NCBI RefSeq assembly: GCF_016907925.1
Contig: NZ_JAFBCZ010000014.1
Span: 1-64,000 of the forward strand
Source of the DNA: Herpetosiphon giganteus
GTDB taxonomy: Bacteria > Chloroflexota > Chloroflexia > Chloroflexales > Herpetosiphonaceae
DNA length: 64,000 nucleotides
Direction: 5' to 3'
Shown one piece after another: positions 1-64,000 of the stretch. Every line of letters starts with the position of its first letter. Within the stretch, counting starts at the first letter, position 1. The notes under the pieces are model-generated. The model was not told the origin of the DNA. It was given only the letters and a program-made list of their open reading frames with translations, and ran no database searches. A program made the position numbers and the translations under genes.

Positions 1-59
1 TAGAATTCCTCGGATCACTGGCTGCTGACACGTCCAGTATACGCGGATTCTCTGCCGTT

Positions 60-255
60 TGTACATCGCATCGATTAACTACCTACCCTTGTAAGCACCC
101 CCCAGCCCCCTCTCCCACGAAAACGCGGGCGAGGGGGAGCACCAATTTCACTACAAATCATGCAAAAACTACGCCATTAAAGCCCCTCGCCCGTGCCACG
201 GGAGAGGGGTTGGGGTGAGGGAATCTAGCCGTGGTTAATCTGATGTACCATTACA
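60..255. repeat. MITE-like GC-rich palindromic element, copy 1
   Basis: The left end TGTACATCGCATCGATTAAC and the complement of the right end (TGTAATGGTACATCAGATTA) resemble the terminal repeats of the element family seen five more times in this window. The interior pairs a CCCCAGCCCCCTCTCCC stretch with a downstream GGGAGAGGGGTTGGGG stretch, so it could fold into a long hairpin. No coding sequence is visible. No clear target duplication remains, so this is probably an old copy. Confidence 0.6.
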
Positions 256-278
256 TCTAATAGCTAGGAGTTGCAACG

Positions 279-1949
279 ATGCCACCCTTTAATCAACCAG
301 CACCACAGCTTACCAATCAATATACAAGTGATCGCCTGCTGCAATTGTATCTGCGCCGCCGTTTGCCCGCCGAGGTCTTGGCCCAAATCGGCCCCGCGCT
401 GCACGAAATGGGCGATTTAGCCGCCAATGAACTGTATCAATTGCAATTGACTGATCGGCTTAATGAGCCTGAATTGACCCAGTGGAATGCCTGGGGCGAA
501 CGCATCGATCAGATTGTGTTGACTCCGCTCTGGCAGCGTGCCCAGCAGATCGCAGCTCAATCTGGCTTGATTGCAACTGGCTACGAACAAACCTTTGCTG
601 AATATTCGCGCACCTGCCAATTTGCCTTGGCCTATCTCTTTCACCCTTCGAGCGATGTTTATAGTTGCCCCTTGGCGATGACCGATGGCGCAGCCCGCAG
701 CTTGCTTCAATCGGGCAATCAGGCGTTGATCGAGCGCGCCATGCCCCATTTGACTAGCCGCGATCCCAAGCAGTTTTGGACGAGCGGCCAGTGGATGACT
801 GAATCGACGGGTGGCTCGGATGTTGGGCTTTCAGAAACGATTGCCCGCCAAGATGCTGATGGCACATGGCGTTTGTATGGCCGCAAGTGGTTTAGCTCGG
901 CCACAACCTCGCAAATGGCCTTGACCTTGGCGCGACCTGAGGGCAACCCTGCTGGCGGGCGTGGTTTGGCCTTGTTCTATGTCGAAACCCGCGACCAACA
1001 CGGGCGGCTCAATCAAATCGAAGTCAATCGGCTGAAAGATAAATTGGGCACGCGCAAAGTGCCGACAGCTGAGCTAAATCTGCTTGGCACGCCAGCAATT
1101 CCTGTCGCAGGCTTGCAGGATGGCGTGCGGGCGATTGTGCCAATGTTGCAACTTACCCGCACATGGAACAGCGTTTCGGCGGTCGGCTTTATGCGGCGCG
1201 GCATGGCACTGGCCCAAGATTATGCTCAAAAACGCTTTGCTTTTGGCTCGCTGCTCAATCAAAAACCGCTGCATATCGATACTTTGGCTGGCTTGCAGGC
1301 TGAGTATGCTGGCGCATTTCTGCTAACGTTCTATTTAATCGAATTGCTGGGCTTGGATGAAGTTGGCAAGAGCACGCCCCAACAACGCCAATTATTGCGC
1401 TTACTGACCTCGATTACCAAATTAACCACTGCTCGCCAAGCAGTTCAGCATACCAGCGAAATTGTTGAGAGCTTTGGTGGTGCTGGCTATGTCGAAGATA
1501 CTGGCTTGCCAAGCCTCGTGCGTGATGCGCAGGTGCTTTCGATGTGGGAAGGCACAACCAATGTTTTGGCGCTCGATAGTTTGCGTGCGATCAGCGAAGA
1601 TCCGAGCATTTGGCCAAGTTTGCGCCAGCAAGTCAACCTGTGGCTGAGCAACGTCCATGATCCGAGCCTTAGCCAAGCAATTGAGCTAGCCCAAACCTCG
1701 CTTGATCGCTGTGAGCGCTGGCTGGCTGAGAGCAATCGTGATCGGGCGGCGGCAGAAATGGGCGCACGTCGTTGGGCATTGACGGTTGGCCGAACACTTG
1801 AATTGGCATTATTACTTGAGCATGCTCAAGCAGCTTTGAGCGAGCATGCTGATCATTGGTTGGCGGCGGCAGCACGGCGGTTTAGTTGTAGCCAGATTAA
1901 TCTGATTGTGGCGATCGATCCTGATGATAATCAACTGTTGCTGAGTTAA
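279..1949 (+). CDS. Acyl-CoA dehydrogenase family protein, AidB-like
   Basis: A 556-residue flavoprotein that probably oxidises an acyl-CoA or related thioester in the cytoplasm. It has the acyl-CoA dehydrogenase fold order: a helical N-terminal domain, a flavin-contact stretch around residues 169-180 (WMTESTGGSDVG), a beta domain, and a C-terminal helical domain with a FGGAGYVEDTGLP motif and the catalytic-glutamate-type MWEGTTN motif near residue 425. The WMTE.TGGSDVG and MWEGTTNV motifs, with a length well above the usual 380, point to the AidB/long form. The start follows TAGGAG by 8 nt. It stands alone, so the substrate cannot be read from context. Confidence 0.9.
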   Translation: MPPFNQPAPQLTNQYTSDRLLQLYLRRRLPAEVLAQIGPALHEMGDLAANELYQLQLTDRLNEPELTQWNAWGERIDQIVLTPLWQRAQQIAAQSGLIATGYEQTFAEYSRTCQFALAYLFHPSSDVYSCPLAMTDGAARSLLQSGNQALIERAMPHLTSRDPKQFWTSGQWMTESTGGSDVGLSETIARQDADGTWRLYGRKWFSSATTSQMALTLARPEGNPAGGRGLALFYVETRDQHGRLNQIEVNRLKDKLGTRKVPTAELNLLGTPAIPVAGLQDGVRAIVPMLQLTRTWNSVSAVGFMRRGMALAQDYAQKRFAFGSLLNQKPLHIDTLAGLQAEYAGAFLLTFYLIELLGLDEVGKSTPQQRQLLRLLTSITKLTTARQAVQHTSEIVESFGGAGYVEDTGLPSLVRDAQVLSMWEGTTNVLALDSLRAISEDPSIWPSLRQQVNLWLSNVHDPSLSQAIELAQTSLDRCERWLAESNRDRAAAEMGARRWALTVGRTLELALLLEHAQAALSEHADHWLAAAARRFSCSQINLIVAIDPDDNQLLLS

Positions 1950-2057
1950 TTTTTACAATTGCATAGCTGGAAAATCCTAACATGCGATCATATTCAACTA
2001 TTAATAATTATGCTAGGGTACTATGAAAAAGCGGTTGAGCCTAGTACTGTTGTCTGT

Positions 2058-2086
2058 TTGCGCGCATGAATAGCCTAGGGTATAGT
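2058..2086 (+). promoter_or_regulatory. Predicted sigma-70-type promoter of the STAS gene
   Basis: TTGCGC, a 17-bp spacer, then TATAGT, about 70 nt upstream of the STAS-protein start. The -10 box is directly preceded by CTAGGG. A second CTAGGG followed by TACTAT lies at 2013-2024, and a third CTAGGG followed by TACAAT at 42467-42478. This is pattern-based only. Confidence 0.45.
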
Positions 2087-2158
2087 AGGGCAACTTGTTA
2101 TTCCTCCAACGATCCAATAATTAATGGTTTAGCCGATTGAGCTAAAAAGGGTTTTTTC

Positions 2159-3244
2159 ATGAAAGCACTACTAGCGTGGTTAGCTCAGGTTGATCATCCG
2201 CTTGAAGATGTGCGGCGACGTGGCCAAATTATCATCAGCGTGATGTGTGCGATTTTTGTGATTGCAGTAATTGCCCTCCCATCATTAATCTTTAATCCCA
2301 AGCCATTAACCTCTGGTGTGGCCTTAGGCTTAGGTATTATCTTGTCATTGATCGTTATTCCACTGGCGCGCCGAGGCAAAGTATCGTTTGCTGGTTGGAT
2401 TGTTGTGATCTCAACGGCTTTTATTATCTCGATTCCCATGATTTTACGCGGCGAAAGTAGCTATACCTTGGCCTATTTGTTGATTCCGGTCTTGATTGCT
2501 GGGGTCGTGCTGCGGCCATGGCAAATTGTCGGCGTTTTGATGGGCATATGGGTCATGATTTTGGTGTTGGAATTGAATTATCCTACAGCGCAGACCGTTG
2601 CCACAAGGGGCGGCGTATTAACCCACGCCCTGCTCATGACGTTTATCGGCGCAGTGATTAGCTTTGTGAATAGTCGAATTACGGTTGGGGCATTTGATGC
2701 AGTGTCTGATGGTCAACAGACAATCGAGCAAAATGCTCGGCAATTGGCTGAACTTAATGCCTCGCTCGAACAACAGGTGAATGAGCGCACAGCAGACCTT
2801 GAAACTGCACTCGTAAAGTTGCAAGAGCGAGCCACTACCCAAGAACGCTTGCTTGATGAGATTGAACAGCAGCGCGAGGTAATTCGCGAAATGAGTGTGC
2901 CAGTCTTGCCAGTGGCGGCCAAAGTGTTGGTGATGCCACTGGTTGGGGCGCTTGATAGCGAACGGCTTAGCCGCCTGCAAGAGAATGCCTTACAAGCGGT
3001 GCAGCGTCAATCGATCAAACATTTGGTGCTGGATATTACCGGGGTTGTGGTGGTCGATAGCCAAGTTGCCCAAGGCTTTATTAGTGTGGTGCGGGCGGTA
3101 CGCTTGCTTGGCGCAGAAACCATGCTAGTTGGCGTGCGTCCCGAAGTTGCCCAAGCCATGGTTTCGTTGGGCCTAGAATTGGATACCATCAGCACCTCGG
3201 CGACCTTGCAAGAAGGCCTGCAACGGATTCATAACTACAATTAA
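2159..3244 (+). CDS. Membrane-anchored STAS-domain protein, RsbR-like
   Basis: 361 residues. The first 175 or so are hydrophobic and hold about six membrane helices. They are followed by a predicted coiled coil (about residues 180-245, rich in E, Q and L) and a C-terminal STAS domain from about residue 255. The pattern VLDITGVVVVDSQVAQGF holds the loop where RsbR/RsbS-type proteins carry a phosphorylatable Ser/Thr; here a serine is present (VVDSQ). Such proteins usually relay stress signals to partner-switching regulators. No anti-sigma factor or kinase partner is adjacent, so the pathway is unknown. The stop overlaps that of the convergent nitroreductase gene within TTAA. A poly-purine RBS (AAAAAGGG) lies 7 nt before ATG. 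Confidence 0.8.
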   Translation: MKALLAWLAQVDHPLEDVRRRGQIIISVMCAIFVIAVIALPSLIFNPKPLTSGVALGLGIILSLIVIPLARRGKVSFAGWIVVISTAFIISIPMILRGESSYTLAYLLIPVLIAGVVLRPWQIVGVLMGIWVMILVLELNYPTAQTVATRGGVLTHALLMTFIGAVISFVNSRITVGAFDAVSDGQQTIEQNARQLAELNASLEQQVNERTADLETALVKLQERATTQERLLDEIEQQREVIREMSVPVLPVAAKVLVMPLVGALDSERLSRLQENALQAVQRQSIKHLVLDITGVVVVDSQVAQGFISVVRAVRLLGAETMLVGVRPEVAQAMVSLGLELDTISTSATLQEGLQRIHNYN

Positions 3245-4035
3245 GCCTCGTTTGTTGGCTCAAACGGTTCGTCCCAACGGTTGGCATAGGCCAAGGCTGC
3301 GGTGCGCTTGCGCTGCGATGAGGTCCAATCGATCGTTGGGCGATCGGCGCTTTGTGGAATGTAGCCCAAACGATACAGCACCATCAAACTGTGCTCTTCA
3401 GGAATCTGCAATAGCTTGTTGATTTTCTCCCACTGGCCTTCAACTTCCATCGGAGTCGAGATAAACTGCATGCCAATGCCAAGTGAGGTGGCGGTTAGCC
3501 AAATTGTTTGCATCACCGCGCCCAACGAAAGCAGCGAGTACATGCCGGATAGATCGTCGGGCTTGTATTCGCTTTTATCCAGCGTAATCCCCAAAATTAA
3601 GGGCGAACCAGCCACCAACTTGCGGGCATCCTTGCCAAGCACTTTGGGCACTTGAAATTTGGCCATCAACTCGCCGCCACGCTCGGTAAAAATATATTTG
3701 GCAAAGGGTTTGAGCACTGCTGGCAGATTGTCGATCAAAATGCCATCGCCACGTTGATCAACTTCCTTCTTGGAGAAGCGAAAATATTTGCGATAGCGTT
3801 GCCAAAAGCGACCACCAGCCATTAATTTCTGCATCGATTCGCCAGCAATATCAGCTAGTTGCATACGCGTCGCCTGATCTTGGATGACGACGAAACGCCA
3901 TGGCTGCGAATTAAAGTGCGAGGGTGCACAAGCCGCCATCTCCAAAATAGTTCGCACATGAGCTGGGTCGAGCGGGCGATCTTCAAATGGGCCATTGGTG
4001 GTGCGGCGCGAACGAATCGCATCGAGCAAATCCAT
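3241..4035 (-). CDS. Nitroreductase-family FMN oxidoreductase
   Basis: 264 residues from the preferred start. The N-terminal MDLLDAIRSRRTTN is the classic nitroreductase FMN-phosphate-binding opening. It is followed by ACAPSHFNSQPWRFVVI (about residues 33-49) and a C-terminal GYIPQ strand. The family reduces nitro groups, quinones or flavins with NAD(P)H. An internal insert of about 50 residues (SKKEVDQRGDGILI region) is longer than in short family members. The ATG at 4035 is chosen because AAGGA lies about 10 nt upstream and the reading frame upstream of it is not family-like. The longer reading frame would overlap the next gene upstream. Confidence 0.85.
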   Translation of the reverse strand: MDLLDAIRSRRTTNGPFEDRPLDPAHVRTILEMAACAPSHFNSQPWRFVVIQDQATRMQLADIAGESMQKLMAGGRFWQRYRKYFRFSKKEVDQRGDGILIDNLPAVLKPFAKYIFTERGGELMAKFQVPKVLGKDARKLVAGSPLILGITLDKSEYKPDDLSGMYSLLSLGAVMQTIWLTATSLGIGMQFISTPMEVEGQWEKINKLLQIPEEHSLMVLYRLGYIPQSADRPTIDWTSSQRKRTAALAYANRWDEPFEPTNEA

Positions 4036-4051
4036 AAATGGACATCCTTGT

Positions 4052-4807
4052 CTACACGGGCGGCCACGGAATTGAGCGCTGCCCATACGAAGCGGGGAAT
4101 TTGGCATTGCTGATCAATCGGCTGAGCCGCTGGCGCATGGCTTTGATTTCACGTGGATAGAGCATGGCGTTGAGGGCTTGGGTTAGGCTGCTGTCTGGCT
4201 CCAAATCCTGTGCCAGTTGCTTGAGGTCAGCTAAATCTTCTGCGGGAATATCCTCGCCCACCCAATCCCAAATTACCGTGCGCAACTTATATTCATCGTG
4301 AAAGCAGATGCCATGATCAATCGCCCAAATCCGCTGATCATCATCAACGAGCACATGGCCACCCTTGCGATCTGCATTGTTGATCACAATATCAAACAAG
4401 GCCATACGCTGAAAATCGCGTTGGTGACCTTCTTTCAAGGTAAAAAAATGCTGCTCGTAATCGGCGTGAATCAGCAATTGCACCGAGCCAACGCCGTGGG
4501 GGCCTTGGCGGGTAACGGTTGGCGGCACCAAATGCCATCCCAAGGCATGGCTAATCATAAACGCCGCTGCCTCGCGTTTGTATAATGTGCCCTGCGGGAA
4601 ATCCCAGAGCGGGTTCTCGCCACGTTGGGGTTTATAGACCGCCCCCAGCACCAGCTCGCTTGGGTCATCAGCATGGACTTCAACTAAAAAGGTATAGTTA
4701 CTGCTCCATGGCAATAAGCCCTGCAATTCGATCCGGCCATCGCGCAGCACTTGCAAGATCGTTGCCAGCTCAAGCGCTAGGGGTTGCTCTGATTCGTTAT
4801 CGCTCAT
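4052..4807 (-). CDS. SCO1664-family protein, PI3/4-kinase-like fold
   Basis: 251 residues. It matches the actinobacterial SCO1664 family, whose members resemble phosphatidylinositol 3/4-kinases. A lysine strand (LGAVYKPQRGE, about residue 55) is followed by LWDFPQGTLYKREAAAF. The kinase-like catalytic loop IVNNADRKGGH is near residue 145, and the DFG-equivalent AIDHGICFH follows it. The real substrate is unknown. It is the last of three genes on this strand after a histidine phosphatase and a DUF3090 protein. The same trio occurs in actinobacteria, often beside the mycothiol ligase gene mshC, which is absent here. GAGG precedes ATG by about 6 nt. Confidence 0.85.
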   Translation of the reverse strand: MSDNESEQPLALELATILQVLRDGRIELQGLLPWSSNYTFLVEVHADDPSELVLGAVYKPQRGENPLWDFPQGTLYKREAAAFMISHALGWHLVPPTVTRQGPHGVGSVQLLIHADYEQHFFTLKEGHQRDFQRMALFDIVINNADRKGGHVLVDDDQRIWAIDHGICFHDEYKLRTVIWDWVGEDIPAEDLADLKQLAQDLEPDSSLTQALNAMLYPREIKAMRQRLSRLISNAKFPASYGQRSIPWPPV

Positions 4808-4832
4808 GGGCTACCTCAGTATTTGGCAAATG

Positions 4833-4913
4833 GGGGGCGGGGGCTGAGGATCAGGACGTTGCTCAATCCCAAATTAGGCTAAACCTGATCCCTGATCCCC
4901 AGCCCCCGCCCCC
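4833..4913. repeat. Long GC-rich inverted repeat between DUF3090 and SCO1664 genes
   Basis: Two 23-bp arms (4833-4855 and 4891-4913) match at 22 of 23 positions when one is reverse-complemented. They are separated by about 35 bp. The arms are built of GGGGGCGGGGGCTG-type sequence plus GATCAGG. The repeat lies in the 111-bp gap inside the presumed operon and could act as an mRNA stabiliser or attenuator, or be a small mobile palindrome. Confidence 0.8.
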
Positions 4914-4918
4914 TACTT

Positions 4919-5524
4919 CTACATTTCGGAAGCTTTTTTATTGCCGTGGCCGTTTTTCTTGACGCACATATGGCCTTCATCTTCCATTGGCTGCAAACAT
5001 TGAGGGCAAATTGGCCGCCCGCCAGTGGTGATGATGTCCATCGCGTTGCGACTTAGCGCTTGCATTTGGGCGCGGGTTGCCGAAATGCGAACGCGACGTG
5101 GCTCGTTTTTGGCTTCTTCATCATCGTCGCTGCGTTGCTGCAAAATTGGATCAATATCTTCATCTTCATCATCGTCGCCCAACTGCAATTCATCGGCCTC
5201 GATGACCAACAGATCGCTGGTTGGGTCGTAGGCGAGCGCCATTTGAGCGATGCGGAAGAAGGGATTTAACGGTGGCCGCAGCAACAATTCGGCTGGGGTT
5301 GGCTCCTCGGATGCATCGGGCCGCGCCACGCCACGCTTATCCAATTCTTCGAGAATATCGTCAATGCGTAAGCATAACGCGCGAACCAACTCTTTTTCGG
5401 TGATCAACGAAACCAGATCGTTGCCTTTTTGGGCTTGAAGATAGAACGTGCGCTGGCCTGGCTGGCCAACTGCTGCTGCCGTAATATGGCTAACGCGGCG
5501 TAAATCGTAGACGAAATCTGACAT
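4919..5524 (-). CDS. DUF3090 family protein with C-terminal zinc-ribbon-like motif
   Basis: 201 residues and no assigned function in the family. The N-terminal VYDLRRVSHITAAAVGQPG and RTFYLQAQKG are the DUF3090 hallmarks. Residues about 116-137 are very acidic (long D/E runs), which is unusual. The C-terminus carries CPQC (C173, C176), then H185 and C187, a plausible zinc-binding set. The middle gene of the trio histidine phosphatase - DUF3090 - SCO1664. AAAGG lies 6 nt before ATG. The cell role is unknown; the conserved linkage argues that the three proteins act together. Confidence 0.88.
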   Translation of the reverse strand: MSDFVYDLRRVSHITAAAVGQPGQRTFYLQAQKGNDLVSLITEKELVRALCLRIDDILEELDKRGVARPDASEEPTPAELLLRPPLNPFFRIAQMALAYDPTSDLLVIEADELQLGDDDEDEDIDPILQQRSDDDEEAKNEPRRVRISATRAQMQALSRNAMDIITTGGRPICPQCLQPMEDEGHMCVKKNGHGNKKASEM

Positions 5525-5561
5525 ACCGAACCTTTCAATTCAGTGTAAGCGAGAGCTTAGC

Positions 5562-6233
5562 TTAACCCACAGGCCGTTCAGTTTCCGGCGTAACCTCGTT
5601 TGGATCGTTCGAAGCAGGCTTGGCTTCAGGAAAGCTGGGCATTTCGCTGGTTTGATTGACACACAGCACATGCGGCCCGCTATCGTTGACCGTAACCACC
5701 GTCACTGAGGCTGGGCTAATGACAATTCGTTGAAACAAATCTAAATGTACGCCCAAATAATGCGCAATCATGGCTTTAACCACATCGGCATGGGCGAAAA
5801 CGGCAATAACCTCATTGGGATGTTGCTGACGCAGCGCTTCGAGCGCATCGACCACCCGATTTTGCATCTCGCGCAAAGTTTCGCCGCCTGGAATCCGCGT
5901 TCCCGATGGAAAACGCTGGATATTACTCCAAGTCGGGGTATCGGCTAATTCCTTAATCGTGCGGCCTGTCCACTCGCCAAATTGAATCTCGCCAACGCCA
6001 GCCAAGATTTGAACCTCAAGGCCAAGCTGTTGCGCGATTGGTTGGGCGGTTTCGACAGCACGCTCAAGCGGGCTGCTATAGATCGCTTTGATCGGGGCGT
6101 TGGCCAAATGTTCAGCCAAGCGTTGAGCTTGGGCCTGACCTTCGGCATTGAGGTGGACGTTGGGTGTCCAACCAGCCAAGGCTTTACCAACCATATCGTT
6201 AGTAGCATGGCGAATTAATAAAAACGTCGTCAT
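5562..6233 (-). CDS. Histidine phosphatase superfamily protein (MSMEG_4193-type)
   Basis: 223 residues, phosphoglycerate-mutase fold. The RHG-type motif appears as RHATND (R8, H9, the presumed phospho-acceptor). IYSSPLERAVETA carries the second arginine, and the second catalytic histidine is in VFAHADVVKAMIAHYL. In actinobacteria this family is encoded first in the same three-gene cluster. It probably dephosphorylates a small molecule; which one cannot be told from sequence. The C-terminal 35 residues are low complexity (TPETERPVG). GGAGGAA lies about 10 nt upstream of ATG. Confidence 0.88.
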   Translation of the reverse strand: MTTFLLIRHATNDMVGKALAGWTPNVHLNAEGQAQAQRLAEHLANAPIKAIYSSPLERAVETAQPIAQQLGLEVQILAGVGEIQFGEWTGRTIKELADTPTWSNIQRFPSGTRIPGGETLREMQNRVVDALEALRQQHPNEVIAVFAHADVVKAMIAHYLGVHLDLFQRIVISPASVTVVTVNDSGPHVLCVNQTSEMPSFPEAKPASNDPNEVTPETERPVG

Positions 6234-6643
6234 TGGTCTTGATTTCCTCCGCTACGACGCACAATACATCGTATTATACGGCGATTTTACTGCCAATGGT
6301 GAGCTTATGATGATTAATCTTTGGCCGCTAGCCGCTGGGCGTGCTATTGGCTGCTTAGTGCTGAACAAGCGCAGCCCACGCCCCAAGCGGCCAACCATGG
6401 CCAATTTGTAACCAGAATTTCTAAAGAAGCTTAATAAATCGCCCAAATCCAAGGCTGATGGCACTGCATTTGCTCTTTGCTAGGCCAAAAACCTACTCCC
6501 TGAGCCAAAAAGCACTTGCATTCTTGGCAAGGGTGATATAAGGTAGGTGCTATCGCGAATGCTTGAGGTATTACGAGGATACTAAAGCCATGCGGCTGTC
6601 TTTCTATTTTGGTGAAGACAGGTAGTGTAAGGAGTAACTCCAA
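6234..6643. other. 410-bp intergenic region upstream of the HU gene
   Basis: A divergent spacer between the histidine phosphatase trio and the HU gene, so it must hold promoters for both. I see no convincing reading frame and none of the repeat families found elsewhere. Just before the HU start, GGAGTAACTCC is a short palindrome that includes the ribosome-binding site and could partly sequester it. Confidence 0.5.
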
Positions 6644-6922
6644 ATGCATCAATCGGATTTGATCAAGGCCATTGCGGAAAAATCAGGTTTGAACCAAGCC
6701 CAAGCTGGCAAAGCAGTTAACGCCTTGCTCGAAAGCATTACCGAAGCGTTGGCAGCTGGCGATCGGGTCGTCTTGACTGGCTTTGGCACCTTTGAAGTCC
6801 GCGAACGCCAAGCTCGCACTGGCTTCAACCCCAAAACCCGCGAGCCATTGGAAATTCCTGCTACCCGCGCCCCAGCATTCTCGGCTGGTAGCAACTTGAA
6901 AAAAGCTGTCACCGAGAAATAA
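6644..6922 (+). CDS. hup: HU-family DNA-binding protein
   Basis: 92 residues, the normal HU length. It has the full family pattern: N-terminal helices (LIKAIAEKSGLNQAQAGKAV), the GFGTFEVRERQARTGFNP beta-arm start, and the intercalating-proline region PLEIPATRAPAFSAG. HU bends and compacts DNA as a dimer. AAGGAG lies 9 nt before ATG. The gene is single and is followed by its own terminator. A nucleoid protein is expected to be highly expressed. Confidence 0.95.
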   Translation: MHQSDLIKAIAEKSGLNQAQAGKAVNALLESITEALAAGDRVVLTGFGTFEVRERQARTGFNPKTREPLEIPATRAPAFSAGSNLKKAVTEK

Positions 6923-6936
6923 TGCTCGGTTGGCCC

Positions 6937-6973
6937 AACCACGGCTAGGCAATGGGCTTGGCCGTGGTTTTTT
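6937..6973 (+). terminator. Rho-independent terminator after HU
   Basis: AACCACGGC and GCCGTGGTT form a perfect 9-bp stem (6937-6945 with 6961-6969) with a 15-nt loop, followed by a T run. It starts 15 nt after the HU stop. Confidence 0.9.
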
Positions 6974-7036
6974 GTGGCTTGAAAATAGCACATTTGTTTT
7001 GTATAATTGCTTGGTTGTGTTGTATGAGGATTTTCT

Positions 7037-7501
7037 ATGCAGGTCTATGAACGGGCTGGCGTAACAATTGCTGGCTTGGCAACTCGCACCACCAATCAAG
7101 CAGAAAGCGACCCCAACACTGGCTTAATCGGCCCATTGTATCAACGCTTTTTTAGCGAGAATATTAGCCAGCAGATCGCCAATGCTGATCTTACCAGCCG
7201 CTATGCGGTCTATACCCACTATGCCAGCGATCATCAGGGCGAGTACGATTTGATTGTTGGCCATGCGGTCAGCGGCGAGCAACCAGTTGCTGCTGGCTTA
7301 ACTCAAATTACTATTCCTGCCCAGCGTTATTTGCGTTGGCAAGCAACGATTGCCCAACCAAGCGATGTATTTGGGCTGTGGGTGCAGATTTGGGACTATT
7401 TTAGCCAGCCCCAAACCTATCAACGCAGCTATACTGCCGATTTTGAATACTACGATTTTGCCCAGCCTGAGCAAGTCGAAATCTGGATTGCTATTCAGTA
7501 A
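7037..7501 (+). CDS. GyrI-like / AraC-type effector-binding domain protein
   Basis: 154 residues, a stand-alone effector-binding domain (SHV fold, as in the C-terminus of Rob/BmrR and in the integron protein Cass2). Supporting motifs are the N-terminal VYERAGVTIAGLATRT strand, YAVYTHYASDHQGEYDLIVGHAV, the loop IPAQRYLRWQA, and the C-terminal YTADFEYYDFAQPEQVEIWIAI with the conserved acidic/aromatic ligand pocket. No DNA-binding domain is present. Stand-alone members bind small, often cationic, hydrophobic molecules or act as gyrase inhibitors. GAGGA lies 7 nt before ATG. No operon partner. Confidence 0.85.
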   Translation: MQVYERAGVTIAGLATRTTNQAESDPNTGLIGPLYQRFFSENISQQIANADLTSRYAVYTHYASDHQGEYDLIVGHAVSGEQPVAAGLTQITIPAQRYLRWQATIAQPSDVFGLWVQIWDYFSQPQTYQRSYTADFEYYDFAQPEQVEIWIAIQ

Positions 7502-7514
7502 GTTTTGAGTAGAT

Positions 7515-7701
7515 CCCCGCGCCCGTGGCGTGGGCGAGGGGCTTTAACGCGCTGGTTCTCCCACAATTCCTTGGCGAAAAATGGTCGGCTCCCCCTCGCC
7601 CGCATTTTTGTGGGAGAGGGGGCTGGGGGGTGAGGGAACGCTCCATCGCCGACCAATCGCTCAAAACCTACCCTTGAAAGGAGGGGGCTGGGGGGTGAGG
7701 G
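7515..7701. repeat. GC-rich palindromic repeat cluster
   Basis: Several segments of the element family: CGCCCGTGGCGTGGGCGAGGGGC, then CCCCTCGCCCGCATTTTTGTGGGAGAGG, then two copies of GGGGGCTGGGGGGTGAGGGAA at about 7619 and 7682. No TGTACTGG-type end is seen. It looks like a degraded or partly duplicated MITE-like element between convergent genes. Confidence 0.55.
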
Positions 7702-7704
7702 AAT

Positions 7705-8190
7705 TTATGTGGCATCAAGCGTTTGTTTTGTCCAATCGATGGTATAGCCAGCTGCCGACTTGTCGATGACCTGCTCAACTGCCCCCAATACTTGGCCAAT
7801 AAAATCAGGATTTTCATGAACGAACACAATTGCCTCATTCGGCCCAGTGTTTGGCACCACTAACAAGCCATGTTGGTCGCGCCAGCCAAGATAATCGAAA
7901 AAGAGATACGTGATCGCTAGCACTAGGCCTGCAGATAGCACATTTTGGGCATCCTCGATTAAAAAGTTTGACCTTAAGCCCATCGTAATTGTTAAGCCTG
8001 TGGCTAAAATCAATAATTGCTTGGTCGGAAAAGCTTTGTAGATTTTTACTTGAGCAACTTTGGCAAGGTTTGCGATTGGAATAAGTGTCTGATCAATCCG
8101 TAGCCGCGTGCCATTAATCTGCATGTGTTCGGCGTGTACTGTGGTAACGCGGTGTTTGGCGATCGGTTCGATTGCTGATTCGCTTGGCAT
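7705..8190 (-). CDS. Small membrane protein, DUF6232-like
   Basis: 161 residues from the chosen ATG. The N-terminal half is a soluble beta-like segment (VTTVHAEHMQINGTRLRIDQTLIPIANLAKVAQVKIY). Two hydrophobic helices follow (LLILATGLTITMGL and VLSAGLVLAITYLFFDYL), then a short cytosolic tail with LLVVPNTGPNEAIVFVHENP. The layout resembles the DUF6232 family; I am not certain of the assignment. GAGGGG sits 4 nt before this ATG. A longer reading frame that starts upstream would overlap the divergent peroxiredoxin gene and is not preferred. Function unknown. Confidence 0.65.
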   Translation of the reverse strand: MPSESAIEPIAKHRVTTVHAEHMQINGTRLRIDQTLIPIANLAKVAQVKIYKAFPTKQLLILATGLTITMGLRSNFLIEDAQNVLSAGLVLAITYLFFDYLGWRDQHGLLVVPNTGPNEAIVFVHENPDFIGQVLGAVEQVIDKSAAGYTIDWTKQTLDAT

Positions 8191-8271
8191 AATTCCCCTC
8201 AATTCACTCCAATGCGGAGTATAATGCAATACGGTATTTAGGATGAGTGTGTACATTAAGGAGCGATGCGC

Positions 8272-8727
8272 GTGGATAGTACCACCCTTAAAGTTGGCGA
8301 TCAAGCCCCCGATTGGACATTAAGTGGCACCGATGGCGACGTGCATTTGGCCGACTTCCAAGGCCAAAAAAACGTTGTGCTGCTGTTTTATCCCTTAGAT
8401 TTTAGCCCTGTCTGTTCGTTGCAATTGCCCAGTTATCAAGCCCGCAAGCCTGAATTCGATCAACGTGATACTGAGATTTTTGGCATTAGCACTGATAGTA
8501 AATGGTCGCACAAAGCATTTTCCGATCAGTTAGGGCTTGAATATCAACTACTCAGCGATTATCAACGCCAGGTTTCCGAAGCCTATGGCGTGTTGCGCCC
8601 AGAAGGCTTTACCAATCGCGCCGTATTTGTGATTGATAAAGCTGGGATCGTGCGCCATATTTCGGTAACCAACCCTGGCCAACAGCCCGACCAAAACGAA
8701 GTGATGAACGTGCTCGAAACCTTGTAA
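8272..8727 (+). CDS. 1-Cys peroxiredoxin (AhpC/TSA family, AhpE/Bcp-like)
   Basis: 151 residues. Thioredoxin-fold peroxidase that reduces hydroperoxides in the cytoplasm. The peroxidatic cysteine lies in [14 protein letters not shown] (C48), and no other cysteine exists in the protein, so it must be a 1-Cys enzyme recycled by an outside thiol. The [22 protein letters not shown] strand is typical of AhpE/Bcp. The GTG at 8272 is preferred because AAGGAG lies 8 nt upstream; the ATG at 8266 would leave only 2 nt. It is divergent from the DUF6232-like gene, with about 80 bp shared upstream region. Confidence 0.88.
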
Positions 8728-8759
8728 ATTGCAATGGCGCGGTACTGCCCTGTATCGCG

Positions 8760-9080
8760 CTAGCTGATGATTGCCAGCACAATCACTAATCCTGCGTGCA
8801 GCAATGCCAAGCCAGCCAAGCTCTTAAATGCGCCATCAGGTAACCAATCGGGCCAAAGCCCAGCAGTTTGCTTAATTGGCTGGCGGTCTTGGCGATAGCG
8901 CGGGTGATAACGGCCATGCACATAGCTGGCAAGCATCAGCATCACCCCTGGAATGCTATCGATTAACATTCGCAAGCCAGTGCTTAGTCCGCCAGTTTGC
9001 CAAAATGGGCTATCGATCAAGGCTAAACATGTGCCGAATAAGCCAATCATTCCCACTAAAATCTGCTTCCAATATTTCAT
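8760..9080 (-). CDS. Small hypothetical membrane protein
   Basis: 106 residues with about three hydrophobic segments (residues 6-22, 38-55 and 87-105). A charged cytoplasmic loop HGRYHPRYRQDRQPIK lies between the second and third. I recognise no family. It sits 20 bp downstream of another small membrane-protein gene on the same strand, so the two are probably co-transcribed and may form a complex. The start has GAGAACGATG context: GGAGAGAAC lies immediately before ATG. Confidence 0.6.
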   Translation of the reverse strand: MKYWKQILVGMIGLFGTCLALIDSPFWQTGGLSTGLRMLIDSIPGVMLMLASYVHGRYHPRYRQDRQPIKQTAGLWPDWLPDGAFKSLAGLALLHAGLVIVLAIIS

Positions 9081-9100
9081 CGTTCTCTCCGATTATGCGT

Positions 9101-9439
9101 TTAGAAAAACAGCTTGCTCAATAGCCACAGCGCGCCAGATCCAACCAAACCAAGCTGTAGTCCAGTCAGCACCCGTTGTTGGCTTGGGCTGAGCCACGCA
9201 TTAAATTGGGTTAGGGTTGGCTGTTGATTTGGTGCAGCATTTTCATAGCCATATTGGCGCATAAAAAGCCAGTAGTAGCCAACATTGCTCGCAACCCATA
9301 AGCCCCACGCAATCGTGACTAAACTTTTGAAATTTGCTTCAAGCGATGCGCTATTGACCAAGCTACTGGCTTGCTCAAGGCTCATACCTACGCCGCCTAG
9401 CCCGACCACAGCATACAACAGGCTATATTTTGGTTTCAT
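9101..9439 (-). CDS. Small hypothetical membrane protein
   Basis: 112 residues with three or four hydrophobic segments (YSLLYAVVGLGGVGM, LVTIAWGLWVASNVGYYWLFM, GLQLGLVGSGALWLL). Family unknown. The ATG at 9439 is preferred over a TTG four codons upstream because GGAG lies 6 nt before it. It precedes the 106-residue membrane-protein gene and probably forms a two-gene unit. It lies downstream of the response-regulator gene with a 56-bp gap, so it could be read through from that operon. Confidence 0.6.
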   Translation of the reverse strand: MKPKYSLLYAVVGLGGVGMSLEQASSLVNSASLEANFKSLVTIAWGLWVASNVGYYWLFMRQYGYENAAPNQQPTLTQFNAWLSPSQQRVLTGLQLGLVGSGALWLLSKLFF

Positions 9440-9495
9440 CGCTGGCTCCAAATATTCTGTAACGCTGTACGCAGCGTTGTTGGTTTTGATGCAGC

Positions 9496-10179
9496 TTAGT
9501 TTGCGCCATTGGGTTGCAAAATATAGCCAACGCTAGGAATCGTCACCAAATATTGCGGCTCGGCGGGGTTTGGCTCGATTTTTTGGCGCAAACGATGCAC
9601 CAGTTGTTTCAATAGGGTGCGATCGCCAATGCCATGCTGGCCCCAAACGTGGATGGTAACCTGTTCGTTGCTGACGACACGGCCTGCATTGGCCAACAAA
9701 TATTGCAGCAAGCGAAATTCGCGATTGGTCAACGAGACAAAGCCCAAGCCTTCGCGGCTAACGCTTTGGCGCTCGGTATCCAGCACCAAATCGCCTTGTT
9801 GCAAGGGCGTTGGGCGTTCGCCGCCACCGCGTCGCAACAGAGCGCGCACCCGTGCGGTGAGCGTGCGAGGGCTAAATGGCTTGTTGAGATAATCGTCAGC
9901 GCCGCCATCCAAGCCCCGAATCAAATCATCTTCGCTGTTGCGCACAGTCAGCAACATTACTGGCACAGCCGATTGGGCACGAATTCGGCGACAAACTTCA
10001 AAGCCATCCAAACCTGGCATATTTACATCGAGAATCACCAATTCTGGTTGTTCGCTGGCAAATTGGGTTAAGGCTTGGGTTCCATCGGCAGCTTGCACCA
10101 CGGTATAGCCTGCTTGGCTCAGGGCAAAGCCAATTAAGCCGCGTAATTCAGCATCATCATCAACGACTAAAATTTTCAT
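9496..10179 (-). CDS. OmpR/PhoB-family response regulator
   Basis: 227 residues. The receiver domain (residues 1-120) has the acidic pair DDD at 7-9, the phospho-acceptor D51 in LVILDVNMPGLDG, and the conserved K in YLNKPFS. The C-terminal winged-helix DNA-binding domain (about 130-225) includes TNREFRLLQYLLANAGRVVSNEQ and LLKQLVHRLRQKIEP. The start at 10179 is preferred because GAGGAA lies just upstream. It overlaps the last 20 nt of the histidine-kinase gene and is therefore translationally coupled to it. Targets are unknown. Confidence 0.93.
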   Translation of the reverse strand: MKILVVDDDAELRGLIGFALSQAGYTVVQAADGTQALTQFASEQPELVILDVNMPGLDGFEVCRRIRAQSAVPVMLLTVRNSEDDLIRGLDGGADDYLNKPFSPRTLTARVRALLRRGGGERPTPLQQGDLVLDTERQSVSREGLGFVSLTNREFRLLQYLLANAGRVVSNEQVTIHVWGQHGIGDRTLLKQLVHRLRQKIEPNPAEPQYLVTIPSVGYILQPNGAN

Positions 10180-12208
10180 CGCTTCCTCTGGGTAATTCAA
10201 TCACAATCCGCGTGCCAAGGCTGCGAGCTGGTACATGAATGCGGCCATCGTGGCGCTCAATAATTGATTGAACGATCCACAAGCCCAAGCCTGCGCCGCT
10301 TTGCTCTGGCTCGTTGCGCCCGCGCACAAACAGGCGAAACGGCGATTCGCTGGGCGATGGCGGCATTCCTGGGCCTTCATCTTCGACCCAAACCTGCAAA
10401 TGCTCGGCGCTTACCTCACCACCAATGCCAATGGTGCTATCGGGCGGCGAGAATTTGCTGGCATTGGCAAGCAGATTGACAAACACTTGGGTTAATCTGG
10501 TGGCATCGCCAGCCACATTCGGCAGTGGATAGGGCAAATCGACCTCGACTTGCTGGCGGCGTTGTTGAATTAATGGCAACATCAACTCAACTGCGGCCTC
10601 GACGACCGCATCTAAGGCGATTTCGCTGCGTCGAATCGTCAATTGGCCCGCTTCGATGCGCGCACTTTCCAACAAATTATCGATCAAATAGGTTAAGCGC
10701 AAGGCTCCACGCTGTAATGATACGATCAGTTGGCGAATTTGGGCGGTCGAAAGTTGCGGTAATTGATCAAGCAGCAGCTCCAACGAAGCTAATTGGGCTG
10801 AGAGCGGGGTGCGAAACTCATGCGAAATAGTCGCCAAAATTGTATCGCGCAAACGGCGTGAAGTTTCAATATCGGTTTCATCACGCATCACTTGAACATG
10901 ATTGTGCTCAAGATCACCCGAACTGGTGATAATTACGGTGCGGCGGCGACCATCGCGCAACTGTAAATGCTCGGTGGCTTGGGCTTGACCGCGAAAACGG
11001 GCATGAATAATCGGGCAAGCTTGCTCACAAGGCCGCACGCCATCGATCAACTGTGGCTGCAAGACATCGCCACAAAAGCGCCCAATTGCCTGCTCAGGCT
11101 CGATGCCAAGCATGCTTGCTGCTTGTTGATTCAAATAGCGAATTCGCCGATCGCGATCGACGGTAAACACGCCTTCGACAATGCCCGCCAAAATAGCGTT
11201 GGCCTCAGATTGTTGGCGCTGAAGATCGGCAGTCAGGCCGCGCAGGCGTTGGCGCATATCTTCCAAGGTGCCAGCAAGCGTGCCAACCTCAACGCCTTTG
11301 GCGGGAGCCACGGGCGTGGTTAAATCGCCGCGACCAATTTGGGCGGCGGCTTTGGTCAAACGCCGCAACGGCCCGCCAACGTAGCGCCCAACCAACAAAT
11401 TGAGGCCAAAGGCCAAAACTCCGCCAACCAAGGCAATTGTGAGCAACACTTCGCTGAGCCGCTGCGCCGAATTGCGAATTTGAGTATCGGGCAGGGTCAC
11501 ACTGACAACGCCAATTGGCTGGCCAGTGCTGGCGAGTAGCGGGGCGCTCGCGATGTACTGATGTTGCGCGCGCAAATAGCTATCGGTGGTTGAGTTTGTG
11601 TTGAGCGCCGCAGTTTGGGTTTGGCTTAATGGATCGTTGGCGTTGCTCAGGCGCTGTTGCGGCACAATCGCCACAGGCAAACTCAGAATAGTCGATAATT
11701 CAGCTTGATACTGTTGGTCAAGCTCGATCCAAACCGCGACAATGACGCTCGGATCGGTGGCGAGTGGCACGCGGGCAGCTAAGCGCAACAACGGGCCATC
11801 GAGCAATAATGCCCGATCTTCGAGGGCTGGCATGGCCGGAACCTCAGCTCCAACCGCGATTAATAGCTGGCCATCTTGATAGATTGCACAGCCCGCGAGA
11901 TCACTGGTGGCTTGAAATTGGCTCAAAAATGTGCTGAGCGCAGCTTGATCATTGGTTTGCAACAAGCGGGCGAGAGTTGGGCGTTCGGCCAGCAGTTGCG
12001 CGGTTGTCAATACCTCGTTGCCTGAACGCTTCACATCGTTTTGAGCGATTGCAACGCCTTGGCGTACTCGGGCTAAGCCTTGATCATCGCCCAATTCGAG
12101 CAACAAGCTAATTGCCACCGTCGCAATTCCGACGATGGCAATGATTAACACAGCTAAGTTTACGCCGATCAGCAGCGTTGGTAGGCGAATTTTAGGCCGT
12201 AATTGCAT
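10160..12208 (-). CDS. Sensor histidine kinase with extracytoplasmic sensor, HAMP and PAS
   Basis: 682 residues. Transmembrane helix 1 at about 12-37, an extracytoplasmic sensor of about 210 residues, helix 2 at about 252-275, HAMP about 276-330, and PAS about 335-445. The dimerisation domain carries H463 in ISHEFRTPLS. The ATPase domain has N582 (NLLANASKF), DEGPG at 610-614 and GAGLGL at 638-643. The PAS domain has cysteines 379, 394 and 398 (CEQACP), a set that might bind a metal cluster or sense redox state. It is paired with the overlapping OmpR-family regulator. The signal is unknown. Confidence 0.93.
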   Translation of the reverse strand: MQLRPKIRLPTLLIGVNLAVLIIAIVGIATVAISLLLELGDDQGLARVRQGVAIAQNDVKRSGNEVLTTAQLLAERPTLARLLQTNDQAALSTFLSQFQATSDLAGCAIYQDGQLLIAVGAEVPAMPALEDRALLLDGPLLRLAARVPLATDPSVIVAVWIELDQQYQAELSTILSLPVAIVPQQRLSNANDPLSQTQTAALNTNSTTDSYLRAQHQYIASAPLLASTGQPIGVVSVTLPDTQIRNSAQRLSEVLLTIALVGGVLAFGLNLLVGRYVGGPLRRLTKAAAQIGRGDLTTPVAPAKGVEVGTLAGTLEDMRQRLRGLTADLQRQQSEANAILAGIVEGVFTVDRDRRIRYLNQQAASMLGIEPEQAIGRFCGDVLQPQLIDGVRPCEQACPIIHARFRGQAQATEHLQLRDGRRRTVIITSSGDLEHNHVQVMRDETDIETSRRLRDTILATISHEFRTPLSAQLASLELLLDQLPQLSTAQIRQLIVSLQRGALRLTYLIDNLLESARIEAGQLTIRRSEIALDAVVEAAVELMLPLIQQRRQQVEVDLPYPLPNVAGDATRLTQVFVNLLANASKFSPPDSTIGIGGEVSAEHLQVWVEDEGPGMPPSPSESPFRLFVRGRNEPEQSGAGLGLWIVQSIIERHDGRIHVPARSLGTRIVIELPRGSDENFSR

Positions 12209-12235
12209 CTCGATACCGCTGCACTATAAGGTTGA

Positions 12236-12357
12236 TCCACGAAGCGCATGAAGGACACGAAGGATTGGAACCGCGAAGATCGCGAAGGCCACGAAGGCTC
12301 AGTTTTTTAGCCACAGATTCCACAGATTCTGTTTCTGCTGCCCTTGATGCTAGGTTG
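12236..12357. repeat. Purine-rich 9-mer array (CACGAAG type) upstream of the kinase gene
   Basis: Repeats of the CACGAAGGA / CGCGAAGAT type with 8-9 bp spacing, then GCCACAGATTCCACAGATT. On the plus strand it is purine-rich, so relative to the minus-strand kinase gene it is pyrimidine-rich and lies 5' of the start. No coding sequence is seen. Confidence 0.75.
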
Positions 12358-12359
12358 TA

Positions 12360-12496
12360 AGATCCCCTCACCCCCAGCCCCTCTCCCACTGAACGCGGGC
12401 GAGGGGAGCACGGATTCAGCGGTTCCCCCTCTCCCGTCGAACGGGAGAGGGGGCTAGGGGGTGAGGGGGAAAACCGTCACGCAATGTACCAGTACA
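12360..12496. repeat. MITE-like GC-rich palindromic element, copy 2 (left end truncated)
   Basis: Starts with CCCCTCACCCCCAGCCCCTCTCCC and ends with GAGAGGGGGCTAGGGGGTGAGGG. After that comes the family right end AATGTACCAGTACA. The left TGTACTGG-type end is not recognisable. Confidence 0.7.
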
Positions 12497-12598
12497 GCTA
12501 CAGGCTATTGGCTAGCGGACGATCGGTGTGATTTCCTGCCAATCATTCATCCAAAAGCCCTGGTTTTTCGCCACATATTAGCCAGATTATGTTCTTTT

Positions 12599-12820
12599 TC
12601 GCCACGAATGCCACGAATTGCACGAACAAGGTTTCGATAGCCCAAAGCCCATAGCCATCGTTCCTCTGCGCCTCTGCGTTAAAAACGGAACTCGATCCCT
12701 CGCCCCTATTTTGCCTTTTGCCTTCTGCCTTGGATTATGTTCTATGCTCTATGTTCTATGTTCTGACTTTCATCCCTCATAATTCATCCTTCTGACTTTC
12801 GCTATGTTCTATGTTCTTTA
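12599..12820. repeat. Composite heptamer array running into the end of the glpB-like gene
   Basis: Contains GCCACGAATTGCACGAA, CTCTGCGCCTCTGCG, TTTTGCCTTCTGCC, and runs of CTATGTT/CTATGCT heptamers with CATCCCTCATAATTCATCC. The last heptamers (12802-12818) form the 3' end of the glpB-like gene: in gene orientation AAAGAACATAGAACATAG encodes K-E-H-R-T and the stop. Confidence 0.85.
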
Positions 12821-14007
12821 AACGCTTGGGTGGCACTTGCAAGGGCTAAACCCTCAACCCAGCGCTCGCGAATCGGGTCGCATCCGGCGAGAGCGGCCCC
12901 AACAATTTGCAAATTTTCGGCAATTGGCTGGTGCTCTGTATCAATTGGCTGGAGCTGTTGATTAACTGCAATGCCTGCTTGAAAGAGCTGATGTTGCTGG
13001 TGAAGATTGGGTTCGAACCACTGATCGCGCTCGGCTGGTTGCTGGACTGGCAAATTGAGCGCGGTTTCACGCAGCAGGTTGGGATAATCGGCGCGTAATC
13101 CACCGCCGCCAATGCCGCCAGTTGCCAAAATATAGTGCTTGGCGCTGTGGCGTTGTTCGCGGGCGGCGGCAGCGCTATATACTGCAACCAGCCGTTGGTG
13201 CTGAAACTCGCCGCGAATAACTTCTGCATTCAGTTGAATACGGCCATTTAACTGCTCAAAATGGCTGATTAACATGCGTTGCAAGCGTAATCCGGCCACA
13301 TTGGTTGGCAAGGTTGGCACTTCGGCCACCAAACAGCCCAAGCTGGTTTGCAGTTCATTAACTATACTTGCGCTCTGGTCGAGGCCAAGAATTGCGGGAA
13401 ACAGCAGGAGTTGTGCATCGTCGCGAATCTGATCGATCTGCTTGATGAGCGCTTGGCGAAAACTGGCTTGCTCGCATAAACGGGCCAAATTGACGCTATT
13501 GAAATCGCGGCTGCGTTGGCTTGGTGGCATCGTTAAATATGTGCCACGAGCGGCAATCCCTTGTTCTGCGAGCCGCGCTGCCAACAACGGCGGAAAGAAA
13601 TCGCGCAATTCGTGAAAACCAAGCACCAAGACCCGATAATTGCTGATGATCGAGCGTTCTGCGTTGATCATCGTTAAGGGAACGGCGTTGGTTGGCCGCC
13701 ACGTGCCAATTGCGGTTGGCAACCACGCATGCTGGCGCTTAGCAATAAAGCGATAGCCCTGCTGCTCGCTGAATTGCAGCCAAGCTTGGGTTGCTGGTTC
13801 CAGCGCTGATTGAATGGTCGAGAAAGGATGGTGAGCGCTTGGTTCGGCTGGTGGTTGGTGCGGCCAAAGATCAAGGCAGCCACTGCTCCACGGCAACGTG
13901 CCATGGCCCTTGGCCAACAACGTGACGCTTCGGCCTGCTTGGGCATGCAGAATCGCGCTCCACAAGCCTGCAAGGCCTGCGCCAATTACCAACACATCAG
14001 CTTGCAC
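12802..14007 (-). CDS. GlpB-like FAD-binding subunit (anaerobic glycerol-3-phosphate dehydrogenase type)
   Basis: 401 residues, close to the usual length of GlpB (about 420). The N-terminal dinucleotide motif VLVIGAGLAGLWSA is followed by WSSGCLDLWP, LVLGFHELRDFFPP, SVNLARLCE, EVPTLPTNVAGLRLQ and YILATGGIGGGGL, all in the order seen in GlpB. GlpB links the catalytic flavoprotein GlpA to the quinone pool. No glpA or glpC lies in this window; the gene is instead last in a five-gene run with NuoB-like, NuoH-like and ABC genes. GTG start with GGAG 7 nt upstream, inside the last codons of the permease gene. The final five codons and stop are made by a heptamer repeat. Confidence 0.85.
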   Translation of the reverse strand: MQADVLVIGAGLAGLWSAILHAQAGRSVTLLAKGHGTLPWSSGCLDLWPHQPPAEPSAHHPFSTIQSALEPATQAWLQFSEQQGYRFIAKRQHAWLPTAIGTWRPTNAVPLTMINAERSIISNYRVLVLGFHELRDFFPPLLAARLAEQGIAARGTYLTMPPSQRSRDFNSVNLARLCEQASFRQALIKQIDQIRDDAQLLLFPAILGLDQSASIVNELQTSLGCLVAEVPTLPTNVAGLRLQRMLISHFEQLNGRIQLNAEVIRGEFQHQRLVAVYSAAAAREQRHSAKHYILATGGIGGGGLRADYPNLLRETALNLPVQQPAERDQWFEPNLHQQHQLFQAGIAVNQQLQPIDTEHQPIAENLQIVGAALAGCDPIRERWVEGLALASATQAFKEHRT

Positions 14008-14009
14008 GC

Positions 14010-14789
14010 TTAGGCTCCTAGAATAATATCGCGGCGTTCAAAGGCAAAAAAGCCAAAGGCGCTGACCGCAATTAACAGGGCCATTTGACCACCCAAAATT
14101 GCCAAGGCTTGATTGATATTGCTCTCGTAGGCTTGGCGGGTAACGGCTAGCTCAAAGCCTGCGAAAAGCGGCGTTAATGGAATGCCAACGATGGTGCGAA
14201 TAGCGGCCAAAATTTTGCCCAAGCTGCCATTCGGGGCAAAGGTATTGGTAAAAATATCGCTGGTGCTCAACGAAGCCAAGGCAACTACGCCCAAAATGCT
14301 CAAGCGCCAGCCTTGCGATAAGACCAAGCTGGAAAGCAACAGCACCAACGCGGTTACTAAGGCAATATCTAAAATAAGCGGCAACGCGCCAGCGCCCCAA
14401 ATCACTGCATCCCACAAAACAGGTTTATTGATCAGCGTGACGATTAGCGTGCAGAGCAACAGATTCATTAGGCTAATTAAAAAAGCGACTAAAAATAAGC
14501 CAACCAAATAGCCTTTGCGCCCAAGCGAGCGCGCTAAAACGACATAGCCCTGTGGTCGATTGCCCATACCTGCCATCATTGTGGTAGTGAAAATTGTTTG
14601 ACATAATACAAAAATGGCGGTCATGCCAAAGAATTGAGTTGCGGTGAGCTGGGCGGCTGTATTTGGTTTGCGCAGAAACACATAAGCAAAAATAATTAAT
14701 GCGCCAAACTCAATTAAGAAACGCCCAGAGCGTTTATATTCGCTCCAGATAAAGCCTGTCCAAGCCCAAATTTGCCGAAGCTTTGCCAT
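14010..14789 (-). CDS. ABC-2-type transporter permease
   Basis: 259 residues with about six hydrophobic helices. The N-terminal FIWSEYKRSGRFLIEFGALIIFAYVFLRK and the loop RSLGRKGYLVG are typical of ABC-2 exporters. It is paired with the preceding ATPase gene (TAATG overlap) and followed 2 nt later by the glpB-like gene. The substrate is unknown; operon context suggests a role linked to the redox-like proteins encoded alongside. Confidence 0.85.
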   Translation of the reverse strand: MAKLRQIWAWTGFIWSEYKRSGRFLIEFGALIIFAYVFLRKPNTAAQLTATQFFGMTAIFVLCQTIFTTTMMAGMGNRPQGYVVLARSLGRKGYLVGLFLVAFLISLMNLLLCTLIVTLINKPVLWDAVIWGAGALPLILDIALVTALVLLLSSLVLSQGWRLSILGVVALASLSTSDIFTNTFAPNGSLGKILAAIRTIVGIPLTPLFAGFELAVTRQAYESNINQALAILGGQMALLIAVSAFGFFAFERRDIILGA

Positions 14790-15760
14790 TATTGCTGCTC
14801 CTCGTTCGCTAACAAACTATCAAGAATTGCCAGCGGTGCTTGGGGCTGCATTTCTGCTGGTGGTTCTTTGCCCGATACAACGTGCAGGTACAGGTCGCGC
14901 AGATTGCCAAGCGTCGGTTGCAAGCTCGACACTGTGTAGCCTTCATCAAGCAGCAATTGCAATAACCGCCCTTGCAAGGCTGGGTTATTCTCGGGCACGG
15001 TGATAAAGCGATCATCGCGCACAATGCTGGGGTCAATCGAACGCAAGGCAAAATCGAGCGCATCGGTTGGAGTTTCTTTCAGTGTCAGCACGATGCCATT
15101 GGTGCCCGTTAGTTGGGCTAAATCGGTTTCGGCGGCCAGCGCGCCTTGGACTAAAATGCCCACCCGATTGCAAACCGCCTCGATCTCATCAAGCTGGTGC
15201 GAGCAAATTAAAATTGTATGGCCTTGACTGCGTAGATCGAGCAGGAGATCGCGCATTTCGAGTTGGCCTTGGGGGTCGAGGCCCGATGATGGCTCGTCGA
15301 TCAGCAAGAGTTGCGGGTCGGCAAGCAAGGCTTGGGCAATCCCAACCCGCTGAGTCATCCCCTTGGAATAGGTGCGCATGCGCTTATCGGCGGCTTCAGT
15401 CAGGCCCACCAATTCGAGCAAATCGTTGACCCGACTTGCGAGGCTTGGGCCACGTTGGCCGCCAAAATTGCCCATATAGGTCAAATATTCGCGGGCGCTG
15501 CAATGGGTGTGGTAGCGCAAGCGTTCTGGCAAATAGCCAATTTGGCCGTGCATGGCGGCAGGCGTTTTGCCAAAAACCTCAATCCGGCCACTATCGGGGT
15601 ATAAAAAGCCCATAATTAAATGAATTAAGGTCGATTTGCCAGCGCCATTTGCCCCCAGCAATCCATAAACTTGGCCTTCTTGGACCATCAAATTCAACTG
15701 GCGCAAGATCGTGGTTGTATCAAAACTTTTGACAATCTTTTCAAGCAAGAGTGCTGTCAT
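14789..15760 (-). CDS. ABC transporter ATP-binding protein (exporter class)
   Basis: 323 residues. Walker A GANGAGKST at 36-44, a divergent signature YSKGMTQR at 131-138, Walker B LLLIDEPSSGLD from 151, and the switch histidine in CSHQLDEIE. A C-terminal extension of about 100 residues (after residue 215) matches the CcmA/DrrA-type class that pairs with ABC-2 permeases. It is third in the five-gene operon, 9 nt after the NuoH-like gene, and overlaps the permease start by 1 nt. GGGAGAAGG just before ATG. Confidence 0.93.
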   Translation of the reverse strand: MTALLLEKIVKSFDTTTILRQLNLMVQEGQVYGLLGANGAGKSTLIHLIMGFLYPDSGRIEVFGKTPAAMHGQIGYLPERLRYHTHCSAREYLTYMGNFGGQRGPSLASRVNDLLELVGLTEAADKRMRTYSKGMTQRVGIAQALLADPQLLLIDEPSSGLDPQGQLEMRDLLLDLRSQGHTILICSHQLDEIEAVCNRVGILVQGALAAETDLAQLTGTNGIVLTLKETPTDALDFALRSIDPSIVRDDRFITVPENNPALQGRLLQLLLDEGYTVSSLQPTLGNLRDLYLHVVSGKEPPAEMQPQAPLAILDSLLANEEQQ

Positions 15761-15769
15761 ACCTTCTCC

Positions 15770-16615
15770 CTACATCCAACGCTGCATGACAACCAAGACA
15801 ATGCCGCTGAGCAAGGCCACTGGCAAGGCGCGCGTATAGCACCAACGCAAGCTTTCGTTCAACGGCTGGCGCACGGTTGAGCCGTTGATGTAGCGGCCAA
15901 CTCCAGCCAAGGCCAAGGTCGTGGCAACGGTCAAGGCTATGTGCAGTGACCAATGCAAGCCTGCCGTAATTGGAAAGCCCAATAGTGGAATTAATGTGAG
16001 CAGGACGGTTGCACGAATTGCCCGCCCCCACTGGGCTAGCTCGGCGCTAGCGCGATTGAGTTCGGCTTCGGGGCCGCCAGGCGTTAAGCTCCAATCGTGG
16101 GCAAATGGCCCCCAACCCAGTGCAACCGGCAACGCCATGGCTGCGGCAATCAAGGCCAACACCCGCGCTGGCACAATGTTCCATTGCCAATTATCGCCTG
16201 TCCAGAGCGCAACGCCCAAGGCCAACCACAAGACAATCCGGCCTGCGCTACTCAATTGGGCCTCACGCATGGCTGCGCGCACGCTCGAAGCCGCCAAACT
16301 TTGCAAACCAGGCATCAGCGCCAGCATAAACGAGGTTTCGAGCAAGGCCCAAGCTAGCCACAATTGGCCTAATCGCGGAGTTGCCAGCGGTGAGCCAGCC
16401 CATGGCAAAAATGCAGGTGCAATTAAGCCCAAGAGCGCTGCGATTGCCAGACTAAGCGAGGTTTTGCCTCGCAATGCCGCTAATAGCCCGCGGCTCAAGC
16501 CACCCCCGGGCGCGTGCAACTTGGTAATCCCAATCACGGCGAGGGTCAAGAGCATTGTGGTAAGCATGCCTGGGTAGAGCAACGCAGCAATCAATTGTTC
16601 AATTAATGTATTCAT
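15770..16615 (-). CDS. Integral membrane protein, distant NuoH/HycD-like
   Basis: 281 residues with seven or eight hydrophobic helices. The layout recalls complex I subunit H and hydrogenase HycD. Helix 1 begins ALLYPGMLTT. A central LMPGLQSLAASSVRAAMREAQ stretch sits where NuoH has its conserved small-residue/arginine segment. A cytosolic loop GGPEAELNRASAELAQWGRAI sits where HycD has TxLEL...E...YSG. Similarity is weak and is my reading, not a search result. It follows the NuoB-like gene by 9 nt, which supports the idea. Most of the acidic quinone-site residues of NuoH are missing. Confidence 0.55.
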   Translation of the reverse strand: MNTLIEQLIAALLYPGMLTTMLLTLAVIGITKLHAPGGGLSRGLLAALRGKTSLSLAIAALLGLIAPAFLPWAGSPLATPRLGQLWLAWALLETSFMLALMPGLQSLAASSVRAAMREAQLSSAGRIVLWLALGVALWTGDNWQWNIVPARVLALIAAAMALPVALGWGPFAHDWSLTPGGPEAELNRASAELAQWGRAIRATVLLTLIPLLGFPITAGLHWSLHIALTVATTLALAGVGRYINGSTVRQPLNESLRWCYTRALPVALLSGIVLVVMQRWM

Positions 16616-16624
16616 AAGCGACCT

Positions 16625-16999
16625 TTAGTGTTTGGCGGTACGGGCGTTGAGTGCCTGAACGATGCCAGCCTGAATTGCCGTCACTGTCGGCGGATCGCCA
16701 TCGATTTTCGCAGCAACCTGAATTTCTGGCAGTTCGGCCAAGCCGCCGCGCCCAAACGGATGCCCATCGATGCTGGCGCGGCCCAAGGCAATCAGCGGCG
16801 CACGATCAACGATAAAATCGCGCCAAACATTCATGAGTGCTGGGCGCAACAAGAGTGGAATTGGCCCGGTCAGCACAAAAATATCAGCATGGGCCGGAGT
16901 GGCTGCCCAGGTTAGGTTGCGCGCGCTGCGGATAGCCTCGGCTAAAATGCGAACTTCGATGCCGGTTGAGCCAGCATTTAGGTGATAAACCGCAATCAC
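16625..16999 (-). CDS. NuoB/HycG-like protein lacking all cluster cysteines
   Basis: 124 residues from the preferred GTG. YHLNAGSTGIEVRILAEAI aligns with the NAGSCNGCDIE motif of NuoB/HycG. TPAHADIFVLTGPI aligns with the SPRHADVLLVTGP motif, and PLIALGRASIDGHPFGRGG with the VIAMGACACSGG.F region. In a true NuoB these sites hold the cysteines of the N2 4Fe-4S cluster; here the protein has no cysteine at all. It therefore cannot hold that cluster and may be a structural or regulatory relic. GTG is chosen because GGAGG lies 5 nt upstream; an ATG four codons earlier has no RBS. First gene of the five-gene operon. Confidence 0.65.
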   Translation of the reverse strand: MIAVYHLNAGSTGIEVRILAEAIRSARNLTWAATPAHADIFVLTGPIPLLLRPALMNVWRDFIVDRAPLIALGRASIDGHPFGRGGLAELPEIQVAAKIDGDPPTVTAIQAGIVQALNARTAKH

Positions 17000-17031
17000 G
17001 CTGACCTCCATTTCGTATGAAACCGCGTGCT

Positions 17032-17037
17032 AGTATA
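17032..17037 (-). promoter_or_regulatory. Putative extended -10 element of the five-gene operon
   Basis: On the minus strand TGGTATACT gives an extended -10 about 33 nt upstream of the GTG start of the NuoB-like gene. The -35 position reads CGCAAT, which is weak. Confidence 0.4.
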
Positions 17038-17069
17038 CCAGAGTCTGGGGGGCTATTGCGTGAGGAGTT

Positions 17070-17105
17070 TGATTCGGCATACAGCGTGTGCTCTATGCCG
17101 AATCA
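17070..17105. terminator. Hairpin between the glycosidase gene and the five-gene operon
   Basis: TGATTCGGCAT and ATGCCGAATCA form a perfect 11-bp stem with a 14-nt loop, 5 nt after the stop of the minus-strand glycosidase. No clear T run follows on the minus strand, so it may need Rho or act mainly as an mRNA end-protecting hairpin. Confidence 0.6.
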
Positions 17106-17110
17106 ATGGT

Positions 17111-18337
17111 TTAGCGGCCTTCTTCGGTCTTGACGGCGTTAACAAAGCCTTGAATTTTTTCAAAGACTGGCCGTGGGCTCCAATCGGGATTGAGAATCCC
17201 GAACGAGGCCGTTTGATCAAGCGGGTCGGGCGAGGTTACCGCGAAATTGAGGTTCCACACAAACATCGTGGCGACCCATGGATAATCGCGGCGGGTCATT
17301 TGCAAGGCATCGAGCACATATTGGCCTTGTTGTTCAAGGCTAATTTCGTTGCCATACTCGTAGCCTGGGCTGGTATTTTGAGTTGCCCAGCCAAACTCCG
17401 TCACCCACACCTGATACTCGCTCATGCCATATTTATCCATCAAAATTTTGAGGTTTTCGATATGGCGGAAGTAGTGGGTTGGGCTTTCGAGCCAACCTGG
17501 GCCTGGGCCTGGCATATCGGGCCAAAGGGTCGCAGGCGGGTTGTACGATGGTGAGGGATGGAAACCCACGCCATCGATATGATCTTTGAAAATGCCATCT
17601 TTGTAGCTGAACATTTGCTCAAAGTAGGTCATATCATCGACTGCTGCTGGCGAATCGCCGGTTGAAGTCAACGCGCCTGAGATCACAAATGCTTCAGGAT
17701 CAATCGGTTTGATCCGATTATAGGCTTCAACCAAGAGATCGACATATTTGGTTGCGTCGATTGACTCACGTGAGCCACCATTTTCGTGATCAAGATTTTG
17801 CTCGTTCCAAATTTCGTAGGCTTGGACTTTGCCTTTGTAGCGTACCACCAAGGCCTCGACGAAATCGCCAAAATCTTTGATATTATCGGGCATGCCGTTG
17901 GTGCCATCGGCGCGTGCCCACGAAGGCGAACGCACAATGCTCAACAGCACTTTGATATTTTTGGCGTTGGCATCGGCGACAATCGCATCAAGCTCGCCCC
18001 AGCCAAAGTTGCCCTTGGGGCCTTCAATATCTTTCCATTGAATTTGTTGGCGTACCCAATCGAAACTGGCGTTGTTCATCAAAGTTAAGGCGCGGTTCCG
18101 ATCAGTATAGTAGAGTTGGGCAGCTGCGCCATATTGCAAATAGGGCAAGCTTAATGGGTTGCCACTGGTAACTGCTGGGTTCGTGCCCGTGGTTGGGGCC
18201 GCAGTTTCCGGCGTAGCAGTAGCTGCCTCAGGATTCGTTGGTTGGGCGGTAGGAGCGCTATCGCCACCACAGGCTGCCAAGATATTAACTGCGAGTAAAC
18301 AGCCTATGGCAGCACTTAACCAGCGTAATTTTCGCAT
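17111..18337 (-). CDS. Secreted lipoprotein glycoside hydrolase, clan GH-A
   Basis: 408 residues. A lipoprotein signal (LAVNILAAC, lipidated Cys 23) precedes a Thr/Pro/Ala-rich linker (about 27-62) and a TIM-barrel domain. The acid/base glutamate is E179 in YEIWNEQN and the nucleophile E314 in WVTEFGWAT, the beta-4/beta-7 pair of clan GH-A. It resembles GH39/GH5-like enzymes but the exact family is unclear. It is anchored outside the membrane and probably cleaves a polysaccharide. The start at 18337 is chosen for GAGGAG 6 nt upstream. A close relative of the next upstream gene, probably a tandem duplication. Confidence 0.85.
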   Translation of the reverse strand: MRKLRWLSAAIGCLLAVNILAACGGDSAPTAQPTNPEAATATPETAAPTTGTNPAVTSGNPLSLPYLQYGAAAQLYYTDRNRALTLMNNASFDWVRQQIQWKDIEGPKGNFGWGELDAIVADANAKNIKVLLSIVRSPSWARADGTNGMPDNIKDFGDFVEALVVRYKGKVQAYEIWNEQNLDHENGGSRESIDATKYVDLLVEAYNRIKPIDPEAFVISGALTSTGDSPAAVDDMTYFEQMFSYKDGIFKDHIDGVGFHPSPSYNPPATLWPDMPGPGPGWLESPTHYFRHIENLKILMDKYGMSEYQVWVTEFGWATQNTSPGYEYGNEISLEQQGQYVLDALQMTRRDYPWVATMFVWNLNFAVTSPDPLDQTASFGILNPDWSPRPVFEKIQGFVNAVKTEEGR

Positions 18338-18360
18338 ATCAAACTCCTCGTCAGACAACA

Positions 18361-18404
18361 AACACGAAGATCAAACACTGGCTTCAGAGCGTGATCTTCG
18401 TGTT
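18361..18404 (-). terminator. Hairpin terminator between the two glycosidase genes
   Basis: AACACGAAGATCA pairs with TGATCTTCGTGTT (13-bp perfect stem, 18-nt loop). On the minus strand it is followed by TGTTGTCTG. It lies about 20 nt after the stop of the larger glycosidase gene. Confidence 0.7.
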
Positions 18405-18425
18405 GTGTAAACCGACCTCGGTTAA

Positions 18426-20186
18426 TTATTTATGGGTTGCTGCAAACTGTTGCAATCGGGTATAGGCTGGGCGTGGGCTCCAATCAGGGTTCAATACCCC
18501 GAACGAAGCGGTTTCGTGCAGCGGATCAAATGATGTGACCGCGAAGTTTAAGTTCCACACGAACATTGCGCCAACCCATGGAGCGTAATCGTAGCGAGCC
18601 ATATACATTGCTCGTTCGAGGTACGCGCCTTGTTCTTCGAGGGTGTTCGAGTTGCCATATTCAAAGCCTGGGCTGGTGTTGGCGGTTGCCCAGCCAATTT
18701 CGGTTACCCAAATTTGGCGGTCGCCGTTGCCACTGTTGGCCAGCACTTGATAGACATCTTCGATCCGTCGCCAGTAGAATTCTGAGTTGTCGCGCCAGCC
18801 TGGGCCTGGGCCTGGATTGTCTGGCCACTTGGTATCTGGTGGATTGTAGGTGCCACCGAAGTGTGCCCCAATTACGTCGACGTTGCTCCAGAATTTAGGA
18901 ATTGCAAACATTTGGCTGAAGTAAATCAGCTCATCAATTGCAATATCGCTGCGATTGGTTGCGGTTGGCGTTGGCGAGCCAGAAACGACAATTGCTTCTG
19001 GGTCGGCAGCTTTCACGCCTTTGTAGGCATATTCGAGCATATCGACATAATATGAAGCGGTTGCAACTACGCCACCGTTTTCAATTGCGTAATTTTGCTC
19101 GTTCCAAATTTCGTAGGCTTGAACTTTGCCTTTGTAGCGTTGCGCCATGCGCTGCATGAAATCGCCAAATTTAGGGAAGTTGCGGCGTGATGGCAAACCG
19201 TGGGTGCCATTTTCGCTCGCCCATTCCGGCGAACGCACGACACTCAACAGAACTTTAATACCTTTGGCGTGTGCTTCGTTGACGACTTTATCCAACTCGC
19301 CCCAGTAGATTGTACCGTCGGCAGCTTGGAGATCTTCCCACGGTGCTTGTTGGCGAATCCAGCCGAAGGCTGCATTGTTGACCAATTGATACAAGCGATC
19401 ACGTTCTTGGTAGAACGCTTGGACATTATAGCCATAGATAAAATCGGCTGGAATGGCTTCGTCACGAGTGTGATAGCGGAAGAACCATTCCTTGACTGCC
19501 AATTTTGGCTCGTCTTTGTGTTCGTTGTAGTATTGTTTGCCCAACAAACCAAGCAATACTTGATATTCAGGCTTTTCTTCTGGGTGATATTCGAAGCGAT
19601 TACGCTCGAAATATTGAACCCAATAGACTTTGCCTGTATCGGGATTCAGCTCTTGGAATGGCTCCGACAAAGGATAGCCAAACACCGACAGGCCGCCATA
19701 ATTGCGCCAGAAGGTCAAGAATGGGCCAGGTGTGTTGGTCAAGGTGTGTTCGGTTTCTGGGAACCAAACCGTGCCATTGTTGGGGTTAGCAACTGGCTTG
19801 AAGGCTGGTTCGTTTTCGCGACCCTTGGCCAATTCTTTGCCCAACAACCGCCCAAGCACAAAGTATTTGTTGCCATTGGTTGGGTGATTGAAGTTTTCAG
19901 GGTGCTCTTCTAAGATGGCACGTTCGAAATATTGCACCAAATAGAATTTACCAGGCTCGGTAAAGCTTTCTTGGACAAATGGCAAAGAAATAGGATAGCC
20001 CAACACGCGCATAGCGTTTGGCGTATTCTTCCAAAATTGCCAAAAATAGTTGACCGCTGATTGCCCGGTTTCGGGGAAATACTGGGCTAAAGGCGGCGGC
20101 GGTGTAGCCTCGGCCTTGGTTCCAGGTAGCACTACGCCCATGGCAATAAGCATGAGCAGGCCAAGACGAACCCATCGTCGTCGCAT
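18426..20186 (-). CDS. Secreted glycoside hydrolase, clan GH-A, with two N-terminal FERxRFEYHPE-type repeats
   Basis: 586 residues. Signal peptide 1-27. Two repeats of about 90 residues (about 35-127 and 139-227) share FPETG/E, GYPIS/LS, then a short stretch to QYFER and EYHPE, ending in an LGxLGK motif. This repeat type is frequent in secreted Chloroflexota proteins and may bind cell wall or glycan. The catalytic barrel follows from about 235, with acid/base E363 (YEIWNEQN) and nucleophile E496 (WVTEIGWAT). The barrel closely matches the lipoprotein glycosidase next door, including GPGPGW and MFVWNLNFAVTS. Substrate unknown. Confidence 0.85.
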   Translation of the reverse strand: MRRRWVRLGLLMLIAMGVVLPGTKAEATPPPPLAQYFPETGQSAVNYFWQFWKNTPNAMRVLGYPISLPFVQESFTEPGKFYLVQYFERAILEEHPENFNHPTNGNKYFVLGRLLGKELAKGRENEPAFKPVANPNNGTVWFPETEHTLTNTPGPFLTFWRNYGGLSVFGYPLSEPFQELNPDTGKVYWVQYFERNRFEYHPEEKPEYQVLLGLLGKQYYNEHKDEPKLAVKEWFFRYHTRDEAIPADFIYGYNVQAFYQERDRLYQLVNNAAFGWIRQQAPWEDLQAADGTIYWGELDKVVNEAHAKGIKVLLSVVRSPEWASENGTHGLPSRRNFPKFGDFMQRMAQRYKGKVQAYEIWNEQNYAIENGGVVATASYYVDMLEYAYKGVKAADPEAIVVSGSPTPTATNRSDIAIDELIYFSQMFAIPKFWSNVDVIGAHFGGTYNPPDTKWPDNPGPGPGWRDNSEFYWRRIEDVYQVLANSGNGDRQIWVTEIGWATANTSPGFEYGNSNTLEEQGAYLERAMYMARYDYAPWVGAMFVWNLNFAVTSFDPLHETASFGVLNPDWSPRPAYTRLQQFAATHK

Positions 20187-20300
20187 GGCATTCTCCTTTT
20201 ATCGAAGCACTAAATCGTTCGCAAGCAATTGCTTAGGTCTGACTGCGTAATAGTAGCATGCCCAACCTGATAAATTGCTTATAGCCTACTGATGAGCACG

Positions 20301-21146
20301 TTACGAATTGATTGCAATGTCCAAGCTGATGTCGAGCGCAACTGCTGAGTGAGTAATCGCGCCGCACGAAATGAGGTTTACTCCCGTTTCGGCAACGGCC
20401 CGAATTCGCTCAAGCGTAATACCACCAGAAGCCTCAACCAAAGCGCGCCCAGCAATTAACTGCACCGCTTCGCTCATGGCTTCAATTGACATATTATCAA
20501 GCATGATAATGTCGGCTCCCCCATCAAGTGCTGCTTGTACCCCCGCCAAATCTTCAACTTCAACCTCGATTTTGGTGGTGTGCGGCGCGACAGCCCGTGC
20601 TCGCTGCACTGCGCCAACAATATCGTGGCCCCCAAGCGCCAGATGATTGTCTTTGATCAAGACACCATCGCCCAAATTAAACCGATGATTGGCTCCGCCA
20701 CCTGCGCGAACGGCAGCTTTTTCCAAAGCGCGCCAGCCTGGCGTGGTTTTGCGGGTATCAACGAGTTTGGCTTGGGTTCCGGCGATTTTGGCAACATACA
20801 ATGCTGTTTTGCTGGCAATGCCCGAAAGCCGCTGCAAAAAGTTAAGCATGGTGCGTTCAGCCATCAGCACCGAACGGGCTGGCCCGCTGAGGTAGGCCAC
20901 AATCGTGCCATACTCAACTGCTGCGCCATCGTTCAGCACTGCTTGCCACTCCAAGGCTGGGTCGACCAAACGGCAAACCGCCGCCGCAACCTCCATTCCT
21001 GCGAGCACACCTTGATCTTTAACTAAAACATGGGCTTTGGCTGTTAAATCAGCCGGAATTGTGGCTAATGATGTTAAGTCGCCACCATCGAGGTCTTCTG
21101 CTAACGCCAATTCAATCAGGCGTTGAGTTGCTTGAGGAAGGTACAT
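20301..21146 (-). CDS. nadC: Nicotinate-nucleotide pyrophosphorylase (quinolinate phosphoribosyltransferase)
   Basis: 281 residues. Converts quinolinate and PRPP to nicotinate mononucleotide, CO2 and pyrophosphate, the last de novo pyridine-ring step. Family motifs are all present: LAEDLDGGDLTS, NFLQRLSGIAS, DTRKTTPGWRALEKAAVRAGGGANHRFNLGDGVLIKDNH, KIEVEVEDL, DIIMLDN and EASGGITLE. The ATG at 21146 fits the family N-terminus. Candidates up to 40 codons upstream exist, and one at 21173 keeps an AAGGA-containing codon run, so the exact start is uncertain. The NAD salvage gene lies upstream on the same strand; nadA and nadB are not in the window. Confidence 0.93.
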   Translation of the reverse strand: MYLPQATQRLIELALAEDLDGGDLTSLATIPADLTAKAHVLVKDQGVLAGMEVAAAVCRLVDPALEWQAVLNDGAAVEYGTIVAYLSGPARSVLMAERTMLNFLQRLSGIASKTALYVAKIAGTQAKLVDTRKTTPGWRALEKAAVRAGGGANHRFNLGDGVLIKDNHLALGGHDIVGAVQRARAVAPHTTKIEVEVEDLAGVQAALDGGADIIMLDNMSIEAMSEAVQLIAGRALVEASGGITLERIRAVAETGVNLISCGAITHSAVALDISLDIAINS

Positions 21147-21383
21147 TGCACAAACACCATTGTCCTTGTACATTGGGTTTCGATTGTCAATCATAGCATA
21201 AAAATCCTTGTTGCGGGGATCAATCTGCCCAAGCGACCACGAATCCTGCAAACAACCCATGCTCAATGGTATTGCTCACAGGATTCTCTGGCAGTATCGA
21301 TTTGGCTGATTGAATAATAAATTTATTAAAAATCTTTATAAATACGTCATCAAATACGCATCTGCTCATTAATATGATCAGAT

Positions 21384-22919
21384 TTAGCTTTTGCGCATCT
21401 CTTTAATTAAGTTCTGTTTCAATTCCCACAAGCGTTGGCTGAGCGAAACGTGATAGATGTGGGGATTGACCAAGCGCAACACGCCAGGATCAAGCCGCGC
21501 CAAATCGCGCACGCGGCGTTCGCGCAACTCGGCCAAATCGGGCACATCGACGACGCGCCGCCCAGAATCGAGCACCGTGGCATACAAGGCTTCAATGGTG
21601 TGGTCGGCAGGCGTGAGCGTGCGCTGTTTGCCTGCATCAGTTGGATGATACAAATTCAGCGCTTCGCTTTGCTGTGGATGTTCGTCATCCAAGGTCAGAA
21701 CATCGGCGCTGGCACGGCCACGGCTATCATAGACTCGCCATGCTGCTTTGCGCCCAGGCGTTGGCGTTTTCTGGGGGTTTTCCGAGAGCTTGATTGCAGG
21801 CTTCCAAGTATCGCGATCAAATAATGAAACCAATTTATACACGCCACCCAAGGCTGGCTCGCCCCACGATGTGACCAAATGCGTGCCAACCCCAAAGACC
21901 AAGCGCTTGATCACTGCATCGGCTTCAAGGCCATAGCGCGGCGCTTCGGCGCGAATTTGGGTCAGAATTTGCCAAATCACCAGCTCATCGAGATTGTTGG
22001 AGAGCACAATTGAAACATCGGGAAAGCCAGCGCTATTGAGCATTTTGGCCGATTGAATGCTGAGATAGGCCAAGTCGCCAGAATCGAGCCGAATGCCAAC
22101 GGGTTTGTGGCCTTGGCGGCGCAGTTTTTCAAACACCTTAATTGCGTTCGGCACGCCGCTTTCCAAGGTATTGATTGTATCGACCAAGAGCAAGGTGTCG
22201 TCGGGATAGGCTTCGGCGTAGGCTTCGAATGCACCTAATTCGCCCATGCCCAAGGCCATGGCGGTTTGGACCAAGCTATGAGCATGCGTGCCGCTTGGTT
22301 GCACGCCCATATCGAGCGCTGCCCCAACGTTCGATGAGGTGTCAGCGCCGCCGATTAATGCCGCGCGCGTGGCCAAATTGGCTCCCCAGCCTTGGGCGCG
22401 GCGCAAGCCAAATTCCAAAAACAAGCCATCGCCAGCGCTCTCGCGCACCCGCGCCGCTTTGGTGGCAATCAAGGTGCTGAAGTTGAGCATATTAAGCAAC
22501 GGCGTTTCGAGAATTTGGGCCAATACCAGCGGGCCTTCGACAATCGTCATTGGCACGGTGTGGTGCACCACGCGGCCTTCGGGAATTGCACGAATCGTCA
22601 GATTGCGCAGATCACCATATTTGCGCAGCCAGCCCAAGAAATCGCTGCTAAACAAAGGTTGGCCAGTGCGACCTTTCATGGTCGAAAGTGCGCCAATTTC
22701 GCCCTCGCCAAAGCGTGCCGTATCCATCCATTCGAGCAATGGTTGCATCCCTGCGGCTACCGCATAGCCCGCAGCATGTGCGCCATAGTTGGGATAGGCA
22801 CGGAAATAGTGATCGAACAAGGCTGGTCGCTCGTGCAGCCCCAAACGATAATAAACCTGCGACATGGTTAGCTGATATTGATCAGTAAAGAGAATGCCAT
22901 GTTGAAAGCGCGTTGTCAT
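21384..22919 (-). CDS. pncB: Nicotinate phosphoribosyltransferase
   Basis: 511 residues. Makes nicotinate mononucleotide from nicotinate, PRPP and ATP (NAD salvage). Supporting motifs are the N-terminal [27 protein letters not shown] with the conserved arginines, [32 protein letters not shown], and [11 protein letters not shown]. Together with nadC it places both the recycling and de novo routes in one locus. A perfect 7-7-7 palindrome, probably an NrtR-type operator, lies about 30 bp upstream of the start. AAAGGA lies about 9 nt before ATG. Confidence 0.95.
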
Positions 22920-22949
22920 CTATCACGTCCTTTACAATTGTAAATTGAC

Positions 22950-22970
22950 TTAGTGTCTATAATACACTAA
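22950..22970 (-). promoter_or_regulatory. Palindromic operator, NrtR-like, upstream of pncB
   Basis: TTAGTGT, a 7-bp spacer CTATAAT, and ACACTAA make a perfect inverted repeat. It ends about 31 bp before the pncB start codon. NAD-metabolism regulators of the NrtR (Nudix-related) family bind palindromes of this general GTGTA..TACAC type near salvage genes; the identity of the regulator here is inferred. Confidence 0.6.
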
Positions 22971-22987
22971 TTAATGAGAAATGCAAT

Positions 22988-23245
22988 ATGATCCACGAAG
23001 GACACGAAGAGCACGAAGGATGGAACCGCGAAGCGCGCGAAGAAAGCGAAGGGAAATTGGCTCTAGGCTTTGGGCTTTGGGCTAGCGGAACAATTGTTGC
23101 CATTTCAAGAAATTTCCAATAGCCAATAGCCTAGAGCCTGATCCCTTTTGATTTTTGATTTCTGACTTCATCCCTCATCCTTCATCCTTTCACTATGCTC
23201 TATGTTCTATGCTCTATGTTCTATGTTCTATCTTGGCGGTTCTTT
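22988..23245. repeat. Composite repeat array between pncB and the mutase gene
   Basis: Begins purine-rich after the pncB side (CACGAAGGACACGAAGAGCAC), passes through mixed GGCTTTGGGC sequence, and ends pyrimidine-rich toward the mutase gene. The last part, from about 23115, stays in heptamer register through changing motifs: AGCCAAT, TGATTTT, CATCCTT and finally TTCTATG units. The gap holds no gene. Confidence 0.85.
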
Positions 23246-23307
23246 GCTACAATGGATGCATATCGCATGAACGTTGAGATTTTTCATAACCCAAGGGGGA
23301 AACGACG

Positions 23308-24987
23308 ATGTTTAGTCCCGATCAGTTAGCTCAAATGCGGGCGGCGCAGGAGCGCTGGAACGATGAAACGCTGGCTCCGACGCTCCAGAAAACTCCTGAA
23401 CGTCCGGCGTTATTTAGCACCGTCTCAAGCGAGCCGATTCAGCGGTTGTATACGCCGCTCGATATTGCTGATACCGATTATGCCAAGGATATTAGCTTTC
23501 CTGGCGAGTTCCCCTATACCCGTGGGATTCACCCAACGGGCTATCGCGGCAAGCTCTGGACAATGCGCATGTTTGCTGGTTTTGGCACAGCAGAAGAAAC
23601 CAATGCCCGCTTCAAATATTTGCTGAGCCAAGGCCAAACTGGGCTTTCGACCGCCTTCGATATGCCAACTCTCTATGGCCGCGACACCGATCATCCTTTG
23701 GTTGAAGGCGAATTTGGCAAGTGTGGCGTGGCCGTCACTTCCTTGGCCGATATGGAAATTTTGTTCGATGGCATTCCATTGGATCAAGTGACCACATCGA
23801 TGACGATTAACTCGCCAGCGGCAATTGTTTGGGCGATGTATATTGCGGCGGCTGAAAAACGCGGCTTTCCGCGCGCCAAATTGGGCGGCACACTCCAAAA
23901 TGACATTCTCAAAGAATATGCAGCCCAAAACGAATATATTTTTCCAATTGCGCCATCGATGCGCTTGGTCGTTGATACGATTGAATTTGCGGCCCAACAC
24001 ATGCCCAAGTGGAATCCAGTTTCGGTCAGCGGCTATCACATTCGTGAAGCTGGCTCAACTGCGGCCCAAGAATTGGCCTTTACGCTTGGTGATGGTTTGG
24101 CCTATGTCAAAGCCTGTATCAAACGCGGCATGAATATTGATGATTTTGCGCCACGAATTTCCTATTTCTTCAATGCCCACAACGATTTCTTCGAAGAAAT
24201 TGCCAAATATCGCGCTGCACGGCGAGTTTGGGCACGCCAAATGCGTGATGTCTATGGCGCGAAAAATCCGCGCTCGTGGTGGATGCGTTTTCATACTCAG
24301 ACCGCTGGCGTTTCGCTGACCGCCCAACAACCAGAAAACAACATTGTGCGGGTCGCAATTCAAGCGCTGGCAGCGGTCATCGGCGGCACGCAATCGTTGC
24401 ACACCGATGCCATGGACGAAGCACTGGCCTTGCCATCGGAAAAAGCCGTGACAATTGCGCTGCGTACCCAGCAAATCATTGCTGAAGAAAGCGGCGTGAT
24501 CAACACCGTCGATCCGTTGGCTGGCTCGTACTTTGTTGAAGCCTTGACCAACCGCATGGAAGCAGAATGTCTCGATTATTTCCGGCGGATCGAGGAACAA
24601 GGCGGCATGGAAGCTGCGTTGGAAAAAGGCTGGATTCAACAACAAATTGCCGATTCGTCGTATCGCTTCCAGCAAGAGGTCGATAGCGGCCAGCGCGGCT
24701 TTGTTGGGGTCAACAAATACACCGTTGACGACCCAATTGAAATTCCAATTTTGCAAATGGACCCCAACGGCGAGAGCAAACACATGGCGCGTTTGAACAA
24801 AGTGCGCAACGAACGTGATCAAGCACGTTGGTCGGCAGCTATGAATGATTTGCGCCAAGCAGCCCAAGGCGATCACAATCTGATGGAGCCAATTTTGGCA
24901 GCGGTCAATGCCTATGCCACCTTGGGCGAAATGTGCGATGTGTTGCGCGAAGTCTTTGGCGTGTATCAAGAAGTGATGATTGTCTAA
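23308..24987 (+). CDS. Acyl-CoA mutase large subunit (methylmalonyl-CoA mutase N-terminal type)
   Basis: 559 residues. Catalyses a B12-dependent carbon-skeleton rearrangement. The substrate-barrel domain is complete: [73 protein letters not shown] and a C-terminal [11 protein letters not shown]. The B12-binding domain (DxHxxG) is absent, so a separate small subunit must exist elsewhere. Barrel-only subunits occur for methylmalonyl-CoA and also isobutyryl- or ethylmalonyl-CoA mutases, so the exact substrate is open. AAGGGGGA lies 7 nt before ATG. Single gene, with repeats on both sides. Confidence 0.92.
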
Positions 24988-24990
24988 TTT

Positions 24991-25010
24991 GAACAAAGAA
25001 CATAGAACAT
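24991..25010 (+). repeat. GAACATA heptamer array after the mutase stop
   Basis: GAACAAAGAACATAGAACAT begins 4 nt after the mutase stop codon. It abuts the left end of the next MITE-like element. Confidence 0.85.
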
Positions 25011-25013
25011 AGC

Positions 25014-25181
25014 TGTAATGGTTCAGTGCGTTAACGACGATTCCCCTCACCCCCTCGCCTCCGCTCCTGCCCGCGAGGCGAGGAGGAACCACGCAACCCG
25101 TGCTCCCCTCGCCCGCGTTCAGTGGGAGAGGGGCTGGGGGTGAGGGCATGTTCTTGATTGCAAATCCAATTAACCAGTACA
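25014..25181. mobile_element. MITE-like element, copy 3 (168 bp)
   Basis: Left end TGTAATGGTTCAGTGCGTTA, right end complement TGTACTGGTTAATTGGATTT. The GC-rich interior starts with CCCCTCACCCC and ends with GGGGTGAGGG. The six bases outside each end are CATAGC and CATTGC, a target duplication with one difference. No coding capacity. Confidence 0.75.
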
Positions 25182-25237
25182 CATTGCTCTTTGGAACTTG
25201 CTAAGTTTCGAGTATCATAGACGTATGTTCAGCTAAC

Positions 25238-25275
25238 GCTTTATGATGTTCTATGCTCTTTGTTCTATGCTCTAA
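25238..25275 (+). repeat. TATGTTC heptamer array upstream of the ATPase gene
   Basis: TGATGTTCTATGCTCTTTGT and further CTATGCTCTA units run to within about 5 nt of the start codon. They leave no room for a normal ribosome-binding site. Confidence 0.8.
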
Positions 25276-25278
25276 TTT

Positions 25279-26370
25279 ATGAAACAACGCTATTTTTCCA
25301 CAACACCCATCCACGATCCGCGCGACTTTGTTGGGCGTGAGCGTGAAATTGTTCAAATTAACGAAGCCTTGGCGGCTGGTCGCTCGTGTGCAGTGATCGG
25401 CCCGCAAGGCAGCGGCAAAACCTCGTTGCTGCATCATATTGGCCAAGCAGTGGCCATGGTGCTCGACGAGCCTCCCCAAGTTGTTTTTCTTAGCCTAACG
25501 CGGGTTAACGATGCCCGTGATCTGTATTCGCCAATGTTGCGGGCCTTGCGCGCCAACGGCGATGATGAGCTAAGCCTTACCCAAGCTTTCAACGAAACCA
25601 ATACCCCGCCAATGTTGCTGTTGCTCGACGATTTGGAAGCAGCGGGCTTGGGCTGGATTGGCGTTGTGCGCAGTGCGTTGCGCGGTTGGGTTAACCAAGG
25701 CTTTTTGCAAATTGTAGCGGCTAGCAGCCAAGCGCTTGATCACGTTGCGCCCGATTTACAAAGCACGCTCAGCCAAATCACGCTGCCGCCAATGCCTGAA
25801 CGCGAAGTGCGCAGTTTAATTGATACCCTGACCCAAAGTGCCAAGCTTGAGCCTGATCCCGCCACGATTAACCAAGTTATCAATTTGGCTGGTGGCTATC
25901 CCGCTGCAATCAAATTGGCCTTGGAAACGTGGGCACAGTCGCAGGCGACAACGGGATTTGATTGGCAGCAAGTGTTTCGTGAGCAGCAACAGCAAGCAGC
26001 CCATGCCAGTAATGGATTGGGTGGCTATAGCACAACAATTGAAAGCGAAGCCCTGCCAACCAAGGTTAAGCAACATCCTGCTCAGCCGAGCAAACCACGA
26101 TCCAAAGCCGAAGAACCGCAACGCCCACGCACCTACAAAGCCGACGACCCGAGCGAATTTTTGATTATGCTGATTTTATTTTCGCTGGCGGTATTGCTTG
26201 GCTATTTGGTTGGCTCATGGTTGGGCCTTGTGGTTGGGCTGGCGGTGTTGGGCATGTGGGTTGGCTTGGCCCATGCGATGGTGCGCTGGCGTGGCAATGG
26301 CGCACTCAGCCATATCTATGTGCGAGCCACGCGCTGGCTGCCCTTGGTGGGCCGTTTTGCCCCCAAATAG
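25279..26370 (+). CDS. AAA/ORC-type ATPase with C-terminal membrane segment
   Basis: 363 residues. An N-terminal FVGREREIVQINEAL motif introduces the nucleotide domain with Walker A GPQGSGKTS (41-49) and Walker B LLLLDDLE (113-120). A winged or helical lid follows (residues 170-220). A charged linker (KPRSKAEEPQRPR) leads to two adjacent hydrophobic helices around 294-336, then a short tail. This looks like a membrane-tethered STAND/ORC-like ATPase of unknown function. There is no ribosome-binding site: a heptamer array reaches almost to ATG, so the message may be leaderless or the gene weakly translated. Confidence 0.75.
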   Translation: MKQRYFSTTPIHDPRDFVGREREIVQINEALAAGRSCAVIGPQGSGKTSLLHHIGQAVAMVLDEPPQVVFLSLTRVNDARDLYSPMLRALRANGDDELSLTQAFNETNTPPMLLLLDDLEAAGLGWIGVVRSALRGWVNQGFLQIVAASSQALDHVAPDLQSTLSQITLPPMPEREVRSLIDTLTQSAKLEPDPATINQVINLAGGYPAAIKLALETWAQSQATTGFDWQQVFREQQQQAAHASNGLGGYSTTIESEALPTKVKQHPAQPSKPRSKAEEPQRPRTYKADDPSEFLIMLILFSLAVLLGYLVGSWLGLVVGLAVLGMWVGLAHAMVRWRGNGALSHIYVRATRWLPLVGRFAPK

Positions 26371-26613
26371 TTCCCACGCATGCTGATTGACACTAGGACT
26401 AAGAACCTACTACGTTGTGGTAAAAAACTATGGTATTATCAGCCGCAGTTAGGCGAACCAAAGGCTCACACGCTTAATTCAACATCCTACAAATTTGATT
26501 GTGCTCGTTAGCAATCATCAATTGCTGCCGACTTTGCGAAATATGGTACAATCGCATTTTTAGAATAATCGTAAAGCTCGCAAGCGATGATATTGCGCAA
26601 CAAGGAGGTTGGC

Positions 26614-27600
26614 ATGAAGCTGGAGCGTAATTTGGGGTTTGATCTCCAACGGGCAACGGAAGCGGCTGCGTTACGGTCAGCCCGCTGGATGGGTCGGGGC
26701 GATAAGAACGAAGCCGATGGTGCGGCGGTCGATGCCATGCGTTTTGCGCTCAATGCCACCGATATGGATGGGATTGTGGTGATTGGCGAGGGCGAAAAAG
26801 ACGAAGCACCGATGCTCTACATTGGCGAGCAAATCGGCAACGGCAACGAACCAAAGGTTGATATTGCGGTCGATCCGGTTGAAGGCACAACCTTGCTGGC
26901 GCAAGGGATGCCGGGGGCAATTGCGGTCGTCGCAGCAGCCGAACGTGGCAGTCTGTTCAACCCACCTGGAATCGTCTACATGGATAAAATTGCCGTTGGC
27001 GAATCGGCCAAGGGTAGTATTGATATCAATGCTTCGGTCGAGGACAATATCCGAAGCGTTGCCAAAGCACTTAAAAAACGGGTCGAAGACGTAACCGTGA
27101 TTGTGCTTGATCGGCCCCGTCATCACGATGTTATTGCGCGGATTCGTGAAATGGGTGCGCGGATTAAGCTGATTTTGCATGGTGACGTTGCAGCGAGCCT
27201 CATGCCGAGTATGCTTGAGGCCCCCGCAGATATTCTGATGGGCATTGGCGGAGCACCAGAGTCGGTGATTTCGGCCTGTGCTATGAAGTGTACTGGTGGC
27301 GAGATTCAATGTAAGCTCTGGCCTCGCAATGATGGTGAGCGCGACCTAGCCCGTCAGAATGGCTTGGATCTCGAAAAAGTGTACACGACCAACGATTTGG
27401 TACAAGGAGACAATATTTTTTGGGCGGCGACGGGAATTACGACCGGAGATTTTCTCAAAGGCGTACAATTTTTTGGGTGGGGTGCTACCACTCACTCGTT
27501 GGTTATGCGTTCGGCCTCTGGCACAGTGCGCTACATCGAGTCTCGTCACCGTTGGGATAAATTGATGCGGATCTCAGATTTGCCGTTTGCTGAGCACTAA
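26614..27600 (+). CDS. glpX: Class II fructose-1,6-bisphosphatase
   Basis: 328 residues. Hydrolyses fructose 1,6-bisphosphate to fructose 6-phosphate (gluconeogenesis). The metal-binding motifs are intact: EGEKDEAPM (59-67) and DPVEGTT (87-93), followed by LDRPRHH and MGIGGAPE. The ATG at 26614 is chosen for a perfect AAGGAGG 5 nt upstream; an in-frame ATG nine codons earlier lacks one. The upstream spacer holds an extended -10-like TATGGTACAAT at about 26543. Single gene; rho follows after about 350 bp. Confidence 0.95.
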   Translation: MKLERNLGFDLQRATEAAALRSARWMGRGDKNEADGAAVDAMRFALNATDMDGIVVIGEGEKDEAPMLYIGEQIGNGNEPKVDIAVDPVEGTTLLAQGMPGAIAVVAAAERGSLFNPPGIVYMDKIAVGESAKGSIDINASVEDNIRSVAKALKKRVEDVTVIVLDRPRHHDVIARIREMGARIKLILHGDVAASLMPSMLEAPADILMGIGGAPESVISACAMKCTGGEIQCKLWPRNDGERDLARQNGLDLEKVYTTNDLVQGDNIFWAATGITTGDFLKGVQFFGWGATTHSLVMRSASGTVRYIESRHRWDKLMRISDLPFAEH

Positions 27601-27664
27601 ATCTATCATTGCTGCATAAGTTAGAAATTGCTTAAAATTGGGCAACGTCATGCGAAAAATGGCG

Positions 27665-27693
27665 TTGCTTGCTTTTGTCAGTCGTGGTATACT
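27665..27693 (+). promoter_or_regulatory. Predicted rho promoter
   Basis: TTGCTT, a 17-bp spacer, then TATACT. It predicts a leader of about 250 nt before the rho start codon. Confidence 0.65.
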
Positions 27694-27713
27694 GCGTGCG
27701 ACGCATTTGGGAA

Positions 27714-27809
27714 TCCCCTTCCAGCGTCACATTCACACATCTCCAAACAGCAGCCAACTATTTAAAACACAACTCATTGTTACATCCCCTCACAAGATCG
27801 CTTCCCATT
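27714..27809 (+). promoter_or_regulatory. C-rich, G-poor rho leader (candidate rut site)
   Basis: In these 96 nt I count 36 C and 7 G, with few pairing options and many CC/AC/TC steps. That is the composition Rho binds in RNA. In E. coli the rho leader mediates autoregulation by Rho; a similar loop here is an inference from composition and position. Confidence 0.55.
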
Positions 27810-27949
27810 GTGGGCACGTCCGTGAACGCATGGTAGTGCGGCATATTGGTTGAACTATGCTATTAGTTCGCCACGCAACGCCATTGATTTTTTGAAGAGG
27901 TCGGATGATGCACGCCCGCTGTAAGAATTCATCGTAGGAGGATAGCACG

Positions 27950-29200
27950 GTGGTCAACCTTGCTGATTTAGAAAACAAAACGTTGAGCGACCTCCAAGAA
28001 ATGGCTCGGGAGTTAGATATCTCTGGCTATAGTCGCCTCAAGAAACAAGACCTCATTTACAAATTAATTCAGGCTCAAACTGAACAAGCAGGCAATATTT
28101 TCAACACGGGGATTCTCGACATCGTTTCTGATGGTTTCGGGTTTCTGCGGAGCGATCGGATGCTGCCTGGCCCCGATGATGTGTATGTCTCACAAACCCA
28201 AATTCGTCGCTTTGGCCTCCGCACTGGCGACCGCATCTCCGGCCAAATTCGCCCACCCAAGGAAAGTGAACGCTACTATAGTTTGCTGCGGGTTGAATTA
28301 GTTAATGGCATGGACCCTGAGCAAGCTCGCAAGCGCCCCCATTTTGAAAAATTGACCCCGATTTTTCCCAATGAACGCTTTATTTTGGAAACCGAGCCGC
28401 AAATTCTCTCAACCCGTTTGGTTGATTTGATTGCACCAATCGGTCGTGGCCAGCGTGGCTTGTTGGTTTCGCCACCCAAAGCTGGTAAAACGATGTTGAT
28501 GAAGGCGATTGCCAATGGTATCACCACCAATTATCAAGATGCCCACTTGATGGTCTTGTTGATTGGCGAGCGCCCAGAAGAAGTAACTGATATGCGGCGC
28601 TCAGTGCGTGGCGAAGTTATTGCCTCGACCTTCGATGAGCCAGTCGAAGACCATACCAAAGTTTCAGAAATGACCCTCGAACGAGCCAAGCGCTTGGTCG
28701 AAGGTGGCCAAGATGTGGTGATTTTGATGGACTCAATCACTCGTTTGGCCCGCGCCTACAACTTGGATATGCCGCCATCAGGTCGGACATTGACTGGTGG
28801 TATCGATCCGGTTGCGCTCTATCCCCCGAAGCGCTTCTTTGGTGCTGCCCGTAACATCGAAGGCGGCGGCTCCTTGACGATCATCGCTACCTGTTTGGTT
28901 GATACTGGTAGCCGCATGGACGACGTGATTTACGAAGAATTCAAGGGTACTGGCAACATGGAATTGCACTTAGAACGGCGCTTAGCTGAACGCCGCACCT
29001 ATCCTGCAGTCGATATTGCCCGCTCTTCAACGCGTCGCGATGAATTGTTGCTCTTGCCTGAGCAATTGCGCCAAGTTTGGACGTTGCGGCGGATGGTGAG
29101 TATGTTGGGCGAAAACGAAGGCACCGAATTGGTGCTGACGCGCATGTCCAAAACCCGCACCAACGATGAGTTCTTGCTGACGCTCAACAAGAGCCTCTAG
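27950..29200 (+). CDS. rho: Transcription termination factor Rho
   Basis: 416 residues. Hexameric RNA helicase that ends transcription. The N-terminal SAP-like/Rho_N helix set ([29 protein letters not shown]) is followed by the cold-shock-like RNA-binding domain ([26 protein letters not shown]). The motor domain carries P-loop PPKAGKT (175-181), Walker [17 protein letters not shown], and the Q/R-loop region [24 protein letters not shown] start with AGGAGG 8 nt upstream. The gene has its own promoter, a long C-rich leader and a strong terminator. Confidence 0.97.
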
Positions 29201-29219
29201 GATTCGATTCATCGCGATT

Positions 29220-29262
29220 CTTCCCTGTTCTCATTCATTGAGGGCAGGGAAGCGTTTTTTTT
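29220..29262 (+). terminator. Rho-independent terminator after rho
   Basis: CTTCCCTG and CAGGGAAG form an 8-bp stem (29220-29227 with 29245-29252). CG and eight T follow. Confidence 0.93.
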
Positions 29263-29690
29263 AAGGATGAAGGATGAGGGATGAGGGATGAAGGATGAAA
29301 TTGCGTTTTGATCCACGAAGGACACGAAGCTACAAGAAGATTATTTTAGCCACGAATTGCACGAATTGCACGAATAATTTTTTAGCCACAGATTGCACAG
29401 ATTTATTTGATTCTAATTTCTCCTAGCCCAATGCCAATCACATAATCCCCAAACTCCAACTCCTATGTTCTTTGCTCTATGTTCTATGTTCTCACTTCAT
29501 CCCTCATAATTCATGCTTCATCCTTTCGTATGCTCTCTGTTCTTATTTTTGATTTTTGCTTTCTGCCTTTTGACTTTTGCTTTACCCTTCATCCTTCATC
29601 CTTCCCAGTGCCTTTTTGACTTTTGCCTTTTGACTTTTGCTTTACCCTTCATCCCTCATCCTTCATCCTTATACTATGCTACTCTGTGGC
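29263..29690. repeat. Composite heptamer/9-mer array between rho and mscS
   Basis: Immediately after the terminator come GGATGAA/GGATGAG heptamers, then CACGAAGG and GCACGAATT 9-mers. The second half is pyrimidine-rich: TCTATGTTC units, CATCCCTCATAATTCATG, and TTTTGAC/TTTTGCC/CTTCATC heptamers up to about 29690. No gene is present. An open frame in the second half is simply the repeat translated. Confidence 0.88.
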
Positions 29691-29738
29691 ATGCGACTTG
29701 CCGCATACTGCGGCACAAAGATTTAGCAGAGGAACCCT

Positions 29739-30554
29739 ATGTTCGATTGGCTTCAACCCTATTTACCACCAGCAAATAGCATTGCATACTACCTTCTTCG
29801 TGGCACAATTACCTTTTTAGTGGTTGCTGTAGCCGCTCGAACAATTAGCGTCATCATTCGGCGCGCTTTTCTCTCGAATGCCCAACTCTTGCGGCATAAC
29901 CTGAGCGAGCGCCGCCGCACCACGTTGCGGGCCTTGGTTTCGTCGTTAACCAATGGCTTGGCGATATTAATTTCGTTGTTTTTGATTTTGGGCATGTTTG
30001 TGCAGCCAAGCGCTTTGTTTACCTTTTTGGGCTTGTTTAGCGCTGGCTTAGGCTTTAGCGCCCGCCCATATGTGAGCGATTTTCTGGGTGGCATTACGTT
30101 GCTGTTCGAGGATCAATTTGCCTTAGGCGATAAAGTGGAGATTGGTGATCGCCAAGTGGTGGGCTGCGTTGAACGAATTAGTTTGCGCATGACCTATATT
30201 CGTGGTGAGTCGGGCGAGCTTTGGCTGGTGCCAAATGGCGATATTCGCACGATTCGCAATTTTACGCGTGGCAAATGGTCGCCAGCTAGCATTAAATTAA
30301 CCGTACCAACCACCAAACTTGATGAAACGATGGTCGTTCTGCACCAAGTGATCAGCGATCCAGGCGATGATGTGATCGAAACCCCTGAAATCATCAGCGA
30401 AGATGGTGAGATTGGTGCAGTAACGACGACGATTACATTAAAAGTTAAGGCTCGTTATAGTATGGCTCCGGCGGTGCGTGAGCGCTTGATTACTCAGCTG
30501 CAAGCGGCGTTAACGGAGCACCATGTGTTGGCTGCGGATGAAAATCGGGAATAG
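29739..30554 (+). CDS. MscS-family mechanosensitive ion channel
   Basis: 271 residues, close to the E. coli MscS size. Three predicted helices, including a pore helix of the TM3 type with glycines and alanines (LFTFLGLFSAGLGFSARPYVSDFLGG). The beta domain motif EDQFALGDKVEIGDRQVVGCVERISLRMTYIR follows, with LVPNGDIRTIRNFTRG. It opens on osmotic downshock and protects from lysis. AGAGGA lies 6 nt before ATG. The last 65 nt overlap the convergent monooxygenase gene. Confidence 0.92.
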   Translation: MFDWLQPYLPPANSIAYYLLRGTITFLVVAVAARTISVIIRRAFLSNAQLLRHNLSERRRTTLRALVSSLTNGLAILISLFLILGMFVQPSALFTFLGLFSAGLGFSARPYVSDFLGGITLLFEDQFALGDKVEIGDRQVVGCVERISLRMTYIRGESGELWLVPNGDIRTIRNFTRGKWSPASIKLTVPTTKLDETMVVLHQVISDPGDDVIETPEIISEDGEIGAVTTTITLKVKARYSMAPAVRERLITQLQAALTEHHVLAADENRE

Positions 30555-30846
30555 CATCGCCAGTTAATGCATCGTAAGAAACTGCATCGGCAGGCTCGCG
30601 CAACAACGATTTGACCCGTGGCCAAAAACCACGGAAAAACTCCGAGCGGCGATAACGTTGCAAGTCACGGCCTGATTCCCAGGTGCTCCAGGTTGCAAAG
30701 GCGGTTGGGTCGCCAGTTTCACGTAAAAGCGATAAGGCTAAACAGCCTTCTTGATGGCGAATTGTTGGCTCGCATTCAGCATAAAATGCAAGAAATTCTG
30801 CTACATGTTCGGGTGCAAATTTTAACCGAACTAAGCGCACAACCAT
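30490..30846 (-). CDS. Antibiotic-biosynthesis-monooxygenase-domain (ABM) protein
   Basis: 118 residues. Small ferredoxin-like dimeric fold. Motifs are VVRLVRLKFAPEHVAEFLAFYAECEPTIRHQEGCLALSLLRE and TAFATWSTWESGRDLQRYRRSEFF. Such proteins oxidise quinol-like compounds or simply bind small ligands, so no precise substrate is given. A proline-rich 25-residue tail is unusual for the family. AAGGAG lies 8 nt before ATG. The 3' end overlaps the end of the convergent mscS gene by 65 nt. Confidence 0.82.
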   Translation of the reverse strand: MVVRLVRLKFAPEHVAEFLAFYAECEPTIRHQEGCLALSLLRETGDPTAFATWSTWESGRDLQRYRRSEFFRGFWPRVKSLLREPADAVSYDALTGDAIPDFHPQPTHGAPLTPLAAE

Positions 30847-30915
30847 TGGCGTAGCTCCTTATTGGGAAGTGACACAAAAAGAGGTGGCCGTAACCACAAC
30901 GCTATCTTAGCATGC

Positions 30916-31683
30916 TTATGCCTCGCTCAATGCAAAAACAGCACCATCATGGGCGATCAAAACTTCGCCTTGGAAAATCTTGGCGACGCGGGCCAACACT
31001 TCGGCCTCTGGCGCTGTATTGATTGGGCTATAGTGGGTCAGAATCAGCCGTTGCACGCCAGCGCTTTGGGCAGCAGTTGCAGCCTGTTCAGGCGTTGAAT
31101 GAGTTTCGAACGGTGTTGACACCGTGCATTCATGAATTAATGTATGTGCGCCTTGGCTTAGTCCAACCAGTGTCTCGCATGGCCCACTATCAGCCCCATA
31201 GACCAAACTCCGTTTGCCTGGCTGATCGATGCGCAAGGCCAAGGTTGGGCGGCTATGATAGGTTGCTGCGCTGGTAAAACTTGCGCCTAAATCGAATGGC
31301 AGCTCGATTGTGCCGCCAGCATCGGCTACTGTTTGAAAGCTTGGCACAATTGCATGAATTCCCAAATCGGCTGCTTGGATGACTGCCTCAGCGGTCGCGA
31401 TTGTGCGTTGATTACCAAAAACCAATAATTCGCCGTTGTGTTGCGCTAGCCACAGGTGTAACAACAAACTCGGCAGACCCATCAGATGATCGGGGTGATT
31501 GTGCGAGATGAAGATTGCCCGCAGTTGGCGTGGATCAAGCCCATATTTGAGCATACGGCGATATGGGCTGCCGCCGCAATCGAGCAAGACCAAACCAGCC
31601 TCGCTTTGCCAAACATAGCCACTATTTTCACGCTCAGCATCGGGAAGTGCCGTGCCAGAACCAAGCACAATTAAATTGTTCAC
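30916..31683 (-). CDS. Metallo-beta-lactamase-fold hydrolase, RNase Z-like
   Basis: 255 residues. The opening IVLGSGTALPDAERENSGYVW and the metal motif ISHNHPDHLMGLPSLLLHL (HxHxDH) match the RNase Z/arylsulfatase-like branch. Further ligands lie in SLVYGADSGP (Asp) and LILTHYSP (His). Long RNase Z features such as the tRNA-exosite arm are not obvious, so it could be another phosphodiesterase. The GTG at 31683 is chosen because AAGGAG lies 6 nt upstream; the longer frame adds a non-family stretch. Divergent from the YhhN gene. Confidence 0.85.
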   Translation of the reverse strand: MNNLIVLGSGTALPDAERENSGYVWQSEAGLVLLDCGGSPYRRMLKYGLDPRQLRAIFISHNHPDHLMGLPSLLLHLWLAQHNGELLVFGNQRTIATAEAVIQAADLGIHAIVPSFQTVADAGGTIELPFDLGASFTSAATYHSRPTLALRIDQPGKRSLVYGADSGPCETLVGLSQGAHTLIHECTVSTPFETHSTPEQAATAAQSAGVQRLILTHYSPINTAPEAEVLARVAKIFQGEVLIAHDGAVFALSEA

Positions 31684-31799
31684 GATGATCTCCTTTGGTC
31701 GTGAAAGATGCGCAGAAAGCGCAGCAATTAGTATAATAGGCCACAAAAGACCAGACAAGGGTGCAAAATTACTATTTTGTAGCCACTATAGGAGCCAGT

Positions 31800-32498
31800 A
31801 TGGACGCACTCTCCGGCCCGATGCAGCTTTGGTTGACTGGATTATTGATTGCTTGGGCGCTTGTGCTCGTTGGTGGGTTTGTGCTTGGGCGGCCCAATCC
31901 AGAAGGCACGCGGCGCATGACGCTTTGGGGACGTTTAGGATCGTCGGCGATCTTAGTTGTGGCGGCTTGGAGTTGGTGGTGGCAATTGCGCCAAACCCAC
32001 AATCTGACGGCCTTATTGCTCGCCGTTGGCATGAGTTTGGGCTTTTTAGGCGATTTATTTATGGCCAAAGTCTTTCCAATTAAAAATTATGTGCTTGGTG
32101 GAATGAGCGCGTTTGGCTTGGGCCACGTTGCCTACATTAGCGCTGGCTTGCGCATCGAACGCTTTGATTGGCTGAGTTGGATCATTTGGATGATTGTTGG
32201 GGCGATTGGCTGGTATATGATCGTCTGGCACGATAGCTCGCGAAGCCGTTTGCATCAAGTTGCCTTGCCCTATGCGCTTTTGCTGGCGAGCACAACCGGG
32301 GTTGCAACCGGCGTGGCCTTGGAGCAATTGCCGATGGCGACCTTTGCAGTTGGGGCTGCGCTGTTTTTGCTTAGCGATTTAGTGTTGGCCACCCAATTGT
32401 TCAATAATGCTCATTGGCGCGGAATTGGCGACGTGGTTTGGTTTACCTATGGCCCAGCCCAAGCCTTGATTGTCTATAGTATAGCGTGGTTGTTGTAA
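31800..32498 (+). CDS. YhhN-family membrane protein (lysoplasmalogenase-like)
   Basis: 232 residues with seven or eight membrane helices. Family landmarks: LLLAVGMSLGFLGDLFMA near residue 75, with the conserved G-D, then GMSAFGLGHVAYISAGL, LPYALLL, and the C-terminal GAALFLLSDLVLA plus VVWFTYGPAQALIVYSI. Members hydrolyse lysoplasmalogens or related vinyl-ether lipids in the membrane. The ATG at 31800 is chosen for GGAG 5 nt upstream. It is a single gene. Confidence 0.85.
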   Translation: MDALSGPMQLWLTGLLIAWALVLVGGFVLGRPNPEGTRRMTLWGRLGSSAILVVAAWSWWWQLRQTHNLTALLLAVGMSLGFLGDLFMAKVFPIKNYVLGGMSAFGLGHVAYISAGLRIERFDWLSWIIWMIVGAIGWYMIVWHDSSRSRLHQVALPYALLLASTTGVATGVALEQLPMATFAVGAALFLLSDLVLATQLFNNAHWRGIGDVVWFTYGPAQALIVYSIAWLL

Positions 32499-32785
32499 GC
32501 TGGGGATCGGAGGCTGGGGTTTGGGGATCGGAACCGCGAAGAGCACGAAGAACACCGAATTGGGGATTAGTAATGACAAGAACATTCCACAAAATATGAT
32601 TTAGGGGGTGCTGGGGGATGAAAACCCCCGGCGTTTCCCTCCGGCGGAGGGACGGAAGGGTGGCGAAATAATTTTTGGAGTGCAGGAGTTTTCGATCGGA
32701 GCCGCGAAGATCCTAAAGATCGGGCTAAATCTATCATTCAAGCACAGCGCTAAAAGCCAAACCAAGCCAATTTTGCTTGGATTGA
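32499..32785. other. Intergenic region with degenerate repeats
   Basis: No gene seen. It holds GGCTGGGGTTTGGGGATCGG-like repeats at 32505-32530, CGCGAAGAGCACGAAGAACAC 9-mers, and a short palindrome GGCGTTTCCCTCCGGCGGAGGGACG (about 32629-32653), which contains the inverted repeat CCCTCCG/CGGAGGG. Confidence 0.5.
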
Positions 32786-32963
32786 TTGACATTTAACAGA
32801 ACGTGCTACAATGATCATGCTCTCGACCATTGTTGGCGGGAAGCACTGGTTCATTTTCTGGTTTCAAACACCACTTGGATCGCAACCGACCGAGATGGTA
32901 AGTACACAGTGATGTGCTTCGTTCTCCTCGGCTGACGCGATTCGGCGTTGCGGAGGTTTTTTT
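32786..32963 (+). promoter_or_regulatory. Promoter and structured leader ending in a terminator at the DUF2520 start
   Basis: TTGACA at 32786 and TACAAT at 32807 (15-bp spacer; TTGATT at 32783 would give 18) predict a leader of about 145 nt. Internal pairings compete: AAGCAC (32841) with GTGCTT (32914), and CTCG (32822) with CGAG (32891). At the end, an imperfect hairpin (32926-32956) is followed by seven T and directly by ATG. The GGAGG ribosome site lies in its 3' arm. This is the layout of a riboswitch or attenuator. Since panB lies next, the known pan RNA motif is one candidate; I cannot confirm it. Confidence 0.6.
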
Positions 32964-33779
32964 ATGGCTTTTTCCGCTCGACCGACGGTCGGCATGCTTG
33001 GCGCAGGCAAGGTTGGTACTGCTTTGGCTTTGGCCTTAAAGCAGGCTGGCTATCCGATTGCTGGCGTTTCCTCACGTTCACCAACGTCGGCCCAGATGTT
33101 GGCCCAGCAGCTTGAATGCTCGGTGCTAACACCTGCTGCGTTATTTACCCAAGCCCAACTCATTTTCCTGACTATCCCCGATGATCAATTGGCCCCGTTA
33201 GCCCAAGAACTCGCCGCAACCTTGCCGCAAAGCACTGGCATTGTGGCTCATTGTTCGGGCGCTTTGACTAGCAGTGTGTTGCAACCCTTGCAATTGCGTG
33301 GTTGGCAGGTTGCTAGTTGCCATCCATTAGCTCCGTTTGCCAGCCGCACCACTCCCTTGCCGCAAGCAATTACTTGGGCAATCGAGGCTGAACCAGCGCT
33401 GTATGCTGTGCTGGCCGAGCTTGTGCAGGCCGTTGGCGGAATTCCACGCCCAATGCAGGCCGAGCATAAAGTGCTGTATCACAGTGCCGCCGTGCTTTCA
33501 GCTAATTATGCCATTACCCTTGCGGCGCGAGCCGTCGATTTGCTGCAACTTTGCGGTTGGTCGGGGCCAGAAGCCTTGCAAGCACTCGTACCCCTACTGC
33601 GCGATAACGTCGAGAATTTGGCGCGGCTTGGCTTGCCGCAAGCATTAACTGGCCCCTTGGCCCGCGGCGATTATGGCACGGTCGAACGCCATCTTCAGGC
33701 GCTCGATGCCAATGCTCCCGAGATTGCACGCTTGTATCGAGCCTGCATTGAGGCAACCCAACCGTTATTGAGAACATAG
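32964..33779 (+). CDS. Rossmann-fold protein with DUF2520 domain, candidate ketopantoate reductase
   Basis: 271 residues. N-terminal NAD(P)-binding domain (VGMLGAGKVGTALALALKQAG; SRSPTSA suggests NADP) followed by a helical DUF2520 domain with EHKVLYHSAAVLSANYAITL, ALTGPLARGDYGTVERHL. The fold resembles ketopantoate reductase and F420-dependent reductases. Its neighbour panB makes ketopantoate, so a role as the missing reductase is plausible but unproven. GGAGG lies 7 nt before ATG inside a terminator hairpin. The stop codon TAG belongs to a GAACATAG repeat. Confidence 0.85.
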   Translation: MAFSARPTVGMLGAGKVGTALALALKQAGYPIAGVSSRSPTSAQMLAQQLECSVLTPAALFTQAQLIFLTIPDDQLAPLAQELAATLPQSTGIVAHCSGALTSSVLQPLQLRGWQVASCHPLAPFASRTTPLPQAITWAIEAEPALYAVLAELVQAVGGIPRPMQAEHKVLYHSAAVLSANYAITLAARAVDLLQLCGWSGPEALQALVPLLRDNVENLARLGLPQALTGPLARGDYGTVERHLQALDANAPEIARLYRACIEATQPLLRT

Positions 33780-34148
33780 AAAAGTATGAAGGATGAGGGA
33801 TGAAGGATGAACGTAAGAACATAGAGCATAGAACATAGAACATAGAACATAGAAAAGGATGATGGATGAAGGCAGAAGGCTGAATTCAAAATAGGGGCGA
33901 AAGAGCGGGGTCTGTTTTTAACGCAGCGGCGCAGAGGAAGGATGGCTTTTGGCTGGAGGCTATTGGCTATCGGGGATTTGTCAGAAACTTTAGATCCAAA
34001 GCCCATAGCCAAAAGCCCATAGCCTTACCCTTCGTGCCCTTCGCGTTCTTCGCGGTTTCAGTGGCTTTGGACTATCGAGGTTTGTCAGAAACTTTAGATC
34101 CAAAGCCCATAGCCAAAAGCCCATAGCCTTACCCTTCGTGCCCTTCGT
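33771..34148. repeat. Composite repeat array between the DUF2520 and panB genes
   Basis: Starts as GAACATAG, which supplies the DUF2520 stop. GGATGAG and GAACATA heptamers follow to about 33870, then a mixed part, then a 67-bp segment repeated exactly at 33977-34043 and 34081-34147 (104-bp period) that begins TTTGTCAGAAACTTTAGATC. The panB side is pyrimidine-rich (CCCTTCGTGCCCTTCG). No gene is present in the gap. Confidence 0.88.
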
Positions 34149-34197
34149 GGATCAGAACGTTACACAATTCTTTATCAACCAAGCAAAGGAGCTACCT

Positions 34198-35064
34198 ATG
34201 CGAACCCAATTGAGCGATATTCAACGGATGAAAGATCGAGCCGAACGCTTGGTGATGGTAACTGCTTACGACTACACCAGTGCCCAATTGATCGATCGCA
34301 CCGATATTCCCTTGATTTTGGTGGGCGATTCGTTGGGCATGGTCGTGCAGGGCAATAGCTCAACTGTGCCCGTCACCATCGATGAAATTGTCTATCATAC
34401 CAAGGCCGTGATGCGCGGCAGCAGCAAAGCCCTTGTGGTCAGCGATTTGCCATTTTTGAGCTATACCAGCCCTGAACAGGCCATCCAAAATGCTGGCAAA
34501 TTGATGCAGCTTGGCGGTTGTGGCGCGGTGAAACTTGAAGGTGGCGTGAATATGGCTCCGACTGTGCGCCGCTTGGTCGATTTGGGCATTCCGGTGATGG
34601 GTCACTTGGGCTTTACGCCGCAATCGGTCAATCAAATTGGCATGCGGGTACAGGGCAAAACCGTTGCTCATGCCCGCCAGTTGCTCGAAGATGCCTTAGC
34701 CTTGGAAGCTGCTGGGGCGTTTGCGATTGTGCTAGAGCTAATTCCCGCTGCCTTGGCCAAAGCCATCACTGAGCGGTTGCATATTCCAACGATTGGGATT
34801 GGCGCAGGGGTTGGCTGTGATGGCGAAGTCCAAGTTTGGCACGATATTTTGGGCTTGTATAACGATCATCTGCCCCGCCATACCAAGCGCTACGCCGATT
34901 TGGGCAGCACGATTGAGCAAGCGCTGAATCAATATGCCCAAGAAGTGCGCGAGCGGAGTTTTCCAACTGCCGCCAATAGCAGCGTGATCGATGCTAAGAC
35001 GTTAACCGAAGCGCTCGGTGAACAGGCAGTCAGCCTCGGTACAGCTGCCAAAGTCAGCGTCTAA
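34198..35064 (+). CDS. panB: 3-methyl-2-oxobutanoate hydroxymethyltransferase
   Basis: 288 residues. Transfers a hydroxymethyl group from methylene-tetrahydrofolate to ketoisovalerate, giving ketopantoate (pantothenate/CoA pathway). Motifs are complete: [69 protein letters not shown] and [18 protein letters not shown]. The ATG at 34198 is chosen for AAGGAG 6 nt upstream. It follows the DUF2520 gene in the same direction, across 418 bp filled with repeats. panC and panD are not in the window. Confidence 0.96.
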
Positions 35065-35078
35065 ATTATTGATTGAAA

Positions 35079-35112
35079 CAAACGTCCGCTGCTAAGACAC
35101 AGCGGACGTTTG
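35079..35112. terminator. Strong hairpin between convergent panB and HAD genes
   Basis: CAAACGTCCGCTG (35079-35091) and CAGCGGACGTTTG (35100-35112) form a perfect 13-bp stem with an 8-nt loop. It lies 15 nt after panB and 4 nt after the HAD gene, so it probably serves both strands. Confidence 0.8.
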
Positions 35113-35116
35113 CTGT

Positions 35117-35890
35117 TTAATTGAACAATTCAGCAACCGATTCAATAATTGCGGTTGGGCGATAGGGATAGCGCTCTGCATCCAAGCGGGTCATCATGCC
35201 CGAAAGCACGAGGGCGGTGCGCATGCCAGCCTCGGTGCCGCCAATAATATCGGTGTCCATGCGGTCGCCAATCATCATTGCTTCGGCAGCGTGGGCATCG
35301 ATAGTGCGCAATGCGGTGCGCATCATCACTGGGTTAGGCTTGCCCACAAAATAGGCCTCGGCATTGGTCGCAGCTTGAATCAAGGCTACAACTGCGCCAC
35401 ATGCTGGCAAAATGCCGCGCTCCGATGGCCCCGAAACATCAGGGTTAGTGCCGATCAGGCGCGAGCCAGCGGCAACCAAACGCACAGCTTGGGTGATCCG
35501 TTCAAAGCTGTAGGATGTCGTTTCGCCAATCACCACATAATCAGGATCATGCTCGGTCATGGTGTAGCCAACATCATAGAGCGCATTGGTCAGTCCAGCC
35601 TCGCCAATGACGAAAGCTGTGCCATTGGGCCGTTGCGAATCGAGAAATTTGGCGGTGGCCAAGGCAGAGGTATAAATATCTTCAATTTCTAAGGGCAAGC
35701 CAATTCGTGCCAAACGTGCTTGCAAATCGCGTGGCGTATAAATTGAATTGTTGGTCAAGACTAAAAATTTGCGGCCTGAAGCGCGAAGCCGACCCAAAAA
35801 CTCCGGTGCGCCAGGAATAATTTGCGCGCCGTGGACTAATACGCCATCCATATCGCATAACACGGCACGTACATCATCAAACTGATTCAT
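35117..35890 (-). CDS. HAD-superfamily (subfamily IIA, NagD-like) phosphatase
   Basis: 257 residues. HAD motifs: nucleophile VLCDMDGVLVHG, motif II FLVLTNNS, the IIA cap, motif III lysine in YFVGKPNPVMM, and motif IV IGDRMDTDIIGG. NagD-type enzymes dephosphorylate nucleotides and sugar phosphates. GGGAGG precedes the ATG at 35890 by 6 nt; a GTG one codon earlier is less well placed. Convergent to panB, with no operon partner upstream in this direction. Confidence 0.9.
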   Translation of the reverse strand: MNQFDDVRAVLCDMDGVLVHGAQIIPGAPEFLGRLRASGRKFLVLTNNSIYTPRDLQARLARIGLPLEIEDIYTSALATAKFLDSQRPNGTAFVIGEAGLTNALYDVGYTMTEHDPDYVVIGETTSYSFERITQAVRLVAAGSRLIGTNPDVSGPSERGILPACGAVVALIQAATNAEAYFVGKPNPVMMRTALRTIDAHAAEAMMIGDRMDTDIIGGTEAGMRTALVLSGMMTRLDAERYPYRPTAIIESVAELFN

Positions 35891-35937
35891 CACAAGCCTC
35901 CCAAAACAAATGCGGGACGATAGGCCTATTATAATCC

Positions 35938-36118
35938 GAAAGGATGAAGGATGAAGGATGAATGGGTCGATGACTATTGGCTATGGGCGATAGGCTATCG
36001 GAACAATGGTTGGAATTACCAAATAATCCCCGATAGCCAAAAGCCTAGAGCCTCATCCGCTCTGCGCCTCTGCGTTCGGTCGTGGATCTTCTGCCTTTTG
36101 ATTTTTGACTTCTGATTT
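35938..36118. repeat. Composite repeat array
   Basis: AAGGATGAAGGATGAAGGATG at the HAD-gene side, then GGCTATGGGCGATAGGCTATC. At the glycosyltransferase side it is pyrimidine-rich: CTCTGCGCCTCTGCG, then TTTTGATTTTTGACTTCTGA in heptamer register. No gene. Confidence 0.8.
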
Positions 36119-36124
36119 GCGTAA

Positions 36125-37174
36125 CTACTCGTGAATTTCTTGGCCTTCGTTGGGTGGTGAGCGACGGGCGACCTCGACTTCAAGGTTGCGCAAACGATAG
36201 AGAATTTCTTCGTTGATTCGGCGATTGTTGCCGCTTAAGTCGGCCAGAATGCCAATGAAGAAGGTCAAAATGCCGACAATCATAAATACGCCGCCAATAA
36301 AAACCGATTGTAAATAGCGGGTATAGGTCTGATTCGGATCAAGCAGGTAGTAGATCATAAAGCGCAGCAGCAAGCCGCCGCCAATTAGCAGAAACGGCAG
36401 CGCAAAATAGGTGAAGGTTTTAAGCGGTTCATATTGGGCATAGGTTCGAATAATTGTCGCACCTTGGCGCTTCACAAAATTGAAATTGCCGCGATGCAAG
36501 CGCGATGGTCTGGTTGGTTTAGTGGTAATCGCCACATGATCAACATGCAGGCGACGCTTGCCTGCTTGAATCAAATTTTCAATCGTGTAGGAAAATTCGC
36601 TGGTGACATATAAGCGCAAGCCAGCTTCTTTGGAGTAGGCCCGAAAACCACTGGGCGCGTCGGGCACATCGGTATCGGAGGCAACCCGCACGACCCAGCT
36701 GCCAACCCGTTGCAGTAATTTCTTTTGGGTTGAAAAATGCTCGACGTTTTGGGTTTGGCGGTCGCCAATCACAATATCGGCCTTGCCCTCTAAAATTGGC
36801 TTGATCAGCTCTGGAATTGCTGAGCCTGGATATTGATGGTCGCCATCGGTGTTGACGATAATATCAGCGCCAAGTTTGAGCGCTGCATCCATGCCCGATT
36901 GAAAAGCGGCTGGCAGGCCTTTGCGCCCACGATGGCGCACAATGTAGTTAACCCCAAGCTCACGCGCTACCTCAACCGTGCGATCAGTCGAGCCATCGTC
37001 GATGACGAGGGTTTCAAAATGCACATTGGGTAAATCCAAGGGAATATCATTCAACACTGCTGGCAAGGTTTCTTCTTCGTTCAAACAGGGAATTTGAATA
37101 ATCACTCGCCAAGGATGGCTGCGTGTCGGTTCGCTTGGTTGAATATAGGTTTCACTCATTGGCATCGTGGCCAT
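36125..37174 (-). CDS. Family 2 glycosyltransferase with C-terminal membrane helices
   Basis: 349 residues. DPM1/ArnC-like. The nucleotide-sugar domain has IIQIPCLNEEETL, LVIDDGSTDRT, and INTDGD-type VNTDGDHQYPG. Two helices follow (about residues 262-285 and 300-325), then a charged tail. Such enzymes transfer a sugar to a polyprenyl phosphate or lipid. It lies last in the direction of the acyltransferase and inositol-phosphate-synthase genes, consistent with glycosylated inositol lipid synthesis. AAGGAAGG lies 8 nt before ATG. Confidence 0.85.
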   Translation of the reverse strand: MATMPMSETYIQPSEPTRSHPWRVIIQIPCLNEEETLPAVLNDIPLDLPNVHFETLVIDDGSTDRTVEVARELGVNYIVRHRGRKGLPAAFQSGMDAALKLGADIIVNTDGDHQYPGSAIPELIKPILEGKADIVIGDRQTQNVEHFSTQKKLLQRVGSWVVRVASDTDVPDAPSGFRAYSKEAGLRLYVTSEFSYTIENLIQAGKRRLHVDHVAITTKPTRPSRLHRGNFNFVKRQGATIIRTYAQYEPLKTFTYFALPFLLIGGGLLLRFMIYYLLDPNQTYTRYLQSVFIGGVFMIVGILTFFIGILADLSGNNRRINEEILYRLRNLEVEVARRSPPNEGQEIHE

Positions 37175-37251
37175 GGGCGTGGCCTTCCTTTGTATGCTAG
37201 TTATTCAGCGAATCAGCAGATTGCCTGTATCGGCCAATAGTAGCACGAAAT

Positions 37252-38118
37252 TCAATCGTTGGTGCGCTCAGGCCAAACTGGTTGCAACACACCCCAACTT
37301 TCGGGCCACTTTACAATCCAGGTTTCCAAATAGCTCAGCATTTCACGCGCTACTCGTTCTGCTGCTTGGTCGGCGTTTTCATCGGGCAAGGCCTGAAAAT
37401 GGCGAATGGGATCAACGCGAAAGAATGGCTCATTTGCACCAAACCAAGCGCAGCTGCCAAGCGCCACTGGCCAACCGCGTAACGCCAAGCGCGCTGGGCC
37501 AATCGGCACATCAGCCAACTCGCCAAAGAAGGGAATTTTGATCGCTTGCGAAGCCAAATCGCGATCGCCTGCTAAAACGACAATTTTCTTCGCTCGCAGC
37601 GCTTTGAGCACTTCGCGGCCTGCATTTGGCCCCAGCACAATCAACTCGCCGCCATGGGCTTCGCGCAATTCTTTGACCAACTGCAAATATTCTGGTGGCT
37701 CGATGGCCTCGACAACCAGCACCACGGGCAAACCATGGGCGGCCAAGACCGAAAGACCTGTGCTAAACGCGCCAGTGTGGGCAACCACCAACAAGCCGCC
37801 AGTTTCGGCCAATGCCTGCAAATGCTCTAGGCCCGAGTAATCGAAGCGTTGGCGCATGTGCTCTAGGCTCCAAGCTGGCAAGCGCACGAGATCGGCATAA
37901 TGGCGCAAAACATTGGCAACCACCCGCGATTGCATATACAAGCGGGCGAGGCCTTTGGTTTTGGGCGCAACCCGAGCCAGATTCGAGCTGGTGTTACGGC
38001 GGAGTTTGGGGCTAAACAGCGCCAAGAGAGCGCAAACATCGCAGGCTGTATATACCAGCCAATTGGGGAAGCGCGGCAACCAGCGCATTGCCAAACGATA
38101 CAGTTGTAGTGTGTTCAT
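37252..38118 (-). CDS. LpxL/PatA-family acyltransferase
   Basis: 288 residues. The acyltransferase core includes GGLLVVAHTGAFSTGLSVLAAHGLPV (H-x4-D-type site with H and T/G) and the AGDRDL and IPFFGELADVPIGPARLALR segments typical of lauroyl acyltransferase and mycobacterial PatA. It probably acylates a lipid head group at the membrane. The ATG at 38118 is chosen since the frame upstream is heptamer repeat that merely translates as YVLCSMF. The neighbouring inositol-phosphate-synthase gene suggests an inositol-containing acceptor, by analogy with PatA. Confidence 0.82.
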   Translation of the reverse strand: MNTLQLYRLAMRWLPRFPNWLVYTACDVCALLALFSPKLRRNTSSNLARVAPKTKGLARLYMQSRVVANVLRHYADLVRLPAWSLEHMRQRFDYSGLEHLQALAETGGLLVVAHTGAFSTGLSVLAAHGLPVVLVVEAIEPPEYLQLVKELREAHGGELIVLGPNAGREVLKALRAKKIVVLAGDRDLASQAIKIPFFGELADVPIGPARLALRGWPVALGSCAWFGANEPFFRVDPIRHFQALPDENADQAAERVAREMLSYLETWIVKWPESWGVLQPVWPERTND

Positions 38119-38126
38119 AATGCTTG

Positions 38127-38155
38127 AGAACATAGAACATAGAACATAGAGCATA
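38127..38155 (-). repeat. Heptamer array upstream of the acyltransferase gene
   Basis: GAGAACATAGAACATAGAAC on the plus strand; TATGTTC in gene orientation, directly before the start codon. It ends at the target-site duplication of the adjacent mobile element. Confidence 0.85.
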
Positions 38156-38157
38156 AA

Positions 38158-38329
38158 TGTACTGGTTCATTGGATTAACGACGGTTTGCCCCCTCACTCC
38201 CTAGCCCCCTCTCCCGCCCGCGGGCGAGGGGGAACCACGAGACCAGCGCTCCCCTCGCCCGCGTTCAGTGGGCGAGGGGGCTGGGGGTGAGGGCATGAAC
38301 TATGGTTGCCAACCAAATGAACCAGTACA
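38158..38329. mobile_element. MITE-like element, copy 4, with perfect terminal repeats and target duplication
   Basis: 172 bp. Terminal inverted repeats TGTACTGGTTCATT (38158-38171) and AATGAACCAGTACA (38316-38329) match perfectly over 14 bp. The flanking CATAAA at 38152-38157 and at 38330-38335 is a 6-bp direct repeat. The interior has the GC-rich palindrome (CCCCCTCACTCC ... GGGGGTGAGGG). No open reading frame. It interrupts the gap between the inositol-phosphate-synthase and acyltransferase genes. Confidence 0.88.
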
Positions 38330-38420
38330 CATAAAAGCTTGGAATTGAATTTTGATGATGGAGGATCATTGGTTAATCCGACCATATTCCGATAGCCAAT
38401 AGCCATCAGCCACTAGCCAA

Positions 38421-38450
38421 CTCTGTTCTATGCTCTATGCTCTAGGTTCT
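38421..38450 (-). repeat. Heptamer array after the inositol-phosphate synthase gene
   Basis: CTCTGTTCTATGCTCTATGC and a further TCTAGGTTCT on the plus strand, that is GAACATAG-type in gene orientation, ending 8 nt from the stop of ino1. Confidence 0.8.
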
Positions 38451-38457
38451 CCCTCAA

Positions 38458-39528
38458 CTATTCGCCAGCAATAAATTGTTCGGTGCGGCGATGAGCTTCG
38501 TCGTCGGTGTATTGTTCTGGTGGGGTTTTCATAAAGTACGATGAAGGTGCGTACAAAGCCCCGCCAACGCCTCGATCAAGCGCCAACTTGGCACAGCGAA
38601 TTGCATCGAGCACCACGCCAGCAGAGTTTGGCGAATCCCACACTTCAAGCTTAACTTCGGCGTTCAATGGCACGTTGCCAAAGGTTGTGCCTTCCATGCG
38701 GATATAGCACCATTTGCGGTCGGTCAACCATGGCACATAATCGCTTGGCCCAACGTGGACGTTTTGGTCAGGCAAGCCATAGGGCAATTGGCTGGTAACG
38801 GCGTTGGTCTTGGAGATTTTTTTCGATTCCAAGCGTTCGCGTTCGAGCATGTTGTAGAAGTCGGTGTTGCCACCAAAATTCAATTGATAGGTGCGATCCA
38901 AGTGTACGCCCCGTTGCTCGAACAAGTTGGTCAGCACGCGGTGCACGATGGTTGCGCCAACTTGCGACTTGATGTCGTCGCCAATAATTGGCAAATTCTT
39001 TTCTTCGAAGCGTTTGCGCCAGTATTCTTGGCTGGCAATAAAGACTGGCACACAGTTGATGAAGGCACAGCCAGCTTCGAGAATTTGCTCAACATACCAC
39101 TTGGTGGCCATTTCCGAGCCAACTGGCAGATAGCTAATCACCACATCGGTTTTGGTATCGCGCAGAATTTTAACAATATCTGCGGTTGAGCCAGGTGCTT
39201 TTTCAATCACTTGGCTCAGATATTTGCCCAAACCATCGTGGGTCATGCCGCGATAGACTGGCACATTCAAGTGGGGCACTTCGGAAAATTTATAGGTATT
39301 GTTTGGTTCGGCGAAAATCGCCTCAGACAAATCCTTGCCGACCTTCGTAATATTAATATCGAAGCCAGCGGTAAATTCAATATCACTGACGTGATAGCCA
39401 CCAAGATTGACGTGCATCAAACCAGGAATGCGGTCGTTCTCGTTGGCATTTTTGTAAAATTCAATCCCTTGAACGAGTGACGAGGCACAGTTGCCCACGC
39501 CGATAATGGCTACGCGAATTTTCTTACT
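38458..39528 (-). CDS. ino1: Inositol-3-phosphate synthase, actinobacterial/archaeal type
   Basis: 356 residues from the likely start. Converts glucose 6-phosphate to 1L-myo-inositol 1-phosphate with NAD. The N-terminal [23 protein letters not shown] is the family's NAD-binding motif. Then come [35 protein letters not shown], and a C-terminal [17 protein letters not shown] with the NFGGNTDF motif. TTG at 39528 is preferred: AAGGAG lies 10 nt upstream and the family starts a few residues before IRVAIIG. No ATG is suitably placed. It heads an inositol-lipid gene set with the acyltransferase and glycosyltransferase. Confidence 0.92.
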
Positions 39529-39622
39529 CAAAACGACACAACTCCTTAAATGGCTGAACGGAAGCTCTATCCAAGGAAAAATTGTACTCCAGTTAAAATC
39601 CATTGGCAAGCAACAATAGCAA

Positions 39623-39650
39623 ATTGCACAGCTTAATCAAGCTGTGCAAT
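39623..39650 (-). terminator. Hairpin terminator after the 100-residue gene
   Basis: ATTGCACAGCTT and AAGCTGTGCAAT form a perfect 12-bp stem with a 4-nt loop. On the minus strand TGCTATTGTTGCTTG follows. It lies 30 nt after the stop of the small gene and before ino1. Confidence 0.75.
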
Positions 39651-39679
39651 TGCTAGACCACGTTTTGGCCTATTTTTGC

Positions 39680-39982
39680 TTAACTTACAGCCAAATTGGC
39701 TAAAATTTGGTAGTTAAACAAGCGTTGTAATCGATACCACTTGCCATTTATCGCATCGCGGCGTTGACACACCACAAAGAATGATTGCTGATCAGAAGGA
39801 TGGGCTTCGATTGCCATTGAGTTGCGACGAATTGCTGGAAATTGTGGTGGTTGCAACGAGTCGCCATCAAGAATCCCATAGCCTTGCGGTGGCACAAAAT
39901 CATGCCAGAAGTTTTCAACATGTTGGCAAAACAGCCTGACTGCTTGGCGTTCTAAAACGGTTCGTTGTTGGGCATTGAACAT
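39680..39982 (-). CDS. Small hypothetical protein
   Basis: 100 residues, soluble, no membrane segment, no recognised family. The second half (RRNSMAIEAHPSDQQSFFVVCQRRDAINGKWYRLQRLFNY) looks like beta strands with a conserved-type basic/aromatic pattern. GGAAGGAG lies 7 nt before ATG and a hairpin terminator follows, which support a real gene. Separate from ino1. Confidence 0.65.
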   Translation of the reverse strand: MFNAQQRTVLERQAVRLFCQHVENFWHDFVPPQGYGILDGDSLQPPQFPAIRRNSMAIEAHPSDQQSFFVVCQRRDAINGKWYRLQRLFNYQILANLAVS

Positions 39983-40247
39983 ACAATGCTCCTTCCTGTG
40001 ATTGCGCTAGCCTTGGCTACGCAGATCAGTTATCAGTGGATGTTGAAACCGCTAGGGGGTAATTGCTGTGGCATGAATATGCTACAATTCAAACACACCC
40101 AGTACTCCATAGGTTGCAATCGCTGCAACAGCGCTTTATGACGACAGTTATAACGTCGGTCAAAGCTCGCTAGGCGATGATTCGGTAGAACTGCTTGCAT
40201 CTCATGGTTATTGAACGTGGGGTCGGAATGTGTTGAGATGGTCTACA
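39983..40247. other. Divergent spacer upstream of the CHASE3 kinase
   Basis: 265 bp without repeats. GCTACAAT at about 40081-40088 could be a -10 for the kinase gene. A short frame MVIERGVGMC at 40204 is not considered a gene. Confidence 0.35.
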
Positions 40248-42419
40248 ATGAAAACAGTAGGATCACACAAGTTAACTCGTTGGTTCATGCTAGCAGCATT
40301 TATCATTATCGTCAATGGCCTTCTGTCATGGCAATATCTGTTAACCATTCAAGCCAATAATGCGAATGTAATTGAATCGGAAACGATGACCAATCGCTTA
40401 AATCGGCTTTTAGCCTTGTTGACCGATGCAGAAACCGCTCAACGTGGCTTTATTATTACTGGCAGCGAGCAGTATTTAGAACCCTACAAAATTGCCCAAA
40501 TTGAGCTACCTGGATTAATTGCTGAGATTGAATCTAATAGTACGACCCGTCCAATTTTTTATTCGCGGCTTCCAGATTTAAAAAACTTGATTCAACAGCA
40601 ACAACAAGAGCTCGTTACAACAATCGAGTTGCGGCGCACGCAAGGCTTTGAAGCAGCCCAAATTATTGTGCTGGAAAATCAAGGCAAAGAATATATGGAT
40701 ACAATTCGTCAAATTGTCAATGGCTTGTTGATCCGTGAAAATAATCGGGCACTTGAACGCGCTGCTCAAACCAAACTCAACGTGCAACGAGCTGGGTTTG
40801 CTTTGGCCTTCGCCACTTTAATCGCCAGTGCCTTTGTGATTGGCACCATGGTGTTGACCAAGCGCGATGCACGCCAGCGCGACGAAGCCGCCAATGAGTT
40901 GCGCAACCAACGCGAATGGTTTGCCGTAACCCTCGCGAGCATCGGTGATGCAGTATTAACCACCGATACCGCTGGCCAAATTACCTTTATGAACCACATC
41001 GCCAGCACCATCACTGGCTGGCCCGAAGCCCAAGCGCTGGGCAAATCAATCAATGAGGTAGCGGCGATTTTCGATCCCATCAGCAAACAAGCGCTTGCTC
41101 ATCCAGTGAATACCGCCTTGGAACACGAAGAAATTGTTACCTTAAGCAATTCGGTGGTGATGCGCCAAGGCAATGATTTTGTTGCAATTGAGGATAGCGC
41201 TGCGCCAATTTACGATCGCGAGCAACAGGTGATTGGCGTGGTGATGGTGTTTCGCGATGTAACCGAGCGCTATCGCGATGAATTTGGCCAACGTTTGCTC
41301 CGCACATTACATAATCAATTGGCCTCAACGATCGATTTGAGCCAGGTTTTAGCAACCAGCGCTGCTGTGCCAACCCCAAGTTTTAGCACGGCCTGCGGCT
41401 TGTATCTCGTGCTCGACCCCGACGATGAGCCAATGACCAGTTATAGCAGCGCTGAGCAACCATTGATCGATTGGCACGAACACCCAGCTTTTGCCCCAGC
41501 AATTGCCAGCGGCCAAGCCCAAATCATCGATCACGCCTTGCCACAGGGCTATCAATCAGCAATTATCATCCCATTTAAAGATCAACATCAACTAAGTGGG
41601 GCGATTGTCTTTGTGCATGCTGAACGCGATTTTGACCAGATTGATTTTGAATTGGCCGAAGAACTTGGCCAACGCATGATTTTGGCGCTTGAGCAGGCGC
41701 ATCTCTATCGTCAAGCCCAAGATGCAGTCCGTCTGCGCGATGTGTTTTTATCGATTGCCTCGCACGAGTTGAAAAACCCGCTGACGACGTTGCTTGGCCA
41801 ATCGCAATTAAGCTTGCGCCGCCTAGAACGCCTCAACTATGAAGATGAACGGCTTCAACGTTCGTTGCAAGCAATCGAAGCCCAAGCCAATCGCATGAAC
41901 AAAATGGTCACGGCCTTGCTCGATGTTTCACGAATTGAAATGGGCCAGCTTGATATGCAGCACGATCAGATTGATTTGGCCCAACTGGTGCACAATTTGG
42001 TCAATGATTTGGCGCTGACAACCGACCATCATCAGATTCGCTACCAATGCCTGACTAGCCAACCAATTCAAGTCACGGGCGACTCAATGCGCTTGGAGCA
42101 AGTATTTATCAATTTGATCAACAATGCGCTCAAATATAGTCCCGAGCAAACCGAAGTGCTGGTGCGAGTTGATCGCAATGCGCAGCAAGCGATTGTCGAG
42201 ATTCGCGACCATGGGATTGGCATTCCAGCGGAAGCCTTGCCAAATTTATTTACCCGCTTCTATCGCGCCAGTAATGCAGCCCGCAGCCATGTGGCAGGGC
42301 TGGGCATTGGCCTCTTCGTCGTCAAAGAAATTGTCGATCTCCACGGTGGCACTATCGACGTGACAAGCCAAATTGGTCAAGGCAGTGTTTTCACGATTTA
42401 TTTGCCCCTACAAGCCTAA
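40248..42419 (+). CDS. Sensor histidine kinase with CHASE3, PAS and GAF-like domains
   Basis: 723 residues from ATG (729 from the GTG at 40230; neither has a strong RBS). Helix 1 about 12-34. Extracytoplasmic CHASE3 domain to about 178 (AETAQRGFIITGSEQYLEPY is its hallmark). Helix 2 about 183-205, PAS about 222-345 (VTLASIGDAVLTTDTAGQITFMN), then a GAF-like region 350-485. The dimerisation domain has H506 in SIASHELKNPLTT. The ATPase domain has FINLINNALKYS, RDHGIGIP and GLGIGL. No response regulator is adjacent, so it is an orphan kinase. Confidence 0.92.
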   Translation: MKTVGSHKLTRWFMLAAFIIIVNGLLSWQYLLTIQANNANVIESETMTNRLNRLLALLTDAETAQRGFIITGSEQYLEPYKIAQIELPGLIAEIESNSTTRPIFYSRLPDLKNLIQQQQQELVTTIELRRTQGFEAAQIIVLENQGKEYMDTIRQIVNGLLIRENNRALERAAQTKLNVQRAGFALAFATLIASAFVIGTMVLTKRDARQRDEAANELRNQREWFAVTLASIGDAVLTTDTAGQITFMNHIASTITGWPEAQALGKSINEVAAIFDPISKQALAHPVNTALEHEEIVTLSNSVVMRQGNDFVAIEDSAAPIYDREQQVIGVVMVFRDVTERYRDEFGQRLLRTLHNQLASTIDLSQVLATSAAVPTPSFSTACGLYLVLDPDDEPMTSYSSAEQPLIDWHEHPAFAPAIASGQAQIIDHALPQGYQSAIIIPFKDQHQLSGAIVFVHAERDFDQIDFELAEELGQRMILALEQAHLYRQAQDAVRLRDVFLSIASHELKNPLTTLLGQSQLSLRRLERLNYEDERLQRSLQAIEAQANRMNKMVTALLDVSRIEMGQLDMQHDQIDLAQLVHNLVNDLALTTDHHQIRYQCLTSQPIQVTGDSMRLEQVFINLINNALKYSPEQTEVLVRVDRNAQQAIVEIRDHGIGIPAEALPNLFTRFYRASNAARSHVAGLGIGLFVVKEIVDLHGGTIDVTSQIGQGSVFTIYLPLQA

Positions 42420-42477
42420 AATACCTCAAACTATCCTCATTTATTAACAAATGTTGACAATATGTCCTAGGGTACAA

Positions 42478-42497
42478 TGTAGAATTGTCACTCTACA
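42478..42497. promoter_or_regulatory. Short inverted repeat in the upstream region of the 51-residue gene
   Basis: TGTAGA and TCTACA flank 8 bp. It overlaps a TTGACA/TACAAT pair (42454/42473) with an over-short 13-bp spacer. A possible operator; weak evidence. Confidence 0.3.
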
Positions 42498-42559
42498 ATA
42501 TGTTGGCTAAATGGTACATTAGTTGCAGACAATAGTCACAACAAAAAGGAACTAATGCG

Positions 42560-42715
42560 ATGTATAAGCAAGAATCAACCAATATATTTAGCCCAGCAAG
42601 TCAACAATCATGGATGCCAATCGATACAGAAAGTCATTGGACAATCAAAAACCCGCTGAATGTCTTTATTGTCCTACCAATTGTCCTACTTGTCTTTTCA
42701 CTTGTTATGGCCTAA
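42560..42715 (+). CDS. 51-residue small membrane protein
   Basis: Starts MYKQESTNIFSPASQ and ends with one strong membrane helix (VFIVLPIVLLVFSLVMA) at the extreme C-terminus, residues about 35-51. The N-terminal 34 residues are polar, so it looks like a tail-anchored protein. AAAAAGGA lies about 9 nt before ATG. It sits between the kinase gene and the MocR-type gene in the same direction, so it may belong to the kinase system. No family is recognised. Confidence 0.6.
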   Translation: MYKQESTNIFSPASQQSWMPIDTESHWTIKNPLNVFIVLPIVLLVFSLVMA

Positions 42716-42798
42716 ATGACAATAATGGCGTAGGGCTGGTACAATAGAGTTCTACGCCATTGTCTTTAATTGCCAATCCTTCCACAGAAAGGCCAACC

Positions 42799-44295
42799 AT
42801 GGAATTTCAGCTCGATCGCCAACATGCCAAGCCACTCTACATCCAATTGTCCGAACAATTACAAGAACGGATTCGGAGTGGCTCTTTGCCAGCTGGCACC
42901 AAATTGCCACCAGTGCGCGATTTAGCCGAATCCCTTGGCCTTACTCGCTTGACTGTCCACAATGCCTATAGTGAGTTACAAGCGAGTGGTTGGGTTGAGG
43001 CCTACGTTGGCCGTGGAACCTTCGTCGCCGAACGCTCGAAGCCAATTATTCCCGAATACGAGCTACGCCAACGCGCTGTTGACGAGCTGCAAACCCCATG
43101 GATTAGCCAAGGCATGCTGGCTGATATGCTGCGTTTGGCCCAACAGCCCAACCTGATCTCCTTTGCCCAAGCCTCACCAGCAGAAGAAACCTTTCCAGTG
43201 CGCGAAATTGGTCGGGCAATTCAACAAGCCCTGCGAGACCCAAGTGCTCTAGGCTATGGCCCAACCCAAGGCGAATTATGTTTGCGCGAAGCGATTGCAA
43301 CGTGGTTGCTTGATCGCAATGTAGTGACCTCGCCCGATCATGTGCTGGTTACGACTGGCGCGCAACAAGGCGTGGCGTTGGCATTAAAGGCCTTTGTGCG
43401 TCAAGGCGATGTGGTGTTGGTCGAAGAACCAACCTACTTAGGTTTTATCGAACAAGCGACAGCGTTGGGCGTGCGTCTGATCGGCATTCCCTTGGATGAG
43501 CAAGGCTTGCGGCTGGATATTTTGCAACGGGTCTTGTGCGAATACAAACCACGCTTGCTCTACACCGTGCCAACCTTTCACAATCCAACCGGCGTTTGCC
43601 TTGCACCAGAACGCCAAGCAGCGCTATTACACTTGGCCGAAGAGCATAATCTGATTATTTTAGAAGATGATGTGTATGGGCCGTTGAGCTATGATACCCA
43701 GCCACCGCACCCAATCAAATCCCGCGATACCAATGGGCGGGTGGTGTATCTTGGCAGTTTCTCCAAAATTTTGACCCCTGGCTTGCGTTTGGGCTATTTG
43801 GTTGCCCGCGATGAGCTGTTGCACCCATTGCTTGCTGCCAAACGTGGCAACGATTTGCATTGCTCGCCGTTGCTGCAACGGGCCTTGGCCGATTACCTTG
43901 GGCGCGGCCAGTTGGCAGCCCATCTGCGCTATGTGCGCGAACTCTATCGCGAGCGTCGCGATGCTATGGAACGGGCGCTCAACCGCTATTGTCCCCGTGA
44001 TATTCAATGGACGCATCCACGCGGCGGGTTATGCTATTGGCTGACCTTGCCTGCTGGATTGAATGGCACCGATATTTATACCGAGGCGATTGAAGCAGGC
44101 GTTGGCGTAACGCTCGGCAATGTCTTCTTTCCCCAACCGCCGCGCAATGCGCACCTGCGGCTTTGTTTTGCCACCCAATCACCAGAATTAATTGATCGTG
44201 GAATTCGCCTATTGGGCGATGTTTTGACCCGCCATGTCTTGCGTTGCGGCCAACTTGCTGCGCGGGCTTGGCGCGAAACCACACCACTCATGTAA
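42799..44295 (+). CDS. MocR-type GntR/aminotransferase protein
   Basis: 498 residues. An N-terminal GntR winged-helix (residues about 10-78: PLYIQLSEQLQERIRSGSLPAGTKLPPVRDLAESLGLTRLTVHNAYSELQ, GTFVAER) is fused to a class I aminotransferase domain. The PLP lysine is K323 in YLGSFSKILTPGLRLGYL. Other aminotransferase marks are HNPTG and EDDVYG. MocR proteins regulate PLP-linked genes or act as 2-aminoadipate-type aminotransferases; here the domain looks catalytically intact. GAAAGG precedes ATG by 6 nt. The neighbouring EamA exporter and ilvE point to amino-acid metabolism. Confidence 0.9.
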   Translation: MEFQLDRQHAKPLYIQLSEQLQERIRSGSLPAGTKLPPVRDLAESLGLTRLTVHNAYSELQASGWVEAYVGRGTFVAERSKPIIPEYELRQRAVDELQTPWISQGMLADMLRLAQQPNLISFAQASPAEETFPVREIGRAIQQALRDPSALGYGPTQGELCLREAIATWLLDRNVVTSPDHVLVTTGAQQGVALALKAFVRQGDVVLVEEPTYLGFIEQATALGVRLIGIPLDEQGLRLDILQRVLCEYKPRLLYTVPTFHNPTGVCLAPERQAALLHLAEEHNLIILEDDVYGPLSYDTQPPHPIKSRDTNGRVVYLGSFSKILTPGLRLGYLVARDELLHPLLAAKRGNDLHCSPLLQRALADYLGRGQLAAHLRYVRELYRERRDAMERALNRYCPRDIQWTHPRGGLCYWLTLPAGLNGTDIYTEAIEAGVGVTLGNVFFPQPPRNAHLRLCFATQSPELIDRGIRLLGDVLTRHVLRCGQLAARAWRETTPLM

Positions 44296-44384
44296 TCTGG
44301 TGAATTCCAAAACAATGCTGGAACAGCACTGCTCCGCCTTGGTTCATCGATAGATTGCTGGCTTGCAAGGAAGGAAATTGTGGT

Positions 44385-45299
44385 ATGACACTGCGGCAAA
44401 TGGGCGTATTGATGATTTTAGCGTTAGTTTGGGGAGCGTCGTTTTTATTCATTCGGCTGGGCGTAGAAACAATTCCGCCAATTAGCTTTGTGTTTCTGCG
44501 GCTGGCAATTGCTGCGGTGTTAATTTATGCAGTGTTGCGCTGGCAAAAAATTAGTTTGCCCCGTGAGCGCAAGCTTTGGTATTCGCTGGGCTTTGTTGGG
44601 TTTATCAACGCCGCCTTGCCCTACTGCCTCTTTGCCTGGGGCGAGCACAAAATGGGTGCCAACGCTAGTGGGCTGGCTTCGATCTATAATGCGACGACAC
44701 CGTTATGGACAGTGATTCTGGCGTTTAGCTTTGTACGCTCAGAACGCCTGACCGGGGTGCGCACCTTTGGCATTTTGCTGGGCTTCGCTGGGGTCGTGTA
44801 TTTATTTTCGCGCTCAATTGGCAACATTGATAGCTTGGATACGTGGGGCCAAATTGCCTGTATTATTGCTTCCGCGATGTATGGGATTGGCACGTTGTAT
44901 GTGCGCCGCACTTTTGGCGGCTTACCAGCCCTGATTCCAGCGTTTGGCCAAATGGCGAGTGGCGCGCTGATGCTCTTGCCAATCGCAATTGTAGTTGACC
45001 ATAACAGCTGGCAAACGCCGAGTTTAGTTTCGCTTGGCTCGCTGTTTGGCTTGGCCATTTTAGGCACTGCAATTGCCCAGATTCTCTATTTCTGGTTGGT
45101 TAAACAGGTTGGGGCAGCGCGTACCTCGCAAGTGACCTATATTTTGCCAATCTTCGCGATTTTTTGGGGCTGGCTGTTTTTGAATGAAGCCATTCGCAGT
45201 GATATGCTGATTGGTTTATGTTTGATTTTGCTGGGCGTGATCATTGTCAATGGCAAATGGCCATTTCGTCGTCAGAGCGTGGCCGCTTCCAGCAGCTAA
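44385..45299 (+). CDS. EamA-family (DMT) transporter
   Basis: 304 residues with ten hydrophobic helices in two EamA halves (about 5-140 and 148-290). N-terminal LALVWGASFLFIRLGVETIPPISFVFLRLAIAA and second-half FGLAILGTAIAQILYFWLVKQVGAARTS are characteristic. A drug/metabolite exporter, perhaps of amino acids given its MocR-type neighbour. The ATG at 44385 is chosen for GGAAGGA about 9 nt upstream. Confidence 0.9.
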   Translation: MTLRQMGVLMILALVWGASFLFIRLGVETIPPISFVFLRLAIAAVLIYAVLRWQKISLPRERKLWYSLGFVGFINAALPYCLFAWGEHKMGANASGLASIYNATTPLWTVILAFSFVRSERLTGVRTFGILLGFAGVVYLFSRSIGNIDSLDTWGQIACIIASAMYGIGTLYVRRTFGGLPALIPAFGQMASGALMLLPIAIVVDHNSWQTPSLVSLGSLFGLAILGTAIAQILYFWLVKQVGAARTSQVTYILPIFAIFWGWLFLNEAIRSDMLIGLCLILLGVIIVNGKWPFRRQSVAASSS

Positions 45300-45329
45300 T
45301 TAATTCTTGCCTACAATTAAGGAGTAGCT

Positions 45330-46265
45330 ATGTCAACCAATCGTTTTGCCTTTTTCAAAGGGGAAATTGTGCCGATTGCTGATGCCAAAGTCAGTGTTAT
45401 GAACCATGCCTTGAATTATGGCACTGGCTGTTTTGAAGGCATTCGGGCCTATTGGAACGAAGCCGACGAGCAATTATATGTGTTTCATTTGCAAGCCCAC
45501 TACGAACGCTTGTTGCGCTCGTGCAAAGTGCTGCAAATTCGCTTGCCCTACACGGTGGAGCAACTGGTTGAAACCACGCTCGAATTATTGCGGCGCGAAG
45601 AATTTCGCAGCGATGTCTATATCCGCCCATTGGCCTACAAATCGTTTGAAGGCATTGGGGTGCGTTTGCACGACATCAGCGACGATTTTACGATTTGGGC
45701 GATTCCATTCGGCAAATATATTGAAAAAGAAGCTGGCTTGAAAGTTGGCATTAGCTCATGGCGCAGAATTGATGATAATGCGATTCCAGCCCGCCTCAAA
45801 GCTACTGGATCGTATGTCAATTCAGCGCTGGTTAAGAGCGAGGCCATGCAAAATGGCTTTGATGAAGGCATTGTTTTGACCCAAGATGGCCATGTTTGCG
45901 AAGGTAGCGCCGAAAACATCTATGTGGTGCGCAATGGCGTATTGTACACCCCAGGCATTACCGACAACATTCTGGAAGGCATTACCCGCCATGTCATCAA
46001 GCAACTCGCCACTGAGGAGCTTGGCTTGCAGGTTGTTGAGCGCACGATTGATCGTACCGAGCTTTATGCAGCCGATGAAATCTTCTTCTGTGGCACGGGT
46101 GTGGAAGTTACGCCTGTGGTCGAGGTTGATCATCGGGCGGTTGGCAATGGCGAGATTGGCCCAATCTTCACGCAACTTCGCAGCTTGTATTATGCAGCAA
46201 CCCATGGCCAAGATGCCAAGCGCCGCGAATGGTGCAGCCCAGTCTATAGTTCTGTCTTGGCATAA
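45330..46265 (+). CDS. ilvE: Branched-chain amino acid aminotransferase
   Basis: 311 residues. Fold-type IV PLP enzyme for the last step of Val, Leu and Ile synthesis. The opening FFKGEIVPIADAKVSVMNHALNYGTGCFEGIRAYW, the PLP lysine K157 in ARLKATGSYVNSALVKSEA, and EGSAENIYVVRNGVLYTPG are typical. AAGGAG lies 7 nt before ATG. It follows the EamA gene by 30 bp and may be co-transcribed with it. A strong bidirectional terminator follows. Confidence 0.95.
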   Translation: MSTNRFAFFKGEIVPIADAKVSVMNHALNYGTGCFEGIRAYWNEADEQLYVFHLQAHYERLLRSCKVLQIRLPYTVEQLVETTLELLRREEFRSDVYIRPLAYKSFEGIGVRLHDISDDFTIWAIPFGKYIEKEAGLKVGISSWRRIDDNAIPARLKATGSYVNSALVKSEAMQNGFDEGIVLTQDGHVCEGSAENIYVVRNGVLYTPGITDNILEGITRHVIKQLATEELGLQVVERTIDRTELYAADEIFFCGTGVEVTPVVEVDHRAVGNGEIGPIFTQLRSLYYAATHGQDAKRREWCSPVYSSVLA

Positions 46266-46281
46266 ACTCAGCGAACCAAGC

Positions 46282-46313
46282 AAAAACGCCAGTTCATGTG
46301 AACTGGCGTTTTT
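46282..46313 (+). terminator. Terminator after ilvE
   Basis: AAAAACGCCAGTTC pairs with GAACTGGCGTTTTT with a 4-nt loop, giving a T run on either strand. Confidence 0.93.
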
Positions 46314-46320
46314 ATATGCA

Positions 46321-46351
46321 CAAAAAAGCCTGCTCCATTGCTGGAGCAGGC
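46321..46351 (-). terminator. Terminator after the four-repeat secreted protein gene
   Basis: On the minus strand GCCTGCTCC pairs with GGAGCAGGC over a 6-nt loop and is followed by TTTTTTG. Confidence 0.9.
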
Positions 46352-46377
46352 CCAAGGGAATCCTCAAAGGTTTTAGC

Positions 46378-47811
46378 CTAGTTGAAAGGAATACCGTTGT
46401 AGTCTTCGCCGGTGGTGCTTGTGCCAACTGGTGAAGTTACGCGGGTAACAACAATCAAGCTAGCGCCTGCGCCTTCAACCACGGCTGAACCGCCACCAAC
46501 ACCCATACCGGCAGCGCTTGGGGTTGCCAAGGTTGGGTTTGAGCTAGCTTTAGCGCCAGGGGCGATGTTTGCGATGGTTTGGGTCCCAATCAATGCACCA
46601 CTTGCGTTGTAGTACTTGACGGTGACGTTGGTTGCAGCAGTGGTACCAACATTTTGGATAGCAATGAAGGTTTGTTGGCCACCTTGAGCTGCGCTCAACC
46701 AGCGAACGTATGGCAATGCAATCTTGGCGCTACCAGCGGTTGCACCTTCGAATGCGGTGTACAAGCCACCACCAGTAACCTTGCCAATCGCCAAGATTGG
46801 TTGGTTTGAGTTGATGGTTGCTGAGCCATTGAAGTTGTTTGGTGCCAACGTGGTTGAGCCTTGGCTACATGGATTGAAGCTAGCTTTAGCGCCAGCAGGA
46901 ATCGATACAGCTGGTGACGTTACGTTAACTGGTGTGCCATTAGCGGTACCAACATAGGTAACGGTAACGCTAGCTGCTGAAGTACCAGCATTTTGCACTG
47001 CATAGAACGAGGTGGTTGCACCGCTTGGAATCACCAAGTTACAGAGGGCGCTTGCCATGTAGACTTTGTTTGCAGCAGCGGTTGATGGGAATGCTTGTGA
47101 AGCATATGCACCAGCACCGTTGGTTTGCAATTCAAGTGCCGTACCAACAGCGCTACCAGGGTTGCTGGTGCCATTCTTGGTGGCGGTTACGCGAACTGAA
47201 CCATTGAAGGTTGCGGTCAATTCAGCAATCGTGCCAGCATCATAATAGACTGAAGCGTTTGGCAAGATGTTGGTTGGGTTAGCGGTGTAAACAACGCCAG
47301 TTGGGGTCACGAATTCAATCTTGAAATCGTTCGCAACTGAGTCGGTGTTTTGAATGACAAATTTGCTGGTGTAGTTAGCAAATGACTTCAAAACGGTTGG
47401 AATCAAAACGGTTGGTGAACCGCTTGAGAAACCATTCGACAATGGGCGGTTTTTCACAACTGAGGCTGCTGCTGGAATTTGGACCAAGGTTGCAGCAATT
47501 GGTTGATCAGCTGAGATAACTGCTGAACCATTGAAGCTCGTGCCGAAGCTGCTAACTGAGCCAACGAAGAACGAGCCAGCGCCATTTTGAGCCAAGGTTG
47601 ATGATGGAACTGGTGATGCAGTACCAGTTGAGCTGTAAACAACCAAGTTAATGTTTGCTACACCAGCACCAATGTTTTGGTAGGTAATTGAGGTAGTGAA
47701 GGCGGTTGCATAGGCATTGGTTTGAGCTGATACGCCCCGACCGCCTACTGCAAAGATTGAAAGCAACAAGGCAACCATCATTGCCCGGACACGCAGCTTC
47801 GCAAACGTCAT
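46378..47811 (-). CDS. Secreted protein of four Ig-like repeats, function unknown
   Basis: 477 residues. Signal peptide about 1-30, cleavage after VSA. The rest is four related units of about 80-110 residues (about 39-115, 150-235, 268-345, 381-458). Each starts with a strand of the type YQNIGAGVANINLVVYSSTG / AIQNVGTTAATNVTVKYYNASG, has a middle PAGAKAS/ASVYYDAG turn, and ends with FNGSA.I..DQPI-type strands. The protein is poor in charged residues and rich in Ala, Ser, Thr, Asn and Gly. It looks like a bacterial surface or sheath-type beta-sandwich repeat protein. It has its own terminator; high expression is likely. Confidence 0.75.
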   Translation of the reverse strand: MTFAKLRVRAMMVALLLSIFAVGGRGVSAQTNAYATAFTTSITYQNIGAGVANINLVVYSSTGTASPVPSSTLAQNGAGSFFVGSVSSFGTSFNGSAVISADQPIAATLVQIPAAASVVKNRPLSNGFSSGSPTVLIPTVLKSFANYTSKFVIQNTDSVANDFKIEFVTPTGVVYTANPTNILPNASVYYDAGTIAELTATFNGSVRVTATKNGTSNPGSAVGTALELQTNGAGAYASQAFPSTAAANKVYMASALCNLVIPSGATTSFYAVQNAGTSAASVTVTYVGTANGTPVNVTSPAVSIPAGAKASFNPCSQGSTTLAPNNFNGSATINSNQPILAIGKVTGGGLYTAFEGATAGSAKIALPYVRWLSAAQGGQQTFIAIQNVGTTAATNVTVKYYNASGALIGTQTIANIAPGAKASSNPTLATPSAAGMGVGGGSAVVEGAGASLIVVTRVTSPVGTSTTGEDYNGIPFN

Positions 47812-48034
47812 GGATGAACTCCTTTATAAGACCGTTAATTTACCTAAACACTTCGTAGGTATTCCCTTGGATGCTGGCTATAGTATCACAAGATCATAGG
47901 TTCAGTGCAATACTCCATCTTGGCTAATCGGGGATTATTGATCGGTTTAATCGTTCCTCGCTAGGTTTGCTGTGGCCTTGACAGCATGGTATGCTTGGCA
48001 GCGATTTCGTTAAATATTGTTTTAGGAACTTGCT

Positions 48035-48754
48035 ATGGCAATTTTGCCAAAAATTCTGCGCCGTTATGCCAAAAACTCATCGCGCGTTTACCTTGAGCAA
48101 TTTGTTCAGCAGGCCGCCAAAAGCCTGCAACCAGGCCAACGCATGCTCGATGCTGGTGCTGGCGATGCTGCCTATCAGCGCTTTTTTCAGCACGTAACCT
48201 ATGAATCAGCCGATTTCTGCCAAGTTGATAAAGCCTACGCTCCAATGACGTATGTCTGCGATTTGGCCGCTGTTCCGGTTGAAAATGAGCGTTACGATTT
48301 GATTTTGCTGACCCAAGTATTGGAGCATTTGCCCAATCCTCAGCTGGTATTAACTGAGATGCTGCGGCTGCTCAAGCCGAATGGCACCCTTTGGCTTTCG
48401 GCTCCTTTGTTCTATGAAGAGCATGAAGTGCCGTTTGATTTTTATCGCTATACGCAGTTTGGCTTTAAGCAGCAGTTAACCCAAGCTGGCTTTCAGGTTG
48501 AGCAAACCCAATGGCTTGAAGGCTATTATGGAACCTTGGCCTATCAAGCTGATTTAGCGGTGCGCAGTTTGCGGCTCAATCCTCGCTTTTATGGCGGCGG
48601 TTGGGCAGGCTTAGGCGGTAGTTTTACTGCACTGTTGTTGCGCCCAATCCTCGTCGCTACATCGTTACTATTTAGTCGCCTCGATTTGCAATATAAATTT
48701 ACTGAGGCTGGAATGTGCAAAAATTATGCGCTAATCGCCCGTAAACCCGCTTAA
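48035..48754 (+). CDS. Class I SAM-dependent methyltransferase
   Basis: 239 residues. Motif I RMLDAGAGDAAYQRFF (about residues 32-46), then LILLTQVLEHLPNPQLVLTEMLRLLKPNGTLWLSAPLFYEEHEVPFDFYRYT, which matches Methyltransf_11/UbiE-like enzymes often found in polysaccharide and lipid loci. The methyl acceptor is unknown. The start has AGGA about 8 nt upstream. It lies upstream of a second methyltransferase gene in the same direction. Confidence 0.88.
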   Translation: MAILPKILRRYAKNSSRVYLEQFVQQAAKSLQPGQRMLDAGAGDAAYQRFFQHVTYESADFCQVDKAYAPMTYVCDLAAVPVENERYDLILLTQVLEHLPNPQLVLTEMLRLLKPNGTLWLSAPLFYEEHEVPFDFYRYTQFGFKQQLTQAGFQVEQTQWLEGYYGTLAYQADLAVRSLRLNPRFYGGGWAGLGGSFTALLLRPILVATSLLFSRLDLQYKFTEAGMCKNYALIARKPA

Positions 48755-48840
48755 AACCGACTAATCCTTTTGGGTTAATTAGCTGGTTTAAGGCTGTTTA
48801 GAGGGGTTAATTTCGCGCGATTAACGAGGAGTTGCCAGAT

Positions 48841-49581
48841 TTGGGAATCAAAGCACGATTAAAGAATAGCTCGTCAAAACTGATCAATTCATGGCGCTTG
48901 AGTACGCTCAATCGGGTACACCCAAAGCTGGTAAGTGCAATCAGCCATGTCCAAAAACAGCACTTAACCTATCTTGATCAAGCAGCCTTGATCGATCTCG
49001 GCTTGGCAGTACGTGAGCTTGAACAAGCGGGCATCGCTGGCCAAATGCTCGAATTGGGCTGTGCTGCTGGTGGCTCGGCGATTGTGATTACCAGTGTCAA
49101 AGCCAAACAACGTCCATTTGCCATTTACGATGTTTTTGGCATGATTCCGCCACCTTCAGAGCGTGATGGCCATGATGTGCATCAACGATACGAAGTGATT
49201 AGTACCGGCAAATCGCCTGGGCTGGGGAATCGGCGCTACTATGGCTACGAAGAGGCGCTTGATCAAAAGGTAATTGCGGCCTTTGCCGAAGCAGGCTACC
49301 CCATTGAGCAACATCATGTAAGCCTCGTAAAGGGCTTATACGAAGATAGCTTACACATCGATCAGCCGGTCGCTTTCGCCCATATTGATTGTGATTGGTA
49401 CGATTCAGTGATGGTTTGTCTTGAACGAATTGTGCCGTATTTGGTTCAAGGTGGCATCTTGGTCATCGACGATTATGAGAGTTGGTCTGGTTGTCGCCAG
49501 GCGATCGATGATTTCTTCCGTAATCGCCAAGCTGAATTTCGCTTTGAGCATAAAAGTCGCTTGCATATTACTCGGCGCTAA
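48841..49581 (+). CDS. TylF/MycF-type O-methyltransferase
   Basis: 246 residues. Macrocin O-methyltransferase family: QMLELGCAAGGSAIVIT (SAM motif), ISTGKSPGLGNRRYYGYEEALDQKVIAAF, FAHIDCDWYDSVMVCLERIVPYLVQGGILVIDDYESWSGCRQAIDDFF. The two aspartates of DCDWY and the IDDY pair bind the catalytic metal. Acceptors in the family are sugar hydroxyls, so a surface glycan is plausible given the polysaccharide operon beside it. TTG at 48841 is preferred (GAGGAG 9 nt upstream) over the TTG at 48832, which has no spacer. Confidence 0.88.
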   Translation: MGIKARLKNSSSKLINSWRLSTLNRVHPKLVSAISHVQKQHLTYLDQAALIDLGLAVRELEQAGIAGQMLELGCAAGGSAIVITSVKAKQRPFAIYDVFGMIPPPSERDGHDVHQRYEVISTGKSPGLGNRRYYGYEEALDQKVIAAFAEAGYPIEQHHVSLVKGLYEDSLHIDQPVAFAHIDCDWYDSVMVCLERIVPYLVQGGILVIDDYESWSGCRQAIDDFFRNRQAEFRFEHKSRLHITRR

Positions 49582-49612
49582 TTTCATGTTTTAGGAAAGA
49601 GGTACATTGTCT

Positions 49613-50134
49613 ATGCGCAAAATTCTTTTGACAGGCTTGATCCTTGGAGCGTTGGCTGGCTGTAGCGATAGTAGTTTGCCTGCTACAACCAACCCATTGC
49701 CAACCGCTAACAGTTCCTTGCCAACGGTTGGAACCTTGCCAACCCCAACCCTCATGATCGCCGAAGATCGCGATTTGAGCCAAATTAAAGATCCTGAAAG
49801 TGGCCGGACTACGGTTTTTGGCAATGTCAGCAACCCAACCAACAATCAACCCTATAGCCAAGTTCCTATTCAATTGGCTGAAGCCTATGATAATGAAAAG
49901 GGCGAAACCAATTTTGTGCTCAATACCGCTCATAGCCCAATCACCGTTGCTGATGATCAAGGCGATTTTGTCTTTGAAAATATTCCACCCCATCGTTATG
50001 TTGTGGTGGTCGGCGATGTCTTTGGCAACTATAAGGTGTTACTTGGCCCCGATCAGGTAACGATGGTGATTGATCCGAAAAGCGATCAAAAGCTTGATCT
50101 CGGCGCAATCAAGGTCGATATTTTTGCTCCCTAA
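49613..50134 (+). CDS. Lipoprotein with carboxypeptidase-regulatory-like fold
   Basis: 173 residues. Signal with lipobox LAGC (Cys at about 17), then a Thr/Pro/Ser-rich linker (about 20-50). The C-terminal domain TTVFGNVSNPTNNQPYSQVPIQLAEAY ... FVFENIPPHRYVVVVGD resembles the carboxypeptidase regulatory (transthyretin-like) fold. It is anchored at the cell surface. The ATG at 49613 is preferred. The last 26 nt overlap the convergent glycosyltransferase gene. Function unknown. Confidence 0.75.
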   Translation: MRKILLTGLILGALAGCSDSSLPATTNPLPTANSSLPTVGTLPTPTLMIAEDRDLSQIKDPESGRTTVFGNVSNPTNNQPYSQVPIQLAEAYDNEKGETNFVLNTAHSPITVADDQGDFVFENIPPHRYVVVVGDVFGNYKVLLGPDQVTMVIDPKSDQKLDLGAIKVDIFAP

Positions 50135-51275
50135 TCAGCCGTTCGTAGATTGCCTCATACTGGGCAGCAGTGCGTTCCATCGTGAACTGCTGCCCCCACT
50201 CGTAGCCGCGCTGGCCCATGAGTGCCGCTTCGCTAGGATGTTCCAGCATCCAAATCATGGCTTCGGCTACAGCACTCGCATTTTCGGCCTCGACCAATAG
50301 CCCCGTCTCGCCATCGACAACTTGCTCGTTGTTGCCGCCAATATCGCTGGCAATAATTGGGGTGCGCGCAGCCATTGCTTCCAAAATAACGGTTGCAAAG
50401 CCTTCCCAGCGCGACGTTGAAACCAATACATCAACGTGGCTCAAGACTTCGGGAATATCATCGCGTGGTCCAAGGAATGTTATGGCATGCTCAATCGCTA
50501 AATTGGCTGCAAGCTGGCGGAAATTGGCTTCTTGCGTGCCCTCACCTGCGAGCCAAAATTCTGCATCTGGAGCGTGTTGCAGCACCAAGGCCGCCGCTTG
50601 AATAAAAATATCTTGGGCTTTTTGAATTTCTAGGCGGCCAATTAATAAGAAGCGTGGTGGGCTAAACGGGGTGTGCTGCTTTGGTAAATCGAATTTTTGC
50701 AAGCGAGCCAAAGGGAGGCTATTTTGAATCAGCGTCGCTGAACGCCCAAAAACTCGTGCTGCCATGCGGTTATCAAGCATCGTTTTGGTGGCTTGCGAAA
50801 TCGCAATTTCTTCGCTAAACAATTGGGTGTAGGCAATGTTCATCAAGCGCCGCACCAACGGCCTCGTTACCCACATCGAATTGATGTGCAGGGTGCGTAC
50901 TAATTTGGGGTAGTAGCTTGGGTGCAACAGTTTTTGCAGGCTAATGAAAAATTCAATTCGTTCGACATGGGTATGAATAATATCAACTGCTTGTTCTTGA
51001 ATGAGTTGATTGAAGAGGGCACTAAAACGCACCATATCGTAGCGCAATTTTCTGCGTTCTGGCACCATAATTCTGGTTTCGATGCCTTCAGCAGCCAAGG
51101 TTTCGAGCCAGCGCTGCTCGGATGGCGCATCGTAGCGGTGAATGCCACAGACAATTGGCCGAAAGCGGCTTTTATCTAAGGCGCGGGCAACTTCGATGCC
51201 AAATAGCGCTGAGCCACCAGCACCTTCGGCGCTGGCAAAACCAGTAATCACATGAGCGACAGTTATTTTATCCAT
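50109..51275 (-). CDS. Family 4 glycosyltransferase (GT-B)
   Basis: 388 residues. GT-B fold. N-terminal VAHVITGFASAEGAGGSALFGIEVARAL, C-terminal nucleotide-sugar domain with PRFLLIGRLEIQKAQDIFIQAA, AGEGTQ and the E-x7-E-type SRWEGFATVILEAMAARTPIIASDIGGNNE. It transfers a sugar in the assembly of the surface polysaccharide. Last gene of the six-gene operon, 8 nt after the pyruvyl-transferase gene. The ATG at 51275 is taken; a TTG upstream is possible. Confidence 0.9.
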   Translation of the reverse strand: MDKITVAHVITGFASAEGAGGSALFGIEVARALDKSRFRPIVCGIHRYDAPSEQRWLETLAAEGIETRIMVPERRKLRYDMVRFSALFNQLIQEQAVDIIHTHVERIEFFISLQKLLHPSYYPKLVRTLHINSMWVTRPLVRRLMNIAYTQLFSEEIAISQATKTMLDNRMAARVFGRSATLIQNSLPLARLQKFDLPKQHTPFSPPRFLLIGRLEIQKAQDIFIQAAALVLQHAPDAEFWLAGEGTQEANFRQLAANLAIEHAITFLGPRDDIPEVLSHVDVLVSTSRWEGFATVILEAMAARTPIIASDIGGNNEQVVDGETGLLVEAENASAVAEAMIWMLEHPSEAALMGQRGYEWGQQFTMERTAAQYEAIYERLIREQKYRP

Positions 51276-51283
51276 ATACTTTG

Positions 51284-52591
51284 CTACTTTGCTCCTCTTA
51301 ACCAATCGCCAACCGCTGCCCGAATTTGGCTGGGCAAGCGCTCTAGTTGGCTTTGCAGGCTGGGAATCGTGCTGCGCATCAGGGTTTTAATCAAGCTGCG
51401 CGCGGCAACGGTTTGGTCGAATGCGCTGATAAGGTTGGCACTCGCAATCGATTCAATCGGAATTTGATAATCTGCTAAGCCGAGCATCTGCATTACGCCC
51501 GCCGATTTGTGCAAATAGCCAATCACAAAACTTGGTGTGTTGCTGCTCAAGGCAAAAATTGCCGAATGCAAACGAGTTGCCACCAGCAAATCAAGCTGGC
51601 TATACAATTGCTTGAGCATGGCTGGTTGCAAGCGATCATCAATAAAGGTAATTGGGGTTTCAGCAGGTAGTTGGGCCAGCAAACGCCGCGCCACCACCCG
51701 ATCATCCTCGGCCTCGCTTGCGCCCACACATTGGGCAAACACCAAGATATGCACATCGTCGCGCTGGCTGATATGCTGAATCAAATCGAGCAATGCTTGT
51801 TCGTAGCGCTGACCATGACTAAAGCCAGAGCCTGGATGCTGAATGCCAAAATCCATCGCTGTAATGCCAACCAATAACGCTGGGCGTTTGGCTGGTTGCC
51901 ACCATTCTGCCAAATAGGCTTCGGCCTGGGCTGGCTCGACAGTTGGGCAATTGAAGGCTACATCGGGCACAACATGGACTGGTTGATTAACCCCGATGCT
52001 ATACAAATACTGCTGCGAGCGCTCCTCGCGAGCATAGGCTAGCACCGAGCGATTGACCAGCCACGCCAAAAGTAGTTGGTTGAGCTTGCCAGTAACTGGC
52101 CCAAACGATTGCGGCAACAGCACCAACGGCTTGCCCATCATCACAGGCAAGGCCACACCCAACCAAACCCAAATATAGTTGAGGTCAAAGGCTTTGGTGG
52201 CATACAAATAACCACCGCCAATTGCCGCAGTTACGTCGGCCTCAAAATAATGATCAAGTAATTCGCGCCACGCACTGCTTGCCCGTGGCTTGAGTTTGAG
52301 GCCTGTCCAGCGATAGATTAAACTGATGCTGACCAACCAAATTGCCAAGCCCAGCATCAGCCATTTGCGCCGGGGCTTGGGCGCATCTTTGATCAAATTG
52401 GTTTTATGCTCGTGAATCGAACGAATGTAGGGCACATTGGCTGGCAGCCAAGCGGCTGGCTCTGGCTGATTGATCACATAACTCAAATCGGCGTGGGGAA
52501 AGGCCGCTTGCAAATGGGCCAACGATTGCTCAAGCAAGGCCAAATCGCCAGCATTTTGCGGCGAATGGGCGTTTAACAACAAAACCTTCAT
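51284..52591 (-). CDS. Polysaccharide pyruvyl transferase family protein
   Basis: 435 residues. CsaB/WcaK family, which adds pyruvate ketals to sugars. Features: N-terminal VLLLNAHSPQNAGDLALLEQSLAHL, the AAIGGGYLY glycine loop, LLPQSFGPV, VVPDVAFN, and the C-terminal DLLVATRLHSAIFALSSNTPSFVIGYLHKSAGVM. Substitution gives the glycan negative charge. Its start ATG overlaps the flippase stop (ATGA), so the two are translationally coupled. Confidence 0.88.
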   Translation of the reverse strand: MKVLLLNAHSPQNAGDLALLEQSLAHLQAAFPHADLSYVINQPEPAAWLPANVPYIRSIHEHKTNLIKDAPKPRRKWLMLGLAIWLVSISLIYRWTGLKLKPRASSAWRELLDHYFEADVTAAIGGGYLYATKAFDLNYIWVWLGVALPVMMGKPLVLLPQSFGPVTGKLNQLLLAWLVNRSVLAYAREERSQQYLYSIGVNQPVHVVPDVAFNCPTVEPAQAEAYLAEWWQPAKRPALLVGITAMDFGIQHPGSGFSHGQRYEQALLDLIQHISQRDDVHILVFAQCVGASEAEDDRVVARRLLAQLPAETPITFIDDRLQPAMLKQLYSQLDLLVATRLHSAIFALSSNTPSFVIGYLHKSAGVMQMLGLADYQIPIESIASANLISAFDQTVAARSLIKTLMRSTIPSLQSQLERLPSQIRAAVGDWLRGAK

Positions 52592-53859
52592 CGCATCACT
52601 TTCTGATAGGTTAGCCAAGCACCATATCCATACGAAATAAACAGGGCAATTTCGGTGATCATATTAATAATCGCCACGCCTTGCAAGCCATACAACGGAA
52701 TCACCACGAAATTACCGAGAATGCTAATAGTCGCGCCGATGGTTTGCAATTTGACCCGCAATGGCTGCTGATCGTTGGAAACCATAAAGGTCGCCCAGCA
52801 AAAATTGAGGCTCTTGAGCAAGGGAATTATCGCCATAATCTGCAACAATGGAATTGCATCGGCATATTGCGCGCCATACATCAGGTTGATAATCCAATCG
52901 GAATACCATGTGAGCAAGGCGAACCATGCCAAGCCATAGAGCACGCTCAAGCCAATTGCCAAGCGAATCACCCGCCGATAGAGTGGCGATTTTGGCGAAT
53001 GCTTGACGATCATTGGCAGCAAAATTTGGGCGGTAATGCTCGGCACTAAAAATGTGTTGTTGATAATTGCCAGCGGCGGTGCATAAATCCCTGAATTAAT
53101 CGTTGGTAAGAGCAAGGCCACCAAAAAGAGGTCGACGCGCAAGGTCAAATAGGCCATAACTTCGGAAACAAAGTAGAAGCGGGCCTCGCGAATCGTATTA
53201 ATCCATTGGCGCGGTTGCCAAACCCAGCGCAAAATGCCATGCAAATAGTACACGCTGAGGCCAAAACCCAGCGCCACCGCAATACAGCGATAGATCACCA
53301 CGGTTGAGAATGGCAATTGGGGCGTAAACCAAATTGGCACAAATAAGCTTAGCGCGACGACAATTTGCAGGCTAGAGGCTTTGAGCACCTGAATCGAAGC
53401 CCGCAACGCGGTATCGGCGGTACCAACCAATAAATCGCCAATAATGCCTGCGCAGGCCAAGGCGATCAAGTGCGGCGTAAAGGCAGGGTTGCGCATGCTC
53501 ACAAACGGCGCGGCGGCCAATAATAGCCCAGCCAGCACAAAGCCACGCAAAGCAAAAACCCGACTTACCGATTTATTCAGCAGCACCCGATCGGAGCTTT
53601 GGCGCAGCAGCCAATTATCCAAGCCCAAATTGGCCAGAATAATTAATGGGTTCAGTAAGGCATACAGCGAGTTGAACAAGCCATATTGCTCGGCACCTAA
53701 GCGGCGGGCCAAAATAATTTGGGTGAAAATCCCCAATAGCCGCGCCAACATAACGCCGCCCACCCCAAAGCTAATCTGAAAAAGCCGCGCGCGTGGTAAT
53801 TTGGCCGTGGCTTGGGTTTCGGTCGCGGTGGCTTGGTTTGAAGTGGAATCCTTAATCAT
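52588..53859 (-). CDS. Wzx-type polysaccharide flippase
   Basis: 423 residues with about twelve membrane helices. The opening RARLFQISFGVGGVMLARLLGIFTQIILARRLGAEQYGLFN is the polysaccharide-biosynthesis (MATE/Wzx) signature, and GLQGVAIINMITEI is typical of the end. It is thought to flip undecaprenyl-linked repeat units outward. No Wzy or Wzz is clear nearby; the 682-residue membrane protein in the operon could be a polymerase or transferase. The start lacks a strong RBS. The gap to the upstream glycosyltransferase gene is 50 nt. Confidence 0.9.
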   Translation of the reverse strand: MIKDSTSNQATATETQATAKLPRARLFQISFGVGGVMLARLLGIFTQIILARRLGAEQYGLFNSLYALLNPLIILANLGLDNWLLRQSSDRVLLNKSVSRVFALRGFVLAGLLLAAAPFVSMRNPAFTPHLIALACAGIIGDLLVGTADTALRASIQVLKASSLQIVVALSLFVPIWFTPQLPFSTVVIYRCIAVALGFGLSVYYLHGILRWVWQPRQWINTIREARFYFVSEVMAYLTLRVDLFLVALLLPTINSGIYAPPLAIINNTFLVPSITAQILLPMIVKHSPKSPLYRRVIRLAIGLSVLYGLAWFALLTWYSDWIINLMYGAQYADAIPLLQIMAIIPLLKSLNFCWATFMVSNDQQPLRVKLQTIGATISILGNFVVIPLYGLQGVAIINMITEIALFISYGYGAWLTYQKVMR

Positions 53860-53909
53860 GGCGTTGCTCGCTGGTTAGTTGGGGCCAGATCAGGCGGCTC
53901 GTTTGCATA

Positions 53910-55100
53910 TTATTCCTCGTAGCCTGTGCGCCAACGTAGCGCTAAAGCAGACCATGCATAGTCAGCTGCGCGCTCAAAACAGGCGTGGCGATCTGCATCG
54001 CTCCAGCTTGCGAGCACGCTTTGCAGGGTTTGAGCTAAACCCAAGCCATCGCCAGCAGGCGCAATCAAGCGATCGGCGACAAAATTCAAAATCAAGCGCC
54101 GATCGCCGACATCACCAGTGACCGCGGGGATGCCCAAGGCCAAGCTTTCAAATAGCTTCAACGGCGAACGCGCTTGCGCCACTGCATCATCATACACGGG
54201 ATCAACCGTAACATCGGCAAGCGCCATCCAAGTCGGAATCGTGCGCCGATCTTGATGGCCAAGGCACATAATCCGCTCGTGATAGCCATGCTCATGAATC
54301 CAGTTTTGGACATAGCCCAAATCTTCGCCGCCGCCAATCAGCAGCACGCAAATCAGGGGATCGTGTTTTAATTGCAGGTCAAAGGCTTCGAGCAACAAAT
54401 TGATTGGGTGATTGTGGAGGGCAATTGTGCCAACGTAGGCAATCACTTTTTTACCATCAAGGCCCAAACTGCTGCGCAAACCAGCCAAAACTGTTGGTTC
54501 TGGCGCTTGAAACAAGCTATGATCAACGCCATTGGGCACATAGACGATTTTGGGCACGCGCGCTTGCAGCATACGGGCGGCTAAGGCTTGGGTATTGACG
54601 GTTACGCCCTTGGCTAAGCGCGGCAAGAGCCATTGCCAAAAAGCAAAGACCATGCGCTGAGCCTGGTTGGTGAGCCGATTACTGCCAACTTCATCATCAT
54701 CGCAATCGACCCAAAACTGCTGCCCGCGCCCAAGCAGCACGCCTAAAACTGCGGCCAATCCATTTACCGGTTGCGGCTTGCCAAGGTGATAAATGGCTGC
54801 TGGCGAGCAGAAAATGCCCCAAAGCATGCCCAAGGTGGCGGTGATTAAGACCCACAGCAATTGCAAGGGCGAAAATGGCACCACCTCACCATGGCGTTTG
54901 CGCGAGTGCATCTGGCCAACATACCAAATTTCAACGCCATCTTGCTTAAAACGGCGCTGTTGGCACTGGGCCAAATCGGGGTGCAAGGCTAAAATGCGCA
55001 CCTGATCGCCATTGCGCACTAACTCGCGGGCCAGATTAAAGTAGCGCTGGCCCGACGGTCGTTCAATGCCCATTGTTATCAGAAACACGATCCGCCGCAT
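53910..55100 (-). CDS. Family 4 glycosyltransferase (GT-B)
   Basis: 396 residues. N-terminal domain IVFLITMGIERPSGQRYFNLARELVRNG, two hydrophobic helices in the N-terminal half (LLWVLITATLGMLWGIF), and a C-terminal domain KVIAYVGTIALHNHP with DVTVDPVYDDAVAQARSPLKLFESLALGIPAVTGDVGD. The ARSPLKLFE motif is the GT4 glutamate region. Start and stop overlap the upstream glycosyltransferase by 1 nt (TAATG). Confidence 0.88.
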   Translation of the reverse strand: MRRIVFLITMGIERPSGQRYFNLARELVRNGDQVRILALHPDLAQCQQRRFKQDGVEIWYVGQMHSRKRHGEVVPFSPLQLLWVLITATLGMLWGIFCSPAAIYHLGKPQPVNGLAAVLGVLLGRGQQFWVDCDDDEVGSNRLTNQAQRMVFAFWQWLLPRLAKGVTVNTQALAARMLQARVPKIVYVPNGVDHSLFQAPEPTVLAGLRSSLGLDGKKVIAYVGTIALHNHPINLLLEAFDLQLKHDPLICVLLIGGGEDLGYVQNWIHEHGYHERIMCLGHQDRRTIPTWMALADVTVDPVYDDAVAQARSPLKLFESLALGIPAVTGDVGDRRLILNFVADRLIAPAGDGLGLAQTLQSVLASWSDADRHACFERAADYAWSALALRWRTGYEE

Positions 55101-56245
55101 TATTTGGCCCCAATTTGTTCAATGCAACTGATCAGATTTTCCCAGCCATGCAATTGTTGGCCGCGTTCAGCCTGAACCGCTGCCGTCATCGGCGCTTTAA
55201 GTTCTTCCTGAAAATAGCGCACAATTGCCTTGGCCAAGGCTACTTCATCTTGCGGCGGCACGACTAAGCCATTTACGCCATCACGCACAACTTCGTGCAA
55301 ACCGCCAACGCGGGTGGTGATGACTGGCTTGCCAAGCCCAAATGCCAATTGCACTACCGCGCTTTGGGTTGCCGAAATATAGGGCAAGACCACGACATCG
55401 GCCAGATCGAAATAGGGGCCAAGCTCTTCGTTGGGCACATAGCGATTGACAAAGGTCACATTGGCTTCAACGCCATACTCGCGGGTGTAGCGCTGATAAA
55501 ATTCGGGCGAAGCCCAAAACTCACCAACCACCAGCAAATGCACAGGCCGCTCTTTAACCACCAATGGCAAGGCTTGAATCAAATATTCGAGGCCTTTGTA
55601 GGGCCGTACAAAGCCAAAAAATAGCAAAATATCGTGCGCGCTGGAGATGCCAAGCTGGCTACGCAAACCTTCAATTGCCGCCGCATCGGTGTGCTTGGCA
55701 ACTTCTTCAAAGGTTGGCAGCTGCGATTTAAGCACAGCTGCTTGCGGCAACAGCGCTTGGGCACGATGCAAATCTTGGTCGCTATGCACAATTAATGCAT
55801 CGCCCTGCTTGAGCACCGTCGAAGCCATGCGCCGATCCAAAAAGCCACCGCCATCATGTGGCATGACGTTGTGGCAAATATACACAACCTTGGCTTTGGT
55901 ATGTTTTTTCAGCCAGCGCGAAATATAGCTCAGCGATGGTGTCCAGTAGGGAACCCACCATTGCAACACCACCAAATCGGGATTATCGGCGCGAATTTTG
56001 CGGCACAAGCGCCACCAAGTAATTGGGTTGGTTGGGTCGAGCACATATTCGCATTCAACCCGCAACGGGGTTGCGCTCGGGTCTTTATCGGTTTTGCCTG
56101 GAAAAAGCCAGCGCGGATATTGGCGGGTATACGAATAAAATCGCACCTGATGGCCAACCTCGCGCAAGTGTTTGACCAAAAGCGTGGTGTAATGAGCAAT
56201 CCCCCCACGGTAGGGATAGGTTGGTCCAACCACACACAGTTTCAT
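55100..56245 (-). CDS. Family 4 glycosyltransferase (GT-B)
   Basis: 381 residues. N-terminal VVGPTYPYRGGIAHYTTLLVKHLREVGHQVRFYSYTRQYPRWLFPG, a motif of archaeal and Chloroflexota GT4 enzymes. C-terminal ILLFFGFVRPYKGLEYLIQALPLV and YISATQSAVVQLAFGLGKPVITTRVGGLHEVV hold the donor site. The start overlaps the stop of the upstream membrane-protein gene by 4 nt (ATGA). Confidence 0.9.
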   Translation of the reverse strand: MKLCVVGPTYPYRGGIAHYTTLLVKHLREVGHQVRFYSYTRQYPRWLFPGKTDKDPSATPLRVECEYVLDPTNPITWWRLCRKIRADNPDLVVLQWWVPYWTPSLSYISRWLKKHTKAKVVYICHNVMPHDGGGFLDRRMASTVLKQGDALIVHSDQDLHRAQALLPQAAVLKSQLPTFEEVAKHTDAAAIEGLRSQLGISSAHDILLFFGFVRPYKGLEYLIQALPLVVKERPVHLLVVGEFWASPEFYQRYTREYGVEANVTFVNRYVPNEELGPYFDLADVVVLPYISATQSAVVQLAFGLGKPVITTRVGGLHEVVRDGVNGLVVPPQDEVALAKAIVRYFQEELKAPMTAAVQAERGQQLHGWENLISCIEQIGAK

Positions 56246-58290
56246 TGTTGCGCCTTTACTGCAAAGATCACCACTCCATCACGCTCGTAGACAATTGGAA
56301 ATTGCTCTGGCCGATAACGAAGGGCTTGAATGTTCAGCTGGGTATTTTGAGCATTCTGGCCCATATGCGGGCCAGTATAAATATAATCAACCTGATTTTT
56401 CTGAAGCAAGGCGATGCCTTCGGCGCTTTCTAAAGCTGTCGAACGCAACGCGTCATACAGCATATACACATCGCGATCAAGTTTGGGATCGCTGGATTTT
56501 TCCGAGCCATAGGTTAATGGTGGAATGGTGGTCTGGCGACCAGTCAGGAAGGGAATCCACATGCCACCATCATCGGCAATAATCAAGGCATCGCCATAGC
56601 TCGATAGCCCGTTGATCAAAAAGCGTGCATCTGGCTCGGTTGTTGTGCGAATCCAAGCCATCGCTTGCTCATCGGCACTGGTTAATAGCCGATTTTGTTC
56701 ATTCACAATCGCGGTTTGCCATGGTGTCGACCAAACGATCAAGCCATACAAACCAACCACGGCCACACCTTTGAGATACCAGTTGCTGCTGAATCGATCG
56801 AGCAACAGCCCCAGCGGGTAGGCGGCTAAGGGAATGATCGGAATATACAACATAATTGAGACTGCGAAGCCACTAATAATCCCGCTAATCGGCAAATTAA
56901 AGACATAGGGAACCGCTAAAATCTCGATTCCAAGGCTCCACACCACCAGCAAGAGCATACGCCAAGCGCGTTGGGCAAAAGCCAGCCAAATACCGATAAC
57001 CGCCAAAAGCATAATTGGCGCTTTGATATAGGTTGGCACAATTTGGTCGAGCGTGGCAACAGTTGCCGCATAGCCCGAACTATAGCCAGTCACATAGTTG
57101 CGAGCAATCGCCGTGAGTTTGCTCTGAATAATCGTATACAGCCACGGCGCGGCAATCAGCGCGCTGGCGATTGTAATGACGCTTGCGCGTAAGCTCAGCT
57201 GCTTTAACTGCTCAAATGTAGGGCGCAAGGCTAATAATGCCAAAATTAGCATCGCAACCATCACCACTGCAAACAGCGTTACCAAATAATGGGTCAATAA
57301 CAAGCCAGTGGTCAGAATGGTGGCTAAACCAAGCAACTTCCACGAAAAGCGCGGGTATTCCAAGGCCATAAACCAAACGACGACCAAGCCCACCAAAATA
57401 ATTTGGCCAGTTAATTGAGTAAAGCGGCTCCAGTTAACATAAAAAGCAGGCATGAGATTGTAGAAGCTGGTGAGCGCAAAGGCGATCATGCCCACGCTAG
57501 GTCGCCCGCTGAGTCGTCGCCCAAGCATATAGGCCATGATTGTGGTGGCAACGCCGTGGAGTTGGCCGGTATACAACACGCTGGTTGTGGCGGCGAGCTG
57601 GCTCCACCAGGCCAAAAAGGCACTATTGGCATGAAAACCATAGTGGTAGCTGAATGTATTTAACGCTGCATATGGCTGCCATGTCTCGAAAATGCCACCA
57701 TTATTTAAAAAGAGCTGCGTGATGAGCGTATGATGATAGGCATCATTCCATTGGGCGACGCTTAAATTGCGCACTGCCAGCATGCGTTGCAGCAAGCTCA
57801 CCAAGGCAATGCTCAAAAGCAGCCAGCCATGGCCGCTGATCCTGATGGTTTTAAGCTGATTAAGCCGCATCGTCCAAGTTGAGCGTGGCGCGGGCCAGAT
57901 TGCAGCGAGTAGCCCGATCAAGGCATAGCCAAAAATAACCCAGCGATTAATCGCTAGCCCAACAAGCGCAAAGAGGTTTAAGCTGATTGGCGGCAGGGCA
58001 ATGCCAACGCACCAACTCAAGGCCCAGCGTTCGCTTCTGCTGAGCAATTGGGCAGGGCTAAGCCAGCGAATGGCGGCCCAGCCAGGAATTAACATCACAA
58101 AGAGCAAAAAGCTGCTAACCCCAACGATCGGCGTGAGATTAAGCGCTAACCAATTGATGCTGCGCCCAAAGCCAAAGCTGAACAATGCCAAGATGATGGC
58201 TAGCACTGCGCTGGCAATCGTTAAGTATGGCTGATAGCGCTGCCAACCTGATTGCTTCGCCTGAGTTGAAGGATGGGATTCGATCTGCAT
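56242..58290 (-). CDS. Large membrane protein of the polysaccharide operon (DUF6541/GT-C-like)
   Basis: 682 residues with about fourteen membrane helices and a soluble C-terminal domain of about 140 residues (ADEQAMAWIRTTTEPDARFLINGLSSYGDALIIADDGGMWIPFLTGRQT). The opening large loop between early helices has NDAYHHTLITQLFLNNGG, reminiscent of the acidic active site loops of GT-C transferases and oligosaccharyltransferases. It may be a lipid-linked sugar transferase or polymerase. First gene of the operon; AAAGG lies about 9 nt before ATG. Its promoter and operator lie just upstream. Confidence 0.75.
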   Translation of the reverse strand: MQIESHPSTQAKQSGWQRYQPYLTIASAVLAIILALFSFGFGRSINWLALNLTPIVGVSSFLLFVMLIPGWAAIRWLSPAQLLSRSERWALSWCVGIALPPISLNLFALVGLAINRWVIFGYALIGLLAAIWPAPRSTWTMRLNQLKTIRISGHGWLLLSIALVSLLQRMLAVRNLSVAQWNDAYHHTLITQLFLNNGGIFETWQPYAALNTFSYHYGFHANSAFLAWWSQLAATTSVLYTGQLHGVATTIMAYMLGRRLSGRPSVGMIAFALTSFYNLMPAFYVNWSRFTQLTGQIILVGLVVVWFMALEYPRFSWKLLGLATILTTGLLLTHYLVTLFAVVMVAMLILALLALRPTFEQLKQLSLRASVITIASALIAAPWLYTIIQSKLTAIARNYVTGYSSGYAATVATLDQIVPTYIKAPIMLLAVIGIWLAFAQRAWRMLLLVVWSLGIEILAVPYVFNLPISGIISGFAVSIMLYIPIIPLAAYPLGLLLDRFSSNWYLKGVAVVGLYGLIVWSTPWQTAIVNEQNRLLTSADEQAMAWIRTTTEPDARFLINGLSSYGDALIIADDGGMWIPFLTGRQTTIPPLTYGSEKSSDPKLDRDVYMLYDALRSTALESAEGIALLQKNQVDYIYTGPHMGQNAQNTQLNIQALRYRPEQFPIVYERDGVVIFAVKAQQ

Positions 58291-58310
58291 GCATCGTGGC
58301 CTTTAATTCA

Positions 58311-58326
58311 TGTGACAGGTGTCACA
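58311..58326. promoter_or_regulatory. Perfect TGTGA-N6-TCACA operator (CRP/FNR-type)
   Basis: TGTGACAGGTGTCACA is a perfect 16-bp inverted repeat that matches the CRP-family consensus. It starts 8 bp downstream of the predicted -10 of the polysaccharide operon, so a bound regulator would cover the transcription start and block it. The regulator itself is not in the window. Confidence 0.75.
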
Positions 58327-58334
58327 ACGTGGCG

Positions 58335-58363
58335 AGTATAACAATAGCCTAAAACGCTGTCAA
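58335..58363 (-). promoter_or_regulatory. Sigma-70-type promoter of the polysaccharide operon
   Basis: On the minus strand a perfect TTGACA, a 17-bp spacer and TATACT. Transcription would start at about 58328 and read into 56242-58290 and on to 50109. Confidence 0.8.
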
Positions 58364-58410
58364 ACCTTAAGGCTTGGCCAGCGCTAGGCTATTGTGGGGT
58401 TTTAGCGTGG

Positions 58411-59229
58411 TTAGGCTTGGGCTAAAGGCCGTACTTTAACATCGCCTGCATAGACGGTTTGCAGTTGGCCTGTGTTGTCGCGCACCTGCAAACCACCATG
58501 CTGATCAACCGCTTCGGCCACGCCAACAAAGCTATGCGTGCTTAGTTCAATCTCGACCGCTTTGCCCAAGGTGGTTAAGCGATCCAGCCATGCTTGCCGT
58601 AATGCTTCGCGGCGACCGCTGCGCAAATTGAGATAATGGCGATCGTAGCTGTGCAAAATTGCGCGCAGCAAGCCAGCGCGATCAACTTCATGGCCACATT
58701 CGCTTGCCAACGAGGTTGCCGCTTGGTTAATTGTAGGATCATCGCTTGGCTGCCAATTGACATTAATGCCGCTACCAATCACTGCCCAGCGCAACCGTTC
58801 GGGGCCAGCGGTTTCTAGCTCGACCAAAATGCCAGCTAGTTTGCGCCCGTTAATCAGCAGATCGTTAGGCCACTTGAGTTCAACCGTACAGCTAGTTTCG
58901 CGTTCGATTGCCTCGCTGATGGCCACCGCAGCCAACATTGTTAGCAAAAAGCTTTCGCTTGGCACCAGCCAGGTTGGCCGCAAAAGCAGCGACAACAACA
59001 AACTACTGCCAGCGGGAGCGCTCCAGTTGCGCCCGCGTCGCCCACGGCCTGCGGTTTGCTCGTTGGCCACAATCACCAAGCCTTCGGCTACGCCAGCAAA
59101 GGCCCGTTCGCGAATCAGGCTGTTGGTCGAAGCAGTTTGTTCGAGGCCTAGCAATTCTTGGCCAATAATCAACGTCTCTAGTTGATAGCGGGCTGGTTCG
59201 ATAATTGTTTGTTCAAAAGATGTCAACAT
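58411..59229 (-). CDS. birA: Biotin--[acetyl-CoA-carboxylase] ligase, no DNA-binding domain
   Basis: 272 residues. Attaches biotin to the carboxylase carrier protein. Catalytic motifs: TASTNSLIRERAF, VIVANEQTAGRGRRGRNWSAPAGSSLLLSLLLRP, VELKWPNDLLINGRKLAGILVE, and VIGSGINVNW. The N-terminal helix-turn-helix of the bifunctional BirA is absent, so it is a pure ligase and not a repressor. The ATG at 59229 overlaps the end of the ABC-F gene by 7 nt; a longer frame exists without better support. Confidence 0.9.
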   Translation of the reverse strand: MLTSFEQTIIEPARYQLETLIIGQELLGLEQTASTNSLIRERAFAGVAEGLVIVANEQTAGRGRRGRNWSAPAGSSLLLSLLLRPTWLVPSESFLLTMLAAVAISEAIERETSCTVELKWPNDLLINGRKLAGILVELETAGPERLRWAVIGSGINVNWQPSDDPTINQAATSLASECGHEVDRAGLLRAILHSYDRHYLNLRSGRREALRQAWLDRLTTLGKAVEIELSTHSFVGVAEAVDQHGGLQVRDNTGQLQTVYAGDVKVRPLAQA

Positions 59230-60866
59230 AGGCGCGTTAACCGTCCCTCGTGTAAGTGCCAAATCTCGCCAGCAAATTGCTGGATAAAGCGCCGATCGTG
59301 CGAAACGGCAATGATCGGCCCAGCAAATTGATTGATCGCGGCCTCGAATTGCTCTAAAACATCAAAACTGAGGTGGTTGGTTGGTTCATCGAGCAAGAGC
59401 AAATTGGCGCGCAAGGCAATCAAGCGGGCTAATTGTAACTTATGCAACTGGCCTGTGCTAATGCCCCCAACCGGACGATTAACCTCAGCATAGCGAAATA
59501 AGCCCGACCACACGAGCTCGTTGATTAAGTCTTTGTTGAAGCCAATTAAGCCTTCGCGATAGGCTTCAAAGAGCGTTTGCTCAGGCTTGGGGCGCTGATA
59601 TTCTTGGCGTAAATAGCCAATTTGCAAATTTGGCCCAGGGCGAATTTGGCCACTACTCGGTTGCAAATCGCCTGCGATTAGATCGAGCAATGTGGTTTTG
59701 CCGCTGCCATTGGCTCCGGTTATCAGAATCCGTTGGCGGGGCCGTAATTCCAAATCGATCTGCTCAAGGATAGTTTGTTGCTCGCGTTGGTATCCTAGGC
59801 CTTCGATTGAGAGCAGTTGTTGGCTGCCATCGGGGCTGGGGTTAAACGTTGGGTTGATTGTGAGTGGTTTGGGTGGCTCGGCAATCGGGTCGGCTAAAAT
59901 CCGATCGAGCGCTTGTTGGGCTGAACGCACATTGCGCGAAACAGCCGTCGCCACATTTTCACCCTTGGCATGGTAAATAAAGCCATCGTTATCGCGTGGC
60001 GCTCGATTATGGGCAACTTGTTGATTTTGGGCTTTGGCGCGCTGTTGCAATTGACGAATTTCGGCCTGCTGACGCTCATAATCAGCTTCCCAACGTTCGC
60101 GTTCTGCTTGTTTGGCGGCAAAATAAGCGCTGTAATTGCCAGGATACGTTTTGAGTTGATGGCTATGTTCGTCAAGCTCAAGAATGGTGGTTGCCACTTG
60201 ATCAAGAAAGGCCCGATCGTGCGAAACCACCAAAATTGCGCCAAGATGCGATTGAAGCCAAGTTTCGAGCCATGCGCTGGCCTGATGATCAAGGTGATTG
60301 GTTGGTTCATCGAGCAACAATAAATCGGGGTTGCTAATGAGCAATGCTGCTAAACCAAGCCGCGTTTTCTCGCCGCCAGATAGCTCTTGCACCGAGCGTT
60401 TGCGCGGAATATGGCTTAATCCAAGGCCTTGCAGCACTTGATCGATGCGATGATCAAGCTCGTAGCCACCACGCAGTTCAAAGCGTTGGGCCACATCGCC
60501 GTAGTGTTCTAAAATCGCTGAAAGTTGATCGGGGTCGGTGCTTGCCATTTGGATGCTTAATTGCTCAAGTTGTTGGCTTAGCGCGCTCAGCTGTTGTTGG
60601 CTGGCGGCCAGTAATTGCTCAACATTGACATCAGCGGGGCTGGTTAATTGCTGGGTTAAATAGCCATATTCGCAGCCTTCGCCCCAGCGAATCGAGCCAG
60701 TATCTGCTTGCTCTTGACCAATAATTAAACGCAGTAGGGTTGATTTGCCAACGCCATTGGCTCCAACTAAGCCAATTCGTTCGCCGCGATTGATGATTAG
60801 CGCAATGTCGCTGAGGATTTGGTGTGGGCCATAGGCTTTGTTGAGGTTGTTGATCTGCAATAACAT
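59223..60866 (-). CDS. ABC-F family ATP-binding protein
   Basis: 547 residues with two nucleotide domains and no membrane part. Domain 1: GANGVGKST at 35-43, LSGGEKTRLGLAALLISNPDLLLLDEPTNHLD. A charged linker (ERERWEADYERQQAEIRQLQQRAKAQ) leads to domain 2 with GANGSGKTT, a GISTGQLHKLQLARLIALRANLLLLDEPTNHLS signature. ABC-F proteins act on the ribosome, either as translation factors or as antibiotic-protection proteins. No drug-specific feature is visible. It overlaps birA downstream. Confidence 0.9.
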   Translation of the reverse strand: MLLQINNLNKAYGPHQILSDIALIINRGERIGLVGANGVGKSTLLRLIIGQEQADTGSIRWGEGCEYGYLTQQLTSPADVNVEQLLAASQQQLSALSQQLEQLSIQMASTDPDQLSAILEHYGDVAQRFELRGGYELDHRIDQVLQGLGLSHIPRKRSVQELSGGEKTRLGLAALLISNPDLLLLDEPTNHLDHQASAWLETWLQSHLGAILVVSHDRAFLDQVATTILELDEHSHQLKTYPGNYSAYFAAKQAERERWEADYERQQAEIRQLQQRAKAQNQQVAHNRAPRDNDGFIYHAKGENVATAVSRNVRSAQQALDRILADPIAEPPKPLTINPTFNPSPDGSQQLLSIEGLGYQREQQTILEQIDLELRPRQRILITGANGSGKTTLLDLIAGDLQPSSGQIRPGPNLQIGYLRQEYQRPKPEQTLFEAYREGLIGFNKDLINELVWSGLFRYAEVNRPVGGISTGQLHKLQLARLIALRANLLLLDEPTNHLSFDVLEQFEAAINQFAGPIIAVSHDRRFIQQFAGEIWHLHEGRLTRLC

Positions 60867-60996
60867 ATGTTCGATGATCTCCCGGGTAGTCTATTTTGGG
60901 CCGAAGGGCGATTCAGGATCATCAAACTGGTGATTTTCATTGGTGTAACTCCATAAATGAATCAATAACTTCAGTGTAGCACAACTGCATCCACCC

Positions 60997-61137
60997 CAAG
61001 ATCGGGCTTGCGAAGGATGAAGGCAAAAGGCAGAAAGCAAAAGTCAAAAGGCAGAAAAGAGCATAGAGCAAAGAACATAGAACATAAGGATGAGGGATGA
61101 ATTATGAGGGAGTAGGATCCAGGGCTTTTGGCTTTTG
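60997..61137. repeat. Composite heptamer array
   Basis: GGATGAAGGCAAAAGGCAGA, AAAAGTCAAAAGGCAGAAAAG, GAACATAGAACATAAGGATG and TGAGGGATGAATTATGAGGG in succession, all purine-rich on the plus strand, hence pyrimidine-rich upstream of the minus-strand ABC-F gene. No gene. Confidence 0.85.
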
Positions 61138-61328
61138 GCTATTGGTTCATTGCGTTAGCCACCGCATGATCCCCTCACCCCAACCCCTCTCCTATCCGAT
61201 GGGCGAGGGGCTTTAAGCGCATGGTTCTGCCGCACTGGATGGTAAAAAAGGATCTGCTCCCCTCGCCCGCGTTCAGTGGGAGAGGGGCTGGGGGTGAGGG
61301 ATAGTTGCTCATCCAATGTACCATTACA
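61138..61328. repeat. MITE-like element, copy 5
   Basis: Left end GCTATTGGTTCATTGCGTTA (altered), right end complement TGTAATGGTACATTGGATGA. The interior has CCCCTCACCCCAACCCCTCTCC and GGGAGAGGGGCTGGGGGTGAGGG. No target duplication is clear. Confidence 0.65.
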
Positions 61329-61480
61329 GCTATTGGCTATGAGTTGTAGACGAAAGACTATTGATATTTCCAACGAATTTCCGCTAGCCAAAAGCCAAAT
61401 GCCATTTCCCTTCGCGCTCTTCGCGTCCTTCGCGGTTTCAGGCTTCGTGCTCTTCGTGCGCTTCGTGGATCAATATGGTC
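61329..61480. repeat. Pyrimidine-rich array upstream of the MFS gene
   Basis: GCCAAAAGCCAAATGCC, then CCTTCGCGCTCTTCGCGTCC with 9-bp period, CTTCGTGCTCTTCGTGCGC, and TTCGTGGATC. It is pyrimidine-rich in the orientation of the plus-strand MFS gene that follows. Confidence 0.75.
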
Positions 61481-61642
61481 ATTTTCGCATACTTGCATAG
61501 CGCAGCACATCGCAGTAGAATGGGCGCTAATTGAATCTGGTACGGCAGCTCCGTACAGCAGCAAATGTTCGGGAACAACTGGGTTCTTGAGCGTTTTTTT
61601 GTAAGTAGCGGGAAACGGCCCGTTGCGAAGGACAAACGTGCT

Positions 61643-62971
61643 ATGCAATGGAAATTAGCACTTCATCGGCCAATTGCTCCCCGAGCGAGCAATGAAGAAA
61701 CTTTGCGCCGCAACATGCGCTTAGGAGTGGCCAATGGAGTTTTATTTATTTTAGCCGACGCATTTAGCGATGCGAATTTGGTTTTGACCGTGTTTGTGCG
61801 GGAGTTGGGTGCTGCGCCGTGGGTAGTTGGCCTATTGCCATCGCTCAAATCGGGCGGTTGGTTGTTGCCGCAATTGTTGAGCGCTGGGCGTTTGCAAGGC
61901 ATGACCTACAAACTGCCAGTGTATCGCCAAGTTGGCATTGTGCGCTTCTTTATTTGGTTGGCGATGGTGCTCGTGGTGTGGAACGCCACCAGTCTGCCGG
62001 TTTTGGTGCTGCTGCCGTTGTTTTTGCTGGGCTACGCCATGTACAACTTTACTGGCGGCTCTGGCTCGGTGGCGTTTCAAGAAGTGGTGGCCAAAACGAT
62101 TCCAGCCCGCCAGCGCGGCAAATTTTTTGGCGCGCGCAATTTGATTGGCGGTTTGCTTTCGTTTGCCTTGGTTAGTCCCTTGGTTGGCTGGCTTCTCAGT
62201 CGCACTAGCCCGTTGGTTTTTCCGCATAACTACGGCATTTTGCTGTTTATTTCGTTTGTGCTGATTGGATTTGGCATTATTTCGTTTAGCTTATTTGCCG
62301 AGCCGCCAACGACCAACCCGCCAGCAGCAATCTCGGCTAGACAGATGTTTGCCAAAATTCCGGTGCTGCTCAAGCACGACCGCAACTTTCGCCAATATGT
62401 GCTTTCGCGCATGGTCACGCGCTTGGGTGGCTTGGCCGACCCATTTTATATTTTGTATGCCCGCGAAGTGCTGCATGTCTCGCCGCGCATGATTGGGGTC
62501 TATTTGGCGGTGCGGGTATTCGCCGCAGCCCTATCCAACCTGGTTTGGTCACGCATCGGCGATCAACGTGGCAATCGTTTGTTGATTGTATTAACTGGCG
62601 CGTTGATTATTACCGTGCCAACGTGGGCTTTGCTGATTATGCCATTTGCCAATGTTTTAGGCCCAGAAGCCTTGGGCTGGCTGTTTGGCGTAATCTTTTT
62701 GCTGATTGGCTTGAGCGTTGATGGCTCGAACACCGCTAGTTTGACCTATGTGATGGAGCTAGCTCCAGCCGAGCAACGGCCTGTTTATGTGGGCGTTTGT
62801 AATACGCTGATGGGTGTAGCAACCTTCTTTCCCGTTTTGGGTGGCTTGCTACTGGCTCAATTCGGCTATTTGCCATTATTTTGGATCAGCGCTGCCAGTG
62901 CTTTTGGCGGCTGGTTGCTCTCGCGCCGCCTACCTGAGCCACGGACGAAGAGCATAGAACATAGAGCATAG
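61643..62971 (+). CDS. Major facilitator superfamily transporter
   Basis: 442 residues with twelve membrane helices. Two halves separated by a loop near AEPPTTNPPAAISARQMF. The IPARQRGKFFGARNLIGGLLSF stretch after helix 4 and GVYLAVRVFAAALSNLVWSRIGDQRGNR between helices 8 and 9 (loop 8-9 motif A-like) fit the MFS. Substrate unknown. ATG at 61643 is chosen for AAGGA 10 nt upstream and because the family starts just before the first helix. The C-terminal TKSIEHRA and stop are encoded by a GAGCATAGAACATAG repeat. Confidence 0.85.
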   Translation: MQWKLALHRPIAPRASNEETLRRNMRLGVANGVLFILADAFSDANLVLTVFVRELGAAPWVVGLLPSLKSGGWLLPQLLSAGRLQGMTYKLPVYRQVGIVRFFIWLAMVLVVWNATSLPVLVLLPLFLLGYAMYNFTGGSGSVAFQEVVAKTIPARQRGKFFGARNLIGGLLSFALVSPLVGWLLSRTSPLVFPHNYGILLFISFVLIGFGIISFSLFAEPPTTNPPAAISARQMFAKIPVLLKHDRNFRQYVLSRMVTRLGGLADPFYILYAREVLHVSPRMIGVYLAVRVFAAALSNLVWSRIGDQRGNRLLIVLTGALIITVPTWALLIMPFANVLGPEALGWLFGVIFLLIGLSVDGSNTASLTYVMELAPAEQRPVYVGVCNTLMGVATFFPVLGGLLLAQFGYLPLFWISAASAFGGWLLSRRLPEPRTKSIEHRA

Positions 62972-63330
62972 AACATAGAACATAGAGCGTATTTTGGGCT
63001 ATGCTTTAACGCAGAGGCGCAGAGCAACAAAGTTACGACTGCGCCTTTGTGTTAAAGCAAGATTACGAAGGAGCGTAACCGCGAAGAGCACGAAGAACAC
63101 GAAGGATTATTTTCGCCACAGATTCTACAGATTGGCTTGATTATCGTTCCCATAGCCCAAAGCCAATAGCCCAAAGCCATCGTGTCTCTGCGCCTCTGCG
63201 TTAAAATTGTGATCCACGCAGGACTATTTTCGCCACAGATTTCTAGGATTGGGCTTTTGACTTCTGACTTTTGATTTTTGCCTTCATCCTTCCCCCTATG
63301 TTCTATGCTCTTTGTTCTATGTTCTACCAA
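62950..63330. repeat. Composite repeat array between the MFS and acyl-CoA ligase genes
   Basis: Begins with AGCATAGAACATAGAGCATA and further GAACATAGAACATAG inside the MFS gene end. CGCGAAGAGCACGAAGAACACGAAGG 9-mers follow, with GCCACAGATT copies and CTGCGCCTCTGCG. It ends with TTTTGACTTCTGACTTTTG and TATGTTCTATGCTCTTTGTT heptamers before the ligase gene. No gene lies in it. Confidence 0.88.
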
Positions 63331-63397
63331 TATGGTATGATGGCGCAAATCTATAGCTGAGAGCCAGACCCGTTTCGGAGTGCAAGGAGGCATTTGC

Positions 63398-64000
63398 ATG
63401 CTACGTGGCCTGATGATGGACTATCCGCTGACCGTTGATCGGTTGCTCGACCACGCTTATAAGCTCTACCCCCACAAACGTGTGACAACCAAGCAACCAG
63501 ATGGCTCACTCCACCGCTATTCGTTCGCCGATTTATACCACCGCGTTAAACGCTTAGGGAATGTGATCCACAAACTTGGCATCAACCAAGGTGATCGAGT
63601 CGGTACGTTTGCATGGAACAACTACCAACATCTTGAACTCTACTATGCAATCCCTTGTGCTGGCGCTGTCTGCCATACGCTCAACATTCGGCTTTCGGCT
63701 GAGCAATTGGCCTATATCATCAATCACGCCGAAGATAAGGTGATTTTTGTTGATGCGACCTTGCTGCCGTTGTTCTCCAAGCTAGCCGATAACATTCCTG
63801 CGGTCGAAACCATTGTCTTGATCAATGGCCAACCTGGCATCGAACTCCCCTTCCCCAATGTTGTGCACTATGAAGATTTGATGGCTGCTGCTGAGGCAGA
63901 ATTCGCTTGGCCAGTGACTGACGAACGCCAAGCAATGGGTTTGTGCTATACCAGCGGCACGACTGGCAATCCCAAAGGCGTGTTGTATAGCCATCGCTCG
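63398..64000 (+). CDS. Long-chain fatty-acyl-CoA ligase, partial (runs off the window end)
   Basis: The first 201 codons are visible. AMP-binding adenylate-forming enzyme, probably activating a fatty acid to acyl-AMP and then acyl-CoA. The opening [83 protein letters not shown], and the AMP-binding P-loop [16 protein letters not shown] at the very end fit this family. AAGGAGG lies 7 nt before ATG. It lies beside the MFS transporter across a repeat array. The C-terminal part, with most active-site residues, is outside the window. Confidence 0.92.

Follow-up and report, generated by a model that had tools for sequence, protein, structure and literature searches.

The pan motif was described by Weinberg et al. 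in 2010 (PMC2864571) as hairpins in tandem, with two A's bulged out of each, that precede pantothenate synthesis genes, and Chloroflexi were already among its hosts. The main text of that paper deals with operons of panB, panC and aspartate decarboxylase, sets out no switching mechanism, and suggests that the motif is bound by a dimeric protein. No effector, ligand or switching mechanism of pan was found in the literature searched here, from which most subscription papers were out of reach. As for the genes, a protein of the DUF2520 type has been linked, in a Corynebacterium genome paper (PMC4572677), to the PanG homologues EF1861 and FTT1388, which are ketopantoate reductases.

The leader considered here belongs to Herpetosiphon giganteus and lies in a window of 64,000 nucleotides, i.e., the whole stretch of DNA that was analysed. 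A first-pass annotation had marked it as a candidate riboswitch or attenuator, with the pan motif as the first candidate given its occurrence before pantothenate genes, Chloroflexi included, and this premise agrees with the 2010 paper. The leader resembles the RF01749 family in its hairpins, which are arranged in tandem and bear two bulged A's apiece, and in its place before pantothenate genes, with panB second in this case. It differs from the motif of the 2010 main text in that the DUF2520/panG gene comes first and panB after, and in that the terminal hairpin also covers the Shine-Dalgarno sequence, with a U-run that abuts the start codon. The features are as follows, all in window coordinates.

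32786-32812, forward strand: predicted promoter, with TTGACA at 32786-32791, a 15-nt spacer and an extended -10 TGC-TACAAT (from the sequence; boxes invariant in six genomes of the genus)
32818-32845, forward strand: pan hairpin P1, UGC-UCUCG-A-CCA[UUGU]UGG-CGGGA-A-GCA (RF01749 match; covariation)
32871-32898, forward strand: pan hairpin P2, CCA-CUUGG-A-UCG[CAAC]CGA-CCGAG-A-UGG (RF01749 match; covariation)
32877-32943, forward strand: predicted antiterminator (nascent-RNA fold; phylum-wide pairing of the P2 3' strand with the terminator 5' arm)
32900-32919, forward strand: linker hairpin HP3 (AAGUACA/UGUGCUU), the top of the predicted antiterminator (fold; invariant in the genus)
32926-32956, forward strand: terminator-like hairpin, with the Shine-Dalgarno GGAGG (32952-32956) in its 3' arm (fold energy)
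32957-32963, forward strand: seven-T run that abuts the start codon ATG at 32964 (from the sequence)
32964-33779, forward strand: gene of a DUF2520/Rossmann-like protein, probable ketopantoate reductase PanG (PF10728, PF10727)
34198-35064, forward strand: panB, ketopantoate hydroxymethyltransferase, the second gene (TIGR00222 at 329 bits, PF02548)

Identity of the leader and its genes

The Rfam covariance-model search that had been proposed for this leader was run, and RF01749 matched 32818-32902 over model positions 1-92 of 92 at 42.8 bits, above the gathering score of 36.2 bits, when laxer filters were applied to the neighbourhood of the leader. When Rfam was run over the full window with its default filters, no match at all was returned, which is put down to a filter artefact. 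In the six genomes of the (Herpetosiphon-like) genus the model scored 40.1-42.8 bits throughout. The element is a genuine member of the known orphan pan RNA family in a compact layout, and the initial guess was correct. Around the leader, Rfam also gave weak matches to Clostridiales-2, SOX2OT, FinP and mir-150, all far below threshold, which were disregarded. Given that an element above the gathering threshold at these positions escapes the default filters, pan may be under-annotated in Chloroflexota.

The TTGACA box starts at the first base of the leader region, and the TACAAT of the extended -10 lies at 32807-32812, positions which suggest that transcription probably starts near 32817 and that the leader measures about 146 nt up to the ATG, very close to the 145 nt first estimated. 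The promoter pattern scan preferred another -10 register, with an 18-nt spacer, at a score not above chance for the region. Between the promoter and the start codon almost all bases are invariant in the six genomes of the genus, the DNA just upstream of TTGACA having diverged, and the full leader folds at -53.5 kcal/mol versus -43.0 kcal/mol in shuffles (z -2.9). Further upstream, at window 32604-32665, lies a palindrome-rich element, GGGGGATGAAAACCCCCGGCGTTTCCCTCCGGCGGAGGGACGGAAGGGTGGCGAA, which has a single copy in the window, recurs in inverted form 5' of panD in the H. giganteus genome and upstream of the pan leader in a second genome (G001), and is read as an interspersed repeat.

The downstream genes proved to be those first named, a reductase-like DUF2520 protein (by PF10728 and PF10727) and panB (by TIGR00222 and PF02548). 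The DUF2520 protein is of the same domain family as the reductases EF1861 and FTT1388 (via PMC4572677), and its gene adjoins panB. Since a search of the H. giganteus genome for PanE gave none over the cut-off, the DUF2520 gene is likely the ketopantoate reductase of this organism. The genes panC and panD lie elsewhere in the genome, and a search in front of both revealed no pan copy. Among relatives, the commonest order is pan-panG-panD-panB-panC, and in family f13 (L018 / L210, L213) the gene of pantothenate kinase leads, in the order pan-coaX-panG-panB. The panG-panB spacer (window 33780-34197) spans about 420 nt in H. giganteus and is packed with short repeated phrases such as AAAGCCCATAGCCAAAAGCCCATAGCC; two close relatives have longer spacers (518 and 752 nt), and the other three have spacers of 179-217 nt.

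Distribution and covariation of the hairpins

The two hairpins are built alike, with five pairs between bulged A's that occur once per strand, at 32826 and 32842 in P1 and at 32879 and 32895 in P2, and they follow each other at a spacing of 25 nt. As the Rfam family search over 158 genomes of the class was too lossy, relatives were sought through a gene-anchored search, a hand-written descriptor (a stem, five pairs, a bulged A and a short top stem) that was run 5' of DUF2520 homologues, and a covariance model of our own.

The descriptor matched upstream of DUF2520 in the sister genus and in order f3. Pan was found upstream of DUF2520 in 20/79 regions, which come from named genomes of Chloroflexota, Firmicutes, Deltaproteobacteria and others, versus 0/79 on the reverse strand, 0/79 inside the gene and 1/395 shuffles. 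The covariance model, R1, was built from 11 tandem leaders, two of them from the genus of H. giganteus, so that its score of 79.1 bits for the window is high partly by construction; at E <= 0.01 it matched in 87 of 400 Chloroflexota genomes, the matches near this limit being partly due to chance. In the f2 relatives that have panB and are devoid of DUF2520, no pan was found. Three leaders of family f9 (L077, L079 and L082) have a single hairpin, P2 alone, between the predicted -10 box and the DUF2520 start region.

All ten pairs of P1 covary among 28 relatives (covariation 1.02 versus 0.25 in shuffles), as do seven of the ten pairs of P2 among 36 relatives (0.37 versus 0.19), and the signal vanishes once the pairing partners are slid. 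Since the descriptor requires most P1 and P2 pairs, the share of paired positions is to some extent a matter of construction, which does not hold for the variety of pair types; the bulged A's are invariant among the relatives, though the descriptor demanded them. The covariance analysis proposed at the outset thus did find strong covariation among the homologous leaders, the lack of which had been named as grounds for refutation.

These results bear on another reading, in which the untranslated leader is an ordinary one and its hairpins are due to chance; this reading could appeal to the general frequency of short hairpins and to the unmatched default Rfam scan. An RF01749 score above gathering, the near-invariance across the genus together with the covariation, and the recurrence of the same element 5' of the same genes in many groups argue against it so strongly that its probability is considered negligible.

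Terminal hairpin and possible control of translation

The hairpin at 32926-32956 has a predicted energy of -17.2 kcal/mol, whereas shuffles average -10.05 (z -3.1), and only 1/200 of them was as good. The expectation of a terminal hairpin followed by seven T's that touch the start codon, with the ribosome-binding site in its 3' arm, was confirmed, and GGAGG stands 7 nt from the ATG. The stem is broken by mismatches, and in the H. giganteus leader a simple terminator score was no better than in shuffles.

Relatives supply further evidence, given that an intrinsic terminator follows P2 in 39/57 Chloroflexota leaders, and that terminators after pan reach a combined p of 6e-15 in a set of 21 loci that come mostly from phyla other than Chloroflexota. 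The sister genus (L022) has a differently built terminator with a U-run at the equivalent position, and a deltaproteobacterial leader (L147) has a terminator whose U-run likewise abuts the ATG. In order f3 and some f9 relatives, leaders are without a terminator and P2 adjoins the start codon. The earlier reading of the leader as an attenuator gains support from the terminators that come after pan across distant phyla.

The same pan element could also be coupled, in this genus, to a terminal hairpin that acts on translation only, masking GGAGG without terminating transcription. The placement of GGAGG within the stem at 7 nt from the ATG, the interrupted stem with its poor terminator score, and the terminator-free f3 and f9 relatives would all fit such a device. 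On the other hand, the run of seven T's 3' of the stem is perfect, most relatives have true terminators after pan, the sister genus with its U-run among them, and the deltaproteobacterial case shows the same contact between U-run and ATG, for which reasons control by translation only is held to be rather unlikely, and a terminator-type platform is preferred.

Predicted antiterminator and competing pairing

The predicted antiterminator pairs GGAUCGC (32877-32883) and CCGAG (32890-32894), both from P2, with GCGAUUC (32937-32943) and CUCGG (32927-32931). In simulated nascent RNA, P2 is lost to the antiterminator or to related pairings when the transcript ends at about 32938-32950, the antiterminator is the most stable fold for ends at about 32942-32946, and completion of the terminal 3' arm brings back P2 together with the terminal hairpin.

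In the H. giganteus leader alone, the complementarity of the antiterminator does not exceed that of shuffles (p ~0.1), and the leader is too conserved in the genus for covariation to test it there. Across 39 loci of the phylum, cross-pairing of the P2 3' strand with the terminator 5' arm exceeds shuffles at a combined p of 1.3e-5, and at p 6e-4 with one locus per family. One 5' arm that is common among the terminators, CCUUCUCGG, is a complement of CCGAGACGG in the P2 3' strand, with 8/9 pairs in L230 and L184. Pairing between the pan region (ending at P2) and the terminator arm in 21 leaders mostly outside Chloroflexota showed no signal (combined p 0.31), and the cross-pairing was weak in 16 independent cross-phylum leaders when linker and arm were shuffled together (p 0.11-0.22), so that a clear signal emerged solely from the 39 leaders of the phylum. 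The competing pairing first noted in the sequence is upheld in simulated nascent RNA and phylum-wide, and not by this leader alone when set against shuffles.

Probable mechanism, sign and effector

The leader is quite probably a pan RNA joined to a terminator-type expression platform that exerts feedback control on the panG-panB operon. The effector, either a metabolite or a metabolite-sensing protein, would bind and stabilise the pan hairpins when pantothenate or CoA is plentiful. A stabilised P2 would block the antiterminator, allowing the terminal hairpin to form and RNA polymerase to halt at the seven U's, and in the transcripts that escape, the Shine-Dalgarno sequence would be masked by the terminal hairpin, leaving the operon off. 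Without the effector, the antiterminator would displace P2 and the operon would be expressed. As in terminator-type riboswitches and in protein-bound attenuators, of which the PyrR leader is an example, the sensing hairpin, the antiterminator and the terminator would be mutually exclusive; in contrast to terminator-type riboswitches, two small bulged hairpins take the place of a complex aptamer, and no riboswitch class is claimed.

The sign of the switch can be reasoned from the layout, given that a stabilised P2 would favour the terminator here and would occlude the start region where it lies beside the start codon, as in f3 and f9, so that both arrangements point to P2 stabilisation as the OFF state. 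The opposite sign, in which binding prevents the terminal hairpin and turns the operon on, draws on the fact that sequence alone does not reveal the sign. It is considered improbable, given that P2 shares a strand with the antiterminator, such that a stabilised P2 favours the terminator, and that the synthesis genes of vitamins are usually repressed by their end product.

With the OFF sign retained, the nature of the bound partner is a separate matter. The pan hairpins might be recognised not by a metabolite but by a protein, a dimer of which would sit on the two hairpins, and the remaining mechanism would be unchanged. Such binding, as proposed by Weinberg et al. (PMC2864571), is in keeping with the simple, small and tandem hairpins, with the single-hairpin forms in f9 relatives and with the lack of a ligand report in the literature searched. 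No candidate protein emerged from this analysis, and the strongly conserved bulged A's and closing pairs suit either mode. A protein as the bound partner is given about even odds.

Genes behind pan in other Chloroflexota

Other genes also follow the R1 matches to pan in the phylum. For example, an ECF transporter operon (EcfA1-EcfA2-EcfT) lies 3' of pan in L233, L235, L237, L239, L249 and L264, with an S component (PF12822) in L239 and L264 and coaX after the ECF genes in L237 and L249. This arrangement suggests pan-regulated pantothenate uptake via ECF operons, in which the S component would carry pantothenate. In L238, L245, L250, L251, L252 and L261, the gene next to pan encodes an S58 peptidase (PF03576, DmpA/beta-aminopeptidase type), and most of these loci continue with panG-panD-panB-panC or panB-panC, L261 ending within the peptidase gene; the enzyme might release beta-alanine or salvage pantothenate. 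Two second pan copies, both of them strong matches with a terminator (64.6 bits for L230 in G453 and 59.4 bits for L232 in G209), precede genes whose link to pantothenate is not obvious, namely a molybdopterin oxidoreductase in L230 and a hexulose-6-phosphate synthase/RraA fusion in L232.

The position of pan before uptake and kinase genes speaks for an end product as the signal, rather than an intermediate of the pathway. It is tentatively proposed, as a broader reading with somewhat less than even prospects, that pan in Chloroflexota senses the end product, be it pantothenate or a CoA species, and through a common P2/antiterminator/terminator switch controls synthesis, uptake, phosphorylation and the S58 peptidase. 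If this is true, the regulon would comprise panG-panD-panB-panC, the ECF A1-A2-T-S genes, coaX and the S58 peptidase, the last for beta-alanine supply or pantothenate salvage.

Finally, the H. giganteus leader provides a compact, genus-conserved example of pan, whose relatives show a recurrent P2-antiterminator-terminator logic together with added target genes (transporter, kinase and peptidase). The likely effector is narrowed to a pantothenate/CoA end-product signal, and the leader is short and well defined enough to serve as a construct for direct tests.
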